From assembly GCF_005889735.1 (NCBI RefSeq), contig NZ_VCKY01000020.1, positions 1 through 64,000 on the forward strand: a stretch of DNA of 64,000 nt. The letters run 5' to 3'. This DNA comes from Nonomuraea turkmeniaca. GTDB taxonomy: Bacteria > Actinomycetota > Actinomycetes > Streptosporangiales > Streptosporangiaceae. This document shows positions 1-64,000 of the stretch, in pieces. Every line of letters begins with the position of its first letter. The stretch's first letter is position 1. The position numbers were made by a program, and so were the translations under genes. The notes under the pieces were generated by a model. The model searched no databases and had not been told where the DNA came from. It worked only from the letters and a program-made list of their open reading frames with translations.

Positions 1-389
1 GGCGTGGCGCTGCCCGGGGCGCAGGACAGCCGAGCCGCCCTGGACTTGGCGAGGGTGCGGCCGCGGAGGTCGGTGGCGGTCGCGTAGTAGACGCCGGGCT
101 GGCAGGCCACCGCGACTTTGACGCGGCCGTTCCTGGCGGCCCCGCTCTTGACCACGGGGTCGCGGCCGGGGACGGCGCGCTTGATGCGGATGCGCAGCAG
201 GGCAGAGGAGAAACAGCCGCGGCGGGCGGCAAAGGTTTCGATCTTGAGCGCGGAGTTGAGCCGAGGCTTGGCGACGCTCACGCGGCACCTGGCGGCCTCC
301 GATGCCGTCGCGGCCTCGGCCGCGGTGAGTGGCGTGCATATCGCTGCCAGGCTCACGAGGCCGGCGAGTACCCCAAGGGGTCTACGCAT
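1..389 (-). CDS. secreted hypothetical protein, C-terminus cut by window edge
   Basis: An open minus-strand frame runs from an ATG at 389 to the left edge without a stop (at least 129 residues). The N-terminus MRRPLGVLAGLVSLAAIC followed by small residues and AEA looks like a signal peptide, so the product is probably exported. The mature part is basic, with spaced cysteines and a VKVAVACQPGVYYATAT stretch typical of small secreted beta-rich actinobacterial proteins. GGAGGAAA lies 6 bases before the start, which fixes it. No family was recognised and no function is proposed. The rest of the gene lies outside the window. Confidence 0.6.
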   Translation of the reverse strand, partial: MRRPLGVLAGLVSLAAICTPLTAAEAATASEAARCRVSVAKPRLNSALKIETFAARRGCFSSALLRIRIKRAVPGRDPVVKSGAARNGRVKVAVACQPGVYYATATDLRGRTLAKSRAARLSCAPGSAT

Positions 390-773
390 AGGGGGTTTCC
401 TCCAGTTGCGGTAGACGCTGGATGGCACCGCATTCTGTCGGGGCCGCAACCCTTTTGTCATCAAATTGGCAATATTTCCGTGATGCCACGGTAAACCAAT
501 GTGATCGTTGAGGCGTCTAAGCAGGCCGGTCGGTCGGTCCCGTCGGCCGAACCGAAACCCGTACCGGGCCGTGTGACGTTCCGCACGTGATCGGCGTGTC
601 CTTGAAACGCGAGAGCCGCCCGGCGGGGGGTGTCCCGCCGGGCGGCTCTCTGTGTGTCGGGTCGTTCCCCCGATGCGGGCGCGTGAGGATCGCGCCCCAC
701 CCCCGGCTCAACGAGACAGCGAGGGTTTCCCCGCCCTCGCCCGGCTCATGACCGGACGGGGGCGCGGGAAGAT
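390..773. other. intergenic region between acnA and a secreted-protein gene
   Basis: 384 bases without a convincing gene. It holds the acnA-side hairpin at 611-650 and, near 430-500, an AT-richer patch (TTTTGTCATCAAATTGGCAA) that is the likely promoter area of the minus-strand secreted protein. Overlapping short frames of 64-98 codons have no family resemblance and no ribosome-binding site. Confidence 0.6.
611..650 (-). terminator. strong hairpin downstream of acnA
   Basis: Perfect 17-bp stem: 611-627 pairs with 634-650 around a 6-base loop (628-633). It sits 120 bases past the acnA stop and is the obvious transcription end for that gene. No run of T follows on either strand, as is common in high-GC actinomycetes. 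Confidence 0.75.
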
Positions 774-3503
<2,730 letters not shown>

Positions 3504-3662
3504 GGTGATTCGCCTCCTCCATCAGACAGGTTTACGTGCTCATGAGTCGCTCACCGCTTCTCACTCGCTTCGTGGAGTCCCTCTTTCGTCGGGTCTCCAC
3601 TCCGCTCGCTGCGTCGGGTTCGCTCCCCCAAATCCTGCCGCACTCCCGGAATGACAGGCACG

Positions 3663-3681
3663 TTAGGTGAGCCTAACTCGC
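3663..3681 (+). promoter_or_regulatory. candidate iron box (DmdR/IdeR type) upstream of acnA
   Basis: TTAGGTGAGCCTAAC matches 15 consecutive positions of the 19-bp actinobacterial iron box (TTAGGTTAGGCTCACCTAA read on the other strand). Only the last four bases diverge. It lies about 160 bases upstream of the acnA start. The match is seen directly; binding by a DtxR-family regulator is inferred. Confidence 0.6.
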
Positions 3682-3696
3682 AGGCCGCGGCAGATC

Positions 3697-3736
3697 TCTC
3701 GACGTCAAGATATCTCTAGAGTATCTCGACATCAAG
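3697..3736. promoter_or_regulatory. pair of MarR-type imperfect palindromes upstream of acnA
   Basis: TCTCGACGTCAAGA (3697-3710) and TCTCGACATCAAG (3724-3736) are two copies of the same imperfect palindrome, 27 bp apart, with the palindrome CTCTAGAG (3714-3721) between them. The Streptomyces MarR regulator TamR is known to control aconitase; these sites are where such a protein could bind. The last base abuts the stop codon of the upstream hydrolase gene. Confidence 0.5.
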
Positions 3737-4465
3737 TTAAACGGGCGCCAGGCGCCAGTACAGCAGCCCGATGATCGCGACCGACAGGATCGGCGCCAGG
3801 ATCTTCTGCTCGAATTTCTTGCCCGTTTTGATGCCGATCTTCCACGGCAACACGAACTTGGCCCCCAATGGCCACAACACCGGACATCCCCGCTCGGTCA
3901 TGCAGTCGCCCACCACATGGATGAGGCACCCGATCCCCACGGCCAGCCCCAGCCAGGCGTACCCGACGGACAGGGAGAGGAAGACGGCGTAGAGCCCGGC
4001 GGTCAGCCCGACGTTGATCATTGCGGACCCCGCCTTGTTCCCCGGGATCCCGACGCCTATCGCGCGGAGCGCGAGGCCGATGAGCAGCACGACCATGATG
4101 TCGCGGCCGATGGGATAGGTGTTGGCCAGCCAGTGTGCCCCCAACCCCATCGCCACCGCGAAGACCAGCGAGTGCGTGGCGCCGCGGTGCCCGCCGCTGA
4201 TCCACGACACGCCCTTGCTCAGCATCCAGGTGACCGGCCCGAACGTCTGGGCGATGGTCGCGCTCGGATGGTCGAGGTCGGGCAGCATCGCGGCGCCCGC
4301 GCAGACGACGGCGCCCGCGACCAGTTCGGCCGGGCCTAACGCGCCCGCCATGATCCCCGTCTCGATGAACCGGGAGGACTCGGTCAGCAACGGCAGTGCG
4401 GCGAAGGCGGGCGCAAGCCCCAGCCAGGCGATGGCCCCGGTCATCGCATGCGTGTGCCCCATCAT
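3737..4465 (-). CDS. membrane-bound metal-dependent hydrolase, YdjM/DUF457 family
   Basis: 242-residue integral membrane protein with about six hydrophobic segments. It begins MMGHTHAMTGAIAWL and contains MLPDLDHPSA and HRGATHS, the histidine/aspartate motifs that define the YdjM-like (DUF457) family, plus HVVGDCMTERGCPVLWP near the C-terminus. The family is annotated as metal-dependent hydrolase, but substrates are unknown. It is transcribed toward acnA, 233 bases away, and its 3' end abuts the acnA operator region. No partner gene suggests a pathway. Confidence 0.8.
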   Translation of the reverse strand: MMGHTHAMTGAIAWLGLAPAFAALPLLTESSRFIETGIMAGALGPAELVAGAVVCAGAAMLPDLDHPSATIAQTFGPVTWMLSKGVSWISGGHRGATHSLVFAVAMGLGAHWLANTYPIGRDIMVVLLIGLALRAIGVGIPGNKAGSAMINVGLTAGLYAVFLSLSVGYAWLGLAVGIGCLIHVVGDCMTERGCPVLWPLGAKFVLPWKIGIKTGKKFEQKILAPILSVAIIGLLYWRLAPV

Positions 4466-4549
4466 GATCGGGACTGTACGGCAAAGCGCCCCTTTACGCG
4501 CTGAGGCATGCCGTGAGGCGCGCGATGGTGGCCATAAGCGGCCGGAAAT

Positions 4550-4616
4550 GCAGACGAGGTCGTCTCCGCGGCGACAGCACCCCCCAGCCCTGCCGACGCG
4601 GAACGACCTCGTCTGC
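4550..4616. repeat. long inverted repeat between divergent genes
   Basis: GCAGACGAGGTCGT (4550-4563) is perfectly complementary to 4603-4616. With one bulged base the stem continues through TCCGCG/CGCGGA (4565-4570 and 4597-4602), giving about 20 bp around a 26-base loop. It lies in the 298-base gap between the hydrolase and padR-like genes and may be a structured RNA, a terminator or an element scar. Confidence 0.6.
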
Positions 4617-4710
4617 TCTAGATAACGACGCTCTCCCCAATCCTGTTCCCCGATTCCGCAACTTTTTCGTGATCTGGATCACTCTCGGGCAAGGCTTGCT
4701 CACGACACGC

Positions 4711-4749
4711 TATCGATATATCGTTGACGCATCGAGAACAGATCGCGAT
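4711..4749. promoter_or_regulatory. candidate PadR operator cluster
   Basis: Three short palindromes, TATCGATA (4711-4718), CGATATATCG (4714-4723) and ATCGCGAT (4742-4749), lie just before the PadR-family gene, whose ribosome-binding site is AGGGGGAAA at 4752-4760. PadR proteins typically repress their own promoters through such AT-rich dyads, so autoregulation is likely. Confidence 0.55.
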
Positions 4750-4763
4750 ATAGGGGGAAACCT

Positions 4764-5480
4764 ATGAGTTCCGCACAAGCAGCCGGCGGGCACTGGCCCG
4801 GCGCACATGAGTACAAGCGGGCCGCCCGCGAGGCCTTCAAGGCCGTGGCCGACGCCTTCGACGAGATGGGCGGCCGACGCCGCCACCACGAGCACGAGCA
4901 CCGGCAACGCGGCCGGCGGGGCGGTCCTGGACCGTTCCCGTTCGACTTCGGGCGCGGCCCCTGGGGCGGCGGTCCCGGCGGGCCGTGGGGTGGTCACCGC
5001 GGCTGGGGCGGCAGGGGCCGCAAGGCCAAGCGGGGCGACGTACGCGCCGCCATCCTGGCCCTCCTCTCCGAGGAGCCGCGCAACGGCTACCAGATCATCC
5101 AGGAGATCGCCGAGCGCAGCGAGGGCGGATGGAAGCCCAGTCCGGGCGCCGTCTACCCGGCGCTGCAACAGCTCACCGACGAGGGTCTGGTGATCTCGGA
5201 GGAGAACGAGGGGCGCAAGACCTTCCGCCTCACCGACGAGGGCCGCAACTACATCGAGGCGCACGCCGACGAGATCCGCGCGCCGTGGGACGAGATGCGC
5301 CCGGACATCGACGACAACACCGCCGATCTCTGGCACATCGCCCGCCAGTCGGCCTTCGCGATGATGCAGATTCTCCAAACCGGAAATGACGCACAAATCC
5401 GGGAAGCGCGTAAGACTTTGGTAGAGACCCGACGCAAGCTCTACCAAATCCTGGCCGACGACGAACCGGGCGAGGACTGA
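4764..5480 (+). CDS. PadR-family transcriptional regulator with His/Gly-rich N-terminus
   Basis: 238 residues. The PadR winged helix covers roughly residues 93-175: VRAAILALLSEEPRNGYQII, then PGAVYPALQQLTDEGLV, then FRLTDEGRNYI, followed by a C-terminal helical dimerisation part. The first ~90 residues are unusual: a basic His/Arg stretch (RRRHHEHEHRQRG) followed by a Gly/Pro/Trp-rich linker. Such tails occur in some actinobacterial PadR proteins and might bind metal, but that is a guess. The gene is 33 bases ahead of a DUF1707 membrane protein, with which it probably forms an operon; PadR/DUF1707 pairs are common in actinomycetes. Palindromes at 4711-4749 suggest autorepression. Confidence 0.9.
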   Translation: MSSAQAAGGHWPGAHEYKRAAREAFKAVADAFDEMGGRRRHHEHEHRQRGRRGGPGPFPFDFGRGPWGGGPGGPWGGHRGWGGRGRKAKRGDVRAAILALLSEEPRNGYQIIQEIAERSEGGWKPSPGAVYPALQQLTDEGLVISEENEGRKTFRLTDEGRNYIEAHADEIRAPWDEMRPDIDDNTADLWHIARQSAFAMMQILQTGNDAQIREARKTLVETRRKLYQILADDEPGED

Positions 5481-5513
5481 CCAGATCAGCGGGCCGCCGA
5501 ACGGAGTGAGGCC

Positions 5514-6011
5514 ATGACCACAGACCGTAACGATCTGCGCATCGGCGACGCCGAGCGCGAGCAGACGATGGCCGCCCTGCGTGAGCACTTCGCGCAGGGC
5601 CGCCTGACCCACGAGGAGCTCGACGAGCGGCTCGAGCGGACGCTGTCCGCCAAGACGGGCCGCGACCTCGCGCAGATCACGATCGACCTGCCCGGGCACC
5701 AGCCCACCCCGCAGTACGGCATGGACGACTGGCGCGCGTCGATGACGGCGCACCGGTACCAGGTCGAGGCCATGCGGCAGGCCCATAAGGGCATGCGCCA
5801 GGCGCACAGGGAGGTGCGGCGGCAGTGGAACCACCACGGGCACCCGTGGCGGCACCATCACCGGGGCCCGCACCCGTTCGTCGGCGTGTTGTTCGGGCTC
5901 ATGGTGCTGAGCCTGATCTTCGGGCTGGGCATCTTCAAGGTGCTGTTCGTCCTGTTCGTGGGTGGGATGGTCTTCAGCCTGATCCACCGGCGTTTCCACT
6001 CCCGCCGCTGA
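5514..6011 (+). CDS. DUF1707 SHOCT-like membrane protein
   Basis: 165 residues. The first ~55 form a DUF1707 domain (LRIGDAEREQTMAALREH, then GRLTHEELDERLERTLSAKT). A His/Arg-rich middle (residues 80-118) leads to two closely spaced hydrophobic segments at about 120-155, so the C-terminus is membrane-embedded. The domain is common in small actinobacterial membrane proteins; its role is not established. The start ATG at 5514 follows GGAGTGAGGCC, which is part of a short sequence repeated near 54.2, 58.3 and 61.3 kb. Likely co-transcribed with the PadR gene. Confidence 0.8.
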   Translation: MTTDRNDLRIGDAEREQTMAALREHFAQGRLTHEELDERLERTLSAKTGRDLAQITIDLPGHQPTPQYGMDDWRASMTAHRYQVEAMRQAHKGMRQAHREVRRQWNHHGHPWRHHHRGPHPFVGVLFGLMVLSLIFGLGIFKVLFVLFVGGMVFSLIHRRFHSRR

Positions 6012-6100
6012 AGCCCTTCCAGTTCGGTTTTTGGGCCTTGACCCTGTCAGGGGCTGAACTGATGATCTGGACGGGCCTCAAAACGCGAAAGGGACGCCGC

Positions 6101-6769
6101 ATGACCGATGGCACTCCGGCCAACCCGTTCGCCGCCGTCGCACATGCCGATGGCCTGGTCCTGGACGTGCTGGAGTATCAGTCCCGATTCGACCGCGACC
6201 ACGCCACGCGCACCGAGCCGATGTGGAAGCTGGAGCGCGCCCAGGTGTTCTACGAGCCGGACGTGGCGAGCTGGCGGGCCATGATGGACGGCGACTGGGC
6301 GGGCTCGCTGGCCCTCGCCGAGCGCATGGCGGGGCCGCTGGAGGACTACTTCCGCAGCCGCGTGCCGGTCCGGCGGGTGCGGGTGGTGGAGTTCCCGGTC
6401 ACCGCGTACCTGCAGTGGGAGCTGCACGTCCTGGCCGTGCGCGCCCGGGCCGGCTCACCCTGCCGGGTGCTGCCCGCCCACCGGGTCGCCGCCCTCGACC
6501 CGTTGCCCGAGCTGGTGATCTTCACGCCGGCCCTCATGTACGAGGTGCTCTACGACCGGCACGGCGGTTGCCGGGGCGGCCACCGCATCACCGATCCCCA
6601 GGTCGTGGCCCCGTGCCTGCGCGCGGTGCGCGACTTGTACGCCGAAGGGGAGGACGTGCTCCGCTTCCACGAGCGCGAGATCGCGCCGCTGCCGCCGCCG
6701 GTCGTCACCGACGAGATGCGGGCCGCGGTGCCCGCCTACGCGCACCGCACCGAGGAGTTCAGGGTCTGA
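6101..6769 (+). CDS. DUF6879-like protein
   Basis: 222 residues, soluble, no signal peptide. RRVRVVEFPVTAYLQWELHV and the later PELVIFTP...YDRHGG segment resemble DUF6879 proteins, which in Streptomyces often accompany XRE-type regulators; no such regulator is next to this gene. The frame is open further upstream, but ATG 6101 is preceded by GAAAGGGA at a good distance and removes an implausible extension into the DUF1707 gene. The 3' end overlaps the convergent beta-mannosidase by 11 bases. The family assignment is from pattern memory, so moderate confidence; function unknown. Confidence 0.6.
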   Translation: MTDGTPANPFAAVAHADGLVLDVLEYQSRFDRDHATRTEPMWKLERAQVFYEPDVASWRAMMDGDWAGSLALAERMAGPLEDYFRSRVPVRRVRVVEFPVTAYLQWELHVLAVRARAGSPCRVLPAHRVAALDPLPELVIFTPALMYEVLYDRHGGCRGGHRITDPQVVAPCLRAVRDLYAEGEDVLRFHEREIAPLPPPVVTDEMRAAVPAYAHRTEEFRV

Positions 6770-9098
6770 CCTCGTTCACGCAGCGCAGCACGGGAAAGCT
6801 CGTCAGCGCCCCGGCGTCCAGAGACTTGGCCGTGGTGACCTGGAAGACCGCGCTCTCGCCCGGCAGCAGGGTGACGAGATGCTCGTCCACGCTCGCGTCC
6901 GGATCCAGCCGGTCGGGGAAGATCGCGAGCTCGCGCAGCAGGCTGATCGCGGTCACGATCACCCGGTAGCCGCCGGAGGAACGCTCGGCGTACGCGTCGT
7001 AGGCCGCGCCGGGAAGCGCCACTGCGGTGTCCTCGGCGTAGAAACGCACCGTGCGGAGCTGGCCGAGGCGGGCGGTGAGCAGCTCGCGCGCCGGGTCGTC
7101 GGGTACGGAGACCGATCGCGGCAGCGCCACCCTGGTCACCGATCGGGGTGCCACGTGGACGGCGACGACCTCCTTCGCCAGGGGCGCGCCGGAAAGGCTC
7201 CGCCGGGCCAGGTGCAGCTCGCCGGACCAGGAGTCCGGCAGGTCGTTGACCAGGGCCAGGTCGCCGTCCTGAACGCTGAGCAGCCGATGCGCGTAGGCAC
7301 GGCGCAGCGCGTACCACAGCGGTTTGCGGCGGCCGTCGCCGTCGACGGCCGACCACGACGTCACCGGCCAGCAGTCGTTGAGCTGCCAGACGATCGTGCC
7401 CATGGTCCACGGCATGAGCGAACGGAACCGCTCGACGCCGAACGTCACCGCCCGCGCCTGGTTGACCTGCGTCAGGTAGTGCCAGTCGTCGAACGTCTCA
7501 GGCTGCGGCAGGTGCTCGCCCAGCCCTCGCAGCAGCTTGGCCTGCCCGTCGATCGCCTTCTGGTGCACGGAGCCGGGCGTCAGCGGCTCGTCGGAGGAGG
7601 CCCGGCGCAGGGTTGCGTACGCGGGCGGCCCCTGGAAACCGAACTCGGCCACGAAACGGGGCCGGTAGGCGGCGTACCGGGTGTAGTCCTCGCGGTTCCA
7701 GACGTCCCAGATGTGGATCGTGCCACGCGCGGGGTCGTTCGGCGGCAGCTCGGGCGCGCCCGAGTAAGGACTGCCCGGCCAGTACGGGCGGGTCGGATCG
7801 AGCTCGGCGACGATTCCCGGGAGCAGGTCGTAGTAGAAACCCGCTCCCCAGCTGCGCCCTTCGAGCCGGTCCTGCCAGCCCCAGTCGGCGTGGCCCTCCA
7901 GGTTCTCGTTGTTGCCGCACCACATCACCAGGCTGGGGTGCGGAGCGAGCCGGGAGACGTTCTCCCTGGCCTCGGCGGCCACCTCGGAGCGGAAGGGCTC
8001 CTCCTCCGGGTAGGCGGCGCAGGCGAACGGGAAGTCCTGCCAGACCAGCAGGCCCAGCTCGTCGGCCAGGTCGTAGAAGTCGTCGCTCTCGTACAGCCCG
8101 CCGCCCCAGACCCGCAGCAGGTTGACCCCGGCGTCCACGGCCTGCCCGAGCCGCTCGGCCAGGCGCTCCCTGGTGACGCGGGAGGGGAAGCAGTCGTCGG
8201 GGATCCAGTTGACGCCCTTGACGAAGACCGGGGTGCCGTTGATCTTGAGCTTGAACGCCTCACGCTCCAGCTCGATCGACCGGAACCCGATCCTGAGGCG
8301 CCGTTCGTCGTCCCCGAGGCGGACGTTCAGGTCGTACAAGGGCTGGTCGCCGAGGCCGCGCGGCCACCACAACTCCGGGCCGGGCACCTTCACCGACAGC
8401 GCGGCGGCCCGGCCGTCCACGATCCGCTCCGCCGTGACGCCCGCGATCTCGGCGGACAGGGTCAGCGGGCCCTCGGTCGTGCGCTCGACGCGTACGCGCA
8501 CGTCCACAGCGCCGTCCGGGTACACGAGCGGGCGCACCTCGGCCAGGCGGGCGCCGCTCCAGCTCTCCAGCCCGATCGGGCGCCAGATCCCCGCCGTGAC
8601 CAGCGTGGGACCCCAGTCCCAGCCGAAGTTGCAGGCCATCTTCCTGATGAAGGGATAGGGCTCGTCGTAGGGGCCGGGCCGCTTGCCCAACGCCGCCCGC
8701 CACTCCTCGGCGTAGGCGTAGGCCGAGCCGAAGGTCACGGTCAGCTCGTTGCCGCCGGCACGCAGGAGATGGCGGACGGGAAAGCGGTAGGAGCGGTGCT
8801 GGTTGGCCGTGCTGCCCACGCGGACCCCGTTGAGCTCGATCGCGGCGACCGTGTCCAGCCCGTCGCACACCAGGTCCGTGCGCTCGTGCTCGTCCGGCGA
8901 CCAGGCGAACGTGGTGCGGTAGGTCCACTCCGTCCGGCCGATCCAGGCCAGCCGGTGCTCGTGGTCGTCCAGGTAGGGGTCGTCGATGATGCCGGCCGCG
9001 AGCAGATCCGTGTGCACACATCCGGGCACGGTCGCGGCCAGGCCCGCGATGTCCTGCGACGACAGGGTCCAGCCGTCGTGCAGCGGACGGTAGGTCAA
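6759..9098 (-). CDS. beta-mannosidase, glycoside hydrolase family 2
   Basis: 779-residue cytosolic enzyme expected to release mannose from the non-reducing end of beta-manno-oligosaccharides. The GH2 layout is visible: N-terminal jelly-roll (1-190), immunoglobulin-like domain (190-290) and TIM barrel (from 290). The acid/base is E398 in WCGNNEN, the nucleophile E485 in RFVAEFGFQGP; the mannosidase-type GIWRPIGLESW and QLNDCWPVTSWSAVDG are also present. No signal peptide, so it acts on imported sugars. The start is TTG at 9098 with AAGGAGACCTCC before it, 10 bases after the stop of the preceding ATPase gene. It is therefore the last gene of the importer operon, which strongly suggests that the transporter carries manno-oligosaccharides. 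Confidence 0.9.
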   Translation of the reverse strand: MTYRPLHDGWTLSSQDIAGLAATVPGCVHTDLLAAGIIDDPYLDDHEHRLAWIGRTEWTYRTTFAWSPDEHERTDLVCDGLDTVAAIELNGVRVGSTANQHRSYRFPVRHLLRAGGNELTVTFGSAYAYAEEWRAALGKRPGPYDEPYPFIRKMACNFGWDWGPTLVTAGIWRPIGLESWSGARLAEVRPLVYPDGAVDVRVRVERTTEGPLTLSAEIAGVTAERIVDGRAAALSVKVPGPELWWPRGLGDQPLYDLNVRLGDDERRLRIGFRSIELEREAFKLKINGTPVFVKGVNWIPDDCFPSRVTRERLAERLGQAVDAGVNLLRVWGGGLYESDDFYDLADELGLLVWQDFPFACAAYPEEEPFRSEVAAEARENVSRLAPHPSLVMWCGNNENLEGHADWGWQDRLEGRSWGAGFYYDLLPGIVAELDPTRPYWPGSPYSGAPELPPNDPARGTIHIWDVWNREDYTRYAAYRPRFVAEFGFQGPPAYATLRRASSDEPLTPGSVHQKAIDGQAKLLRGLGEHLPQPETFDDWHYLTQVNQARAVTFGVERFRSLMPWTMGTIVWQLNDCWPVTSWSAVDGDGRRKPLWYALRRAYAHRLLSVQDGDLALVNDLPDSWSGELHLARRSLSGAPLAKEVVAVHVAPRSVTRVALPRSVSVPDDPARELLTARLGQLRTVRFYAEDTAVALPGAAYDAYAERSSGGYRVIVTAISLLRELAIFPDRLDPDASVDEHLVTLLPGESAVFQVTTAKSLDAGALTSFPVLRCVNEVRP

Positions 9099-9108
9099 GG
9101 AGGTCTCC

Positions 9109-9987
9109 TTAGCACGATTCGAGCTGGGCGCAGGCCACGAAATGCCCAGGTTCGGCCTCCAGCAGGCCCTCTGCGGCCCCGCGCTCGTGGTAGAGACAGG
9201 TGTCCACGGCCGCGGCGTCGCCCCACTCCTCGTGCAGGCGCGGCACCGCCGACAGCAGCTCGCGCGTGTACGGGTGCAGCGGATCGCCGAAGACCTTGTC
9301 CGTCAGCCCCATCTCCACCACGCCGCCCTTGCGCAGCACCACCGTGCGCTCGGCGAGGTAGTTGCCGAGCGACAGGTCGTGCGTGATGTACAACACGCCG
9401 AGCCCCCTGGTCTTCAGCTCGGCCAGCAAATTGAGCACGTCGATGCGGGTGGAGGCGTCCAGCATGCTGGTGATCTCGTCGGCCACCAGCAGCTTGATGT
9501 CCAGCAGCAACGCCCGGGCGATGAGCAGGCGCTGCAGCTGGCCGCCGCTGAGCTGGTGCGGGTACTTGCCGAGCACCTGGTCGGGGTTGAGCCGCACGTC
9601 CCGCAGCGCCGAGCGCACCCGCTCGGCCCACTCCTGCTCGGGCACCGCCGGATAGTACGACTGCTTGATCATGGCGAACACCCGGTCGGCCTTGAACACC
9701 GGGTTGAACGAGCTGAACGGGTCCTGGAAGATGCCCTGGACGTGGCGGTAGTACTCCTTGGCGCCGCGCACCGGCCGGCCGTCGAACGTGATCGCGCCGC
9801 TGGTCACCGAGTTCAGGCCGAGGATCATGCGGCCGATCGTGCTCTTGCCGCTGCCGCTCTCCCCGATCAGGGACACGACCTCGCCCGGCACGACGTCGAA
9901 GCTGACGCTCCGCACGGCCGCGACGGTCTTGCCGCCGAAGGCGCCGATCCTGAATTCCTTGGTGACGTCGTCGAGTCTCAGCATCAT
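9109..9987 (-). CDS. oligopeptide/oligosaccharide ABC transporter ATPase (DppF-like)
   Basis: 292 residues. Walker A GESGSGKST, signature LSGGQLQRLLIARALL and Walker B LLVADEITSMLD are present; the C-terminal HPYTRELLSAVPRL and a following cysteine-containing tail are typical of the DppD/DppF group. The Walker B loop reads ADEITS instead of the usual ADEPTS. The ATG at 9987 overlaps the previous stop as ATGA, so translation is coupled; a longer open frame upstream lies inside the previous gene and is not used. With its neighbour it forms the heterodimeric motor of the importer. Confidence 0.9.
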   Translation of the reverse strand: MMLRLDDVTKEFRIGAFGGKTVAAVRSVSFDVVPGEVVSLIGESGSGKSTIGRMILGLNSVTSGAITFDGRPVRGAKEYYRHVQGIFQDPFSSFNPVFKADRVFAMIKQSYYPAVPEQEWAERVRSALRDVRLNPDQVLGKYPHQLSGGQLQRLLIARALLLDIKLLVADEITSMLDASTRIDVLNLLAELKTRGLGVLYITHDLSLGNYLAERTVVLRKGGVVEMGLTDKVFGDPLHPYTRELLSAVPRLHEEWGDAAAVDTCLYHERGAAEGLLEAEPGHFVACAQLESC

Positions 9988-10925
9988 GCCTTCCAGCAGG
10001 CGACGTGGTGGGCGGGCGCGATCTCGACCGCCGGTGGCTCCTCGGCGCACTCGTCCCCGGCGAGCGGGCAACGATCGCGGAAACGGCAGCCGGCCGGCGG
10101 GTGCAGCAGCGACGGCGGGCTCCCGGCGATGCCCTCCAGCCGCCGCTCGGAGTATCGGACGCCGACCTCCGGCAGGGAGTCCAGGAGCAGCTTCGTGTAC
10201 GGGTGCCGCGGCGCTTTGACGATCACGTGGGCCGGCGCCTTCTCGGCCAGCTTGCCCGCGTACATGACCATGATCGTGTCGGCGATGTGGTGGGTGAGCG
10301 CGAGGTCGTGGGTGACGAAGATCATGCTCTTGACGTAGCCGCTGTCGCGGAAGCCGAGCAGGGCGCGGGCGACGGCCTTCTGGGTGGAGACGTCGAGCGC
10401 GGAGGTCACCTCGTCGGCGATCAGCAGCGACGGGTCGAGCAGCGTGGAGATGACCATCACCATGCGCTGCTTCATGCCGCCCGACAACTCGATCGGGTAG
10501 CGGTCGAGCACCTCGCGGGGCAGCCCGACCTGGTCCATCCGGCGCTCCAGCTCGGCGGCGTCCAGGGCCGCGCCCCGCGACTTGAGCAACTCGCCGACCA
10601 TCTTGCGGATCTTGCGGGTGGGGTTGAGCGCGCTCATGGCGTACTGCGGGATGAGGGAGACCTCCTTGAAGCGGAAGTCGTTCATCCTGCGGTCGTCGGC
10701 GATCGGCAGCTCCTTGCCGTCGAGCTCCACGCTGCCGCCCACGTGGTGCATGCGGCCGTCCATGCGGATGAGGCTCTTGCCCAGCGTGCTCTTGCCGCAG
10801 CCGGACTCGCCGACCAGGCCGATGATCTCGCCGTCGGCCAGGTCGAAGGACATTCCGTCGAGGGCGCGCACCTCCCCCTTCAGCGTCCTGTAGTAGACCC
10901 GCAGCTCGCTGACCCGCAGACTCAT
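9984..10925 (-). CDS. oligopeptide/oligosaccharide ABC transporter ATPase (DppD-like)
   Basis: 313 residues. Walker A GESGCGKSTL, signature LSGGMKQRMVMVIS, Walker B LLIADEVTSALDVS and H-loop FVTHDLALT are in order. The C-terminal part CRFRDRCPLAGDEC is the cysteine-rich oligopeptide-binding-type extension of the DppD family. Like its partner it has lost the Walker B proline (ADEVTS). ATGA overlaps with both neighbours indicate tight co-translation in the order permease, permease, ATPase, ATPase. Confidence 0.9.
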   Translation of the reverse strand: MSLRVSELRVYYRTLKGEVRALDGMSFDLADGEIIGLVGESGCGKSTLGKSLIRMDGRMHHVGGSVELDGKELPIADDRRMNDFRFKEVSLIPQYAMSALNPTRKIRKMVGELLKSRGAALDAAELERRMDQVGLPREVLDRYPIELSGGMKQRMVMVISTLLDPSLLIADEVTSALDVSTQKAVARALLGFRDSGYVKSMIFVTHDLALTHHIADTIMVMYAGKLAEKAPAHVIVKAPRHPYTKLLLDSLPEVGVRYSERRLEGIAGSPPSLLHPPAGCRFRDRCPLAGDECAEEPPAVEIAPAHHVACWKA

Positions 10926-11806
10926 GTCTCCCTCAGTTTCGGGTTGAAGACCTCGTCGAGGCCGACGTTGGCCACGTACAGGGCGCCCACGATGGCCGTG
11001 ATGGCCGCGCCCGGCGGCACGAACCACCACCACATGCCTAACTGGAGCGCGCTCCACTGGGTGGAGTTCTGCAGCATCAAGCCCAGCGAGACGCCCTCGG
11101 TGGGGCCGAGGCCGATGAAGTCCAGCGAGGAGGCGATGAGCACCGAGCCGCCGAACAGCAGGATGAAGGTCATGAACAGGTAGGAGCTCATGTTCGGCGC
11201 GACCTCCCTGGCGATGATCCGCCCGGTGCCCGAGCCGCTCATCCTGGCCAGGTCCACGAACTCCCGTGTACGCAGCGAGAACGTCTGCGCCCTGATCGCC
11301 CGCGCCGCCCACGGCCACTGCGTCAGCCCGATGAACAGGCCCTGCACGGCCACGCTGCGGATGCCCAGGTACGCGTTGATGATCAGCAGCACGGCCAGGG
11401 TCGGGATGACCAGGATGATGTTGGTCAGCATGTTGAGCACCTCGTCGACGATGCCGCCGAGGTAGCCGGCCACGAAGCCGACGACCATGCCGATGACCGC
11501 GGCGATGCCACCGCCGATCACACCGACCGCGAAGGTGCTGCGCAGGCCGTGCACGAACTGGGCGAAGATGTCCTGGCCGAACGTGGTGGTGCCGAGCCAG
11601 TACTCGCCGGAGGGCGGGCTCATGGGCTGGGGGCCGTACTGGTTGGGCGCCGCGTCCACCAGCAGCGGGCCGATCATGCCCAGCAGGAGCAGCGCGAGCA
11701 CGATGCCGAGGCCGGTCATCAGCTTGCCGTTGCGCACCGCGAAGTACAGCGCCTCGCGCCGCACCCCGGCCCGCTCGCGCGGGGCGACTTCCTGGAGCGT
11801 CGTCAT
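10922..11806 (-). CDS. ABC transporter permease (DppC-like)
   Basis: 294-residue inner-membrane permease of the binding-protein-dependent (BPD_transp_1) type with about six membrane helices. A DppC-type N-terminal cytoplasmic region precedes the first helix (LMTGLGIVLALLLLGMIGP). The domain contains SYLFMTFILLFGGSVLIASS and a coupling-helix region around REFVDLARMSGSGTGRIIAR. It pairs with the preceding DppB-like permease; both ends overlap neighbours by ATGA. Substrate specificity lies in the lipoprotein encoded at 12869-14623. Confidence 0.9.
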   Translation of the reverse strand: MTTLQEVAPRERAGVRREALYFAVRNGKLMTGLGIVLALLLLGMIGPLLVDAAPNQYGPQPMSPPSGEYWLGTTTFGQDIFAQFVHGLRSTFAVGVIGGGIAAVIGMVVGFVAGYLGGIVDEVLNMLTNIILVIPTLAVLLIINAYLGIRSVAVQGLFIGLTQWPWAARAIRAQTFSLRTREFVDLARMSGSGTGRIIAREVAPNMSSYLFMTFILLFGGSVLIASSLDFIGLGPTEGVSLGLMLQNSTQWSALQLGMWWWFVPPGAAITAIVGALYVANVGLDEVFNPKLRET

Positions 11807-12798
11807 GCCTGCGCACCCGCCATTCCCGCCCTGGTCCGCGGATCGACCACGACGTAGACGATGTCGATGATGAAGTTGGCGATCAGCACGCCGAGCACGA
11901 TGAACAGGAACGAGCCCTGGAGGAGGAAGAAGTCCTTGTTCTTGATGGCGTTGAGAATCAGGCTGCCCAGCCCCGGATAGGCGAAGACGATCTCGGTGAC
12001 CAGGGCCCCGGCCACCAGCACGCCCAGTTGCAGGGCCAGGCCGGTGATCTGCGGCAGGACGGCGTTGCGGAAGGCGTACCTGCGGATGAGCCTGGAGGGG
12101 GCGCCGAGCGCCGAGAGGTAGTTGGAGTAGTCGGACTCCAGCTCATAGATGATCATGTTGCGCATGCCGATGGCCCAGCCGCCCAGCGCCACCAGGAACA
12201 ACGACAGGAACGGCAGCGTCCAGTGGTGCAACAGGTCGAGCACGAACGTCCACGACCAGTGGGGGCGCATCGAGAAGCTGTAACCGCCGGCAACAGGGAA
12301 GACGCCGCCGATCACGCCGAGCGACCACGCCAGGAGCAGCGCCAGCCACATGTACGGCATGGCCGTGAGCACGTAGCCGACCGGGAGCACCGTGTTGTCG
12401 AGGAGCTTGCGGCGGGCGGCGTACGCGCCGAACTGGTTGCCCACCACCCAGCTGAGCAGGACCGACGGGATGATCAGCGCCAGCGTGTACGGCACCGCGC
12501 CGAGGATCACGTCGCTGACCGGGGTCGGGAACAACCAGATGCTCAGCCCGAAGTCGCCCTGGAAGAGGGCGCCCCAGAAGTTCACGTACTGCTGCCACAG
12601 CGACTGGTCGAAGCCGAAGAGGTTGTTGTAGTAGGCCCGCATCGCCTCCACGGCCTCCGGCCTGGCGACGTTGGCCCTGGCCACCATGCTGGCGACCGGG
12701 TCACCCGGCATGAAGCGCGGGATCATCCAGTTGACCGTGACCGCGACGAAGAAGGTCAATCCGTAGATGAGGAGTTTCCTGCCGAAATAACGACGCAC
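11803..12798 (-). CDS. ABC transporter permease (DppB-like)
   Basis: 331 residues with six predicted membrane helices. The DppB start is clear: an N-terminal helix (LLIYGLTFFVAVTVNWMIPR) then FMPGDPVASMVARA, a large periplasmic loop, and the EAA-type region with YAFRNAVLPQITGLALQLG. The start is GTG at 12798. A 70-base gap separates it from the solute-binding gene and contains a GC-rich hairpin (12818-12840), the only intergenic gap of this size in the operon. That arrangement usually lowers expression of the membrane genes relative to the binding protein. Confidence 0.9.
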   Translation of the reverse strand: MRRYFGRKLLIYGLTFFVAVTVNWMIPRFMPGDPVASMVARANVARPEAVEAMRAYYNNLFGFDQSLWQQYVNFWGALFQGDFGLSIWLFPTPVSDVILGAVPYTLALIIPSVLLSWVVGNQFGAYAARRKLLDNTVLPVGYVLTAMPYMWLALLLAWSLGVIGGVFPVAGGYSFSMRPHWSWTFVLDLLHHWTLPFLSLFLVALGGWAIGMRNMIIYELESDYSNYLSALGAPSRLIRRYAFRNAVLPQITGLALQLGVLVAGALVTEIVFAYPGLGSLILNAIKNKDFFLLQGSFLFIVLGVLIANFIIDIVYVVVDPRTRAGMAGAQA

Positions 12799-12817
12799 GT
12801 GCGGCTCTCCGGGAAGG

Positions 12818-12840
12818 CCCCCCGCTCGGCGAGCGGGGGG
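12818..12840 (-). terminator. intra-operon hairpin / attenuator
   Basis: CCCCCCGCTC (12818-12827) pairs with GAGCGGGGGG (12831-12840) around a 3-base loop, between the solute-binding-protein gene and the first permease gene. It probably acts as a partial terminator or 3'-end stabiliser, giving excess binding protein. Confidence 0.6.
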
Positions 12841-12868
12841 CTAGGGGGTGGCGGGATAGAGGAGTGGA

Positions 12869-14623
12869 TCAGGAGCCGGAGGGCTGCAGCTGAGTGAGGC
12901 TCTCGAAACCGCCAAGTTCGAACCAGTTGCGCCACATGACCGCGCCGGTCTTGGGAGCCGCGCCCGCACCGGCCGGCCAGTTCTTCCACACGGACGTGCT
13001 GGACTGCGCCCACAGGCCGTTGTACCAGAGCGGGATGATCGGCATGTCGTCCAGGTGGATCTGCTGCAGCTGGGAGGTGATCTTCTTCATGCCCTCGATG
13101 TCGTCGGTCTTGACCTGGTCGAGCTGCTGCACCAGGTCCCAGGCCTTCTTGTTGTCGTAGCGGGCGAAGTTGACCGTGTTCTGCTGCTTCTGGATCGGCA
13201 GCTGGAACATGTACTCGTAGTAGGTGTACGGCGAGTTCGACAGCTGCCGCTCGTTGTTGATGAGCATGTCGAAGTCGCCCCTGGAGCGCTTCTCGACCAG
13301 TGCGTTGAAGTCGGGGAAGTCCGGCGTGATCTGGATGCCGGCGCCCTTGGCGCTGGTCGCGATGGACCGGGCCGACTCCATCCAGTCGGTCCAGCCGGAC
13401 GGCACGATGAGCGTCAGGTTCATCTTGGAGCCGTCCTTGTTCTCCACGAACCCGTCGCCGTCGGTGTCCTTGTACCCGGCGTCCGACAACATCTTCTTGG
13501 CCTTGGCGGCGTCGAACGCGAACCCGGACGAGGAGACCACGTTCTGGTCCACGAACTGCTCCCACTGCGGCAGCAGGCCGGTCGGGCTGGCGGCCTTGAC
13601 CAGGTTGCCGTAGACGCCCTCGACGATCTGCTTGACGTCGATGGAGTTGGCCAGCGCCTTGCGGAAGGCCGGGTCGTTCATGGGCTTCTTGGTGTTGTTG
13701 GGCACCAGCCAGGCCGTGTTGGCCGACAGGTGGTAGGGCGGCTCGGCGTAGTAGGTCGTCAGGCCGAAGTTGCCCTTGACCAGGTTCGCCACGCCGGGCA
13801 GGAAGTTGTTGGACAGGTCCAGGCCCTTCTGCATCAGCATGCCCAGCGCGACCTCGTTGCTGGGGGTGGCGATGTCGACGATGTAGCGGGGCTTGGGCTC
13901 CATGTTCAGCGCCGTCTTGCCCCACCAGTCGTCGCGGCGCTGCAGCACCACGCGGTCCTGGTCCTTGCTCATGAACTTGTACGCGCCGGTGCCGACCGGG
14001 TTCTCGTTGACGCCGTCCAGGACCTCCTTCTCCGAGCGGCCCTTCCAGATGTGCTCGGGCAGGATCGAGCGGGAGTAGACGTTGAAGTCCCACTGCTGGT
14101 AGTTGGCCTTGGAGAAGGTGAACTTCACCGTCTGGTCGTCAACGGCCTCGACGCTCTTCAGCCAGGCCCACAGGTTGTGGTACGGGACCGTCTCCATCTT
14201 GCCGAGCTCGAAGGAGAACACCACGTCCTTGGCGGTCAGCGGCTGCCCGTCGGACCACTTGATCCCCTGGCGCAGCTTGACCTGGTAGGTGGAGTCGTCG
14301 GTCCAGGAGCCACTCTCCGCCAGCCATGGCGTGAGCTTGGACGCGGTGGTGTCGTAGTGGAACAACGTCTCGTACACCAGGCCCTTGGTGCCCACGGCCG
14401 AGTCCCATTCCCTGATCGGGTTGAAGTTGGCCGGTGGTCCCCATTGTGTGCCCGTCGTGTAGAGGGTCTCGCTGCGCGGCAGCTGATCGGGATTGGCGGT
14501 CGCCGCGCCCTGGCCCTGTGTCTGGTTGGCCGGCGGGGTCGGCGTGGATCCGCCGCCGGTGCAGGCCGTGGCGAGCAGGCCCGCCGCCACGATCGGAATC
14601 ATGATCCGAGCCCGGTTACGCAT
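12869..14623 (-). CDS. family 5 solute-binding lipoprotein of the oligosaccharide ABC importer
   Basis: 584 residues. A lipobox, LLATACTGG, follows a short signal peptide (MRNRARIMIPIVAAGLLATAC), so the protein is lipid-anchored outside the membrane. The rest is a family 5 (peptide/nickel/oligosaccharide) binding protein: LTPWLAESGSW, then VKLRQGIKWSDGQPLTAKDV, then FRKALANSIDV. Family 5 proteins bind peptides, but several bind cello- or manno-oligosaccharides; the linked GH2 beta-mannosidase and the LacI/CebR-type operators upstream favour sugar here. ATG 14623 is chosen because AGGGAGGAGAGAAGCG precedes it and the signal peptide begins there. First gene of the operon. Confidence 0.9.
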   Translation of the reverse strand: MRNRARIMIPIVAAGLLATACTGGGSTPTPPANQTQGQGAATANPDQLPRSETLYTTGTQWGPPANFNPIREWDSAVGTKGLVYETLFHYDTTASKLTPWLAESGSWTDDSTYQVKLRQGIKWSDGQPLTAKDVVFSFELGKMETVPYHNLWAWLKSVEAVDDQTVKFTFSKANYQQWDFNVYSRSILPEHIWKGRSEKEVLDGVNENPVGTGAYKFMSKDQDRVVLQRRDDWWGKTALNMEPKPRYIVDIATPSNEVALGMLMQKGLDLSNNFLPGVANLVKGNFGLTTYYAEPPYHLSANTAWLVPNNTKKPMNDPAFRKALANSIDVKQIVEGVYGNLVKAASPTGLLPQWEQFVDQNVVSSSGFAFDAAKAKKMLSDAGYKDTDGDGFVENKDGSKMNLTLIVPSGWTDWMESARSIATSAKGAGIQITPDFPDFNALVEKRSRGDFDMLINNERQLSNSPYTYYEYMFQLPIQKQQNTVNFARYDNKKAWDLVQQLDQVKTDDIEGMKKITSQLQQIHLDDMPIIPLWYNGLWAQSSTSVWKNWPAGAGAAPKTGAVMWRNWFELGGFESLTQLQPSGS

Positions 14624-14730
14624 CGCTTCTCTCCTTCCCTCCGCGCCATCGGCGCGAAGGTTCGCACGTGTGCTTAGACACCCCCGATGGGCCGGGCTCG
14701 GACGGGGCCCCACGCCTGCTGGTTCTGGTC

Positions 14731-14744
14731 TGGGAGCGCTCCCA
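14731..14744. promoter_or_regulatory. perfect LacI/CebR-type operator
   Basis: TGGGAGCGCTCCCA is a perfect 14-bp palindrome identical to the published CebR operator that controls cello-oligosaccharide uptake in Streptomyces. It lies 108 bases upstream of the lipoprotein start. The identity is seen directly; which LacI-family repressor binds it is unknown, and no LacI gene is adjacent. Confidence 0.85.
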
Positions 14745-14902
14745 CACGTGACGCAAGCACGTTCCCGCCGATATGAGACCGGTGAGCGATCACTTTTCAG
14801 TAGTCACAGGTCGCGCGGACCTGCTGAACCGGATAAGTACCGCGAACGTAAATTCCGCATGTCCTGCAGTCAAGAGCCGTGACGCTTTCGAGACGTGGGT
14901 GT

Positions 14903-14916
14903 TGGAAACGCTCCCA
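14903..14916. promoter_or_regulatory. second LacI-type operator, two mismatches
   Basis: TGGAAACGCTCCCA matches the perfect site at 14731 in 12 of 14 positions. Two sites 172 bp apart upstream of the same operon would allow cooperative binding or looping. Confidence 0.6.
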
Positions 14917-15046
14917 TGGCGGCGGCGCGGTCCTGCCCAGCACGAACACCCGCCTCAAGGGGCGGCGACTAACCGGTTCAACGACGGCGCCGAACGGCGT
15001 GGGGGCCCGCACGTCACGCGCGGTGACCACGCCGCGGCATCGCGGG

Positions 15047-15814
15047 TCAGGAGACCTTCGCGGCAGGCGCCGACCAGGTGTCGCAGGCGGCGGGGGAGAG
15101 GGCCCGATACCCGCGCTTGAGCCAGTAGACCCGGGTGGCGCCCTTCCCGTGACTGCGGTACTCGTCGCCGTCGTCCCCGCTGCCCTGGGTGGCGTCCACC
15201 AGCGTCTCCCAGTCGCGCGCCGTGCGGTCCAGCGACCCCCACACGCTGCCGAGGAAAACGCCGGCCAGGCAGTCGGCCTGCAGCTCGTACCGCCGCTTCA
15301 ACTCGTCCTGCCGCTCCCGCTCACTCCGCACCCGCGCTTCGTACGCCCGCCGCACCCCGGCAAGGCTCTGCAGATGATGCCCGTATTCATGAGCCACCAC
15401 CTTGAACGGGTAGAGATCGGTCCGGTCCTCGATCCAACGGCCGGTGAGCGGGAACACCATCGTGCGCCGCTCGGTGCAGTAGAAGGCCGCCGCATGCTCA
15501 GGCCAGGGCACCCCGCACACGCTGCTCCGCGGTTCCTCGAAGTAGAGCACCACCGGTTTGCGGAACGTCCACCGCGTCCGCTTGACGTACGTCCCCCACG
15601 ACTTATCCAGACATTTCACGACAGCTTGGAGATACTCCCGGGTCCGCGGAATCCCTCCCGAACTGATCGCCGTCTCCGGACACGACGCGATCGCCAGCTT
15701 GCCGGCCTTCTTGGGGAAAGCGGCCGGAGCCGCCTGGGCGCTCTGGGCAGGAACGCAGGCGGTCGCCAGGATCACGCCAAGGGCCAGGGCACGCGTGAGC
15801 GGGAGGGATTGCAC
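15047..15814 (-). CDS. secreted neutral zinc metallopeptidase
   Basis: 255 residues from a GTG at 15814 that opens directly into a signal peptide (VQSLPLTRALALGVILATAC...AQAA). The zinc-binding HEYGHH motif is followed about 50 residues later by RYELQADCLAG, giving the third ligand (glutamate), as in putative neutral zinc metallopeptidases (YpfJ-like, Zn_peptidase). The C-terminus has the SHGKG...WLKRGYRALSPAACDTW block also found in three relatives at 24.4-26.9 kb. Cysteines near both ends may form a disulfide. Substrate unknown. A longer upstream open frame is rejected because it covers the toxin gene region and lacks a signal peptide. Confidence 0.85.
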   Translation of the reverse strand: MQSLPLTRALALGVILATACVPAQSAQAAPAAFPKKAGKLAIASCPETAISSGGIPRTREYLQAVVKCLDKSWGTYVKRTRWTFRKPVVLYFEEPRSSVCGVPWPEHAAAFYCTERRTMVFPLTGRWIEDRTDLYPFKVVAHEYGHHLQSLAGVRRAYEARVRSERERQDELKRRYELQADCLAGVFLGSVWGSLDRTARDWETLVDATQGSGDDGDEYRSHGKGATRVYWLKRGYRALSPAACDTWSAPAAKVS

Positions 15815-15897
15815 GGTGGGCAGCTTAACGAGCGACGGGATGTGGCACGATGAACGTGCCACCCGGCGAACCTGTTTTTCGTCGGGCGGCAATATTC

Positions 15898-16227
15898 CTA
15901 CATCGTGTCCGTGATCCAGTCGGTGATCTCGCGGACCACCTCGTCGGGAGCGATTCCGATCCTCTTCATGAATCGCTGAGGCGACACGCTGCGCACGTGC
16001 TCCACCATGGCCCAGCTGGGCTTCTGTAGGCCGGTGCCCTCGCAGCCGATGGGGATGTGGTTGTCCCATCCCCTTTCGGTCGTGGTCAGCGGGACGATGA
16101 TCTTGACGGGCGTGGCGGTGTTGAATCCGTCGTTGCTGACGACCAGCACGGGGCGGCGGAAGCCTTGCTCGCGACCGACTGGATCGCCCAGCTCAGCGAG
16201 CCAGATTTCGCCCTGAATCACCCTCAT
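15898..16227 (-). CDS. mazF: MazF/PemK-type toxin
   Basis: 109 residues. The fold signature is clear: MRVIQGEIWLAELGDPVGREQ, then FRRPVLVVSNDGFNTATPV, then KIIVPLTTTERGW, and SWAMVEHVRSVSPQRF. Members of the family are sequence-specific ribonucleases that arrest growth when freed from their antitoxin. The basic Arg and the Thr/Ser of the catalytic pocket (VPLTT) are in place, so the toxin appears intact. ATG 16227 is used because GAGGAGAGAG lies just before it; the gene starts 35 bases inside the upstream antitoxin gene, coupling their translation. Confidence 0.85.
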   Translation of the reverse strand: MRVIQGEIWLAELGDPVGREQGFRRPVLVVSNDGFNTATPVKIIVPLTTTERGWDNHIPIGCEGTGLQKPSWAMVEHVRSVSPQRFMKRIGIAPDEVVREITDWITDTM

Positions 16228-16528
16228 CTCTCTCCTCGGGGAACGTGATGAGCCCTTCCCATTCGGGTGCGATGCGGGAAGAGCGTGGCGGCGGACCGTG
16301 GACCAACTCGCTTTCTGCGAGGTATTCCGCCCAGGCTTGCGGATCCTCTTGTCGTGTCTCCTCCATCTGCTCCGCGACCCGCTGCCAGCGGTGCTTCTTC
16401 TCCATCTCCCTGATGGCCTGGTCAATGATCGCGGTCATGGGCTCCCCTGCTTTCTTCGCCAGTGCTGCGATCCTGTCTCTGGTCTTGACGCTGACGCGTA
16501 TGGTCGTGGCTTTCGGCTTCGTCGCCAT
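16193..16528 (-). CDS. ribbon-helix-helix antitoxin of the mazF-like module
   Basis: 111 residues. Residues 8-45 (TIRVSVKTRDRIAALAKKAG, then TAIIDQAIREMEK) form a ribbon-helix-helix DNA-binding domain; the acidic C-terminal half (about residues 50-111) should wrap the toxin. It is the first gene of the two-gene unit and overlaps the toxin by 35 bases, the usual antitoxin-first layout. TGTAG(6)CTACA at 16552-16567, 24 bases before the start, is a suitable autoregulatory operator. The start is ATG at 16528. Confidence 0.85.
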   Translation of the reverse strand: MATKPKATTIRVSVKTRDRIAALAKKAGEPMTAIIDQAIREMEKKHRWQRVAEQMEETRQEDPQAWAEYLAESELVHGPPPRSSRIAPEWEGLITFPEERDEGDSGRNLAR

Positions 16529-16551
16529 ACATCACAGGCTACGTCGGCATC

Positions 16552-16567
16552 TGTAGCTGACACTACA
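16552..16567. promoter_or_regulatory. candidate operator of the toxin-antitoxin pair
   Basis: TGTAG (16552-16556) and CTACA (16563-16567) form a dyad with a 6-base spacer directly upstream of the antitoxin start, in the position where the antitoxin of such modules normally represses. Confidence 0.45.
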
Positions 16568-16629
16568 CACCTACGGTCACGTTCGAAGTATGAAGGGCAA
16601 CAGAGAGTAAAGATGATTGACTCTCGTTC

Positions 16630-17370
16630 ATGACTAATGCGGTATTGGTGCTGATCCTCGCCGGTCTGGCGGTCTTTGTTGGCGCGATCGTCCAGGGTGC
16701 CGTCGGGTTCGGCCTGGGTCTGGTCGGAGCACCCGTGCTCACCCTGCTCAACCCTGAGCTGATGCCGGGCGCCATCCAGGTCGTCAACCTGACGTTGCCG
16801 CTGTTCACGCTGGCCGCCGAATGGCGCAGGGTGGACTGGCGCGGACTGGGCTTCGCGGTGCTCGGCAGGGTCCCCGGGAGCGTCCTCGGCGCCCTGGTTG
16901 TTGTCTACGTTTCTGTCTACACGAGAGGCATCTTCGTGGCGGTCATGGTGCTCGTCGCGGTGGCGTTGACGGCGCGGGCGCTGAGCGTGCCGCGCAACGG
17001 GGTGACGATCACTTCGGCGGGGTTCGTGTCGGGGATCACGGGCACCGCCACGGGCATCGGCGGGCCGCCTCTCGCGCTCGTCTACCAGAGCGCCAAGGGC
17101 CCGCAGATCCGCGCGACGCTGGCGATGTTCTTCTTCCTGAGCGCCGCCCAGTCACTGGGCATCCTGGCCCTCGTGGACGAGCTGCCGTCCCGGGCCCTGA
17201 CGACGGGGGCGATCCTGATCGTGCCGATGGTGCTGGGGTTCCTGGTGTCGGGGCCGTTGCGGCGCTACCTCGACGGCGGCAAGGTACGCGCGGCCGTCCT
17301 GGTCGTGGCCGCGGCCTCGGCGGTGGCGCTGATCGTGCAGAACGTGGTCTCCCAGGTCGTGTCGGCCTGA
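16630..17370 (+). CDS. TauE/SafE-family membrane exporter
   Basis: 246 residues, about eight hydrophobic segments. The N-terminal repeat motif FVGAIVQGAVGFGLGLVGAP and the mid-protein GITGTATGIGGPPLALVYQ are the duplicated signature of the TauE/SafE (sulfite exporter) family. Family members move sulfur compounds or organic anions across the membrane; the substrate here is not indicated by neighbours. It is divergent from the toxin-antitoxin pair and its 3' end runs into the remains of a GrpB gene. Confidence 0.85.
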   Translation: MTNAVLVLILAGLAVFVGAIVQGAVGFGLGLVGAPVLTLLNPELMPGAIQVVNLTLPLFTLAAEWRRVDWRGLGFAVLGRVPGSVLGALVVVYVSVYTRGIFVAVMVLVAVALTARALSVPRNGVTITSAGFVSGITGTATGIGGPPLALVYQSAKGPQIRATLAMFFFLSAAQSLGILALVDELPSRALTTGAILIVPMVLGFLVSGPLRRYLDGGKVRAAVLVVAAASAVALIVQNVVSQVVSA

Positions 17371-17377
17371 GGATGTC

Positions 17378-17740
17378 TCACGCGTCGCTCGGACCGGGTC
17401 TCCCAGCCGATGCCCTGGGCCCACGTGTCGGCCCGCCACACGATGTCCCAGACGAACGGCTCCTTGGCCGCGACGTACTTCTCCCGCTCGTCGCGGAACC
17501 GCTCCGCGCACCGCCGCTTGGCTGCCCGCCCGATGCACCAGGCCAAGGCGTTCCAGCGGAGCCCGGAACAACTCCAGCGGCTCGAACGAGCGTACCGAGA
17601 TCTGGACGTCGATCACCGGCTTGGCGGCCAGGCCGGGCACCGACGTGGACCCGATGTGATCGATGCGCACCGCGCCGTCGCCGGTGGGGCCACCGCAGCG
17701 CCAGGTCACAGGCCAGAAGGGGCGAGTCCGGCTCAGTCTG
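17378..17740 (-). pseudogene. decayed GrpB (UPF0157) gene
   Basis: Pieces of a GrpB nucleotidyltransferase-like protein occur in different minus-strand frames. VRIDHIGSTSVPGLAAKPV and IDVQISVRSFEPLEL lie in one frame. DEREKYVAAKEPFVWDIVWR and ADTWAQGIGWE lie in a second, and the terminal PGPSDA-stop (17378) in a third. The first ~25 residues and the central ~50 residues expected of a GrpB protein are missing. At least three frameshifts plus an internal deletion are needed to explain it, so the gene is dead. It sits between the TauE exporter and a MarR regulator. Confidence 0.75.
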
Positions 17741-17767
17741 AGGGCGCGGGAACACGGGTGGCGGCTC

Positions 17768-18238
17768 TCAGGACCTGGCCCTCATGGCGGCCGTCTGGTC
17801 GTGGAGCATCTGGTTCACACGCGTGGCGAAGTCCAGCACCGTGGCGAGTTCGGCGTCGCTGTAGTGCTCGGTGACGGCGGTGTAGGCGGCGTTGACGCCG
17901 GAGAGCAGGGGTTCGAGGTCCCGGTACGGTCCTTCGCGTACCAACTCGACCGGCACCTGCCGCCGGTCCTGGCTGGAGCGCCGGCGGCGGGCGAATCCGG
18001 CCTTGTCGAGTCGGTCCACCACGGCGGTGATCGCGCCGCCCTTGGTCAGGCCCACCTGGGCGGCCAATGCGCCCGGGGTGAGCGGGCCTTCCTTGTCGAG
18101 GAGGGCCAGGCAGGCGACGTCCGTGATGTTGAGCCCGGTCCTGGCCGCGACCCCGGCGTGGAACAGGACCGACCGCATGGCCGTGAGCCGGCCCTGATCC
18201 ACGACGGCGGCGACGGTTGCCGTTCGCTCTGTTGACAC
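17768..18238 (-). CDS. MarR-family transcriptional regulator
   Basis: 156 residues. Helix-turn-helix LTPGALAAQVGLTKGGAITAVVDRLDKAGF is followed by the wing RRRRSSQDRRQVPVEL, the standard MarR layout between N- and C-terminal dimerisation helices. The start is GTG at 18238 preceded by GGAGGCG. It is divergent from an MFS exporter with a 75-base shared promoter that contains a clean palindrome (18260-18276), so it most likely represses the exporter until a ligand, perhaps a drug, is bound. Confidence 0.9.
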   Translation of the reverse strand: MSTERTATVAAVVDQGRLTAMRSVLFHAGVAARTGLNITDVACLALLDKEGPLTPGALAAQVGLTKGGAITAVVDRLDKAGFARRRRSSQDRRQVPVELVREGPYRDLEPLLSGVNAAYTAVTEHYSDAELATVLDFATRVNQMLHDQTAAMRARS

Positions 18239-18259
18239 TTGTGACGCCTCCTTCCTAAT

Positions 18260-18276
18260 CTCTCTAAAATAGAGAG
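18260..18276. promoter_or_regulatory. MarR operator in the divergent promoter
   Basis: CTCTCTA-AAA-TAGAGAG is a perfect 7-bp dyad with a 3-base spacer, placed between the MarR gene and the exporter gene so that one bound dimer could block both promoters. Confidence 0.7.
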
Positions 18277-18313
18277 ACTCTAAATTCGTGACACTAGTCT
18301 AAGGGAAGCAGGC

Positions 18314-19672
18314 ATGACCGGGAACAAACGCTGGCTCGCGCTTGCCGTGGTGCTCACGGCGGCGTTCATGGACAACGTCGACGCGACGATCGTCAGCGTC
18401 GCCCTGCCGCGCATCCAGCGCGAGCTCGGCGCGGACGCGACGGCGGCGCAGTGGATTCTGGCCGGATATGCGCTGACGTTCGCCCTGCTGCTCATCACCG
18501 GCGGCAGGCTGGGCGACATCGCTGGCCGCAAACGCGTGTTCTTAGCCGGCGTGGCAGGGTTCACCCTCGCCTCCATCGTGGCGGGCACAGCCCAGACGCC
18601 GGGTGTGCTCGTGGCCGCCTGCCTGGGCCAGGGCGCGATGGCGGCCCTGATGGTGCCACAGGTGATGTCGGTGATCGTGGCGCTGTTCCGGCCGGAGGAA
18701 CGAGCGCTGCCATTCTCGCTGATGGGCGCGGTGCTGAGCGCGGGCAGCGTCTGCGGGCCGTTGCTGGGCGGGCTCCTGACCGAGTACGACCTGGCGGGGC
18801 TGAGCTGGCGGGCCGTCTTCCTGCTGAACGTGCCGATCGGGCTGGCGACGTTCGCCGCGGCCGCCAGGTTCATGCCCGAGACCCGCTCGGCCGCCCCGCT
18901 CAGGCTCGACCTCGCGGGCGTGGCCCTGGCGGCGCTCGCGGCACTGGGCATCATGTATCCGCTCCTCCAGCGCGCCGGGTACGCGTGGATGGTTCTCGGC
19001 GTGGTGATGGCGTTCGCGTTCGCCGCCCAGCAGCGGCGCAGGGGGCAAGGGCGGGCGCTGGTGCCGCCGGAGCTGTTCGGCCGGCGGTCGTTCACCATGG
19101 GCGTGGTGGTGGTGCTGCTGGTCTTCTCCGGCGTCACCTCGTTCTTCTTCGTGCTCTCCTACCACCTGCAATTGGATCTCGGCTGGTCGCCGCTGGACAT
19201 CGCGCTGGTGATGCTGGCTTGGCCTGCGGGAATCACCGCGACCAGCCACCTCGCGCTGCGGCGCGGCGTGGCATGGGGGCGCTCGCTCATCGGGACGGGC
19301 GCGGCCGCCATGGGCGTCGGCATGCTGCTGATGCTCCTTTTCGCCCAGGCACAGGAGCTGACCTGGGCTCATGTGGTGGCGGCCGAGCTGGTCATGGGGC
19401 TGGGCATGGGCATGTGCGTGCCGGTCCTCACCACCGTGGCGCTGGGCGACGTGCCCGCCGACGACGCGGGTGCGGGAGCCGGCGTGGTGAACACCGGCAT
19501 CCAGCTCGGCACCGCGCTGGGCGTCGCGATCGTTGGAGGGCTCTACTTCACCGCCGGGACCGCGGCACTGTGGTACAACGTCGCAGTCTTCGCGCTGGCC
19601 GCGCTGCTGAGCCCGCTGCTCAGCAGCGCCCCGCGAGCCGCAAAGGCCGTGGAGAGCGCGGCGCGCCCCTGA
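18314..19672 (+). CDS. MFS multidrug exporter, DHA2 (EmrB/QacA) type
   Basis: 452 residues with about 13-14 membrane helices. Motif C-like AGSVCGPLLGGLLTEY and the early motif A region TGGRLGDIAGRKRVF identify a drug:H+ antiporter; TFAAAARFMPETRS marks the mid-protein loop. It opens MTGNKRWLALAVVLTAAFMD, with DNVDATIVSVALPRIQRELG in helix 1, typical of DHA2 proteins. Its partner is the divergent MarR gene. The exported compound cannot be read from the sequence. Confidence 0.9.
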   Translation: MTGNKRWLALAVVLTAAFMDNVDATIVSVALPRIQRELGADATAAQWILAGYALTFALLLITGGRLGDIAGRKRVFLAGVAGFTLASIVAGTAQTPGVLVAACLGQGAMAALMVPQVMSVIVALFRPEERALPFSLMGAVLSAGSVCGPLLGGLLTEYDLAGLSWRAVFLLNVPIGLATFAAAARFMPETRSAAPLRLDLAGVALAALAALGIMYPLLQRAGYAWMVLGVVMAFAFAAQQRRRGQGRALVPPELFGRRSFTMGVVVVLLVFSGVTSFFFVLSYHLQLDLGWSPLDIALVMLAWPAGITATSHLALRRGVAWGRSLIGTGAAAMGVGMLLMLLFAQAQELTWAHVVAAELVMGLGMGMCVPVLTTVALGDVPADDAGAGAGVVNTGIQLGTALGVAIVGGLYFTAGTAALWYNVAVFALAALLSPLLSSAPRAAKAVESAARP

Positions 19673-19808
19673 CACTCGCCGGTGTCAGGTGACATCCGGT
19701 CGGGCCATTGATCATGGCGTGGCCTCGTTACCTGGAACTCGCTGCTCACATTCCGTGACTCACAACCTCAACGGCAGGAGTCGGAGAGATTGAGGTGGCG
19801 TTTCTGGA

Positions 19809-19824
19809 TTGTTACCGGATACAA
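19809..19824. promoter_or_regulatory. candidate operator upstream of xylF
   Basis: TTGTTACCGGATACAA is an imperfect 16-bp palindrome (TTGT...CCGG...ACAA) about 100 bases before the xylF start, in the 254-base gap after the MFS gene. The ROK-family regulator encoded at the end of the operon is the natural candidate to bind it. Confidence 0.5.
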
Positions 19825-19926
19825 CAAACTCCCGGCCTCAACCCTCTTCCAAAGCGGTCGATCCCGGAATACGTTGCCGCAAACAACATTCATCCGGGCC
19901 CCTCCGGAAGAAAGGACCCTGCACCC

Positions 19927-21036
19927 ATGCGCAAGGGGATCCTCAGCCTGACCGCCGCGGCAGCCGCGCTCGCCCTCGGTCTCACCGCCTGCGGGGGCGA
20001 AAGCGGTCAGACCACGTCAACGTCGACCGCATCGGCCCCCGCGGCCAAAGCGGGGAAGATCGGCGTCATCCTGCCGGACAGCAAGTCGTCCGCCCGGTGG
20101 GAGACGGCGGACCGCAAGTACCTGCAAGAGGCGTTCACGGCCGCCGGCGTCCAGTACGACATTCAGAACGCCCAGAACGACAAGACGGCGTTCCAGACCA
20201 TCGCCGACCAGATGATCACGAACGGCGCCACCGTTCTGATGATCGTCAATCTGGACAGCGGCACCGGCAAGACGGTCATCGAGAAGGCCAAGTCCCAGGG
20301 TGTGCCGACGATCGACTACGACCGGCTGACGCTCGGCGGCGGCGCCGCCTACTACGTCAGCTTCGACAACACCAAGGTCGGCACGCTCCAGGGCGAAGGC
20401 CTGGTCAAGTGCCTGACCGACAAGAAGGCCGAGAAGCCGATCGTGGCGTACCTGAACGGTTCGCCGACGGACAACAACGCCACCCTGTTCAAGAGCGGCT
20501 ACGACGGGGTGCTCAAGCCGAAGTTCGACTCCGGCGACTACGTCAAGGGCCCCGAGCAGTCGGTGCCTGACTGGGACAACACGCAGGCCGGCACGCTGTT
20601 CGAGCAGATGCTGACCGAGCAGCCGAAGATCGCCGGCGTGCTGGCCGCCAACGACGGCCTGGGCAACGCCGCCATCACCGTGCTGAAGAAGAACAACCTC
20701 AACGGCAAGGTGCCGGTCACCGGCCAGGACGCCACCGTCCAGGGCCTGCAGAACATTCTCGCGGGTGACCAGTGCATGACTGTCTACAAGGCGGTCAAGA
20801 AGGAGGCCGACGCAGCGGCCAAGCTCGCGGTCGCGCTGGCCAAGGGGGAGAAGCCCACGGCCGCCTCGAGCGTCAAGGACCCGGAGACCGGTCAGGACGT
20901 GCCTTCCGAGCTCATGGACCCGCAGGCCATCTACTTCGACAACGTCAAGGACGTGGTGGCCGACGGTTACGTGACCAAGGAGGAACTGTGCACCGGTGAC
21001 TTCGCCGCGAAGTGCACCGAGGCCGGAATCCAATAG
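19927..21036 (+). CDS. xylF: xylose-type sugar ABC transporter substrate-binding lipoprotein
   Basis: 369 residues with a lipobox LGLTACGG at the end of the signal peptide. The periplasmic-binding fold begins IGVILPDSKSSARWETAD, and PTIDYDRLTLGGGAAYYVSF and GVLAANDGLGNAAITVLK match XylF-like proteins that bind D-xylose or related sugars. ATG 19927 follows GAAAGGA and opens directly into the signal peptide; an in-frame ATG 132 bases upstream would bury it and is rejected. First gene of xylFGH-ROK. Xylose is the usual ligand of this group, but another pentose or hexose cannot be excluded. Confidence 0.9.
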   Translation: MRKGILSLTAAAAALALGLTACGGESGQTTSTSTASAPAAKAGKIGVILPDSKSSARWETADRKYLQEAFTAAGVQYDIQNAQNDKTAFQTIADQMITNGATVLMIVNLDSGTGKTVIEKAKSQGVPTIDYDRLTLGGGAAYYVSFDNTKVGTLQGEGLVKCLTDKKAEKPIVAYLNGSPTDNNATLFKSGYDGVLKPKFDSGDYVKGPEQSVPDWDNTQAGTLFEQMLTEQPKIAGVLAANDGLGNAAITVLKKNNLNGKVPVTGQDATVQGLQNILAGDQCMTVYKAVKKEADAAAKLAVALAKGEKPTAASSVKDPETGQDVPSELMDPQAIYFDNVKDVVADGYVTKEELCTGDFAAKCTEAGIQ

Positions 21037-21082
21037 TCCATGGGGGGCACGGCCGCCGTCGTGCCCCCTTTGAGGGAGCCCC

Positions 21083-21847
21083 ATGACCCCCCTGCTTGAA
21101 GTGCGCGGGATCGACAAGAGCTTCGGTCCGGTGAAAGTCCTGCACAACGTCGAGCTCTCGGCGTACGCCGGCGAGGTCACAGCGCTCGTCGGCGACAATG
21201 GCGCGGGCAAGTCGACGCTGGTCAAGTGCATCGGCGGCATCTACCCGATCGACGCGGGCACGATCTTCTTCGACGGCGGCCCGGTCGCGATCCACACTCC
21301 CCGTGACGCGGGCGAGCTCGGGATCGAGATCGTCTATCAGGACCTGGCGCTGTGCGACAACCTCGACATCGTCCAGAACATGTTCCTCGGCAGGGAGCAC
21401 AAGAGGGGGCTCCTGCTGGACGAGGACACTATGGAGGAGCTGGCCGAGAAGACGCTCAGCGGCCTGTCCGTGCGTACGGTGAAGTCCATCCGGCAGCAGG
21501 TCTCCAGCCTGTCCGGCGGGCAGCGGCAGACCGTCGCCATCGCCAAGGCCGTGCTGTGGAACAGCAAGGTCGTCATCCTGGACGAGCCGACCGCGGCGCT
21601 GGGCGTCGCCCAGACCGCGCAGGTGCTCGAGTTGGTCCGCAGACTGGCCGACACCGGCCTGGCCGTCGTGCTCATCTCCCACAACATGAACGACGTGTTC
21701 GCCGTCTCCGACCGGATCGCGGCGCTCTACCTCGGCAGGATGGCCGCCCAGGTCAAGACCGCCGACGTGACGCACGCGCAGGTCGTCGAACTGATCACCG
21801 CGGGCCGCAGCGGCGATCTCGGCCTCAAGAACGGGGTCACGCCATGA
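21083..21847 (+). CDS. xylG: sugar ABC transporter ATPase
   Basis: 254 residues, a single ATPase domain of the short type used by actinobacterial xylose importers rather than the tandem version of E. coli XylG. Walker A GDNGAGKSTL, signature LSGGQRQTVAIAKA, Walker B VVILDEPTAALGV and H-loop LISHNMNDV are intact. It follows xylF by 46 bases and overlaps xylH by ATGA, so the two membrane-associated parts are co-translated. Confidence 0.92.
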   Translation: MTPLLEVRGIDKSFGPVKVLHNVELSAYAGEVTALVGDNGAGKSTLVKCIGGIYPIDAGTIFFDGGPVAIHTPRDAGELGIEIVYQDLALCDNLDIVQNMFLGREHKRGLLLDEDTMEELAEKTLSGLSVRTVKSIRQQVSSLSGGQRQTVAIAKAVLWNSKVVILDEPTAALGVAQTAQVLELVRRLADTGLAVVLISHNMNDVFAVSDRIAALYLGRMAAQVKTADVTHAQVVELITAGRSGDLGLKNGVTP

Positions 21848-23106
21848 TCAAGGTCAAGGAACTCCCCGGCGAGGCCATCGTCACCGCGACGCAGGCCCCG
21901 TCGATCAAGAACAGCTTCCGCGCGTACGTCCAGCGGGTGCGCGGCGGCGACATGGGGGCGCTGCCCGCCGTGCTCGGCCTGGTCGTGCTCTGCGTGGTCT
22001 TCGCCGTCGCCCGCCCGTCCTTCGTGACCGCGGGCAACTTCGCCAACCTGTTCACCCAGGGTGCGGCCGTCACGCTCATCGCCATGGGCCTGGTGTTCGT
22101 GTTGCTGCTCGGCGAGATCGACCTGTCCGCCGGCTTCGCCAGCGGCGTGTGCGCGGCGGTGCTCGCCGTCACGCTCACCAGCATGGGCCTGCCGTGGTAC
22201 GTGTGCGCGCTGGCCGCCATCGTCACCGGCGTGATCATCGGGACCGTGCTCGGCACGCTGGTGGCCAAGGTGGGCATACCGTCGTTCGTCGTGACGCTGG
22301 CCGCGTTCCTCGCCTTCCAGGGCCTGGTCCTGGTGCTGGTCGACGAGGGCACGAACATCTCCATCCGGGACAGCGTGATCGTCGCGATCGCGAACAGGAA
22401 CCTGCCGCCGTGGCTCGGCTGGGCGCTGTACGCGGTGTGCGTGGCGGTGTTCGCGGTCGTGCAGCTGGTGCGGGCCAGGAAGCGGGCCAAGCGCGGGCTG
22501 GTGGCGGACCCGCTGTCGCTGATCGCCTTCCGCGTCGGCACGCTGGCGGTCCTGGCCGGGGCCGCGGTGTTCGTGCTCAACCTGGAGCGCAGCCGTAACC
22601 CTCTGCTGGTCTCGCTGACCGGCGTGCCGATCGTGGTCCCGCTCATCCTGGCGCTGCTGGTCGTCTGGACCGTGATCCTGCGGCGCACCGCGTTCGGCCG
22701 CCATCTCTATGCGGTCGGCGGGAACACCGAGGCCGCCCGCCGGGCGGGCATCCCGGTCGACCGGCTCAGGATCAGCGCGTTCGTGATCTGCTCCTCGATG
22801 GCCGCCATCGGCGGCATCGTGGCCGCGTCCCGTGCCAGCTCCGTCGACCCGAACACGGGCGGCAGCTCCGTCCTGCTGTACGCGGTGGGCGCGGCGGTCA
22901 TCGGCGGGACCAGCCTGTTCGGCGGGAAGGGCCGGGTGCTCGACGCCGTGCTCGGTGGCGCCGTGGTGGCCGTGATCGAGAACGGCATGGGTCTGATGGG
23001 GTACGGAGCAAGCGTGAAGTACCTGGTCACAGGGTCCGTCCTGCTCCTGGCCGCAGGCGTGGACGCCCTGGCTCGCAAGCGGGCGGCTGCCGCCGGGCTA
23101 AGGTGA
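21844..23106 (+). CDS. xylH: sugar ABC transporter permease
   Basis: 420 residues with about ten to eleven hydrophobic segments, of the RbsC/XylH permease family. The typical features are the LLLGEIDLSAGF segment, the VAKVGIPSFVVTLAAFLAF repeat, and GRHLYAVGGNTEAARRAGI followed by the cytoplasmic loop. ATG 21844 overlaps the xylG stop; a far longer in-frame extension into xylG is not used. Forms the membrane channel for the XylF-bound sugar. Confidence 0.92.
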   Translation: MIKVKELPGEAIVTATQAPSIKNSFRAYVQRVRGGDMGALPAVLGLVVLCVVFAVARPSFVTAGNFANLFTQGAAVTLIAMGLVFVLLLGEIDLSAGFASGVCAAVLAVTLTSMGLPWYVCALAAIVTGVIIGTVLGTLVAKVGIPSFVVTLAAFLAFQGLVLVLVDEGTNISIRDSVIVAIANRNLPPWLGWALYAVCVAVFAVVQLVRARKRAKRGLVADPLSLIAFRVGTLAVLAGAAVFVLNLERSRNPLLVSLTGVPIVVPLILALLVVWTVILRRTAFGRHLYAVGGNTEAARRAGIPVDRLRISAFVICSSMAAIGGIVAASRASSVDPNTGGSSVLLYAVGAAVIGGTSLFGGKGRVLDAVLGGAVVAVIENGMGLMGYGASVKYLVTGSVLLLAAGVDALARKRAAAAGLR

Positions 23107-24347
23107 TCGGCGACCAGCAGCCCTTGAAGGACCCCCAGACGATGCGTGCCGGCCCGTCGCAAGAGGACATCAGGCGCCACAACCTCGGCGCGCTGCTTCG
23201 TCACGTCCACCTCGGCGGGCCGACCTCGCGCGCGGAGCTGACCTCCAAGATGGGGCTCAACCGCAGCACGATCATGGCGCTGACCTCCGATCTCACCGCC
23301 GCCGGGCTGGTGCGCGAGGAGTTGCCCCGCGAGACGGGCCGCGCCGGCCGGCCCTCGCTCGTGGTGCGGCCGGAGTCGGCGCGCGTGTACGTGTTCGCCT
23401 TCGATGTGAGCCCCGACCGGATCGCCGTCGCCCGGGTCGGTCTCGGCGGGGTCATATTGGACCGCCGGGAGACCGTGCGCCGGCGGGGCGTGTTCGTGCT
23501 GGAGGAGCTGACCGGCGCGCTGGCCGGGTTCGCGCGCCAGATGCGCCGCAAGACCAGGGACGACACGGTCTGCGTCGGCGCGGCGGCGGCCGTGTCGGGC
23601 GGCGTGCGCAAGGCCGACGGCGTGGTCACGTTCGGGCCCAATCTGAAGGCCGAGGAGGCGCCGTTCGGCGAGGAGCTGGGCCGCAAGCTGGGACTGGGGC
23701 TGCCGGTCAGCGTGGGCAACGACGCCAACCTGGCCGCTCTGGCCGAGCACAGCCGCGGCGTCGGCGTCGCCGTCCGCGACCTCATCTACCTCCACGGCGA
23801 CGTGGGGATCGGCGGCGGGATCATCGCGGGCGGGCACCTGCTCGGCGGCCACGACGGCTACGGCGGCGAGGTCGGCCACATGGTCGTCAACCCTGACGGC
23901 CGGGCCTGCGGGTGCGGCTCGCACGGCTGCCTGGAGGCCGAGGTGGGGGAGCGGGCCCTGCTGGAGGCGGCCGGCCGGTTCGGAGCCGGGCCGCAGGGGC
24001 GCGACGCGGTGCGGGCCGTGGTCGAGGCCGCCGACCGGGGGGACATCGTCGCGCAGGAGGCCCTCAGCCGGGTCGGCGACCGGCTGGGGCTGGGCGTGGC
24101 GAATCTGGTGAACATCTTCAACCCGGAGATGGTGATCTTCGGGGGGATGTTGCGTGAGGTCTATCTCGGGTCGGCGGCGCAGGTGCGCACGCAGCTGGCC
24201 CTGCACGCCATGGGGCCGCAGCGGGAGCGGCTGCGGTTGCGCACGTCGGCGCTGGGGGACGCGGCGACGCTGGTCGGCGCGGCCGAGCTGGCCTTCGCCC
24301 ACGTCCTCGCCGACCCCCTGGAAGTCCTGGCCCGCGCCAACACCTGA
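23103..24347 (+). CDS. ROK-family transcriptional repressor of the xyl operon
   Basis: 414 residues. An N-terminal MarR-like helix-turn-helix (GPTSRAELTSKMGLNRSTIM) is followed by a ROK sugar-kinase-like domain. The zinc site GRACGCGSHGCLEAE has the three cysteines expected, and GNDANLAALAEHSRG and GDVGIGGGIIAGG line the sugar/ATP pocket. The GTG at 23103 overlaps the xylH stop (GTGA). ROK regulators next to xylFGH are known in Streptomyces, where the orthologue (Rok7B7) also influences carbon control and secondary metabolism. Regulation of its own operon through 19809-19824 is inferred. Confidence 0.9.
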   Translation: MIGDQQPLKDPQTMRAGPSQEDIRRHNLGALLRHVHLGGPTSRAELTSKMGLNRSTIMALTSDLTAAGLVREELPRETGRAGRPSLVVRPESARVYVFAFDVSPDRIAVARVGLGGVILDRRETVRRRGVFVLEELTGALAGFARQMRRKTRDDTVCVGAAAAVSGGVRKADGVVTFGPNLKAEEAPFGEELGRKLGLGLPVSVGNDANLAALAEHSRGVGVAVRDLIYLHGDVGIGGGIIAGGHLLGGHDGYGGEVGHMVVNPDGRACGCGSHGCLEAEVGERALLEAAGRFGAGPQGRDAVRAVVEAADRGDIVAQEALSRVGDRLGLGVANLVNIFNPEMVIFGGMLREVYLGSAAQVRTQLALHAMGPQRERLRLRTSALGDAATLVGAAELAFAHVLADPLEVLARANT

Positions 24348-24399
24348 CCCCGCCCGTCCCGCTCAGGACCCAACGCCGGCCGTCCCGTTTCCAGGACCG

Positions 24400-25149
24400 T
24401 TAGGTGACCTTGGTCTTGGTAGCCGTCCACGTGTTGCAGAACCCCGTGGCCCCGCCCCGGTAACCACGGTCCTGCCAGAACGCCAGATTCTTCGGCTTGC
24501 CGTGGATCTCGCTCTCCTCCGCCCGCCGCACGGCGTCGATCCAATCCTCCCACTCGATCCCGGGCTTGATCGACTCGAGCGCCGCGTTGTAGAAGACCCC
24601 GGCGAAGCACTCCGCCTGCATCTCCAGCCGATGGCTGAGGAGAGTGCGCGCGCTGCTCGACGCCGGCCAGTACAACGCGCTCTGCGCGTCCAGCACGCCG
24701 GTGAGCTGCTGCACGTGGTGCCCCCATTCGTGGGCGACGGAGTGCGCCATGTTCATCCTGAAGGGATCCCGCAGGTCCTGCTTCATGATGCGGATGACGA
24801 TCGTGCGCTGCTCCGGGCAGTAGTGCGCGCCGCTGCTGGTGATCTTCCCGCAGACGGAGTCGGACCCTGTCGTGATCGTCACCTGGGGCGGGCTGTACGC
24901 CAGCCCGGCGGCCGCGAACCGGCCGGCCCAGAACCGGTCGGCGCACCGGGCCATCGCCCGGTGGAAGGACCTCAGCGAGGCGACGACGCCCTCCCGGATC
25001 GCGGGGACCACGCACGTCAGGAGGGGCTGGTCACCGCCCATCACGTCGGACAACCCCGTCTGGGGGGTGCTCGGCGCCGCCCGGGCGGGACCCGATAACA
25101 GGAGACCCGCGGCCGCGCACGTAGCTGCCGCTACGAGAAGAGTGCGCAC
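24400..25149 (-). CDS. secreted neutral zinc metallopeptidase
   Basis: 249 residues with a signal peptide (MRTLLVAAATCAAAGLLLSG, cleavage near ARA-AP). The zinc motif is HEWGHH inside SVAHEWGHHVQQLTG; the third ligand lies in RLEMQAECFAG. The terminal block IHGKPKNLAFWQDRGYRGG followed by GFCNTW is shared with the relatives at 15.0, 25.2 and 26.1 kb. CGK and YC cysteines in the middle recur in two of the relatives. The family is poorly characterised; extracellular protein cleavage is expected, substrate unknown. Its 3' end faces the ROK gene. Confidence 0.85.
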   Translation of the reverse strand: MRTLLVAAATCAAAGLLLSGPARAAPSTPQTGLSDVMGGDQPLLTCVVPAIREGVVASLRSFHRAMARCADRFWAGRFAAAGLAYSPPQVTITTGSDSVCGKITSSGAHYCPEQRTIVIRIMKQDLRDPFRMNMAHSVAHEWGHHVQQLTGVLDAQSALYWPASSSARTLLSHRLEMQAECFAGVFYNAALESIKPGIEWEDWIDAVRRAEESEIHGKPKNLAFWQDRGYRGGATGFCNTWTATKTKVT

Positions 25150-25185
25150 GACCGCGGATCATAGATCAATATGTCGGGATTTGTC

Positions 25186-25998
25186 CTAGAGTACCTGCGA
25201 CTTCGGCGCCTTCCAGGTGTTGCAGCCGCCCGGGGACTCGGTGTCGAAGCCGCGCTTCAGCCAGCGCCCCACAGTGGCGGGCTTGCCGTGCGTCTTGGAG
25301 CCCCAGTCCTCCACCTATATCCCGAGGGCACCCAGGCCGCCGCCGCTGCCGCCGCCCTTGACGATGTAGTCGAACTCGGTCTGCCGGCGGCCGAGGGAGT
25401 GCCACACGTCGCCGATGAACGCCCCACTCAGGCACTCGGCCTGCAGCTCCAGGCGGCGCATCTCGTCGAGTACCTTGGCCTCGTTCTTGCCGTTGTAGCG
25501 CGTCTGGGCCTTGAGCATGCCCGTGAGCTGCTGGATGTGGTGGCCGTACTCGTGGGCGACGGTCACCAGCAGGAGCATGTCCGCCTGCTCCTCGACAAGG
25601 GCCGGCTGGACCAGGAGGCTGATCTTCTTGTTGATCGAGCAGTACACCGCCAGCGCGCCCCAGGGGTACTTGCCACAGCCTGTCGCCGCGCCGACCTTGG
25701 TGACCACCTGGAAGGAGGGCTTGCTGAAGGCGAAGCCGGCCTTCTTGATCTTCGGTTCCCAAGCGGTGTTGAGGCAGTCGAGCACGACGTCCATATAGCC
25801 CTTGACCTCTTCCGCGCTCCCGGTCAGGACCTTCGGCTCTTCACAGGTCTCGAGCCCCAGCTCGCCGGTCTTGTAGATCGGGTTCTTGGCCAGGACCGGC
25901 TTGTACGCCGGAGCGGAGACGGCAGCCGCAGGGGCCGTGCCGGCGAACAGGACGCTCGCCAGGGCGCCCGCCATGAGCGCCAATCGGGGGATACGCAT
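25186..25998 (-). pseudogene. secreted zinc metallopeptidase interrupted by an in-frame amber codon
   Basis: Starts at ATG 25998 with a signal peptide (MRIPRLALMAGALASVLFAG). The catalytic part is intact: VTVAHEYGHHIQQLTGMLKA and MRRLELQAECLSGAFIGDVW. Translation stops at TAG (25315-25317) after 227 residues, yet the same frame continues for 42 more codons, VEDWGSKTHGKPATVGRWLK and then GGCNTW, exactly the C-terminal block of its three relatives, ending at TAG 25186. The stop aligns with a glutamate in the 24.4-kb relative (GIEWEDW versus GI-stop-VEDW), so one G-to-T change in GAG explains it. The truncated protein would lose the conserved terminal cysteine. Confidence 0.85.
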
Positions 25999-26054
25999 GG
26001 GAACGCACCCTAGTAAAGAGGGGGTTCCAGGTAAAGGAAGATTAAAGCGTGGCG

Positions 26055-26939
26055 TCAGGTGACATTTCGGGAAGATGCGGCCCAGGTGTTGCACGAGCCC
26101 GGAGTGCCGCGGTTGAAGCCCCGCGTCATCCACGCGGCCTGTGTCGGACCCTTGCCGTGGTCGTTCTGCGGCCACCCCTTGGCGCCGTTCTTCCTGAACC
26201 AGTCCACCGTGTACGCCCAGTCCCCGTCGGCGACCAGCGGCGTGCCCTGCATCGTGCTCATGAAGACCGACGAGAAGCACTCGGCCTGCAGCTCGGACTT
26301 GCGGGAGAGCATGAGCCGCTGGGCCTTGGTCGCGCCCATCCTGGCCGTCCAGTAGTAGTTCCAGATGCCGGAGATCTGCTGGACGTGGTGGCCGTACTCG
26401 TGCGCGATCAGCCGCGTGATGCCCAGCGGGAACGGATTGCGCAGCTGGTCCCGGCTGATCATCAGGTACATGGTGCGGTCGGTGGAGCAGTAGACGCCGT
26501 CCGCGCCGGTGTTCCACGACCCGCAGGGCGTCTTGACCTTGGTGGTGATGATGCGCAGCCGCGGCTTGGCGAAGGGCAGCCCCGCCTTGCGGAACTGCGC
26601 GCCCCACGCCCGGTTCAGGCAGCCGGTCACGCGCGTGAGAAAGCGGCGGTACGCCGTCATGCTGCCGGCCGGCAGGTTGCCGGGCGAGCAGTTCACGTCC
26701 GCCAGCCGCCCGGTCTTGTAGAGGGGGTTCGCGGTGGCCAGCGCCTTACCCGGCGCCCCCGACCGCTTCGTGTCGGCGGCCTTGACCGGAGGGGAGACCA
26801 CCTGCTGGGCCTCGTTGCCCGCCCCCGTCGAAGGCGTGGCCACCTCGGCGAGCACGAGCACCAGACCGGCCGCCGCCAGGGCGAGTGCGAGTAGCGCGGC
26901 CACAAGTGCCAAGAGTTTGCTTATGGGGACGGAGTTCAT
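26055..26939 (-). CDS. secreted or anchored zinc metallopeptidase
   Basis: 294 residues. The N-terminal hydrophobic segment (LLALVAALLALALAAAGLVL) may be a signal anchor. LIAHEYGHHVQQISG carries the two histidines and the catalytic glutamate; SRKSELQAECFSSVF gives the third zinc ligand. The C-terminal block, DHGKGPTQAAWMTRGF followed by GSCNTW, marks it as the fourth member of the local family. The ANPLYKTG motif just after the anchor matches KNPIYKTG in the interrupted neighbour, so these two are the closest pair and probably arose by tandem duplication. Faces dxs across a 123-base divergent promoter region. Confidence 0.85.
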   Translation of the reverse strand: MNSVPISKLLALVAALLALALAAAGLVLVLAEVATPSTGAGNEAQQVVSPPVKAADTKRSGAPGKALATANPLYKTGRLADVNCSPGNLPAGSMTAYRRFLTRVTGCLNRAWGAQFRKAGLPFAKPRLRIITTKVKTPCGSWNTGADGVYCSTDRTMYLMISRDQLRNPFPLGITRLIAHEYGHHVQQISGIWNYYWTARMGATKAQRLMLSRKSELQAECFSSVFMSTMQGTPLVADGDWAYTVDWFRKNGAKGWPQNDHGKGPTQAAWMTRGFNRGTPGSCNTWAASSRNVT

Positions 26940-27062
26940 AGGTACCGAAAGACTAGGTCAAGATCGGACATATGTGGGTGGGTTTGACTCGATGGAGTCA
27001 GTGAGGCGTCCGCGAACTAGACTCGGGTGGTCGGCGAACGAGAGCAGAGGGGAGTCGAATCC

Positions 27063-28952
27063 GTGAGCGGGTTGCTGGGCTCGATCAAGGGACCGGACGA
27101 CGTCAAACGGCTGGCCGCGGACGAGCTGCCACAGCTCGCGGTGGAGATCCGTGATCTGCTCGTCGACTCGTGCGCGAGATTCGGCGGCCATCTGGGTCCC
27201 AACCTCGGCGTGGTGGAGCTCACCATCGCCGTGCATCGCGTGTTCGACTCGCCTAGCGACCCGATCGTCTGGGACACCGGCCACCAGGCCTATGTGCACA
27301 AGCTGCTCACCGGCCGGGCGGCCGGCTTCGCGGCGCTCAAGCAGGAGGGCGGCCTGTCGGGCTACCCGAGCCAGGCCGAGTCCGAGCACGACTTCGTGGA
27401 AAACTCCCACGCCTCGACCGCGCTGTCCTATGCCGACGGCCTGGGCAAGGCGTTCAAGCTGCGGGGCGACCGCGACCGCACGGTCGTCGCGGTGATCGGC
27501 GACGGCGCCCTGACCGGCGGCATGGCCTGGGAGGCGCTCAACAACATCGCCGCCGTCAAGGACCTGCCGGTCGTGATCGTGGTCAACGACAACGGCCGCT
27601 CCTACTCGCCCACGATCGGCGGGCTCGCCTCCCACCTGTCCACGCTGCGGGTCAACCGCCGCTACGAGGACTTCCTCGACTACGTCAAGGACAAGATCGG
27701 GAACGTTCCGCTGCTCTACGACGCGCTGCACGGCGTGAAGAAGGGCGTGAAGGACGTGCTGGCGCCGCAGGTCATGTTCGAGGACCTCGGGCTGAAATAC
27801 GTCGGCCCCATCGACGGCCACGACGAGCAGGCCATGGAGGCGGCCCTGCGCCAGGCCCGCGACTTCCGCGGCCCGGTCATCGTGCACGCGCTCACCCAGA
27901 AGGGCCGCGGCTACACGCCGGCGGAAAACCACGACGAGGACCAGTTCCACTCGCCGGGCGCCTTCGACCGGGCCACGGGCGCGGAGAAGCCCAAGGGCCG
28001 CATCTGGACCAACGTGTTCAGCGAGGAGCTCGTCAGGCTCGGCAAGGAGCGCGAGGACCTGGTCGCGATCACCGCGGCCATGCTGCACCCGACGGGGCTC
28101 AACGCGTTCGCCGACGCCTACCCCGACCGGATCTACGACGTCGGCATCGCCGAGCAGCACGCGCTGACCAGCGCCGCGGGCCTGGCGCTCGGCGGCATGC
28201 ACCCGGTCGTGGCGGTCTACGCCACGTTCCTCAACCGGGCCTTCGACCAGCTCCTCATGGACGTCGCCCTGCACCGGCTGCCGGTGACCGTCGTGCTCGA
28301 CCGGGCGGGCGTCACGGGCGACGACGGCGCCAGCCACAACGGCATGTGGGACCTGTCGATCCTCCAGGTGGTGCCCGGGCTCAGGATCGCGGTGCCGCGC
28401 GACGGGGACCGGCTCACCGAGCTGCTGCGCGAGGCCGTGGACGTCACCGACGGCCCGACCGTGCTGCGCTTCCCCAAGGGCCCGGTGGCCGAGTCGGTCG
28501 AGCCGGTCGGCAAGCTGGGCGAGATGGACCTGCTGCGCGCTGCTGAGGGCGAGCCTGACGTGCTGCTGGTCGGCGTGGGGCCGATGACCCAGGTCTGCCT
28601 CGACGCGGCCGTCCTGCTCGACGCCCAGGGCATCGCGGCCACCGTTGTCGACCCGCGCTGGGTCAAGCCGCTGGACGAGGCGCTCGGGCTGGCCGCGAGC
28701 GCGCACAAGCTGGTGGCGGTCGTGGAGGACAACGGCCGCGTGGGCGGCGTGGGCGACGCCGTGGCGCGCCTGCTGCGCGACGCCGACGTCGACGTGCCCG
28801 TCCGCACGTACGGCATCCCGCAGGAGTTCCTCGACCACGCCAAGCGGGCCGCGATCCTCGGCAAGATCGGCCTTACCGGCCAGGACCTCGCCCGCCAGAT
28901 CACTGAGGCGGTCGCGAAGCGGACCTCCCACGTGGAGCCGGCCCGCCACTGA
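27063..28952 (+). CDS. dxs: 1-deoxy-D-xylulose-5-phosphate synthase
   Basis: 629-residue thiamine-diphosphate enzyme that condenses pyruvate and glyceraldehyde 3-phosphate, the first step of the MEP isoprenoid pathway. Diphosphate-binding [16 protein letters not shown], the substrate-binding HTxY-type segments [11 protein letters not shown] and [20 protein letters not shown], and the transketolase-type C-terminal domain are all present. GTG 27063 is chosen because AGAGGGGAG precedes it and the protein then starts [17 protein letters not shown] like other Dxs proteins; a GTG 36 bases upstream has no ribosome-binding site. Its last 53 bases overlap the convergent DedA gene. Confidence 0.97.
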
Positions 28953-29535
28953 CCGCCCTGCGGACCGCGGCGGAGATCCCCAGCACGACGATCACCGCCG
29001 CGGCCGCGATCGGCAGCAACCATTGCGCGTGCTGGCGCGCCACGCCGCCCGCCACCGCGCCGAGCGTGACGTACGCGCTCACCCACGCCGTGCTCCCGGC
29101 CATCGCCCACGGCATGAACCTGCGGTACGACATGCCGACCGTGCCGGCGACGGCCGGCGTCAGCGCGTGCAGCACCGGCAGGAAGTACGCCAGCGCCAGC
29201 GCCCACCCCCTGCGCTCGAACAACCGCTCCGCCCGCTTCCAGCGTTCTTCGCCGACGCGCCGCCCCAGCCGCCCGTGCCGCAGCCGGGTCCCGTACCGGC
29301 GGCCCAGGAAATGGCCGCCCGAGGCGCCCGCGAAGCACGCCAGCATGCCGGCGCCGATCAGCGCCAGCGCCTCCGGCAGGCTGTCCACGGTGGCGCCCGC
29401 GACGAGCAGCAAGGTGTCGCCCGGCGTGATCAGGCCGACTCCGACCGAGGCGTCCAGCGTCAGGAAGACCAGCAGGAGCAGCAGCACCACGCCGAGGTCC
29501 TGCCTGGCCAGAGTGTCGAGCAGACCATGAGACAT
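28900..29535 (-). CDS. DedA-family membrane protein
   Basis: 211 residues with a VTT (SNARE-associated) domain: [52 protein letters not shown] and [15 protein letters not shown]. Four to five membrane segments. DedA proteins act in lipid-carrier recycling and membrane homeostasis; the specific role here is unknown. The C-terminus is a basic Pro/Arg tail whose codons overlap the end of dxs on the other strand. Confidence 0.88.
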
Positions 29536-29630
29536 AGTCCTGGCCTGCTACCCCGATCCGGGCAGACCATCGGCAACGTCGTCGAACCATCAAGGAATGA
29601 TCGCCCAACGTATGGGAAGTATCACTGGCC

Positions 29631-31100
29631 GTGGAGATCTTTCGCACGAAGACCGTCGAACAGTCGATCCGCGACACGGAGGACCCCGAGCACCAGTTGC
29701 GTAAACGCCTGACCGCCACGGACCTCACGGTCTTCGGCATCGGCGTGATCGTGGGCACCGGCATCTTCGTGCTCACGGGACAGGTCGCCAAGGAGACGGC
29801 CGGTCCGGCGGTGGCGCTCTCGTTCGTCGTCGCGGGGATCGTCTGCGGGCTGGCGGCGCTGTGCTACGCCGAGTTCGCCTCCACGATCCCGGTGGCCGGG
29901 TCGGCGTACACCTTCGCCTTCGCCACCCTCGGCGAGTTCCCCGCCTGGGTGATCGGCTGGGACCTGATCCTGGAGCTGGCGCTGGCCGCGGCGGTGGTGT
30001 CGGTCGGCTGGGCGGGCTACTTCGCCTCGATGCTGAGCTCCTTCGGCATCAACCTGCCGGCCTCCATCGCCGGCGAGGACCCCGTGGTCAACGTCCCGGC
30101 CGTCCTCATCGTCGCCATCCTCACGGCCATCCTGGTCGCCGGCATCAAGTTGTCGTCCCGGGTCAACCTCATCCTGGTCATCACCAAGATCGCGGTGGTG
30201 CTGCTGGTCATCGTGGCCGGGTTGTTCTTCATCCAGGCCGCCAACTACACGCCGTTCATTCCCGAGCCGAAGGCGACGGAAGAGGTGGGCGGGCTGAACG
30301 CGCCGCTGATCCAGGTGCTGTTCGGGGTCACGCCCGTCGCGTTCGGCGTGATCGGCGTCTTCTCCGCCGCGGCGATCGTCTTCTTCGCCTTCATCGGCTT
30401 CGACATCGTGGCCACCGCCGCCGAGGAGACCATCCACCCGCAGCGGGACGTGCCCCGCGGCATCCTCGGCTCGCTGGCCATCTGCACGTTCCTGTACGTG
30501 GCCGTCTCCCTGGTCGTCGTCGGCATGCAGCGCTACGACCAGCTGAGCACGTCGGCTCCGCTGTCGGACGCGTTCCGATCCGTCGGCCACGCGTGGCTGG
30601 GTGCGATCATCAGCGTCGGCGCGATCGCCGGCCTGACCACCGTGGTGCTGGTGCTGCTGCTCGGCCAGACCCGGGTGTTGTTCGCGATGTCCCGCGACGG
30701 GCTGATGCCGCGGTCGCTGGCGAAGGTTCATCCGCGGTTCGGCACGCCGGCCAGGCTCACCGTCGTGATCGGCGTGGTGACGATGGCGCTGGCCGGATTC
30801 GTGTCGTTCGGCGAGCTGGCCGAGCTGGTGAACATCGGCACGCTGTTCGCGTTCGTGGTGGTCTCGATCGGCGTGATAGTGCTCAGGCGAACCCGGCCGG
30901 ACCTGCCGCGGGCGTTCCGCGCGCCGTTCGTGCCGGTGCTGCCGATCCTGTCCGTGCTGGCCTGCCTCTACCTGATGCTGAACCTGCCGGTGGAGACCTG
31001 GCTGCGGTTCCTGATCTGGATGGCCATCGGCGTGCTCATCTACTTCGGCTACGGCTACCGGCACAGCAGGACCGCCCAGCCCGTGAAGGGCGGGCTATAG
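29631..31100 (+). CDS. APC-family amino acid permease, cationic amino acid transporter type
   Basis: 489 residues, about 12-14 membrane helices. FGIGVIVGTGIFVLTGQ in helix 1 is the APC/YfnA-CAT glycine motif; FAFIGFDIVATAAEET in helix 6 and QTRVLFAMSRDGLMP in the conserved cytoplasmic loop confirm the family. The short cytoplasmic head (MEIFRTKTVEQSIRDTEDPE) is typical for CAT-like members. GTG start with only a weak ribosome-binding site. In Streptomyces a permease also follows dxs, so its position is conserved. Confidence 0.9.
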   Translation: MEIFRTKTVEQSIRDTEDPEHQLRKRLTATDLTVFGIGVIVGTGIFVLTGQVAKETAGPAVALSFVVAGIVCGLAALCYAEFASTIPVAGSAYTFAFATLGEFPAWVIGWDLILELALAAAVVSVGWAGYFASMLSSFGINLPASIAGEDPVVNVPAVLIVAILTAILVAGIKLSSRVNLILVITKIAVVLLVIVAGLFFIQAANYTPFIPEPKATEEVGGLNAPLIQVLFGVTPVAFGVIGVFSAAAIVFFAFIGFDIVATAAEETIHPQRDVPRGILGSLAICTFLYVAVSLVVVGMQRYDQLSTSAPLSDAFRSVGHAWLGAIISVGAIAGLTTVVLVLLLGQTRVLFAMSRDGLMPRSLAKVHPRFGTPARLTVVIGVVTMALAGFVSFGELAELVNIGTLFAFVVVSIGVIVLRRTRPDLPRAFRAPFVPVLPILSVLACLYLMLNLPVETWLRFLIWMAIGVLIYFGYGYRHSRTAQPVKGGL

Positions 31101-31114
31101 CCCACCCCCACCGG

Positions 31115-31495
31115 TCAGGAGAGCAGCTTGCCGGCCGCGGCCTGCATCGCGCAGAAATTCCGGTAGCCCTTGCTCCACTGCACCTTCTTGCCGCGCCAGG
31201 TGCCGGTGATCATCACCGCGTACGGCTTGACCTCCAAACCGCAGCCTGAGTCCGCCGGAACGTGAATCCTGGTGAGGTCACCCCCGACCTTGCGGACCAC
31301 GTCGCAGGCCGCGCGCGGGTGCGGGTGGGTGCCGCTGTCGGGGCTGCAATGGAGCGTGGCGCCCCTCGTCGGCCCGTTCTTCACGGCGATCACGATCTTG
31401 AACTTGCCCTTGGGTGGGCGGGCCGCCTGCGCGGCGGAGGACGAGCACGCCAGGAAGGCAGCGCAGAGCGCGATCGTACCGATGGTTCGCATCAT
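31115..31495 (-). CDS. SSI-type secreted protease inhibitor
   Basis: 126 residues; signal peptide 1-25 ending SSAAQAA. The mature part matches the Streptomyces subtilisin inhibitor fold: C50 and C64 bracket SPDSGTHPHPRAA, C85 and C115 are spaced 30 apart like the second SSI disulfide, and TGTWRGKKVQWSKGYRNFC is the conserved end. By register the reactive-site P1 residue (two after C85) is Leu87, followed by Glu88, instead of Met-Val or Lys-Val. The start is ATG 31495 preceded by GGAGAG; a longer frame upstream lacks a signal peptide. It may restrain secreted proteases. Confidence 0.85.
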   Translation of the reverse strand: MMRTIGTIALCAAFLACSSSAAQAARPPKGKFKIVIAVKNGPTRGATLHCSPDSGTHPHPRAACDVVRKVGGDLTRIHVPADSGCGLEVKPYAVMITGTWRGKKVQWSKGYRNFCAMQAAAGKLLS

Positions 31496-31552
31496 GATTA
31501 CTCTCCGTTCGTCGTGCGGCACCAAACGCTACGACGGTGGAGGTCATGAAAA

Positions 31553-31577
31553 GCGGGGGCCCTGGTCGGGCCCCCGC
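31553..31577 (-). terminator. rho-independent terminator of fadJ-fadA
   Basis: GCGGGGGCCC (31553-31562) pairs with GGGCCCCCGC (31568-31577) around TGGTC. Read on the minus strand the stem is followed by TTTT, and it starts 6 bases past the fadJ stop codon. Confidence 0.85.
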
Positions 31578-31583
31578 AAAGAA

Positions 31584-33671
<2,088 letters not shown>

Positions 33672-33735
33672 AGGCCCTCCTTCGTCGGTCCCGCGAGCAT
33701 GCTGCTGTGTCTGATTGTTCTCTCGCTTCGCTCGC

Positions 33736-34920
33736 TCACGTCAGGTTCTCCCAGATCACAGTGCCGCCCATGCCCATGCCGACGCACATCGTGGTGATGC
33801 CGTAGCGCACCTCGGGACGCTCGCCGAACTGGCGCGCGAGCTGCGTCATCAGCCGCACGCCCGAGGAGGCGAGCGGGTGGCCGTAAGCGATCGCGCCGCC
33901 GTAGGGGTTCACGCGGGGGTCGTCGTCGGTGATGCCGAAGTGGTCGAGGAACGCCAGGACCTGTACGGCGAACGCCTCGTTGATCTCGAACAGCCCGATA
34001 TCCGAAATATCGAGATTCGCCAGCCGGAGTGCCCGCTCCGTGGACGGGATCGGGCCCGCGCCCATGACCTCGGGATCGACACCCGCGAACGCGTACGACA
34101 CCAGCCGCATCTTCGCCGTCAGCCCGAGCTCCTCGGCGACCTCCCGGGCGGCCACGATGCACCCGGTGGCGCCGTCGTTGATGCCCGAGGAGTTGCCGGC
34201 CGTGACGTTGCCGTGCGGACGGAACGGCGTCTTGAGCCCGCTCAGCCCCTCCATCGTGGTGCCGGGACGAGGCGCCTCGTCCTCGACGGCCAGCCCCCAG
34301 CCCTTCTCCGCCGTCCTGATCGCGGTCGGCACCAGATCGGGCTGGATCTTGCCGTCGGCGTACGCCTTGGCCGCCTTCTCCTGCGAGAGCACCGCGTACG
34401 CGTCCGCGCGCTCCTTGGAGATCGTCGGGTAGCGGTCGTGCAGGTTCTCGGCCGTCATGCCCATGACCAGCGCGCTCGGGTCGACCAGCTTCTCCGACAG
34501 GAAGCGCGGGTTGGGGTCGACGCCCTCGCCCATCGGGTGGCGGCCCATGTGCTCGACGCCGCCCGCGATCGCCACGTCGTACGCACCGAACGCGATGCCG
34601 CCCGCGACCGTGGTGACCGCGGTCATCGCGCCGGCGCACATGCGGTCGATCGCGTAGCCGGGCACGCTCTTGGGCAGCCCGGCGAGCACCGCGGCCGCGC
34701 GGCCGATGGTCAGGCCCTGGTCGCCGATCTGCGTGGTCGCGGCGATGGCGACCTCGTCCACGCGCTCGGGGGGCAGGTCGGGATTTCGCCTGATGAGCTC
34801 GCGGATGACACGGACGACCAGGTCGTCGGCGCGGGTCTCCGCGTACAGTCCCTTCGGCCCTGACCTGCCGAAAGGCGTGCGCACGCCGTCGACGAACACG
34901 ACGTCACGAGAGGAAGGCAC
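33736..34920 (-). CDS. fadA: acetyl-CoA C-acyltransferase (3-ketoacyl-CoA thiolase)
   Basis: 394 residues. The nucleophilic cysteine lies in IDRMCAGAMTAVTTVAGG, the histidine in AYGHPLASSGVRL, and the second cysteine in GITTMCVGMGMGG near the C-terminus, the complete thiolase set. It releases acetyl-CoA in the last beta-oxidation step. GTG 34920 (MPSSRDVVFVDGVRTPFG) is chosen over a GTG 33 bases upstream because GAGGAG sits 8 bases before it. A palindrome at 34960-34975 marks the probable operator of the fadA-fadJ operon. Confidence 0.93.
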   Translation of the reverse strand: MPSSRDVVFVDGVRTPFGRSGPKGLYAETRADDLVVRVIRELIRRNPDLPPERVDEVAIAATTQIGDQGLTIGRAAAVLAGLPKSVPGYAIDRMCAGAMTAVTTVAGGIAFGAYDVAIAGGVEHMGRHPMGEGVDPNPRFLSEKLVDPSALVMGMTAENLHDRYPTISKERADAYAVLSQEKAAKAYADGKIQPDLVPTAIRTAEKGWGLAVEDEAPRPGTTMEGLSGLKTPFRPHGNVTAGNSSGINDGATGCIVAAREVAEELGLTAKMRLVSYAFAGVDPEVMGAGPIPSTERALRLANLDISDIGLFEINEAFAVQVLAFLDHFGITDDDPRVNPYGGAIAYGHPLASSGVRLMTQLARQFGERPEVRYGITTMCVGMGMGGTVIWENLT

Positions 34921-34959
34921 AGATTCGCTCCTCGCTGCTGGAAGGGGTTCCACGCTTAT

Positions 34960-34975
34960 GCTACTCGTGAGTAAC
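34960..34975. promoter_or_regulatory. candidate fatty-acid regulator operator before fadA
   Basis: GCTACTCGTGAGTAAC is a near-perfect 16-bp palindrome (half-site GYTACTC) 40 bases before the fadA start, a position fitting a TetR-type acyl-CoA-responsive repressor. Confidence 0.5.
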
Positions 34976-35132
34976 TAGTCCGCGCCCCATGCCCTCCCCG
35001 GGGTCGGGTGATGGAGGAGTGGCGGAAAGGTCATAGTCTGCCGGGCCGCGGCGAGGCGAACTGAGCGTGGGGGCGGTGGAGTGGTGGTGATATGCCGTCG
35101 GGGACCCCTGTTGGTGACTATGCTTCGCGATC

Positions 35133-36653
35133 ATGACGCAGGGGGTGGACCGCGTGAGAGCGCGACCTGGGGATGCGGTTCGGGGCCCGCGCGTCGCCCC
35201 CGTGCCGCGCCGCTCCGGGACGCTCGAACCCCGGCCGCGCAGGAACCCGCTGACGCCCCTGGGCTGGGTGAGCGTGGCGCTGACGTTCGTGCTGGTGGCC
35301 ACCACGCTGGCCGCGTACGCGTACTACCGCAGCATCGAGGGCAGCCTCCGCCGCTTACCCTTCGAGGTCGGCCCGAGCCGGCCGCCGGAGACCGGGGCGC
35401 TCAACGTGTTACTCGTCGGCTCCGACTCCCGTGAGGGCGACAACAAGCAGTACGGACCCAAGTCGCAGGGACTGGGGGAGCGCACGGACACGATCATGTT
35501 GCTGCACATCTCCCCGAACAGGGATAAAGCCACCATGATCAGCTTCCCTCGCGACTCCATGGTGGCGATCCCCGAGTGCGAGGGCAGGAACGGCGCCACG
35601 CTCCCCGGCGGGATCCGGCAGATCAACTCCGCCTTCAACGACGGTGGCATCAACTGCACGATCAGGACGCTCGAATCGCTCACCAACATCAAGATCAACC
35701 ACTTCGTGAAGGTCGACTTCACCGGCTTCAAGGGCATCGTCGACGCCATCGGCGGCATCGAGATCTGCCTGCCCAAACCCGTCAACGACCCCAAGGCGAA
35801 GCTGGTGCTCCCCGCCGGCAAGCATGTGGTCAACGGCGAGCAGGCGCTCGGGTACGTACGCACCCGCTACGCGCTCGGCGACGGCAGCGACCTGAGCAGG
35901 ATCCAGCGCCAGCAGGTGTTCCTCACCCAGGTGCTGGCGAAGGTCACCGACGGCGGCCTGCTCACCGACCCCGTCAGCCTCAACGGCTTCCTGCGCTCGG
36001 CCGCCGCGGCGGTCACCGTGGACAGCGAGCTGACGCTCGACCGCATGCTGGAGATCGCCAACAGCGTCAAGGGCCTGACGGCCAAGGAGCTCAAGGGCAT
36101 CACGGTGCCTGTGGAGCCGTACCCGCCGGACAAGAACCGGGTGCAGTTCAGCCAGCCGGCCGCGAAGAACTTCTTCGAGTCGGTACGCAACGACGTCGAG
36201 GTCACCGCCACCCCGGCCCCCGGCAAGTCCGCCGCGCCGAAGATCGAGCACGAGCAGGTGCGCGTCCAGGTGCTCAACGGCACCGGCGAGCAGGGCAAGG
36301 CCGTCCAGGTGGCCGACGAGCTGGCCGCCCAGGGATTCGCCGTCATCGAGGTCGGCAACGCGCCCACGACCGGGACCACCGCGATCCGCTACGCGAAGAA
36401 GGACGCCCAGGACGGACCGGCCTACGCCGACGCGGTGGCCACCCGGCTGTCCAAGGACAAGCGGACCCCGGTGGCGGGCAAGGTCAAGCCGGTCAATGCC
36501 CAGCCGTACGCGTCCAAGGTCGCCAAGCTGCCCGATGGCCCGATCATCCAGCTCGTGATCGGCACCGACTGGCCGGGCGTCCGGGTGCAGTCGGCGATCC
36601 CGGACTCGCTCAAGGACAAGGTGGTCGACGCCAACACCAACCCCTGCCTGTGA
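35133..36653 (+). CDS. LytR-CpsA-Psr (LCP) family cell-wall glycopolymer ligase
   Basis: 506 residues. One membrane helix near residues 45-68 (WVSVALTFVLVATTLAAYAY) puts the rest outside. The LCP domain (about 85-270) contains LLVGSDSREGDN, RTDTIMLLHISP, KATMISFPRDSMVAIP and ALGYVRTRYALGDGSDLSR, with the arginines that bind polyprenyl pyrophosphate. A C-terminal LytR_C domain begins VRVQVLNGTGEQGKAVQVAD. Such enzymes transfer teichoic-acid-like or arabinogalactan-like polymers to peptidoglycan. The start could alternatively be the GTG 18 bases downstream after CAGGGGGTGGACC. Confidence 0.9.
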   Translation: MTQGVDRVRARPGDAVRGPRVAPVPRRSGTLEPRPRRNPLTPLGWVSVALTFVLVATTLAAYAYYRSIEGSLRRLPFEVGPSRPPETGALNVLLVGSDSREGDNKQYGPKSQGLGERTDTIMLLHISPNRDKATMISFPRDSMVAIPECEGRNGATLPGGIRQINSAFNDGGINCTIRTLESLTNIKINHFVKVDFTGFKGIVDAIGGIEICLPKPVNDPKAKLVLPAGKHVVNGEQALGYVRTRYALGDGSDLSRIQRQQVFLTQVLAKVTDGGLLTDPVSLNGFLRSAAAAVTVDSELTLDRMLEIANSVKGLTAKELKGITVPVEPYPPDKNRVQFSQPAAKNFFESVRNDVEVTATPAPGKSAAPKIEHEQVRVQVLNGTGEQGKAVQVADELAAQGFAVIEVGNAPTTGTTAIRYAKKDAQDGPAYADAVATRLSKDKRTPVAGKVKPVNAQPYASKVAKLPDGPIIQLVIGTDWPGVRVQSAIPDSLKDKVVDANTNPCL

Positions 36654-36656
36654 CTC

Positions 36657-37388
36657 TCAGGCCGTGACACCCGCGTCGACGGGGATCGAGGCGCCCGTGA
36701 TGTGCCGGCCGCCCTCCCCGGCCAGATGGGCGACGGTGGCGGCGATGTCGTCGGGGGAGCAGTACGTGCCGAGCGCCGTGTAGCGCCGCTCCTCGTCCGC
36801 CTCCGGGGAGTCGGCCGGGTTCATGTCGGTGTCCGTGGAGCCGGGGCTGACCAGGTTCGCGGTGATGCCGCGCGGTCCGAGGTCCCTGGCCAGGCCCTTG
36901 ACGAGGCCGGTCAGCGCCGACTTGCTCATCGCGTACGCCGTCCAGCCCGGGTACGGCACCCGCTCGGCCAGGCTGCTGCCGATGAGCACGATCCTGCCGC
37001 CCCGCCCCATGTGCCGGGCGGCCGCCTGCGCCAGCACGAACGCCGCCCTGGCGTGCACGGCCAGCAGCCGGTCGACGTCGTCGAGCGTCACTTCCTCCAG
37101 CGCCCCGTACGGCGCGATCCCCGCGTTGCTCACCAGCACGTCGAGCCGTCCCAGCTCGCGTACCGTCCGCTCCACCGCCTCGACCAGCGCACCGGCGTCG
37201 GCGGCCTCCGCCCGCACGCCGAGAGCTCGCCCGCCGGCCGCCTCGACCTCCTTGGCCACGGCGGCGGCCCGGTCGCCGGCGCTCCGGTACGTGATCGCCA
37301 CGTCGAACCCGTCGCCTGCCAGCCGCCGCGCGACGGCTGCGCCGATTCCCCTGCTCCCGCCCGTGACCAGGGCGACCCTGCGTGCCAT
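36657..37388 (-). CDS. short-chain dehydrogenase/reductase
   Basis: 243 residues. Cofactor motif TGGSRGIGAAVARRL at the N-terminus, NAG at VSNAGIAPYGAL, catalytic Ser-Tyr-Lys in IGSSLAERVPYPGWTAYAMSKSA. An arginine after the first strand-turn (TYRSAGDR) suggests NADP(H). The substrate is unknown; FabG-like 3-oxoacyl reduction and xenobiotic carbonyl reduction are both possible. Divergent from a TetR-type regulator, with twin operators between them, so expression is probably induced by the TetR ligand. ATG 37388 follows GGGAGGAC. Four bases separate its end from the LCP gene. Confidence 0.88.
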   Translation of the reverse strand: MARRVALVTGGSRGIGAAVARRLAGDGFDVAITYRSAGDRAAAVAKEVEAAGGRALGVRAEAADAGALVEAVERTVRELGRLDVLVSNAGIAPYGALEEVTLDDVDRLLAVHARAAFVLAQAAARHMGRGGRIVLIGSSLAERVPYPGWTAYAMSKSALTGLVKGLARDLGPRGITANLVSPGSTDTDMNPADSPEADEERRYTALGTYCSPDDIAATVAHLAGEGGRHITGASIPVDAGVTA

Positions 37389-37405
37389 GCGTCCTCCCGA
37401 TGAAG

Positions 37406-37446
37406 CGGAATGTGTTCCGGTTAAACATTAAGCGGAATGCCTTCCG
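37406..37446. promoter_or_regulatory. twin TetR operators
   Basis: CGGAATGTGTTCCG (37406-37419) and CGGAATGCCTTCCG (37433-37446) are two near-identical palindromes spaced exactly 27 bp centre to centre, between the SDR gene and the TetR gene. Confidence 0.75.
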
Positions 37447-37491
37447 GATGCAACCGATGCCAAGATGGAGATCGTGGGAGGGTGCGAAGGT

Positions 37492-37620
37492 GGTCGTGAA
37501 GCGCGGAGATCATGACACGAAGGTGGACACCGCGAACCGCGGAGAAACTGACGCGGGGGTGGAGGTCGTGAACCGCGGAGTCGGTGACGCGGAGGTGGAG
37601 GTCGTGAAGCGCGAGCGCAC
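37492..37620 (+). repeat. 36-bp tandem repeat carrying ribosome-binding site and GTG codons
   Basis: Units 37492-37527, 37528-37563 and 37564-37599 plus a partial fourth from 37600 are diverged copies of one 36-bp sequence (12 codons, in frame with the TetR gene). Each unit brings a G-rich Shine-Dalgarno-like stretch (GGAGGTGGA in units 3 and 4) and units 1, 3 and 4 bring a following GTG. Confidence 0.8.
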
Positions 37621-38167
37621 CGACGCGGCCCGCAACCGCGCGAAGATCCTCGCCGCGGCCGAGGCCATCGTCGCCGACCGTGGGGTGGGTGGTCTGTCGA
37701 TGGCGGACGTGGCCGCGGCGGCCGGGGTCGGCGTCGGCACGCTCTACCGGCGCTTCGGAGATCGCTCCGGGTTGGCGTACGCGCTGATCGACCGGCGGGA
37801 GCGCGAGTTCCAGTCCGCCTTCATCGAGGGGCCGCCGCCGCTCGGGCCGGGCGCGGAGCCCGCCGCGCGGGCGCGCGCCTTCCTCGACGCGCTCGCGGAC
37901 CGGATGGTCGAGCAGCTCGATCTGCTGGTCATGGCGGAGACGGCGGGGCCGTTCGCCCGGTTCGGCGGCGCGTACGACGCCTACCACGGACACCTGGCGA
38001 TGCTCGTCGCGCAGTTGCGGCCGGAAGCCGACTCCGCCTGTCTGGCCGACGCGTTGCTGGCGCCCTTGGCCGCGCCGCTGCTGGCGCACCGGATCCGGGA
38101 GTGCGGGGTGGGGGTCGAGCGGGTGAAGGCCGCCCTCGGCGATCTTCTCGGCGGCCTGACCCGCTGA
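37604..38167 (+). CDS. TetR-family transcriptional regulator
   Basis: 187 residues from GTG 37604, the last start candidate. Helix-turn-helix: ILAAAEAIVADRGVGGLSMA followed by DVAAAAGVGVGTLYRRFGDR; the C-terminal ligand domain follows. The frame stays open upstream through the 36-bp repeats, with alternative GTG starts at 37568 and 37496, giving proteins 12 or 36 residues longer with a repetitive acidic/basic head. GTG 37604 has GGAGGTGGAGGTC before it and puts the DNA-binding domain at the usual distance from the N-terminus. Likely represses itself and the SDR gene through the twin operators. Confidence 0.85.
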   Translation: MKRERTDAARNRAKILAAAEAIVADRGVGGLSMADVAAAAGVGVGTLYRRFGDRSGLAYALIDRREREFQSAFIEGPPPLGPGAEPAARARAFLDALADRMVEQLDLLVMAETAGPFARFGGAYDAYHGHLAMLVAQLRPEADSACLADALLAPLAAPLLAHRIRECGVGVERVKAALGDLLGGLTR

Positions 38168-38323
38168 TCGCCGTCTGGAATACCCCCTGAGGTGGCGTGA
38201 GAGCGGGGAGTGACGAATGTTACTCTACGTGATTTTAGGGAAACATGTGAAATTTCCGGACAACTGGTGGTGGATTCTGCTAGGAAAGGGCGCGGTCCGC
38301 ATTCGTATGAGAGAGGTTCCACC

Positions 38324-39526
38324 GTGGCGCGCGACGAGAACGACAGGCCATATGAGGATGGGCAGGGTAGGTCGTTAAACCCGGAGTTGACGGGTGACGT
38401 GCTGTCGCCGCGGTGGAGCACTGACGACACCGACGAGCAGCCCGCCATCCAGGTCGTCGGCAACGAGACCTACATCATGCCGTCCGATTCGCTGACCGGT
38501 GAGCCGGTGCTGCTGGGAGACGGCCGGCGTGACCTGCTCGACGACGCCCCGGCGGCTTCGCAGGACCTGATGGGTGGCGGGCCCCGTGACCTGGGCGGCC
38601 TCAGCGGCCCGCACGACGTGCTCGGGGACCCGCTCGGCCCGCGTGACGTCCTGGGCGAGCCCGCCGGCTCCCGCGACGTGCTGGGCGACCATGCCGGTCC
38701 GCACGACATGCTCGGCGGCCACAGCGGTCCCCATGACGTCCTCGGCGACCGTGACCCTGGCGACCCGCATGACCCGTATGAGTCGGAGCACAGCGGGCCG
38801 CACCGCGTGGAGGACTCGGTCCCGTACCTGCCGCTCGACCGGAGCTATGAGGCCGGCTACGACGACGGCGAGGAGGAGCGGCCCAAGCGCGGCTTTCTCG
38901 GATCGGGGTGGACCGACGACTCCTCCGACGGGCGTTCCGGCGGCGACCGTGAGGTTCGGCGGCGTACCAGGAAGCTGCTGGTGGCGGCGGCCGCGGTGGT
39001 GCTGGTCGGCGTGGGGGCCGGATTCATGCTCACCGGCACCTCGTCGGACGACCCGTGCCAGGGCGGCCGGTGCGCCAGCGCGGGCGAGGTGACCGCGCCC
39101 TCCGACGCCGCCGTTCCCGAGGACACGCCGACCGAGGAGGACACCCCGGAGCCCGACGATTCGGCCACTGCCGAGCCGACCGATACCGAGTCCGTAAACC
39201 CCCCGCGGTCGACCCAGCGGCCGCGGCCGACCCGCGAGCCGGCCGTGCGTCCCACCTCCACCCGCGTCGGCGAGCCGACCACGAAGTCGAGCGACAACGC
39301 CACCCGGCCGCCGGTGAATCCGATGCAGGACACGAACCCGAACACGGACACAGGCACGGGCACGGGCGGCACAGGCTCGAACGGTCAGTCGTCGTCGGAC
39401 AGCAAGCAGCAGCCCACGCAGCCGCCCAGCAGCCAGCCCGCCCAGCAGCCCACCACCCAGGCGCCCGCGCCGACGCCGACCAAGGAGGAGCGTAAGGGGC
39501 TGCTCGACATCCTCTTCCCCTGGTAA
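38324..39526 (+). CDS. repeat-containing single-pass membrane protein, unknown function
   Basis: 400 residues from GTG 38324 (preceded by GAGAGGTTCC). Residues 94-143 are five ten-residue repeats of the pattern xGPHDVLGDx (38603-38752). An acidic cytoplasmic region follows, then a basic stop-transfer (RRRTRK) and one membrane helix at about 217-238 (LLVAAAAVVLVGVGAGFML). The outside part has a CQGGRC pair, then ~150 residues rich in Pro, Thr, Ser and Gln, and ends KGLLDILFPW, a short hydrophobic tip. No family was recognised. The repeats suggest a cytoplasmic docking surface, the outer part a wall-spanning stalk; both are inference. It is alone in its transcription unit with a terminator after it. 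Confidence 0.75.
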   Translation: MARDENDRPYEDGQGRSLNPELTGDVLSPRWSTDDTDEQPAIQVVGNETYIMPSDSLTGEPVLLGDGRRDLLDDAPAASQDLMGGGPRDLGGLSGPHDVLGDPLGPRDVLGEPAGSRDVLGDHAGPHDMLGGHSGPHDVLGDRDPGDPHDPYESEHSGPHRVEDSVPYLPLDRSYEAGYDDGEEERPKRGFLGSGWTDDSSDGRSGGDREVRRRTRKLLVAAAAVVLVGVGAGFMLTGTSSDDPCQGGRCASAGEVTAPSDAAVPEDTPTEEDTPEPDDSATAEPTDTESVNPPRSTQRPRPTREPAVRPTSTRVGEPTTKSSDNATRPPVNPMQDTNPNTDTGTGTGGTGSNGQSSSDSKQQPTQPPSSQPAQQPTTQAPAPTPTKEERKGLLDILFPW

Positions 39527-39545
39527 CCCACCGGCCCATGGTGGC

Positions 39546-39567
39546 GCGGGTCCGTCCTTGGACCCGC
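39546..39567 (+). terminator. hairpin after the repeat-containing membrane protein gene
   Basis: GCGGGTCC (39546-39553) pairs with GGACCCGC (39560-39567) around GTCCTT, 20 bases past the stop codon. The remaining 220 bases before the LacI gene hold its promoter and the operator at 39766. Confidence 0.6.
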
Positions 39568-39765
39568 CCTCGCCTGGCCGCCTCGGACCCGTCTGGCGCG
39601 CCAGGCGCGGGGTCACCTCTCGTATGCCTGGGCCACGGCCGTTGGAGGCCGGTCACCCGTTCCCAGGGGCAGGCGTCGGTCTGGCCGCCGTGGCGCGGGG
39701 TCGTTCTGTTGTCCGAGGGCTCGGGCGTGGAAGGATGCGGAGCCAGGTGTTGTTCTGGCACACTT

Positions 39766-39779
39766 GGAAACCGCTTTCC
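39766..39779. promoter_or_regulatory. LacI-type operator before the lacI-like gene
   Basis: GGAAACCGCTTTCC differs by one base from the perfect palindrome GGAAAGCGCTTTCC at 48999-49012. It lies 12 bases before the LacI start, overlapping the ribosome-binding region, so autorepression is likely. Confidence 0.7.
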
Positions 39780-39790
39780 CGGGAGGTCTC

Positions 39791-40786
39791 GTGGTCACGC
39801 TTGAGGACGTCGCCAAGCAGGCGGGCGTCTCGCTCGCGACCGCCTCGCGGGTGCTCAACGGCAGCACCCGCCAGGTCGGCGCGGCCTTGCGGGCCCGTGT
39901 CGAGCAGGCCGCCGACGAGCTGGGCTACCGGGCCAACATCGCGGCCCAGACGCTGGCCCGCGGCGCCGGCAACGTCATCGGCATCGTCGTACACGACTTG
40001 ACGGACCCCTACTTCGCGGCCCTGGCCGACGGGGCGATGCGGGCGGCGGCCACCGAGGGCCTGCTCGTCATGGTGGGCACCACGCATCGCGACCCCGAGC
40101 AGGAGATCGCTTACGTGGCCACGCTCAACGCCCAGCGGGTGCGGGCCGTGCTGCTGGTCGGCTCCCGGGTGGCCGATCCGGCCGTCACCGGGCGGCTCCG
40201 CGACGAGCTGGCCAGATACCGGTCGGGCGGTGGCCGTGCGGCCTGCGTCGGACAGGATCTGCTGGGCGTGGACACCGTCGCGCCCGCCAACCGGGAGGGG
40301 GCGGCTGAGCTGGCACGCGCGCTGGCCGGACTCGGGCACACCCGGTTCGCGGTGCTCGCCGGGCCGCCGCACCTGGTGACCGCCGCCGACCGTTGCGCCG
40401 GGTTCGCCGGAGCGCTGGAGGATTTGGGGTTGCCCGCACCGCACGTGATCCACGGCCCGTTCGACCGCGACGGCGGGTACGCGGCCGCCCAGCAGGTGGG
40501 CGAGGACACGACGTGCGTGTTCGCGGTCAACGACGTGATGGCGGTCGGGGCGCTGGCGGCCTGCAGGGAACGCGGGATCCGGGTGCCGGAGGACGTGTCG
40601 GTGGCCGGTTTCGACGACATCGTCACCCTGCGGGATCACGTGCCGGCACTGACCACCGTGCGGCTGCCGCTGAAGAACATGGGAGCGCGGGCGCTGGAGC
40701 TGGCGCTGGGCGAGGAAGAAGCAGTCGTCGTCGAGCAGGTCGCCGGCGAGGTCGTGTTGCGGGAGAGCGTACGGAGGTTGGTGTGA
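39791..40786 (+). CDS. LacI-family transcriptional regulator
   Basis: 331 residues from GTG 39791 (GGGAGGTCTC before it). The helix-turn-helix VTLEDVAKQAGVSLATASRV and hinge ANIAAQTLARGAGNVIGIVV are classical LacI; the effector domain ends with VAGFDDIVTLRDHVPALTTV. The operator at 39766 and its twin at 49.0 kb define its probable targets. It is translationally coupled (GTGA) to a sugar isomerase gene and followed by a phosphodiesterase gene, so the first gene of this operon is its own regulator. The effector is likely a sugar or sugar derivative handled by these enzymes. Confidence 0.92.
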   Translation: MVTLEDVAKQAGVSLATASRVLNGSTRQVGAALRARVEQAADELGYRANIAAQTLARGAGNVIGIVVHDLTDPYFAALADGAMRAAATEGLLVMVGTTHRDPEQEIAYVATLNAQRVRAVLLVGSRVADPAVTGRLRDELARYRSGGGRAACVGQDLLGVDTVAPANREGAAELARALAGLGHTRFAVLAGPPHLVTAADRCAGFAGALEDLGLPAPHVIHGPFDRDGGYAAAQQVGEDTTCVFAVNDVMAVGALAACRERGIRVPEDVSVAGFDDIVTLRDHVPALTTVRLPLKNMGARALELALGEEEAVVVEQVAGEVVLRESVRRLV

Positions 40787-41556
40787 GGCTGGCGGTCAGC
40801 ACGCTGGGGATGCCCGGCGAGGATCTGGACCGGGCGATCGAGATCGCGACCGGGCACGGCTGCCAAGGGCTGGAGCTGCGCCTGCACCCGGACACCGGGG
40901 TGCACGCCGGGCTGGACTCGGCGGAGCGGCGTTCGGTGCGGGAGCGGGTGGAAGGCGCAGGACTGGAAATTTCGGCCCTCGCCGGATATGTCGGGGTCTG
41001 TGAGCCGGGGCCGGACCAGCCCGTCATCGAAAAGCTCCTCGCCGACCTGCGGCTCGCCGCCGACCTGGGCGCGCCCGGGGTACGAGTGTTCCCGCGCGGC
41101 GACGATCCGTCCGTCGGCGCCCGCAGGCTCAAAGCGGTCTCCGGTACGGCCGCCGCACTCGGACGCCGCGTGCTCGTCGAGACGCACGACAACATGGCCA
41201 CCTGCGCGGCCGTGGCCGGGTTGCTCGCCGAGGCGGCCTCGCCGGAGACCACGGGGGCGATCTGGGACCTGCTGCACCCGTGGCGGCACGGCGAGTCCCC
41301 GGCCGACTCGCTGGCCGCGCTCGGCCCGTACCTGGCCTACGTCCAGGTCAAGGACGCGGTCTCGGCCCAGGACACCACGCCGGTGCCGATGGGCACCGGG
41401 TCCGTGCCGCTGCAGGAGGCGGGAGAGCTGCTGCGCGGGGCCGGGTACGACGGATGGGTATCGCTGGAGTGGGAGCGTACGTGGTATCCGCAGGTCGCGC
41501 CGGTCGAGGAGATCCTGCCGGGAGCCGCTGACTGGGTGCGGAGGTTCGCCGCTTAG
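40783..41556 (+). CDS. sugar phosphate isomerase/epimerase (xylose-isomerase-like TIM barrel)
   Basis: 257 residues of the AP-endonuclease-2/xylose-isomerase-like superfamily. LAVSTLGMPGEDLDRAIEIA starts the barrel; VLVETHDN, WDLLHPWRHGES, YVQVKDA and VSLEWERTW place the metal-binding glutamates, aspartate and histidines where the family has them. Members isomerise or epimerise sugars and sugar acids, or act on keto-sugars; no specific substrate can be read. The start GTG 40783 overlaps the LacI stop. A second member of the same superfamily lies at 45.8 kb in the operon with the shared operator. Confidence 0.85.
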   Translation: MRLAVSTLGMPGEDLDRAIEIATGHGCQGLELRLHPDTGVHAGLDSAERRSVRERVEGAGLEISALAGYVGVCEPGPDQPVIEKLLADLRLAADLGAPGVRVFPRGDDPSVGARRLKAVSGTAAALGRRVLVETHDNMATCAAVAGLLAEAASPETTGAIWDLLHPWRHGESPADSLAALGPYLAYVQVKDAVSAQDTTPVPMGTGSVPLQEAGELLRGAGYDGWVSLEWERTWYPQVAPVEEILPGAADWVRRFAA

Positions 41557-41564
41557 ATAGGGGG

Positions 41565-42485
41565 ATGCCCCTACCTAAGGACAAAGTCTTGGTCGTCGGG
41601 ATGGACGGCCTGCGGTTCGACCTGCTCGCCGTGTCGGGCGCTCCCGTGCTGACCGCGTTGATGGCCGCCGGCGCGTACGGCACCAGCATGCTCCCGTACG
41701 GCGAGGCCGGCGCGCCCCGCACGGAGTCGCCCGGCGAGGTCGTGCCCAAGGCCCCGGAGCCGGGGAACGGTGGCCGGGTCATCAAGTCCCGCACCGACTC
41801 GGGGCCGGGCTGGTCGTCCATCGCGACCGGCGTCTGGCCCGACAAACACGGCATCGTGGACAACGGTTTCGCCGCCCCCCAGTTCCTGAAATTTCCGGAC
41901 TTCTTGAGTCGTGCGAAGAATGCCCGGCCTGACCTCGTGACCTCGGCGTTCTTCTCCTGGGCGGCACTCGCCGAGCACGGCGCCTTCGGCCCCGCCATTG
42001 ACCACCGGTTCGTGCTGGACGGCTACACAGTGGGCTGGGCCGAGGCCGACGAGCAGGTCACGGAGGCCGCCGAGCGCCATCTGGCACAGGACGACCCTGA
42101 CGCCGTGTTCGTGTACCTGGGTGACACCGACGAGGTGGCCCACGACCTCGGCCCGCACTGCCCCGAGTACGCCGCCGCCCTCCAAACCCAGGACGCGCAC
42201 CTGGGCCGGATGATCGAGACGATCCGGGCGCGGCCCGCGTACCCGAATGAGCGCTGGACCGTGCTGGTCACCACCGACCACGGGCACGTGGACGAGGGCG
42301 GCCACGGCGGAACGTCGGACGAGGAACGAACGGTCTTCGTGATCGCCGCCCGCCTCGGCGAGGACCTCCGCGGCCGCTCGCTGGGCGCGCCGCGCCTGGT
42401 CGACGTGGCCCCGACGGCGCTGACGGCGCTGGGCGTGCCGATCGAGCCGGACTGGGACCTCGACGGCACACCTCTGGAGCCGTGA
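41565..42485 (+). CDS. alkaline-phosphatase-like phosphodiesterase/pyrophosphatase
   Basis: 306 residues, type I phosphodiesterase/nucleotide pyrophosphatase fold. Metal site 1 VVGMDGLRFD; nucleophile region SGPGWSSIATGVWPDKHGI; VYLGDTDEVAHDLGP and TTDHGHVDEGGHGGTSD supply the remaining zinc ligands. No signal peptide, so it is cytosolic, unlike most secreted relatives. It follows the isomerase by 8 bases and belongs to the LacI operon, which hints at a phosphorylated or nucleotide-linked sugar substrate; that is inference. Confidence 0.85.
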   Translation: MPLPKDKVLVVGMDGLRFDLLAVSGAPVLTALMAAGAYGTSMLPYGEAGAPRTESPGEVVPKAPEPGNGGRVIKSRTDSGPGWSSIATGVWPDKHGIVDNGFAAPQFLKFPDFLSRAKNARPDLVTSAFFSWAALAEHGAFGPAIDHRFVLDGYTVGWAEADEQVTEAAERHLAQDDPDAVFVYLGDTDEVAHDLGPHCPEYAAALQTQDAHLGRMIETIRARPAYPNERWTVLVTTDHGHVDEGGHGGTSDEERTVFVIAARLGEDLRGRSLGAPRLVDVAPTALTALGVPIEPDWDLDGTPLEP

Positions 42486-42510
42486 TACAGAGTTCATCAC
42501 GTGTTGAATT

Positions 42511-42556
42511 CCTGCCGCGAAGGCGTCAGACTGTGTAACAGACGCTGAACGGCAGG
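42511..42556 (+). promoter_or_regulatory. leader stem covering the ribosome-binding site of the rph-like gene
   Basis: CCTGCCG (42511-42517) pairs with CGGCAGG (42550-42556), and inside it GCGTC (42523-42527) pairs with GACGC (42541-42545) and TGT with ACA. The outer right arm is part of the Shine-Dalgarno (GGCAGGAG) for the gene at 42567, so the folded leader would hide the ribosome-binding site. Confidence 0.55.
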
Positions 42557-42566
42557 AGTGCGCTCG

Positions 42567-45143
42567 ATGAACACGGCACTGGACTTCTCCGAGATAGACG
42601 CCGGGATGCTGGCCGAGGTGGGCGGTAAGGCCGCCAACCTCGGCGAGTTGACCAGGGCCGGGCTACCCGTGCCGCACGGCTGGGTGCTCACCACCGAGGC
42701 CTACCGTCAGGTCGCCGCCGGGCTGGAGACCAGCGGCGAAGACCTGGCCGAGCGCGCCAGGCGCCACCTGCTCCAGGCCCCGGTGCCGGCCGCCGTCCAC
42801 GAGGCGATCGTGAAGCACTACGCCGCGCTCGGCCCCGACGTCCCGGTGGCGGTGCGCTCCTCGGCCACGGCGGAGGACCTGCCGTTCGCCAGCTTCGCCG
42901 GGCAGCAGGACACGTACCTGAACGTCGTGGGCGCCGAGGCGGTGGTCGACGCCGTACGCCGCTGCTGGGCCTCGCTCTGGACGGACCGCGCCGTGGCCTA
43001 CCGCGAGTCCAACGGCATCGACCACGCCGCCGTGCGCCTCGCGGTGGTCGTCCAGGTCATGGTGGACTCCCAGGTCGCCGGGGTGATGTTCACCGCGAAC
43101 CCGGTCACGGGCCGGCGCCGTGAGGCCGTCATCGACGCCAGCCCCGGGCTGGGGGAGGCCGTCGTCTCCGGCGCCGTCAACCCCGACCGCTTCGTCGTGT
43201 ACGGGGGTGACATCCTCGAACGCCACGCCGGCGACAAGCGGCTGGCCATCCGCTCCCTGCCCGGCGGCGGGACCGAGCGCGTGGAGACCGCCCACGACGG
43301 TCTCTGCCTGACCGACGCCCAGGTCCTCGCGCTGGCCGCGCTGGGTGCCCGGGTCGAGGACCACTACGGCGCGCCGCAGGACACCGAGTGGGCCATCGAC
43401 GCGGACGGCACGCTCTGGCTCACCCAGGCCAGGCCGATCACCACGCTCTACCCGCTGCCCGAGACCACCAGGCCGGGCCTGCGGGTCTTCTTCTCGGTCA
43501 ACGTCGCCCAAGGCGTCATGGGGCCGCTCACGCCGCTGGGCCTGTCGGCGTTCAAGCTGATCGGCGCAGGCGCGGCGAGCCTGCCTGGTTACGGCCCCGC
43601 CGACCCGCTCGACGGCCCGCCCTTCATGGCCGTCTCCGGGCAGCGCGTGTGGCTCGACATCACCACCGCCGTACGCAGCCGCCCCGGCCGCGCCATCCTC
43701 CCGCGTGCGCTGACGCTCGGCGAGGCCCGCACCGCGACCGTCATGGAGCGGCTCGTGGAGGACCCGCGGCTGTCGCTCGTGCACACCTCGCGCCGCCCCT
43801 TCGTGAGGGCCTTCGCCCGCTTCGCCCGGCGCGTCCACATCCCGTCGCGGGTGCTGATGGCGCTGACCAGGCCGGACCAAGCCCTCGCGTACGCCGCCCG
43901 GCTCGGCGACGAGCTCGACAGGCGACTCCAGGTCCCCGACACCGCCACCCCCGCGCAACGGCTGGACCACGCGGAGCGGATGCTCGCCGGCACATTCCCC
44001 ACGATCATCTCGATCATGCCCATCGTGATCACCGGATACGGCCTGTTCGCTTTGGCGTCCAAGCTCTCCGGCGTGCCGATGGCCGAGATGCAGGACGTGC
44101 TCCGCAGCGTTCCGCACAACCCGACCACGGAGATGGACCTGGAGTTGTGGGATCTCGCCACTCGCATCGAGCCGGAGCCGTTCAAGGAGCTGCCGGTCGC
44201 CGAGCTGGTCCGCCGCTACCAGGAGGGCGGCCTGCCGCCTGTCGCGCAGCGCGAGATCGCCGCGTTCCTGGACAAGTACGGCCACCGCGGCGTCGCGGAG
44301 ATCGACCTGGGCGTGCCCCGCTGGTCGGAAGAGCCCGCGCACATCCTCGGTGTCCTGGCCAACTACCTGCGCATGGACGGCGGCGCCGACCTCGCGCCCG
44401 CCGCCTTGTTCGCCAAGGGCGCCGTGCAGGCGCAGGCCGCGATCGTGCACGTGGCCGAGCAGGCCGGGCGCAGGGCCCGCTGGCGGGGCGCCGTGGCGCG
44501 GTTCGGGCTGCGGCGCACCAGGAAGTTCGCGGGCCTGCGCGAGCTGCCCAAGTTCTACCTGGTCAAGACGCTCGCCGCGGTCCGGCGCAGCCTGCTGGCG
44601 GTCGGTGAGCAGCTCGTTGGCCTGGGGGTGATCGACTCGGCCAAGGACGTGTTCTTCCTGGAGTGGCGTGAGGTCAGGGCCGCGCTGGGCGGAGGCGACC
44701 TGCGGGAGCTGGTGGCCGAGCGGCGGGCGGCGTACGAGCAGGAGTCGCGCCGCAGGCACGTCCCCCGGGTGCTGCTGACCGACGGCACCGAGCCTGAGGC
44801 GCTCGGGGCCGCCGCGGCCGTCACCGACGGCGCGCTGACCGGCACGGCCGCGTCGGCGGGCACCGTCACCGGCGTGGCCCGGGTGGTGCTCGACCCGATC
44901 GGCGCGCACCTGGAGCCGGGCGAGATCCTGGTCTGCCCGTCCACGGACCCCGGCTGGACGCCGCTGTTCCTGACGGCCGGCGGCCTCGTCATGGAGATGG
45001 GCGGCGCGATGTCACACGGCGCGGTGGTGGCCCGCGAGTACGGCATCCCGGCCGTCGTCGGCGTCCCCGACGCCACCCACCGCGTCACCACCGGCCAGGA
45101 GATCGAAGTGAACGGCGCGGCGGGCACCGTGACGCTATTGTGA
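42567..45143 (+). CDS. PEP/pyruvate-dikinase-like phosphotransferase, rifampicin phosphotransferase-like
   Basis: 858 residues in three parts: an ATP-grasp domain (1-~310: VGGKAANLGELTRAGLPVPH, AVRSSATAEDLPFASFAGQQ, TANPVTGRRREAVIDASPGL), a long helical middle part (~330-730) and a swivelling phosphohistidine domain. The last contains CPSTDPGWTPLFLTAGGLVM and GGAMSHGAVVAREYG with the catalytic histidine. This order and length match rifampicin phosphotransferases (Rph), which inactivate the drug with ATP, but also related PEP-synthase-like proteins. No rifamycin-associated element is seen upstream; a leader stem covers the ribosome-binding site instead. ATG 42567 is preferred to GTG 42558. A methyltransferase gene follows after 4 bases. 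Confidence 0.75.
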   Translation: MNTALDFSEIDAGMLAEVGGKAANLGELTRAGLPVPHGWVLTTEAYRQVAAGLETSGEDLAERARRHLLQAPVPAAVHEAIVKHYAALGPDVPVAVRSSATAEDLPFASFAGQQDTYLNVVGAEAVVDAVRRCWASLWTDRAVAYRESNGIDHAAVRLAVVVQVMVDSQVAGVMFTANPVTGRRREAVIDASPGLGEAVVSGAVNPDRFVVYGGDILERHAGDKRLAIRSLPGGGTERVETAHDGLCLTDAQVLALAALGARVEDHYGAPQDTEWAIDADGTLWLTQARPITTLYPLPETTRPGLRVFFSVNVAQGVMGPLTPLGLSAFKLIGAGAASLPGYGPADPLDGPPFMAVSGQRVWLDITTAVRSRPGRAILPRALTLGEARTATVMERLVEDPRLSLVHTSRRPFVRAFARFARRVHIPSRVLMALTRPDQALAYAARLGDELDRRLQVPDTATPAQRLDHAERMLAGTFPTIISIMPIVITGYGLFALASKLSGVPMAEMQDVLRSVPHNPTTEMDLELWDLATRIEPEPFKELPVAELVRRYQEGGLPPVAQREIAAFLDKYGHRGVAEIDLGVPRWSEEPAHILGVLANYLRMDGGADLAPAALFAKGAVQAQAAIVHVAEQAGRRARWRGAVARFGLRRTRKFAGLRELPKFYLVKTLAAVRRSLLAVGEQLVGLGVIDSAKDVFFLEWREVRAALGGGDLRELVAERRAAYEQESRRRHVPRVLLTDGTEPEALGAAAAVTDGALTGTAASAGTVTGVARVVLDPIGAHLEPGEILVCPSTDPGWTPLFLTAGGLVMEMGGAMSHGAVVAREYGIPAVVGVPDATHRVTTGQEIEVNGAAGTVTLL

Positions 45144-45147
45144 TCAA

Positions 45148-45759
45148 ATGCCCGAGGCGTACTGGAATCACAACGTTCACTACCAGCAGCTCGTGCTGAA
45201 GCTCCTGCCCGAAGGGTGCGAGCACGCGCTCGACGTCGGGTGCGGCGACGGGCTGCTGGTGAGCAGGCTGGCCGCCCGTGTGCCCGCCGTGACCGGCGCG
45301 GACCGCTCCGCCGAGGCGATGGTGCTGGCCCGCAGGCGCTACGGCGACCTGGACAACGTCACGTTCGTGGAGACCGACTACCTCGACGACCCGAAAGGCC
45401 TGCTCGCCGAGGGCAAGTACGACTTCGTCAGCGCCGTCGCGGTCATCCACCACGCGGACTTCCACGACGCGGTGAACGGGCTGGTCCGGCTGCTGGCGCC
45501 GGGCGGGCGGCTGGTGGTCGTCGGACTCGGGAAGGACCGCACGCCCCTGGACTGGATCGTCCGGCTGACCGGACAGGCGGCCTCTCACGTGCTCAAGGTG
45601 TTCCACGGCGGCAAGCGCGGGCCCGGCGTGCCGGGCATGTCGCCCACGACCTCCTGGGGAGAGATCGCCCGCGAGGCGCGGCGGATGTTGCCCGGCTGCC
45701 GCTTCCGCCGCCTGCTACTCCGCCGCTACCTGCTGACCTGGGACAAACCTGGGCGCTGA
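45148..45759 (+). CDS. class I SAM-dependent methyltransferase
   Basis: 203 residues. SAM-binding motif I is ALDVGCGDGLLVSRLA, followed by VTGADRSAEAMVLARRR, the FDFVSAVAVIHH motif IV region as YDFVSAVAVIHHADFHDA, and LLAPGGRLVVVGLGK. Methyltransf_11/25 type; the acceptor is unknown. It is co-transcribed with the rifampicin-phosphotransferase-like gene 4 bases upstream. Ends at a bidirectional terminator. The last 40 residues are basic (RRLLLRRYLLTW), perhaps membrane- or nucleic-acid-contacting. Confidence 0.88.
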   Translation: MPEAYWNHNVHYQQLVLKLLPEGCEHALDVGCGDGLLVSRLAARVPAVTGADRSAEAMVLARRRYGDLDNVTFVETDYLDDPKGLLAEGKYDFVSAVAVIHHADFHDAVNGLVRLLAPGGRLVVVGLGKDRTPLDWIVRLTGQAASHVLKVFHGGKRGPGVPGMSPTTSWGEIAREARRMLPGCRFRRLLLRRYLLTWDKPGR

Positions 45760-45761
45760 CC

Positions 45762-45789
45762 GGGTGGCGGCCCTTTCGAGCCGCCACCC
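45762..45789. terminator. bidirectional terminator between converging genes
   Basis: GGGTGGCGGC (45762-45771) pairs perfectly with GCCGCCACCC (45780-45789) around an 8-base loop, 3 bases past the methyltransferase and 7 bases past the isomerase gene on the other strand. Confidence 0.8.
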
Positions 45790-45795
45790 CGAGCC

Positions 45796-46665
45796 TCACG
45801 GGTGGGGCAGCACCACGTCCTCGTAGCGGGCCTTCATCGTGGCCACGACCTCGTCTGGGTCGGCGGCCCAGATGTCAGCGTTGAAGATCTCCACCTCGAC
45901 GTCGCCGGCGTACCCGGCGTCCAGGACCGCCTGCGTGATCGGCCTGAAGTCGATCACGCCGTCGCCCATCATGCCCCGGCCGAGCAGCACGTCCTCCGGC
46001 AGCGGGTGCAGGTAATCGCACACCTGGTAGGACGCGATCCGGCTCCCGGCTCGCGCGATGTCCTCGAACAACCTCGGGTCCCACCACACGTGGAACGTGT
46101 CGACGACCACGCCGACCTGCTCCTCCGGGTACGCCAAGGCCAGGTCGAGCGCCTGGCCCAGCGTGCACAGGACCGCCCGGTCCGGGCAGTAGATCGGGTG
46201 CAGCGGCTCCAAGGCCAGCTTGACGCCCCGCTCGCCGGCGTACGGCGCCAGCTCGGCCAGCGCCTCGGCCACCCGCTCCCGCGCCCCGGCCACATCCCGC
46301 GAGAAGCCCTTGCCCAGCGGCTCGCCGGGCTTGACCCCCGGCAGGCCGCCGACCACCAGCACCAGGCAGGCCGCGCCCAGCTCGGCCGCCTCGTCGATGG
46401 CCCGCCGGTTCTCCTCCAGGGCGTCGGCGAAGGCCTGACGCCCCTCCTCGCCGGGCAGCCCGCCCGCGGTGAGGAAGCCGCCGCGGCACAGCGACGACAC
46501 CCGCAGGCCGGCGTCGCGCACCAGCTTGGCGCTCTGCGCGAGCCCCTGCTCGGCCACCTTCTCCCGCCACAGCCCGATCGCCTCCAGGCCGTGCCGTACG
46601 GAGCCGTCCACGGCCTCCGGCAGCGACCAGTGCCGGGTCGTCCACTGGTTCAGCGAGAGGGTCAT
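45796..46665 (-). CDS. sugar phosphate isomerase/epimerase
   Basis: 289 residues, xylose-isomerase-like TIM barrel. It opens MTLSLNQWTTRHWSLPEAVD. KLALEPLHPIYCP, VGVVVDTFHVWWDP, SYQVCDYLHPLPED and DVEVEIFNADIWAADP carry the metal-ligand Glu, Asp, His and Glu positions. ATGA overlap with the upstream DUF993 gene shows co-translation. It is the last gene of the operon behind the palindrome at 49.0 kb. Together with the Gfo/Idh enzyme it fits oxidation/isomerisation of a sugar or cyclitol; no substrate is proven. Confidence 0.88.
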   Translation of the reverse strand: MTLSLNQWTTRHWSLPEAVDGSVRHGLEAIGLWREKVAEQGLAQSAKLVRDAGLRVSSLCRGGFLTAGGLPGEEGRQAFADALEENRRAIDEAAELGAACLVLVVGGLPGVKPGEPLGKGFSRDVAGARERVAEALAELAPYAGERGVKLALEPLHPIYCPDRAVLCTLGQALDLALAYPEEQVGVVVDTFHVWWDPRLFEDIARAGSRIASYQVCDYLHPLPEDVLLGRGMMGDGVIDFRPITQAVLDAGYAGDVEVEIFNADIWAADPDEVVATMKARYEDVVLPHP

Positions 46666-47825
46666 AGCCCGTTCACCGCCAGCAGCGCCTTCATGCGGTG
46701 CACGGCCAGCTCCTGGTCGGCCAGCAGCCCCGCCTGGTCGGCCAGGCGGAACACCTCCGACAGGTGCAGCAGCGAGCGGGCCGACTGGGCGGCGTTCACC
46801 ATGGCGAACGCGTCCTGGTGACCGTTCAGCCAGGCCAGGAAGACGATGCCGGTCTTGTAGTGGTACGTGGGCGTCTCGAAGATCTTCCGTGACAGCGGGA
46901 CCGTCGGGTCCAGGATCTCGTCGTACGCGGCCAGCAGCCGCTCACGGCCGGCCTCGTCGCAGGCCGCCTCGGCGGCGTCCAGCACCTGGAGCGCGGCCGC
47001 GGCCGCCGGGGCGATCGCGTCGAAGATGCCGAGCAACGCGTGCGAGCCGGACTTGATCAGCGACGGGTAGTTGAAGTCGTCGCCCGTGTAGAGCTTGACG
47101 CCCTCGGGGAGCGCGGCACGCAGGCGCACCTCGTGCTCCTCGTCCAGCAGCGACACCTTCACGCCGTCCACCATCGAGGCGTGGGCGTGGATCAGCTCCA
47201 GGAACGACTCGGTCGCCGCGTCCACGTCACGCGAGCCCCAGTAGCCGGCCAGCTGCGGGTCGAACATCTCGCCCAGCCAGTGCAGGATCACCGGACGGTC
47301 GGCCAGGCCGAAGAGCTTGCCGTACACCTGGTGGTAGTCCTGCGGTCCCGCGGCCACCCTGGCGAGCTGGCGGGAGGCCATGATGATCACGCCGGCGCCG
47401 GCCGACTGGACGGTCTCCAGCTGCTCGGCGTACGCGGCGGTGATGGTGTGCAGATCGGCGGCGTCGGGCGCGTGGTCGGTGCCCGCGCCGCAGGCCACCA
47501 GCGTCGCCGGGTCACCGAACGAGCGGGCCTCCGCGGCGCTGCGCCGGATGAGCTCCCTGGTCGCCGCCCAGTCCAGGCCCATGTTGCGCTGCGCGGTGTC
47601 CATCGCGTCGGCGACGCGCAGGCCGTGCGACCACAGATGGCGGCGGAAGCGCAGGGTGGCGTCCCAGTCCACGGCCGCGGGGGAGCCGGGCGTGTTGTCG
47701 CCGAGCGGGTCGGCCACCACGTGGGCGGCCGCGTACACGATGCGGCTCGTCGCCGGCGTCGCCGACACCGGCCAGACCGTCGGCTCGGCGAGCGTGTACG
47801 CGCCGGAGCCTGGCAGGTCGATCAT
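46662..47825 (-). CDS. DUF993 dihydrodipicolinate-synthase-like (aldolase superfamily) protein
   Basis: 387 residues. MIDLPGSGAYTLAEPTVWP, followed by YAAAHVVADPLGDNTPG and LRFRRHLWSHGLRVADAMDT, then DGVKVSLLDEEHEVRLR and LYTGDDFNYPSLIKSG, matches the DUF993 family of class I aldolase-like TIM barrels. The lysine in DGVKVSLLD is in the place of the Schiff-base lysine of dihydrodipicolinate synthases. Its reaction is unknown; aldol cleavage of a keto-sugar acid is an inference. The ATG overlaps the stop of the Gfo/Idh gene by one base (TGATG); GTG 47828 is an alternative. Confidence 0.85.
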   Translation of the reverse strand: MIDLPGSGAYTLAEPTVWPVSATPATSRIVYAAAHVVADPLGDNTPGSPAAVDWDATLRFRRHLWSHGLRVADAMDTAQRNMGLDWAATRELIRRSAAEARSFGDPATLVACGAGTDHAPDAADLHTITAAYAEQLETVQSAGAGVIIMASRQLARVAAGPQDYHQVYGKLFGLADRPVILHWLGEMFDPQLAGYWGSRDVDAATESFLELIHAHASMVDGVKVSLLDEEHEVRLRAALPEGVKLYTGDDFNYPSLIKSGSHALLGIFDAIAPAAAAALQVLDAAEAACDEAGRERLLAAYDEILDPTVPLSRKIFETPTYHYKTGIVFLAWLNGHQDAFAMVNAAQSARSLLHLSEVFRLADQAGLLADQELAVHRMKALLAVNGL

Positions 47826-48970
47826 CACAGCTGCGGCACCTCGATCCTGCGGCCCTCGGTGTTCGAACGCAGGCCCAGCTCGGCGAGCTGCACGCCGCGC
47901 GCGCCCGAGGCGAAGTCGTTCGGGAACGGGGCGTCCTCCACCACGTGCTTCACGAACGCCTCCCACTGGATCTTGAACCCGTTGTCGAACTCGGCGTTGT
48001 CCGGCATCTCCTGCCAGCCGTCGCGGAAGCGCGCCGTGACCGGCAGGTCCGGGTTCCAGACCGGCTTGGGCGTGGCCGAGCGGTGCTGCACGCGGCAGTT
48101 GCGCAGGCCCGCCACGGCGCTGCCGTGCGTGCCGTCCACCTGGAACTCGACCAGCTCGTCCCGGTTCACGCGGACGGTCCAGGAGGAGTTGATCTGAGCG
48201 ACGATGCCGCCTTCGAGCTCGAAAATGCCGTACGCGGCGTCGTCCGCGGTGGCCTGGTAGGTGTTGCCCTGCTCGTCCACACGCGCCGGGATGTGCGTCA
48301 CGGCGCGGGCGTAGACCGACTCGATCCGGCCGAACAGGTTCTCCATCACGTAGTGCCAGTGCGGGAACATGTCGAGCACGATGCCGCCGCCGTCCTCGGC
48401 CCGGTAGTTCCACGAGGGGCGCTGCGCCTCCTGCCAGTCGCCCTCGAACACCCAGTAGCCGAACTCGCCGCGCACCGACAGGATGCGGCCGAAGAAGCCG
48501 CCGTCGATCAGCCTCTTCAGCTTGAGCAGGCCGGGCAGGAACAGCTTGTCCTGGACCACGCCGTTCTTGACGCCCTTGGCGGTGGCGGCCTCGGCCAGCG
48601 CGACCGCCTCCTGGGTGGACTCGGCGGTCGGCTTCTCGGCGTAGATGTGCTTGCCGGCCTCGATGGCCTTCAGCACGGCCTTCACCCGGGCGCTGGTGAC
48701 CTGGGCGTCGAAGTAGATCACATTGTCGTCGTCGGCGAGGGCCGCGTCGAGGTCAGTGGTGAAATCCGAAAGTCCGTGCTTCGATGCGATATCTGCCAAT
48801 TTGTCGGCGTTTCTGCCGACCAGCACCGGCTTGAGCTTCACCCGGCTGCCGTCCGAGAGCGTCACACCGCCCTGCTCGTTGATCGCCAGGACGGACCGGA
48901 CCAAATGCTGGCGGTAGCCCATCCGTCCGGTGACGCCGTTCATGACGACGCCGATGGTGCGCACGCTCAT
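47825..48970 (-). CDS. Gfo/Idh/MocA-family oxidoreductase
   Basis: 381 residues. The NAD(P)-binding domain starts IGVVMNGVTGRMGYRQHLVR, AGKHIYAEKPTAES holds the EKP signature, and SWNYRAEDGGGIVLDMFPHW contains the catalytic region with conserved Asp and His. Members oxidise sugars, inositols or their derivatives. First gene of a three-gene operon. ATG 48970 (MSVRTIGVV, AAGGGATC before it) is chosen; the frame is open for 66 more codons upstream, but that stretch contains the operator palindrome and starts with a low-complexity MAKKGKKK sequence, so it is not part of this protein. Confidence 0.88.
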   Translation of the reverse strand: MSVRTIGVVMNGVTGRMGYRQHLVRSVLAINEQGGVTLSDGSRVKLKPVLVGRNADKLADIASKHGLSDFTTDLDAALADDDNVIYFDAQVTSARVKAVLKAIEAGKHIYAEKPTAESTQEAVALAEAATAKGVKNGVVQDKLFLPGLLKLKRLIDGGFFGRILSVRGEFGYWVFEGDWQEAQRPSWNYRAEDGGGIVLDMFPHWHYVMENLFGRIESVYARAVTHIPARVDEQGNTYQATADDAAYGIFELEGGIVAQINSSWTVRVNRDELVEFQVDGTHGSAVAGLRNCRVQHRSATPKPVWNPDLPVTARFRDGWQEMPDNAEFDNGFKIQWEAFVKHVVEDAPFPNDFASGARGVQLAELGLRSNTEGRRIEVPQL

Positions 48971-48998
48971 TGAGGATCCCTTCAGGTCAAACAGGTGC

Positions 48999-49012
48999 GG
49001 AAAGCGCTTTCC
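48999..49012. promoter_or_regulatory. perfect LacI-type palindrome before the Gfo/Idh operon
   Basis: GGAAAGCGCTTTCC is an exact 14-bp palindrome 29 bases before the Gfo/Idh start. It matches the site before the LacI gene (39766) in 13 of 14 positions. Confidence 0.85.
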
Positions 49013-49193
49013 CGAACCGTACGGCCGTCCCGCCGGGGGCGTCAAGTAGGCCTTGGTCACAGCGTACGGAGCGGACCGCTTCCCAAGCATCGTGCCCCGC
49101 CGCACGGCGCCCTTCCAGCCGCCGGTCGACTCGCGGGCGACCTGCTTCTTCTTGCCCTTCTTCGCCATCCGCCCGATCAGGTACGCGACACGT

Positions 49194-49227
49194 GCGGGCT
49201 GCGCGTCCTGCGCGACGCGCAGCCCGC
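49194..49227 (-). terminator. perfect 14-bp hairpin
   Basis: GCGGGCTGCGCGTC (49194-49207) pairs with GACGCGCAGCCCGC (49214-49227) around a 6-base loop. It may end transcription coming from the RNase D gene toward the Gfo/Idh operon; no T-run follows. Confidence 0.55.
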
Positions 49228-49392
49228 TGCGCTGGGCCTGGCCCCCGCCGCCGGGCGCGTACGGTTCCAGCAGAAGTCCTTCGGCGCGCCGGCCCCATGC
49301 CGCGCGAGGCCCACTGGCCCCACGGAGCCGGTCGACGTGTGCTCGCGTAACGGCGGGTGACTTGTGAAGGGTCAGAGGCCGTTTCCTGGAGG

Positions 49393-49542
49393 GCCCTGCT
49401 CATGGTCGCGCTCGCACGGGGCTCCGCTGGTCACGCAAGCTACCGCTCTCCGCCCCAGGCTCGCCGCGCCCTGCTCATGGTCGCGCTCGCACGGGGCTCC
49501 GCTGGTCACGCAAGCTACCGCTCTCCGCCCCAGGCTCGCCGC
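49393..49542. repeat. exact 75-bp tandem duplication
   Basis: 49393-49467 is repeated base for base at 49468-49542. The unit length is a multiple of three, but no gene covers it. It lies 54 bases downstream of the RNase D stop codon. Confidence 0.9.
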
Positions 49543-49595
49543 TCCGGCAGCCGGAGTGCGGTGGGTGGCCGACCACGGCAACGCGTAACAGATGG

Positions 49596-50828
49596 TCATG
49601 AAAGGGGCTCGCCGCGGACCTCCAGGCGGGACAGGGCCTTGGCAAGGGGGTGGGCCGTGAGGGACAGCTGCCATTCGCGGGCGCCCAGTTCGCGCAGCCG
49701 CGCGGTGACCGTCTCGTCCGTGATCTCGTCCGGCGGCTCCCACGTCAGCCGCCGCACCGCGTCCGGCTGCAGCAGGTTCTCCGTCGGCATGTGGTGCTCG
49801 TCGGCCAGGGCGGCCACCACGGCGCGCGCCGCCGCCAGGCGTTTGGCGGCGGCCGGGTCGCGGTCGGCCCAGCGGTTGGGCGGCGGCGGACCGTCGCCGG
49901 GTGTGCTGGGCTGGGGGAGCTGGTTGTCGGGCAGGTTGCGGGCCCGGTTCACGGCGGCGAGCCAGTCGGTCATGTGGCGGCGCGCGCTGCGCCCGGTGAA
50001 AGCCGAAATTTCCGTCAAAGCCTTCTTGGTGCGCGGCCCTTCGAGCGCGGCCGTGATGATCGCCGCATCGGGCAGCACCCGGCCGGGCGCGAGGTCGGCC
50101 TCGCGGGCGAGCCGATCACGCATGGTCCACAACTCGCGCACGATGGCCAGCGCCCGCACGTTGCGTACCTTGTGAATGCCCGACGTACGCCGCCACGGGT
50201 CGGAGCGGGGCATCGGCGGCGGGGTGTCGAGCACGGCGGCGAACTCCTCGCGCGCCCACTCCAGCTTCCCGCTCTCCGTCAGCTCCCCGTGGAGCGCGTC
50301 CCGCAGCTCGACCAGCACCTCCACGTCGAGCGCCGCGTACCGCAGCCAATCCTCGGGCAGCGGCCTGGTCGACCAGTCGGCGGCCGAGTGGCCCTTCTCC
50401 AGCCGCAGCCCGAGCACGGTCTCGACCATGGTGCCGAGTCCCACTCGTTCGTAGCCGAGCAGCCGTCCCGCCAGCTCGGTGTCGAACATCTCGCGCGGCC
50501 GGAACCCCACCTCCAGCAGGCAGGGCAGGTCCTGCGAGGCGGCGTGCAGCACGATCTCGGCGTCGGCCACGGCCGCGTCGAGCGCGGCCAGGTCGGGGCA
50601 GCCGATCGGGTCGATCAACGCGGTCCCGGCACCGGCCCGGCGCAGCTGCACGAGGTAGGCGCGGTTGCCGTAGCGGTAGCCCGAGGCACGCTCGGCGTCG
50701 ACCGCCACCGGGCCGCTGCCCGAGGCGAACCGCTCCACGACCATGGCGAGGCCGGCCGCGTCCGCGATCACCGGCGGGATGCCCTCGCGCGGTTCGAGCA
50801 GGGGCTCGACGGTACGTTCTTCTGTCAT
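49596..50828 (-). CDS. rnd: ribonuclease D with HRDC domain
   Basis: 410 residues. The 3'-5' exonuclease domain (20-210) shows the DEDDy residues: VAVDAERASG, LHAASQDLPCLLEVG, MFDTELAGRLLGYERVG and LRYAALDVEVLVELRD. The HRDC RNA/DNA-binding domain follows at about 225-305 (VRNVRALAIVRELWTMRDRL). It trims structured RNAs such as tRNA precursors. The neighbour DUF3000 gene 45 bases upstream and hemE beyond it are a conserved actinobacterial grouping. Confidence 0.93.
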   Translation of the reverse strand: MTEERTVEPLLEPREGIPPVIADAAGLAMVVERFASGSGPVAVDAERASGYRYGNRAYLVQLRRAGAGTALIDPIGCPDLAALDAAVADAEIVLHAASQDLPCLLEVGFRPREMFDTELAGRLLGYERVGLGTMVETVLGLRLEKGHSAADWSTRPLPEDWLRYAALDVEVLVELRDALHGELTESGKLEWAREEFAAVLDTPPPMPRSDPWRRTSGIHKVRNVRALAIVRELWTMRDRLAREADLAPGRVLPDAAIITAALEGPRTKKALTEISAFTGRSARRHMTDWLAAVNRARNLPDNQLPQPSTPGDGPPPPNRWADRDPAAAKRLAAARAVVAALADEHHMPTENLLQPDAVRRLTWEPPDEITDETVTARLRELGAREWQLSLTAHPLAKALSRLEVRGEPLS

Positions 50829-50873
50829 GAGTTCACCGACCTCATGACGCGGGTGCTGTATTGACTGGTGCCC

Positions 50874-51470
50874 TCACTTCGTTCGGTCACTCTCCGGATC
50901 GTCACGTCGGCGGGGCAGCGCGGCCACGTCCGGCGGGAGCGGCGGGATCCCCGCCGCCAGGCACATGAGGTCGCACCAGGCGGCGACATGGCCGGAGAGA
51001 TCCTCCTGGGCGGGCGACCAGGACGCCCGCAGCTCGAGCTCGGTCGTGACCGGGTCTTCGGCTTTGTTGCCGAACCCCTCTGACACAGCTCTTGTCACGG
51101 TACCGCCAGCGGCGGAGTAGTCGGCTTGATGCGCGTCGAGCGCCTCGGTCAGCCAGCTCCACGCGACGGGCCCGAGCAGCGGGTCGGAGGTGATCTCCGG
51201 CTCCATGTCGGCCCGCACGTAGGCCACCAGCCGGAACGGGCCTTCCCAGCCGCGCTGCCCGTCGGGGTCGTACAGCAGGATCAGCCTGCCCACCGCGAGC
51301 TCGTCGTCATCGCGGTAGACCGACGCGCCGATCGCGGCCGAGTAGGGGGCCAGCCGCTGGGGCGCGGGCAGGTCCTCCAGCTCGATCTCCGGCCTGACCT
51401 CGGACAGCCGCAGGCTCTCCGCCGCGCGCGTGAACGCCGCGGGAGGCGGTGGCTGGTCACCGAGTGTCAT
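50874..51470 (-). CDS. DUF3000 protein
   Basis: 198 residues, soluble. RPEIELEDLPAPQRLAPYSA and GWEGPFRLVAYVRADMEPEI, then GPVAWSWLTEALDAH, are the conserved blocks of DUF3000, an actinobacterial family without known function. ATG 51470 gives MTLGDQPPPPAAFTRAAESL, matching the usual N-terminus; no ribosome-binding site is visible, so the mRNA may be leaderless. An in-frame ATG 51 bases upstream is possible. Probably co-transcribed with RNase D. Confidence 0.85.
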   Translation of the reverse strand: MTLGDQPPPPAAFTRAAESLRLSEVRPEIELEDLPAPQRLAPYSAAIGASVYRDDDELAVGRLILLYDPDGQRGWEGPFRLVAYVRADMEPEITSDPLLGPVAWSWLTEALDAHQADYSAAGGTVTRAVSEGFGNKAEDPVTTELELRASWSPAQEDLSGHVAAWCDLMCLAAGIPPLPPDVAALPRRRDDPESDRTK

Positions 51471-51530
51471 AGCCGAAGCGTAGGTCGAAGTCGGACGAAA
51501 GGGGACCACGGGGGTGCTCATCCTTGGTGA

Positions 51531-51740
51531 TCAAGCCGCTGCCGTAACGAGCCGGCGAACCGTTCTGATGGACTCGGCCGAGCCGAGCATGATCGCGTGG
51601 CCGCACTCGACGCAGGCCCAGTCCGGGCACTCTCCCGGTTCGTGTCCGTCGAAGCACGGCGGCTGCTCGAACAGTCGCTCACCAGCGCAGGAAACGCAGC
51701 GCTCACTGCGGCGCTCTGGGGAACTCCACAACGCGGTCAT
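51531..51740 (-). CDS. small cysteine-rich (zinc-binding) protein
   Basis: 69 residues. Three cysteine clusters, RCVSCAGER, EQPPCFDGHEPGECPDWACV and ECGHAI, look like a treble-clef or zinc-ribbon site, and the PPCxDGH...CPDWAC pattern recurs in small actinobacterial proteins of unknown role. ATG 51740 begins MTALWSSPERRSERC; the frame extends another 73 codons upstream without family resemblance. It is transcribed away from hemE, 61 bases from the DUF3000 start. Confidence 0.6.
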   Translation of the reverse strand: MTALWSSPERRSERCVSCAGERLFEQPPCFDGHEPGECPDWACVECGHAIMLGSAESIRTVRRLVTAAA

Positions 51741-52058
51741 CGCACCGGAGCCTTTCTTCGGGTCGTGGCTCCGACGTTGGCACGAGCCGCTGACAATTCC
51801 CCGCAACGCGCTCGGCGTGTCCCGAAAGTGGTCGCTGAATCGGTGCCGCGCGGTGGGTTGGCGAACATTTGACCCAGTCGAGACCGGCTCTCTGGTACGC
51901 CATGGGCCGTGTTCGACGCCTGTGCGATGCCGAGGCCGAGCAGACCGGTAAACCTTCATCCTGCTATCTGATCATGAATTGGGGCGTCCAATGCATATTT
52001 TTCCGACAGCTCGCTCACCGATGCGGGGACCGGCCCCCGCACATGGCACCCTTGTGGG
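51741..52058. other. divergent promoter region of hemE and the small cysteine-rich gene
   Basis: 318 bases with no gene recognised. A 7-bp hairpin, TGCGGGG (52022-52028) with CCCCGCA (52035-52041), lies 17 bases before the hemE start codon and an AT-richer patch at 51950-52015 (AATGCATATTTTTCCGACAG) is the likely promoter. Confidence 0.5.
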
Positions 52059-53087
52059 GTGAATCTCGCCGACTCAGCGTTCCTGCGTGCCTGCCGCCGC
52101 CAGCCCGTTCCGCACACCCCGGTCTGGTACATGCGCCAGGCCGGCCGGTCGCTGCCGGAATACCTGAAAGTGCGCGAGGGCGTGCCGATGCTCACCGCCT
52201 GCGCGACGCCGGACCTCATCGTCGAGATCACCATGCAGCCGGTCCGCCGGTACGCCGTGGACGCGGCCATCTACTTCAGCGACATCGTGGTGCCGCTCAA
52301 GGCCATCGGCGTCGACCTCGACATCAAGCCGGGCGTCGGGCCCGTGGTCGCCGACCCGATCCGCGACGCCAAGGGGCTCGAGGCGCTGCGCCCGCTGGAG
52401 CCCGACGACGAGCCGTTCGTCACCGAGTCCATCCGGGCGCTGACCGGCGAGCTGGGCGGCACGCCGCTGATCGGGTTCGCCGGGGCGCCGTTCACGCTCG
52501 GCTCCTACCTGATCGAGGGCGGCCCGTCCAAGAACCACGACCGGACCAAGGCCATGATGTACGGCGCCCCGGAGTTGTGGCACGAGCTGATGGAGCGGCT
52601 GTCCGGGATCGTGCTGGAGCACCTGCGCATCCAGATCGCGGCGGGCGCCTCGGCCGTGCAGCTCTTCGACTCCTGGGTGGGGGCGGTGGCGCCGGACGAC
52701 TACCGGGAGTTCATCCTGCCGCACACCCGGCGGATCTTCGAGGGCGTCGAGGGCGTCCCGCGCATCCACTTCGGCGTGGGCACCGGCGAGCTGCTCGGCG
52801 TGCTCGGGGAGGCCGGCGCCGACGTGGTGGGGGTCGACTGGCGGGTGCCGCTGGACGAGGCCGCCCGCCGGGTCGGGCCAGGCAAGGCGCTGCAGGGCAA
52901 CCTGGACCCCGCCATTCTTCTGGCGCCCTGGGAGGTCGTCGAGCGCAAGGCCCGCGAAGTGCTGCGGCGGGGGCGGGCGGCCGAAGGGCACGTGTTCAAC
53001 CTGGGGCACGGTGTGCTCCCCTCGACCGACCCCGACCAGCTCAAGCGCCTCACCGACCTGGTCCACGAGTTCACCCCCGACTCCTGA
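52059..53087 (+). CDS. hemE: uroporphyrinogen III decarboxylase
   Basis: 342 residues. [15 protein letters not shown] is the N-terminal signature with the substrate-binding arginines; [34 protein letters not shown] and [14 protein letters not shown] (histidine-containing) complete the active site. It decarboxylates uroporphyrinogen III to coproporphyrinogen III, the branch point of heme synthesis. GTG start at 52059. Together with hemG and hemQ downstream it supplies the coproporphyrin-dependent heme route, although a minus-strand lipoprotein gene lies between. Confidence 0.96.
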
Positions 53088-53120
53088 CGCCTGGCCTCGG
53101 CCAGGCGGGTCCCCGGGTCC

Positions 53121-53190
53121 GGGTTGGGTCAGGCGGTTTCCGGGTCCGGGTCGCCGGGTTGGGTCAGGCGGTTTCCGGGCCCGGGTCGCC
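53121..53190. repeat. 35-bp tandem repeat spanning the DUF4349 stop codon
   Basis: 53121-53155 and 53156-53190 are two copies differing at one position. The stop codon of the DUF4349 gene (53164-53166) lies in the second copy, so the coding end has been duplicated into the spacer. Confidence 0.85.
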
Positions 53191-54120
53191 GGGGCGCGGG
53201 CCCGGCGGGGGCGTCGGGATCCGCGGGCGGCGGGCCCGGTCGCGGCGGACCAAGTAGACCAGCAGCGCCACCAGAGGCAGCGCGGCGATCGTCCACGGCA
53301 GCAACGCTCCCAGCACCGTGAGCACCACCTTCGTGAACGACACCAGCCCGTTCCACCCTGACTTGAGTCCTCCGAGGAACCCGGCAGGCTCCTCCTCCGG
53401 CTCCTCCACGACCGCGACCGGCCCGAACAGCTGAAGCGTCAGCGTGGCCATGGACACCTGGGCGGCCAGCTCCTTCTGCTGCGCCTGCAGCGACTCGAGG
53501 TCGGCCTCCCGGGTGGAGATCTCCCGCTCGACCTGCAGCACCTGCCCGATCGTGTCGGCCCGCTTCAGCAGCGAACGCAGCGACTCCAGCGCCTGCTCGG
53601 CCGACTTCAGCCGGCTGTTGACGTCGGCTATCCGCAACGTGACGTCCTGGGTGGTCTGGTTCATGGAGAGCTGTATGCCCAGGTCCTTGCCAAGCCGCTC
53701 CAGCACCCCGCCGTACCCGTTCGGCGGGATCTTGAACTCCAGCGTCGCCGAGTCCCGGGAGTCGTTGGCCGAGCTGCTCTCCTCCTTGGACAGGTACCCG
53801 CCGGCCGTGGTCACGATCTGCTTGGCCTGCGCGACGGCCGTGGCGACCTTCTTGACCCGCACGGACATGCTGCCGGTGTAGATGACCTGCCGATTCTGCT
53901 GGGTCACCTTGACGTTGGAGACGATGCCGTCTCCGCCGGTCTGCTGGGGCTTGGCCTGCTCCTGGACGGCCTGGTCCCGAACGGCGGTCTCGGGCTCGCT
54001 CAACGACGCGGGTGCAGGTGCCGCACCCGATTGCTCGGTCGCGAACCCGCCCCCGCAGCCCGTCAGGAGCAGGACGCCGCAGGCGGCCGATAACGCGATG
54101 CCGTACCGGATTCTTCTCAT
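53164..54120 (-). CDS. DUF4349 lipoprotein
   Basis: 318 residues. Signal peptide with lipobox LLLTGCGGG. The DUF4349 domain (about 75-240) has IYTGSMSVRVKKVATAVAQA, AGGYLSKEESS and a long coiled coil (DVNSRLKSAEQALESLRSLL, EREISTREADLESLQAQQ). It ends with a hydrophobic helix (VVLTVLGALLPWTIAALPLV) and a basic Pro-rich tail. Surface-exposed and membrane-tethered at both ends; function unknown. Located between convergent hemE and divergent hemG. Confidence 0.88.
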   Translation of the reverse strand: MRRIRYGIALSAACGVLLLTGCGGGFATEQSGAAPAPASLSEPETAVRDQAVQEQAKPQQTGGDGIVSNVKVTQQNRQVIYTGSMSVRVKKVATAVAQAKQIVTTAGGYLSKEESSSANDSRDSATLEFKIPPNGYGGVLERLGKDLGIQLSMNQTTQDVTLRIADVNSRLKSAEQALESLRSLLKRADTIGQVLQVEREISTREADLESLQAQQKELAAQVSMATLTLQLFGPVAVVEEPEEEPAGFLGGLKSGWNGLVSFTKVVLTVLGALLPWTIAALPLVALLVYLVRRDRARRPRIPTPPPGPRPGDPGPETA

Positions 54121-54196
54121 GCCTTTAAGACGGCGTGCGGATCACCCCGGTTTGAGAGCGGCAATCACGGTACGGTCACTGTCCGGCGCCTTGCTT

Positions 54197-54302
54197 ATGG
54201 CCTCACTCCGTTCGGCGGGCTCGGTCGCCCTATGCCGTCGCCTTCCCCCGCTCTGGTCGCTCCGCTCCCGCCGCTCCTCCAGACGACGGCGCTCCCTCGC
54301 CG
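54197..54302. repeat. dispersed ~100-bp repeat, copy A
   Basis: Starts ATGGCCTCACTCCGTTCGGC and matches, on the opposite strand, 61189-61279 over nearly its whole length with one gap, and in its two ends 58313-58375. The copy lies in the 269-base gap before hemG. Short GACGGCGCTCCCTCGCCGGG duplications follow (54285-54325). Confidence 0.7.
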
Positions 54303-54389
54303 GGCGACGGCGCTCCCTCGCCGGGCGAGGGCATTCCCCCCGCGCCCCGAGGGGTTGGCCGAGCCGATGAGGCGGTAGCGTCAGGAGAC

Positions 54390-55793
54390 GTGGAAGGGAA
54401 TCGGGCGCACGTGGTCGTCGTCGGCGGAGGGATCTCCGGTCTCGCCGCCGCGTGGTACATCCGCCAGGGCGCCGGCGAGCGAGTCAAGGTGACCGTGCTC
54501 GAGGCGGGCCCGCGCATCGGGGGCAAGCTGCACGTCTCCGAGGTCGCCGGGGTGAGCGTCGACGCGGGCGCGGAGGCCATGCTGGCCCGGCGGCCCGAGG
54601 GCACCGAGCTGGCCAGGGCGGTCGGGCTCGGCGACGACCTGATGTTCCCCGGCACCACACAGTCGGCCATCTACACCAGGGGCGCGCTGCGACCGATGCC
54701 GAAAGGGCAGGTCATGGGCGTGCCCGCGGACCTGACCGAGCTGGCCAAGTCGGGCATCATCTCGCCCGGCGGGCTGCTGCGCGTGCCGCTCGACCAGATC
54801 CTGCCGCCCACGCTGGTGCGCACCGACGTGTCCGTGGCCGCCTACATCCGCGCCAGGATGGGCGGCGAGGTCGTGGACCGGCTGGTCGAGCCGCTGCTCG
54901 GCGGCGTCTACGCGGGCCGTTCCGACATGTTGTCGCTGGAGGCCACGATGCCGCGGGTGGCGGCCGTGGCCCGGTCCGAGCGTTCGCTGCTGACGGCGGC
55001 CAGACACCTCGTCGGGGAGACGCCCAAGGACGCCGGGCCGGTCTTCACGTCGCTGCGGAGCGGCGTCGGCGCGCTCCCGGAGGCGGTCGCCAAGGCGTCG
55101 GGGGCCGATGTCAGGACGGGCGTCACCGTACGGGAGCTGCACAGGACCGAGCAGGGCTGGCGGCTGGTGACCGGACCGGTGCCCAGGCCCGAGACCCTCG
55201 AGGCCGACGCGGTGATCGTCGCCACGCCGGGCCCCGCCGCCGCCCGGCTGCTCAAGGCGCAGGCGCCCAAGGCGGCGGGTGAGCTGGCCAGGATCGAGTA
55301 CGCCAGCATGGCCATCGTCACGCTCGCGTATCCGCTGGACGCCTTCCCCGAGCCGCCCGTCAACAGCGGCTATCTGGTGCCGCCCGTCGAGGGGCGTCCG
55401 GTCAAGGCGGTCACGTTCAGCTCGGTGAAATGGCCCCACCTGGCCGGTGACCTGGTGATCCTGCGCTGCTCGATCGGCAGGGTCGGCGAGGAGCACCTGC
55501 TGCAGCGCGAAGACGTCGAGCTGGTGTCGCTGGCCATGGCCGAGATGGCCGACGTCATGGGCACGCGCGGGCTGCCGGTCGACAGCCGGGTGACACGCTG
55601 GGGAGGCGGGCTGCCGCAGTACAACGTGGGCCACCTGGACCGGGTGGCGCGCGTGCGCGCGGCGGTCGCGATGCAGCCGGGGCTGGCCGTCTGCGGCGCC
55701 GCCTACGACGGCATCGGCATCCCGGCCTGCGTCGGCACCGCCCGTACGGCCGCCGCCCGGATTCTGGACCACCTGTCTCTGCGAGCAGAATAG
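54390..55793 (+). CDS. hemG: protoporphyrinogen/coproporphyrinogen oxidase (HemY type, CgoX)
   Basis: 467-residue FAD enzyme. It begins [20 protein letters not shown] with the dinucleotide-binding glycines; [20 protein letters not shown] and the C-terminal [19 protein letters not shown] are typical. In actinobacteria with HemQ this protein oxidises coproporphyrinogen III to coproporphyrin III (CgoX) rather than protoporphyrinogen. GTG start (GTGGAAGGGAATCGG). hemQ follows after 5 bases. That the substrate is coproporphyrinogen follows from family knowledge and the hemQ neighbour. Confidence 0.94.
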
Positions 55794-55798
55794 GTGAC

Positions 55799-56500
55799 AT
55801 GACAGAGGCAGCCCCGCGGCTCAAGGCCCGCGATCTCAACCAGGTGATCCGTTACACGATGTGGTCGGTCTTCCAGGTGACCGAGCCGTGTCCCGTCGAC
55901 CGCGACGGCCTGGCGGGCGAGGTCGAAGAGTTGCTGGAGCAGGCCGCCGGCAAGGACGTCGTGACCAGGGGGGTCTACGACGTGGCCGGGTTGCGGGCCG
56001 ACGCCGACTACATGTTCTGGTGGCACGCATCGACGCCCGAGGACCTGCAGGACGTCTACTCCAGGTTCCGCCGCACCACGCTCGGGCGGCACAGCAGGCC
56101 CGTGTGGTCGGCGATGGCGTTGCACCGGCCGGCCGAGTTCAACAAGTCGCACATCCCGGCGTTCCTCGCGGAGGAGGAGCCGCGGGCGTATGTGAGCGTC
56201 TATCCGTTCGTCCGCTCGTACGAGTGGTATCTGCTGGAGGACTCCGAGCGGCGGGCCATGCTGGCCGAGCACGGCAGGATGGCGCGCGACTATCCCGACG
56301 TGCGGGCCAACACCGTGGCCTGCTTCTCGCTCAACGACTACGAGTGGATGCTGGCGTTCGAGGCCGACGAGCTGCACCGGATCGTGGACCTGATGCGTAC
56401 GCTGCGGGGCGCGCAGGCCCGCCGGCACACCCGTGTCGAGATCCCGTTCTACACCGGCGCCCGCAAGCCGGTCCGCGAGCTGGTGGCCGCCCTGCCCTGA
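55799..56500 (+). CDS. hemQ: coproheme decarboxylase (chlorite-dismutase family)
   Basis: 233 residues. [59 protein letters not shown] and [19 protein letters not shown] are the HemQ blocks; the catalytic tyrosine lies in SVYPFVRS and the proximal histidine in the AEHGRMA segment region. It decarboxylates coproheme to heme b, the last step of the route. Five bases after hemG, same operon. An AGTTAGA/TCTAACT dyad (56517-56543) just beyond its stop may end the transcript. Confidence 0.95.
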
Positions 56501-56516
56501 CCCGCGTACCGCCCTG

Positions 56517-56543
56517 AGTTAGACCCAAGTTGGCGATCTAACT
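56517..56543. promoter_or_regulatory. inverted repeat after hemQ
   Basis: AGTTAGA (56517-56523) and TCTAACT (56537-56543) flank 13 bases, in the 138-base gap between hemQ and the next gene. It could be a weak terminator or an operator for the downstream gene. Confidence 0.4.
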
Positions 56544-56638
56544 GACGTGATCTATCCCCTTTGTCACAATCAGGGAAATCCCTTGTTCGTGGGATGTGAC
56601 GTGCGGGTGGCACGTTCCACGAGGGCAAGGAGGGCGGG

Positions 56639-57445
56639 GTGGAGACATCCGGTGAGCCGGGCCGCAGACGGAGCCCGGCCGGTCGGCACGCGGCGGGTCG
56701 CTCACGGCACGGGCGGCGGCGTCGCCGTGCCGGGCGGTGGGGGCGAACGCTGGTGCTGGGGGCACTGGCGCTGGCCGGCGGGGTGGCCGGGCTGCTGGGC
56801 GTCAACGGGACCTTCAGCGGCGCGCCGGCGGCCTCCAGGTCGACGGCGCAGCCCGGGGCGTCCGGGCCGCAGGTCCGCGCGGAGGAGGAACGCTCCACGG
56901 CGGTGCCCGGCCGGGCGGGGGCGGCGAGCCCCAGGGCGAGCACGCAGGCCAAGGCACACGAGGTCCAGCAGGCCGCGCCCAAGGAGACCAAGAAGCCCGT
57001 GCCGGAGCAGACCGCCGCTCCCGACACGGTCGAGGGCTCGGCGCCGGAGCAGGAGACACCTGAGGAGGCCGTGCTGCTGGTGCCGGGGATGGACGACACC
57101 GACGGTTACCGCGCCGACGGGCCCTCGGCGCACACGGACCGGCAGGCGGCCGAGTATTTCCGTACGCGCTGGGGCTCGGAGGACAAGGCGCTGAAACGCA
57201 TCAAAGACATCCGTACCATTGGCGGATATTTGCGGATTTATACCGATTTACCGGCGACGGCGCACAACTCCGGCCACGCCATAACGTTGTGCAAGCGCGG
57301 CCTCGCCTACCTGAAGGCCGCCAGGGTGGCCAGGCCGGTGGTGTTCGTGCAGGCCAGGTTCGGGGAGAACGGCAACCCGGTGCTCGCCAACATCCTCGGC
57401 CCCTGGGACAAGAGCTGCAGTGTCACCCATCCGGCGCCGGACTGA
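56639..57445 (+). CDS. membrane-anchored hypothetical protein
   Basis: 268 residues from GTG 56639 (GCAAGGAGGGCGG before it). A very basic cytoplasmic head (GRSRHGRRRRRAGRW) is followed by one membrane helix (TLVLGALALAGGVAGLLGV), a Pro/Ala/Glu-rich extracellular linker of ~100 residues, and a compact C-terminal domain (about 165-268). That domain contains GGYLRIYTDLPATAHNSGH, ITLCKRGLAYLKA and CSVTHPAPD, and its two cysteines may pair. No family recognised. It looks like a sensor or adhesion domain tethered outside the cell; that is only a shape-based guess. Confidence 0.7.
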   Translation: METSGEPGRRRSPAGRHAAGRSRHGRRRRRAGRWGRTLVLGALALAGGVAGLLGVNGTFSGAPAASRSTAQPGASGPQVRAEEERSTAVPGRAGAASPRASTQAKAHEVQQAAPKETKKPVPEQTAAPDTVEGSAPEQETPEEAVLLVPGMDDTDGYRADGPSAHTDRQAAEYFRTRWGSEDKALKRIKDIRTIGGYLRIYTDLPATAHNSGHAITLCKRGLAYLKAARVARPVVFVQARFGENGNPVLANILGPWDKSCSVTHPAPD

Positions 57446-57450
57446 ACGGC

Positions 57451-57558
57451 TCAGCGCACGCGTACCCGCGTCTTCGTGCACGTCTCGCACCGCTGGGTCA
57501 CGACGCGACCGATGGTCTCGATCGTCACCCAGCGGTGACGCAGATGGATGAAGCGCAC
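57451..57558 (-). CDS. possible 35-residue CxxC protein
   Basis: A GTG at 57558 opens MRFIHLRHRWVTIETIGRVV then TQRCETCTKTRVRVR-stop. The RHRW and CETC elements resemble tiny actinobacterial zinc-ribbon peptides. It fills the gap between two converging genes. No strong ribosome-binding site is seen, and its two ends (CACCGCTGGGT at 57488-57498 and its complement at 57527-57537) form an inverted repeat, so the signal could also be a structural element. Confidence 0.35.
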   Translation of the reverse strand: MRFIHLRHRWVTIETIGRVVTQRCETCTKTRVRVR

Positions 57559-57609
57559 GCAGAGAGTTTTACCCGAACTAGAAGGTTGGTACGCGGAGTC
57601 GCGAGTCGA

Positions 57610-58011
57610 TCACGCCTTGGGTTCGAGCCGCAGCGACACCGAGTTGATGCAGTAGCGATCATCGGTCGGAGTCGGATACCCCTCGCCGTGGAAGACGTGT
57701 CCCAGATGCGAGTCGCACCGGGCGCACCGCACCTCGGTCCGGGTCATGCCGTGACTATGATCTTCGATCAGGGTCACCGTGTCGGAGTCGGAAGGCGCGT
57801 AGAAGCTCGGCCACCCGCAGTGGGACTCGAACTTCGTGTCGGACCGGAACAACTCGGCCCCGCAGGCGCGGCACGAGTAGACGCCCTCGGTCTTGGTGTC
57901 GACGTATTCCCCCGTGAACGGGCGCTCGGTCCCGGCCTCCCTGAGGACGTGGAACTCCTCAGGGGCAAGCTGGGTCCGCCACTCGGCCTCGCTCTTGACG
58001 ACCTTTTCCAT
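57610..58011 (-). CDS. msrB: peptide-methionine (R)-S-oxide reductase
   Basis: 133 residues. Two CxxC zinc pairs ([11 protein letters not shown] and [14 protein letters not shown]) and the catalytic cysteine in [13 protein letters not shown] are complete, as are [11 protein letters not shown] and [10 protein letters not shown]. It repairs methionine-R-sulfoxide in proteins. ATG 58011. Stands alone; its promoter lies in the 379-base gap shared with the divergent polymerase gene. Confidence 0.96.
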
Positions 58012-58390
58012 ACGCTAAGAGTACGAGATGCGGCAAAAAGAGATCTCCACTGGGTGAAGCATCCATTCTGGGCAGAATTCGCGTCTTTGTAGGCAAGGGG
58101 GTGTCATCGCCTCCTGCCAAGGGGTGAGATCGTCCGCAGATCCCGCCGAGCGGCACAGCCCACGCCCGTGCTGGAGCCGCTGGGGATCGTCACGGCCGGC
58201 CGGGTGGCGCGCCAGCGCCCGGAACGGCGACGGACGATCTGTTGGCCCGCCCCGTCGAGCCCTCGGTCCCGCCACCGAGGCGGCTCCGGGGCGGGCCCGC
58301 CCTGTCATGCTGATGGCCTCACTCTGTGAGGCGGGCTCGGTCGCCAGCCGACGGCACTCCCTCGCCCAGCGAAAGGAGTAGGTTCGTGAC
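58012..58390. other. 379-base divergent promoter region with repeat copy C
   Basis: No gene recognised. It contains a 7-bp hairpin (CCTCGGT 58261-58267 with ACCGAGG 58274-58280) and a shortened copy of the dispersed repeat at 58313-58375. The last 15 bases carry AAAGGAG for the gene at 58391. Confidence 0.55.
58313..58375. repeat. dispersed repeat, shortened copy C
   Basis: ATGGCCTCACTCTGTGAGGC followed by GGGCTCGGTCGCC and, after an apparent internal deletion, CCGACGGCACTCCCTCGCC. Both ends match copy A at 54197-54302. Confidence 0.6.
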
Positions 58391-59392
58391 ATGGCATCGC
58401 CGTTCATAGAGCTCGAGGTTGGCGAGCGGACCGTCAAGGTCACCAACCCCGACAAGGTGTACTTTCCGGAGATCGGCGCCACGAAGCGCGAACTGGTCGA
58501 GTACTACGTGAGCGTCGGCGAGGGCGTGCTGCGGGCGCTCAAGGACCGGCCGACCAACCTCAAGCGGCACCCCGACGGCGTGCAGACCGAGGCGATCTAT
58601 CAGAAGCGCATGCCGCCCAAGCACCCCGACTGGCTCCAGTCGGTCACGGTCACGTTCCCGAGCGGCCGCACGGCGCAGTCGCTCCGGGTCACCGAGGTGG
58701 CCGCCATCGCCTACGGCGCCAACCTCGGCACCATCGACTTCCACCCCTGGCAGGTGCGGGCGTCCGACGTCGAGCACCCCGACGAGCTCCGTATCGACCT
58801 GGACCCCCAGCCCGGCCTCGACTTCGACGCCGCGCGCAAGGCCGCCTTCCTCACCAGGGACGTGCTGGAGGAGCTCGGCATGACCGGGTTCGTGAAGACG
58901 TCGGGCAACCGGGGCGCGCACATCGCCGTGCGCATCGAGCCCCGCTGGGACTTCATCCAGGTCCGGCACGCCGGCATCGCCCTGGCCAGGGCCGTCGAGG
59001 AGCGGGACTCGAGCCTGGTGACCACGGCGTGGTGGAAGGAGGAGCGCGGGGAGCGGGTCTTCATCGACTTCAACCAGAACGCCCGCGACCGCACGGTGGT
59101 CAGCGCCTACTCCGTCAGGGCCCAGCCGCACGCGCCCGTGTCGACTCCGCTGACCTGGGACGAGCTGGCCGACGCCGACCCGCGCGACTTCGACCTCCGC
59201 ACGGTGCCCGCCCGCTTCGCCGAGGTGGGTGACGTGCACGCGGCCATCGACGACCGGGCCTACTCGATCGAGCCCCTGCTGGAGATGTACGCCAAGGACG
59301 AGCGCGGCGACATGCCGTACCCGCCGAACTACCCGAAGATGCCGGGGGAGCCGATGCGCGTCCAGCCGAGCCGCGCCAGAAACGCCGACTGA
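58391..59392 (+). CDS. stand-alone LigD-type primase-polymerase domain (PolDom)
   Basis: 333 residues, archaeo-eukaryotic primase-superfamily domain as in LigD. VTNPDKVYFPEIGATKRELV opens the domain; the catalytic aspartates are D136 and D138 in RIDLDPQPG; VKTSGNRGAHIAVRI and the C-terminal VFIDFNQNARDRTVVSAYSV hold the third acidic residue and the nucleotide-binding arginine. It is expected to add nucleotides at double-strand breaks during end joining. No ligase or nuclease domain is fused and no ku gene is in the window. ATG 58391 with AAAGGAG about 12 bases upstream. Confidence 0.9.
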   Translation: MASPFIELEVGERTVKVTNPDKVYFPEIGATKRELVEYYVSVGEGVLRALKDRPTNLKRHPDGVQTEAIYQKRMPPKHPDWLQSVTVTFPSGRTAQSLRVTEVAAIAYGANLGTIDFHPWQVRASDVEHPDELRIDLDPQPGLDFDAARKAAFLTRDVLEELGMTGFVKTSGNRGAHIAVRIEPRWDFIQVRHAGIALARAVEERDSSLVTTAWWKEERGERVFIDFNQNARDRTVVSAYSVRAQPHAPVSTPLTWDELADADPRDFDLRTVPARFAEVGDVHAAIDDRAYSIEPLLEMYAKDERGDMPYPPNYPKMPGEPMRVQPSRARNAD

Positions 59393-59478
59393 GAGACGTC
59401 GCCCCTCCGGACGGGCGGAGGTATCGACGCGGGGCTGACCCGCAGCCGCTCGATCAGATCGGCGACGGTCAGGATGCC

Positions 59479-59541
59479 GGCATCGCTACCCTCGCCGACC
59501 GGATCACCATCATCCGGGACGGGAAGGTCGTTGAGCAGGCC
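59479..59541 (+). pseudogene. remnant of an ABC transporter ATPase gene
   Basis: In the 164-base gap after the polymerase gene one frame reads GIATLADRITIIRDGKVVEQ, the sequence that follows the H-loop in ABC ATPases. No Walker or signature motif accompanies it, and there is no start codon or ribosome-binding site. It is probably the tail of a deleted transporter gene; chance similarity is possible. Confidence 0.35.
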
Positions 59542-59556
59542 TGCACCGCCGCGACC

Positions 59557-60378
59557 TCAATGGCGGATGAGCCGGTGCGGGGCGAGCTCCCGGGTCTCAC
59601 CCCGTTTCAGGTAGACCACCCGGTCGGCCAGCCCGACCTGCTCGATCTGCCGCCGGAAGTCGTCCAGCGACGAGCTGAAGACCGTGTAGTCGTCGTAGTG
59701 CACCGGCACGACCGTCTTGGGATTGATCACGTCCACCCATGAGGCGCCCTGCTCGCCGTCCATCGTGACCACCAGTGTCCCGAGCTTGGTGCCGCCCAGG
59801 TGAACGAGGGCCAGGTCGATCTCGGGGAAGCGGCGCGGGATCGCGTCCAGGCGGCGGTCGAGCAGGGTGTCGCCGCTGATGTGCAGGCGCAGCTCGACGC
59901 GCTCGTCCCGGTTGCAGAACTCCAGCATCGTGCCGATCACCGGCGGTAGCAGGGCCTCGGCCGCGCCGGGCGCGTGCCTGGCGGGCAGAGCGGTGATCAC
60001 GACGGTGCCGCCGGGGCCGCGTAGTTTGTGCTGCTGCCATTCCTCCAGGCCCACGCTGCTGCGGAAGCCCCACCAGCGCAGCTTACGAGCTGCCGTAGTG
60101 GTGGTGATGATCGGCGTGTCCCTGTCGAGGCCCCGGCGGGCGACCCGGTCCCAGTGGTCGCCGTGCAGATGGGACAGCACCACCGCGTCCAGGGGCGGCA
60201 GGTCCTCGATCTCCAAGGCGGGGTCGGTCAGGCGGCGCGAGCTGAGGCCGTACCCCAGGTACGCCCGCTGACCCCGATGCAGGAAGTTCGGATCCGTCAG
60301 CAGTGTGAAGCCGTTGTAGCGGATCAGCGTGGTGGCGTTTCCGATGAACTGCAGGCTGCCCTTCACCTTCGGCCTCAC
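59557..60378 (-). CDS. metallo-beta-lactamase-fold hydrolase
   Basis: 273 residues. GSLQFIGNATTLIRYNGFTL opens the UlaG-like (MBL) domain; the zinc motif is VVLSHLHGDHWDRV. TALPARHAPG, LHISGDTLLD and VVPVHYDDYTVF supply the remaining ligands. Relatives are lactonases or phosphodiesterases; the substrate is unknown. The GTG at 60378 overlaps the stop of the small upstream gene (GTGA), so the two are coupled. Confidence 0.88.
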   Translation of the reverse strand: MRPKVKGSLQFIGNATTLIRYNGFTLLTDPNFLHRGQRAYLGYGLSSRRLTDPALEIEDLPPLDAVVLSHLHGDHWDRVARRGLDRDTPIITTTTAARKLRWWGFRSSVGLEEWQQHKLRGPGGTVVITALPARHAPGAAEALLPPVIGTMLEFCNRDERVELRLHISGDTLLDRRLDAIPRRFPEIDLALVHLGGTKLGTLVVTMDGEQGASWVDVINPKTVVPVHYDDYTVFSSSLDDFRRQIEQVGLADRVVYLKRGETRELAPHRLIRH

Positions 60379-60572
60379 TCCGGATAGGGCGACCGCTGGC
60401 CGGGAGGCACGCCTCCGCCCTTGCCGCCGCCTTTGCCGCCTTTGTCGGTCCCGTGCGGGCGGATGGACCGCCCTTTGGTGCCGCTCTTCGTCTCGGGTAT
60501 GGCGTGGGCGGATGTGGAGTCGGTGGCCGCCTTGCCTGATCTGCGAAGTTCGGGCTGTTGTGGTTGACTCAT
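60375..60572 (-). CDS. small disordered protein coupled to the MBL hydrolase
   Basis: 65 residues, MSQPQQPELRRSGKAATDS followed by a Lys/Gly-rich tail (DKGGKGGGKGGGVPPGQR). ATG 60572 is preceded by AGGGGGA at a good distance, and the stop overlaps the MBL start. No domain is seen; low-complexity composition suggests disorder. Its reality rests on the ribosome-binding site and the coupling. Confidence 0.55.
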   Translation of the reverse strand: MSQPQQPELRRSGKAATDSTSAHAIPETKSGTKGRSIRPHGTDKGGKGGGKGGGVPPGQRSPYPE

Positions 60573-60734
60573 GGCTTTTGTCCCCCTAAGGGGGTACTTC
60601 TGCCACGTCAGCGGCCGACCAAACACTCCGTATCTGCCTGTTTCACTTCGGTCACATTACTTGACTCCCGGTCCAATAGTTCGCAAGGCTCTCTGGTGCA
60701 TCGGGGGCGACAACCGACGAATTCGGGAGCCTTC

Positions 60735-61280
60735 ATGGCAAGAGCACGACGTCTCGCGGCCGCCGGAGCGGTCACAGCATTCGTGGTGGCAGGGGTGAGC
60801 CTGGCGGCGGGAATCGGCACCGCCTCGGCCTCCGCCCAGACCGGCCAACAGGTGCCGGGCGTGGGCTCCACCTGCCTCCTACCGCTGCCGATCCTCTGCG
60901 ACGAATCCTCACCGGGCAGCACCTGGTCGAGCCCGCCCACACCGGAGGATTCCTGGTCGAGCGCACCTGCACCGGAGGAGGAGCCCTGGCCGTCCCATCC
61001 GGGGCCCGAGGTGAACGAGGATCCGTGGCGACCGGCGGGCGAGCGCCAGCACAAGGTGCCGAAGGGGCACCCGGAGACCGGTGCGGGCGGGCTCGCGGAG
61101 GACGGCCCGGTGTGGCCGTTCGCGCTGGGCGGTGCCGCGCTGCTGACCGGCGCCGGGCTGGCCGGGTTCGCGGTACGACGCCGCCCCCGAGGGAGTGCCG
61201 TCGTCTGGGGGAGCGGCGGAAGCGTAGCGACCAGAGCGGGGGAAGGCGGCGGCGAGCCGCCGAACGGAGTGAGGCCATGA
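60735..61280 (+). CDS. secreted protein with HPETG sortase-type sorting signal
   Basis: 181 residues from ATG 60735 (GGGAG 6 bases before). Signal peptide 1-34 (ARRLAAAGAVTAFVVAGVSL). The mature part has a CLLPLPILC disulfide candidate and a Trp/Pro/Ser-rich stretch with imperfect WSSxPxPE repeats. At residues 112-116 stands HPETG, then a membrane helix (128-147, WPFALGGAALLTGAGLAGFA) and RRRPR: the order of a cell-wall sorting signal. The class F sortase gene begins 6 bases downstream. The last ~30 codons lie inside a dispersed repeat (copy B), giving an unusually long Gly-rich tail after the basic anchor. Confidence 0.75.
   Translation: MARARRLAAAGAVTAFVVAGVSLAAGIGTASASAQTGQQVPGVGSTCLLPLPILCDESSPGSTWSSPPTPEDSWSSAPAPEEEPWPSHPGPEVNEDPWRPAGERQHKVPKGHPETGAGGLAEDGPVWPFALGGAALLTGAGLAGFAVRRRPRGSAVVWGSGGSVATRAGEGGGEPPNGVRP
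61189..61279. repeat. dispersed ~100-bp repeat, copy B (inverted relative to A)
   Basis: On the minus strand it starts ATGGCCTCACTCCGTTCGGC and aligns with 54197-54302, with one ~11-base gap and few substitutions. It encodes the end of the sortase-substrate gene and carries GGAGTGAGG, the nearest ribosome-binding site for the sortase gene. A short form (GCCGAACGGAGTGAGGCCAT) also precedes the DUF1707 gene at 5496-5515. Confidence 0.7.
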
Positions 61281-61286
61281 ACCGGG

Positions 61287-61988
61287 ATGTCGCTTAGAGT
61301 GGCCGAGCGGCCGCCCGCGCGTGGGGACGTGGCGGATGCGTCGCGCTCTGGCGGGCATCGGCTGATTCTGGCCCTGGCGGGTGTCATCACCCTGGGCGGG
61401 GTGTTACTGATCTGGTTCGGGCTGAGCGGCATCGTGGGCGGCGAGCACGAGGCGGCGCCGGTCGCGACCGCGGGACCGGTCACCGGTGTGCCGCTCTCCA
61501 AGATGGCCAAGCCCATGGCCGCCGCCCGACCCACCGCCGTCTACATTCCGTCCATCGGCATCGCCGCGCCACTGACGGAGCTGGGCCTGGACGCGCTCGG
61601 CGCCATCCAGAACCCGCCGCTCGACGCGCCGAACCTGGCCGGCTGGTACCGCTACGGCCCCGTCCCCGGCCAGCGCGGCGCCGCCGTGATCACCGGGCAC
61701 CTCGACACCAGGAGCGGCCCCGCCGTCTTCGCCCGCCTCAAGGAGGTCAAGCGCGGCGACCAGGTGCAGGTGCTGCGCGCCGACCGCTCGGTGGCCGTCT
61801 TCGTCGTCGACAAGGTCGAGCACACGCCGAAGTCCCGTTTCCCCGCCAAGAAGGTCTACGGCAAGCTCCGCTATCCGGGGCTGCGGCTGGTGACCTGCGG
61901 CGGGGCGTTCGACCGGCAGGCGCACAGCTACCGGGACAACACGATCGTGTACGCGCACCTGGCGGCCCCGTACTATCCCAAGAACTGA
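61287..61988 (+). CDS. class F sortase
   Basis: 233 residues. One N-terminal membrane helix (LILALAGVITLGGVLLIWFG) anchors the enzyme outside. The sortase barrel starts TAVYIPSIGIAAPLTELGLD; the catalytic triad is His in AVITGHLDTRSG, Cys in LRLVTCGGAFD and Arg in AHSYRDNTIVYAHL. Class F sortases attach proteins to the cell wall in actinobacteria. The gene immediately upstream encodes a protein with an HPETG-hydrophobic-RRR tail, its probable substrate. Confidence 0.92.
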   Translation: MSLRVAERPPARGDVADASRSGGHRLILALAGVITLGGVLLIWFGLSGIVGGEHEAAPVATAGPVTGVPLSKMAKPMAAARPTAVYIPSIGIAAPLTELGLDALGAIQNPPLDAPNLAGWYRYGPVPGQRGAAVITGHLDTRSGPAVFARLKEVKRGDQVQVLRADRSVAVFVVDKVEHTPKSRFPAKKVYGKLRYPGLRLVTCGGAFDRQAHSYRDNTIVYAHLAAPYYPKN

Positions 61989-64000
61989 TCACGGGTCCCG
62001 CGGCAGGCCCAGCACCCGTTCGGCGATGATGTTGAGCTGTACCTCCGTCGTCCCGCCGCCGATCGTGAACGCGCGGGTGGTGAGGATCATGCGGTTCCAG
62101 TACGCGTCCGCCGGGTCCAGCGACCAGCAGAACTCCGAGATCGCCTGCGCGTGCCGCATGCCGAGCAGCTTGCGGACGCTGGAGGCGGCGCCGGTCTCCG
62201 CGCCGGACAACTTCGAGAGCGTCACCCGCAGGCCGAGCGCCGAGATGGCCTGACCCTCCGCCCACAGGCGTCCCGCCTGCTCGCGCTGCGCCTGCCGGAG
62301 CGGGGGCAGGCGGGCGATCAGCTTGACCATGTCGGTGTGCTGAGAGCCGGGGCCCCAGGAGTCGCCGAGCGCGACGCGCTCGTGGGACAGCGTGTCGCGG
62401 GCCACCCGCCAGCCCTCGTTCACCGCGCCGACGACCAGGTCGTCCGGTACGAAGACGTCGTCCAGGAAGACCTCGTTGAAGATCTCGTCGCCGTTGATCT
62501 CCTTGAGGGGCCTGACGGTGACCCCGGGAGAGGACATGTCCACCAGGAAGTACGAGATGCCGTCGTGCTTCGGCCGCTCGGGAGCGGTGCGGGCGAGGCA
62601 GATGCCCCAGTGGGCGTACTGCGCGAGCGACGTCCAGATCTTCTGGCCGCTCAGCGACCAGCCGCCCTCCACCTTCGTGGCCTTCGTCGACAGCCCGGCC
62701 AGGTCGGAGCCGGATCCGGGCTCGCTGAACAGCTGGCACCAGATGATCTCGCCGGTGAGCGTGCCAGGCAGAAAACGTTCCTGCTGCTCGCGGGTGCCGT
62801 ACCGGACGATGGACGGGACCGCCCAGGCCGCGATGCCCAGGTTCGGGCGTTTGAGGTCGCGGAACTCCTGGTGGATGATCACCTGCTCGAGCGGGGAGGC
62901 GGCCCTGCCCCACGGCCTGGGCAGGTACGGCATGATCCAGCCCTCGCGCGCGAACCGGGCCCGCCTGGCCGCCGGCTCCTCCGCCCGCAATGACTGCGCC
63001 TCCGTCCTGATCGTGTCCCGGACGGCGGCGGCCTCCTCCGGCAGGTCCGGCTCCATCACCCGCCGCGTGCCCTGGATCGCCAGCCCGGCTGCCTCCTCGG
63101 CCCAGGGGCCTGGGTCGCCGGCCAGCATGCGGTCGGACAGGGCGCGGCGGTAGTAGCGGTGGGCGTCGTGCTCGAAGGTGTAGCCGATGCCGCCGAGCAC
63201 CTGGATCGTGTCCGCCGCGCACCGCACCGCCGCATCGGGCCCGAGCACCGCCGCCACGCCGACCGCCAACCGCGTTTCGTCCGAGAGATCGATGCCTGCC
63301 GCGTCGATGGCCCTGGCGGCGTCCCAGACGGCGGCGCGGGCCTGCTCCAACGCCACGAGCGCGGCCGCCACCCGGTGTTTGACGCCCTGGAACTGCCCGA
63401 TGGGCCGGCCGAACTGCTCCCGTACCTTCGCGTAGTCGGCCGCCGTCGCCACGGCCCACGCCGCGACGCCGCACGCGTCGGCGCCGAGCACGATCGCGGC
63501 GATCTCCCGTACCGGCGCGTGGGCCAGCACCCGGTCGGCGGGGACCCGCCCGCGCGGCGTCACGGAGCAGAGGAACCGGTCGAGATCGACGCCTTCGGCG
63601 GGCTCGGCAGCGACGTCGTCACGACCCAGCACCGCCCACGCGCCACCGCCTGCCGGCAAGAGGAAGAGGTCGGCGTCGCACGCCCCCAGGGCGAGCACCC
63701 CGGCACCGCCTGCCGGGCCGCCTGTGGCACCGGCAACCAGGGCGTCGGCGGGGAGAGCGACGGCCGCGGTCATCGAGCCGTCGGCGAGCGCGTTGACCAG
63801 ATCCCCGTACCGGCCGCCGCCTGAGCGGGCGAGAACCGCCGAGGTCAGAACCGTCGGCAGGTAAGGGCCGGCCACGCGCCGCTCGCCCAGCACCTCGAGC
63901 GCGACGCACGACTCCAGCAGCCCGTACCCCTGCCCGCCGCGTTCCTCCGGCAGATGCAGCCCCAGCAGCCCCTGCCCGGCAAGGGCCGCGTGATCGGCGG
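61989..64000 (-). CDS. two-domain acyl-CoA dehydrogenase, N-terminus beyond window
   Basis: At least 670 residues; the frame is open to the right edge. The first half (to about 300 residues in) is an acyl-CoA dehydrogenase unit ending YAKVREQFGRPIGQFQGVKH and GGIGYTFEHDAHRYYRRA. The second half starts near FAREGWIMPYLPRPWG and has WCQLFSEPGSGSDLAG, the FAD/substrate loop, and TRAFTIGGGTTEVQLNIIAE at the C-terminus. Such fused forms occur in mycobacterial FadE34-like enzymes acting on sterol or fatty acyl-CoAs. FAD-dependent; the specific acyl substrate is not evident. It converges on the sortase gene with no spacer. Confidence 0.88.
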   Translation of the reverse strand, partial: ADHAALAGQGLLGLHLPEERGGQGYGLLESCVALEVLGERRVAGPYLPTVLTSAVLARSGGGRYGDLVNALADGSMTAAVALPADALVAGATGGPAGGAGVLALGACDADLFLLPAGGGAWAVLGRDDVAAEPAEGVDLDRFLCSVTPRGRVPADRVLAHAPVREIAAIVLGADACGVAAWAVATAADYAKVREQFGRPIGQFQGVKHRVAAALVALEQARAAVWDAARAIDAAGIDLSDETRLAVGVAAVLGPDAAVRCAADTIQVLGGIGYTFEHDAHRYYRRALSDRMLAGDPGPWAEEAAGLAIQGTRRVMEPDLPEEAAAVRDTIRTEAQSLRAEEPAARRARFAREGWIMPYLPRPWGRAASPLEQVIIHQEFRDLKRPNLGIAAWAVPSIVRYGTREQQERFLPGTLTGEIIWCQLFSEPGSGSDLAGLSTKATKVEGGWSLSGQKIWTSLAQYAHWGICLARTAPERPKHDGISYFLVDMSSPGVTVRPLKEINGDEIFNEVFLDDVFVPDDLVVGAVNEGWRVARDTLSHERVALGDSWGPGSQHTDMVKLIARLPPLRQAQREQAGRLWAEGQAISALGLRVTLSKLSGAETGAASSVRKLLGMRHAQAISEFCWSLDPADAYWNRMILTTRAFTIGGGTTEVQLNIIAERVLGLPRDP

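Follow-up and report, generated by a model that had tools for sequence, protein, structure and literature searches.

A 36-bp tandem array at the translation start of a TetR-family regulator gene in Nonomuraea, downstream of an older and probably leaderless start

The window is the whole stretch of DNA that we analyzed, 64,000 nucleotides of a Nonomuraea turkmeniaca contig. Within it, a TetR-family regulator gene and a divergent short-chain dehydrogenase (SDR) gene flank a region that holds two palindromes, a predicted promoter, two short open reading frames (ORFs) and a tandem array with Shine-Dalgarno (SD) blocks:

36657–37388, minus strand: divergent SDR gene (Pfam adh_short_C2, 3.2e-53)
37406–37419, no strand: palindrome CGGAA-N4-TTCCG, likely TetR operator 1 (from sequence and conservation)
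37433–37446, no strand: palindrome CGGAA-N4-TTCCG, likely TetR operator 2 (from sequence and conservation)
37461–37466, plus strand: predicted −10 box CAAGAT of the TetR promoter, at the place of a matching box in 27 of 30 non-clade relatives
37474–37515, plus strand: old start GTG 37474 and its 13-codon ORF, out of the TetR frame; its TGA (37513–37515) overlaps ATG 37512
37493–37528, plus strand: repeat unit 1, in-frame GTG 37496 with SD (−11.6 kcal/mol)
37512–37571, plus strand: second short ORF of 19 codons with a weak SD, ending in a TGA that overlaps GTG 37568 (TetR frame)
37529–37564, plus strand: repeat unit 2, GCG where a start codon is expected
37565–37600, plus strand: repeat unit 3, in-frame GTG 37568 with SD (−13.3 kcal/mol)
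37591–37597, plus strand: Shine-Dalgarno GGAGGTG, 6 nt before GTG 37604 (from sequence)
37601–37636, plus strand: repeat unit 4, the conserved TetR start region (from unit and leader comparisons)
37604–38167, plus strand: TetR-family regulator, 187 aa (Pfam TetR_N), with its predicted conserved start at GTG 37604

The regulator carries the TetR_N helix-turn-helix domain (PF00440, 3.7e-12, 46.3 bits against a cutoff of 24), and its orthologues at loci L009–L028 and L038–L046 show 69–92% identity. We searched 54 Nonomuraea genomes, one per species and including the window's own, and obtained a match at E≤1e-60 in 31 of them. The leader comparison covered 38 loci (L001, L009–L028 and L038–L054), reduced to 35 by removing L047, L048 and L052, repeat genomes with the same leaders as L009, L010 and L046; paralogues and distant homologues (L002–L008, L029–L037 and L055–L126) were excluded from the leader counts. 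All 35 loci had an SDR match beside TetR, within 334 bp of it (in L050 the match spans residues 81–243 only). Two strict copies of CGGAA-N4-TTCCG were found upstream of TetR in 30 of the 35 distinct loci and a single strict copy in L014, L038, L045 and L054; L026 had no strict palindrome, with near-matches present. The two palindromes are likely operators, through which TetR probably represses its own gene and the divergent SDR gene.

The first-pass annotation had described a minisatellite of 36-bp units in frame with TetR, most of them carrying an SD and a GTG, and both statements were borne out. TRF called a 36-bp period at 37492–37613 (3.4 copies, 73% matches, score 133 in the window) and made a second call of the same period at 37492–37628 (3.8 copies, score 116). 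None of 500 dinucleotide shuffles of 37389–37660 reached a score of 133, the top shuffle score being 61, and self-identity at lag 36 was 79 of 124 positions versus 25 of 125 at lag 35 and 26 of 123 at lag 37. Four 36-bp units cover 37493–37636, starting at 37493, 37529, 37565 and 37601, all in the TetR frame. By eye, a unit consists of about 24 nt similar to TetR's opening codons plus a 12-nt SD block, and a GTG stands behind a purine-rich block in three of the four (units 1, 3 and 4). The earlier description needs amending on two points: unit 4 is nothing other than the conserved start region of TetR, and pairwise identity among the units, whose period was given correctly, is only 19–28/36 (53–78%).

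We surveyed 864 kb of background sequence, consisting of forty 20-kb stretches of the related genomes G075 and G068 together with the window. The survey returned 165 arrays with a period of at least 9 and a score of at least 50, and since 30 of these scored at least 133, the score of the window array is ordinary for the genus. What is unusual about the window array is its position on a start codon. By crude criteria, 13 survey rows had at least two SD-start-like modules. The seven of these rows that we looked at (score at least 70, at least 2.5 copies) represent six distinct arrays including the window's; among the other five, L149 and L161 each hold one that is well within a coding-like ORF, L142 holds one in the gap between two coding-like ORFs that diverge from it, and the remaining two are in L157. 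The commonness of arrays with such scores favors a plain reading of the locus as neutral slippage in the leader, in which only GTG 37604 matters and the other starts have no role. This reading draws further support from unit 2, which has no start codon, and from RNA folding, where the leader exceeded its shuffles only slightly in stability (z=−1.87) and the start region did not clearly do so (z=−0.52). On the same fold values we rejected an RNA structure that hides the SD. A dispersed element was rejected as well: a search of the window's genome (G000) for a second copy of 37474–37604 returned none at E≤0.01, the next-best match having E=0.029 over 29 bp, and a short match on contig C43 (L129) lay in a stretch unlike a TetR leader.

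The neutral reading is opposed by the strong SDs in three of the four units. We computed SD duplex energies with a tail that we take to be the anti-SD sequence and ranked them against 3000 random RTGs from the window. GTG 37604 ranked highest of the candidates (−14.2 kcal/mol, 0.4 percentile), followed by GTG 37568 (−13.3 kcal/mol, 0.8 percentile) and GTG 37496 (−11.6 kcal/mol, 2.3 percentile); ATG 37512 had a weak SD (17.7 percentile) and the old GTG 37474 a poor one (−6.1 kcal/mol, 30.4 percentile). We infer that GTG 37604 is the best predicted TetR start in the window, with 37568 and 37496 as weaker in-frame alternatives.

A tree built from TetR (minus its first residues) and SDR placed the window, G019, G075, G068 and G007 in one clade (support 98/99), within which G019 and G075 are sisters (100/99). 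We then scored each leader for a −10-like hexamer followed by an RTG, downstream of the second palindrome. With hexamer forms that were chosen after the sequences had been seen and that include a relaxed box, 27 of the 30 non-clade relatives showed a −10-like box 6–7 nt ahead of a GTG whose frame runs open into TetR, compared with 1.36 of 30 expected from shuffles; the strict form TANNNT accounted for 17 of the 30 (0.66 expected) and the relaxed form for 10, and L019, L043 and L044 did not fit the layout. Inside the clade, the layout opened TetR in none of the five loci. In the window, the predicted −10 box is followed at a spacing of 7 nt by GTG 37474. As judged from the sequences compared, the palindromes, the predicted −10 place and the GTG behind it have been kept across relatives. 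There is good support for this GTG being the older TetR start, and it was probably leaderless just before the clade arose. According to the available text of one study (PMC3160421), leaderless genes are marked by TA-like signals about 12 bp ahead of their start, and Actinobacteria are the most notable group. The first-pass annotation placed the array correctly and missed this older start, which lies outside its coordinates and out of the TetR frame.

The ten relaxed-box loci (AAGGAT, CAGGAT, GAGGAT), which belong to some of the clade's closest relatives, bear on whether the ancestor was instead already SD-led. In that case the AAGGAT/CAGGAT box would be an SD (AAGGA, AGGA), the promoter would lie further upstream, and the clade would only have moved its start downstream. 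These ten nearest layout-bearing relatives have no strict TANNNT at the −10 place, and all show SD-like energies before the GTG (−7.1 to −14.6 kcal/mol), as an SD-led ancestor would predict. However, in most of the ten the box lies 13–16 nt from the second palindrome, like the TANNNT of most other lineages, several TANNNT lineages are without a strong SD-like sequence, and the window's own old GTG has a poor SD. We consider an SD-led ancestor unlikely. SD strength itself could not serve as proof of a switch to SD-led initiation and was set aside, because the energies before the conserved start overlap between clade (−7.8 to −14.2 kcal/mol) and non-clade loci (−1.5 to −22.2 kcal/mol).

Two further observations concern the non-clade relatives. 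In L044 (G067), the SD ahead of an ATG is very strong, at −22.2 kcal/mol for the conserved start region, which suggests a separate move to an SD-led start. In addition, eleven lineages (L017, L018, L021, L022, L045, L046, L049, L050, L051, L053 and L054) have a predicted start GTG 18–90 nt upstream in frame, giving predicted TetR heads of 6–30 aa in leaders without any array.

An insertion behind the old start was found only in the five-species Nonomuraea clade. In the alignment of the five clade leaders, extra sequence separates the conserved −10 region from the conserved TetR codons, so that the place of the old start lies about 37–130 nt before the TetR start. The old GTG is kept in four of the five loci, 130 nt (window), 75 nt (G019), 97 nt (G075) and 38 nt (G007) before that start, and in each its frame ends at a TGA inside an RTGA. 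In G068, GTC replaces the old GTG, and TetR is predicted to start with an ATG preceded by an SD of −11.7 kcal/mol. In the window and G007, 7 nt separate the −10 box from the GTG. In G019 and G075 the gap measures 11 nt, and the old GTG there also has SD-like energies of −12.1 and −13.2 kcal/mol, respectively; given the 11-nt gap and these energies, the old GTG may not be leaderless in the two sisters. At the same place as the window array, TRF called a 20-bp array of 3.0 copies in G019 and a 22-bp array of 4.0 copies in G075; it called no array at a score of at least 30 in the insertions of G007 and G068. Because the unit lengths differ (36 versus 20/22 bp), the start has probably been multiplied at least twice. 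A second small repeat, of GATC behind the −10 box, also lengthens the 5′ leader (L001, L010, L009, L038, L039): the window and L010 have a single GATC, L009 has two (GGTCGATC in L038) and L039 has three.

Our preferred reading, to which we give slightly better than even chances, is that the array arose, in this clade alone, by tandem duplication of the repressor's translation-start module, that an older and probably leaderless start lies upstream of it, and that TetR has moved to an SD-led start. The copied module would comprise the SD block, the GTG and the first ~8 codons. In the window, SD-led initiation at GTG 37604 would account for most of the TetR, and a minor share would begin at 37568 (+12 aa) and perhaps at 37496 (+36 aa, a head predicted to be disordered). 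Ribosomes entering at GTG 37474 would terminate on ATG 37512 after 13 codons; if they re-initiated there, they would reach the TGA on GTG 37568 and pass into TetR. The simplest account of the extra copies is that they are a by-product of slippage in the purine-rich leader and are tolerated because the last start has an SD of its own. Neutral slippage that leaves the other starts without any role is otherwise compatible with this preferred reading; separate amplification of the same start twice in one clade speaks against it, and we rate it as possible but well short of an even chance. Two separate expansions within the clade could reflect selection rather than a by-product.

The overlaps between short ORFs suggest a different use of the leader, a relay in which ribosomes enter at the old GTG and re-initiate on overlapping starts, once or several times, until they reach TetR, so that the array sets the amount of repressor. 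The ORF from GTG 37474 is short (13 codons, under 50) and not in the TetR frame; its TGA overlaps ATG 37512, from which the second ORF leads to GTG 37568. The corresponding paths of RTGA overlaps, in positions relative to the TetR start, run −75, −40, −20, 0 in G019, −97, −77, 0 in G075 and −38, 0 in G007, the only clade member in which the TGA of the first ORF overlaps the TetR start directly. In G019, each of two 20-bp units is a 7-codon ORF that ends on the next GTG. In favor of a relay, the ORF of the old GTG closes at a TGA within an RTGA in each of the four members that retain it, and following the overlaps reaches TetR in all four; RTGA-coupled leaderless small ORFs are also over-represented in mycobacteria, according to the available part of PMC4633059. 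Against this, 5000 shuffles per leader gave a TetR-frame path, direct or coupled, in 57% of cases for the window, 68% for G019, 40% for G075 and 99% for G007, although in the G019 shuffles only about 3% had a coupled path, the remainder being direct fusions. Because shuffles often yield comparable paths, in most of the species, selection for an RTGA chain is unproven and we do not claim it. The four species are moreover not independent, the old start has been lost in G068, and ATG 37512 in the window has a weak SD. We regard the relay as doubtful. In an extended version, the minisatellite is self-similar, each unit combining an SD, an RTG and an overlapping stop, a form that the two 20-bp units of G019 show, so that ribosomes from the 5′ start would be handed on to the repressor even when copies are added. 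Its copy number would be a translational dial for an autoregulated repressor, evolved when a leaderless gene gained a leader; this version appears to us quite unlikely.

The first-pass annotation had also proposed that the in-frame starts compete, that copy number changes the length of the N-terminal head without breaking the frame, and that the repeat is thereby a phase-variable tuning of the repressor. Some features agree with this: three good SD-GTG modules are in frame, a 36-bp unit preserves the frame, and other head lengths are predicted elsewhere, with GTGs at −60 or −90 in L022, L046 and L053. The expected change in copy number was partly recovered, in that copies differ between species (3.0 in G019, 4.0 in G075). 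The frame-keeping variation in head length did not hold up, since the 20- and 22-bp units of the sister arrays are not multiples of three and head length is thus not what varies in G019 and G075. Units that are 53–78% identical make hypervariability unlikely, and they appear too diverged for frequent slippage. For phase variation as a contingency switch we thus found no support, and with diverged units and frame-breaking sister arrays we rejected it as the main reading; the competing-start model as a whole is very unlikely in our assessment.

Nor did the head show signs of being kept as protein, as neither codon position nor synonymous change is favored between units. Differences between units fall on all three codon positions, and the six pairwise unit comparisons, which are not independent of one another, contained 1 synonymous and 41 non-synonymous changed codons. 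In the AlphaFold model of the protein read from 37496, in which the conserved start is residue 37, residues 1–28 have pLDDT below 50 and a helix begins at residue 30. A functional repeated protein head was rejected on the missing synonymous bias and the low pLDDT of residues 1–28.

Phase-variable repeats at the starts of pathogen genes have short, near-perfect units in frame with alternative start codons. The window array resembles these in that its units are in frame with alternative start codons, and differs in its long, degenerate units (19–28/36). Further parallels come from mycobacteria, for which we draw on the available text of three reports. The first describes leaderless small ORFs whose RTGA overlap couples them to the gene that follows (Shell et al. 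2015, PMC4633059). The window shares with that arrangement a predicted leaderless RTG, a short ORF and a TGA overlapping a start, and in G007 (L010) the overlapped start is TetR's own; unlike it, the window has two intervening short ORFs, its last stop overlaps an upstream in-frame start rather than the predicted main one, and its first short ORF appears to derive from the gene's own old start and is predicted to be leaderless. In the second, MIRUs, which are interspersed and apparently mobile, sit at a start codon with an internal ORF coupled to the gene at −4 nt spacing (PMC12548453). The window repeat likewise sits at a start codon, but a single copy of the leader was found in the genome and the units resemble TetR's own start. 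In the third, the repeat length of a MIRU-VNTR upstream of Mtb-fpg1 correlates with mRNA level, and copy number varies between isolates of one species (PMC2734929). Both are tandem repeats that end at a start codon and occur in one clade only (PMC2734929); the window comparison is between species, with one genome each, and the available text on Mtb-fpg1 mentions no SD-GTG module like that of the window array (PMC2734929).

A literature search on start-site tandem repeats, MIRU coupling, duplication of leaderless starts, and leaderless or TetR genes in Nonomuraea gave nothing on this locus or this evolutionary path among the matches listed, with subscription journals thinly covered. The loci form a natural series, from relatives with the old start through a 37–38-nt insertion to 20/22- and 36-bp arrays and one loss of the old start. 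Under the preferred reading, this series would show how a probably leaderless gene can come to use an SD-led start through duplication of its own start region. The leaders are also ready-made constructs for studying how ribosomes may be handed over by overlapping short ORFs in actinomycetes. Should the copies prove inert, the array would be an ordinary leader repeat.

Three other tandem repeats were noticed in the window, two of them beside genes named by eye. A 30-bp repeat of 4.9 copies (38605–38750) lies inside ORF 38210–39526, where it encodes SGPHDVLGD-type repeats, and this ORF has one likely membrane segment by eye. A perfect 75-bp duplication (49393–49542, 100% matches) lies between a Gfo/Idh-like ORF (47825–49168, minus strand) and an RNase D-like ORF (49596–50828, minus strand). 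Finally, a 35-bp repeat of 2.4 copies with 91% matches (53112–53193) is located at the convergent ends of a HemE-like ORF (52059–53087, plus strand) and a lipoprotein-like ORF (53164–54120, minus strand).
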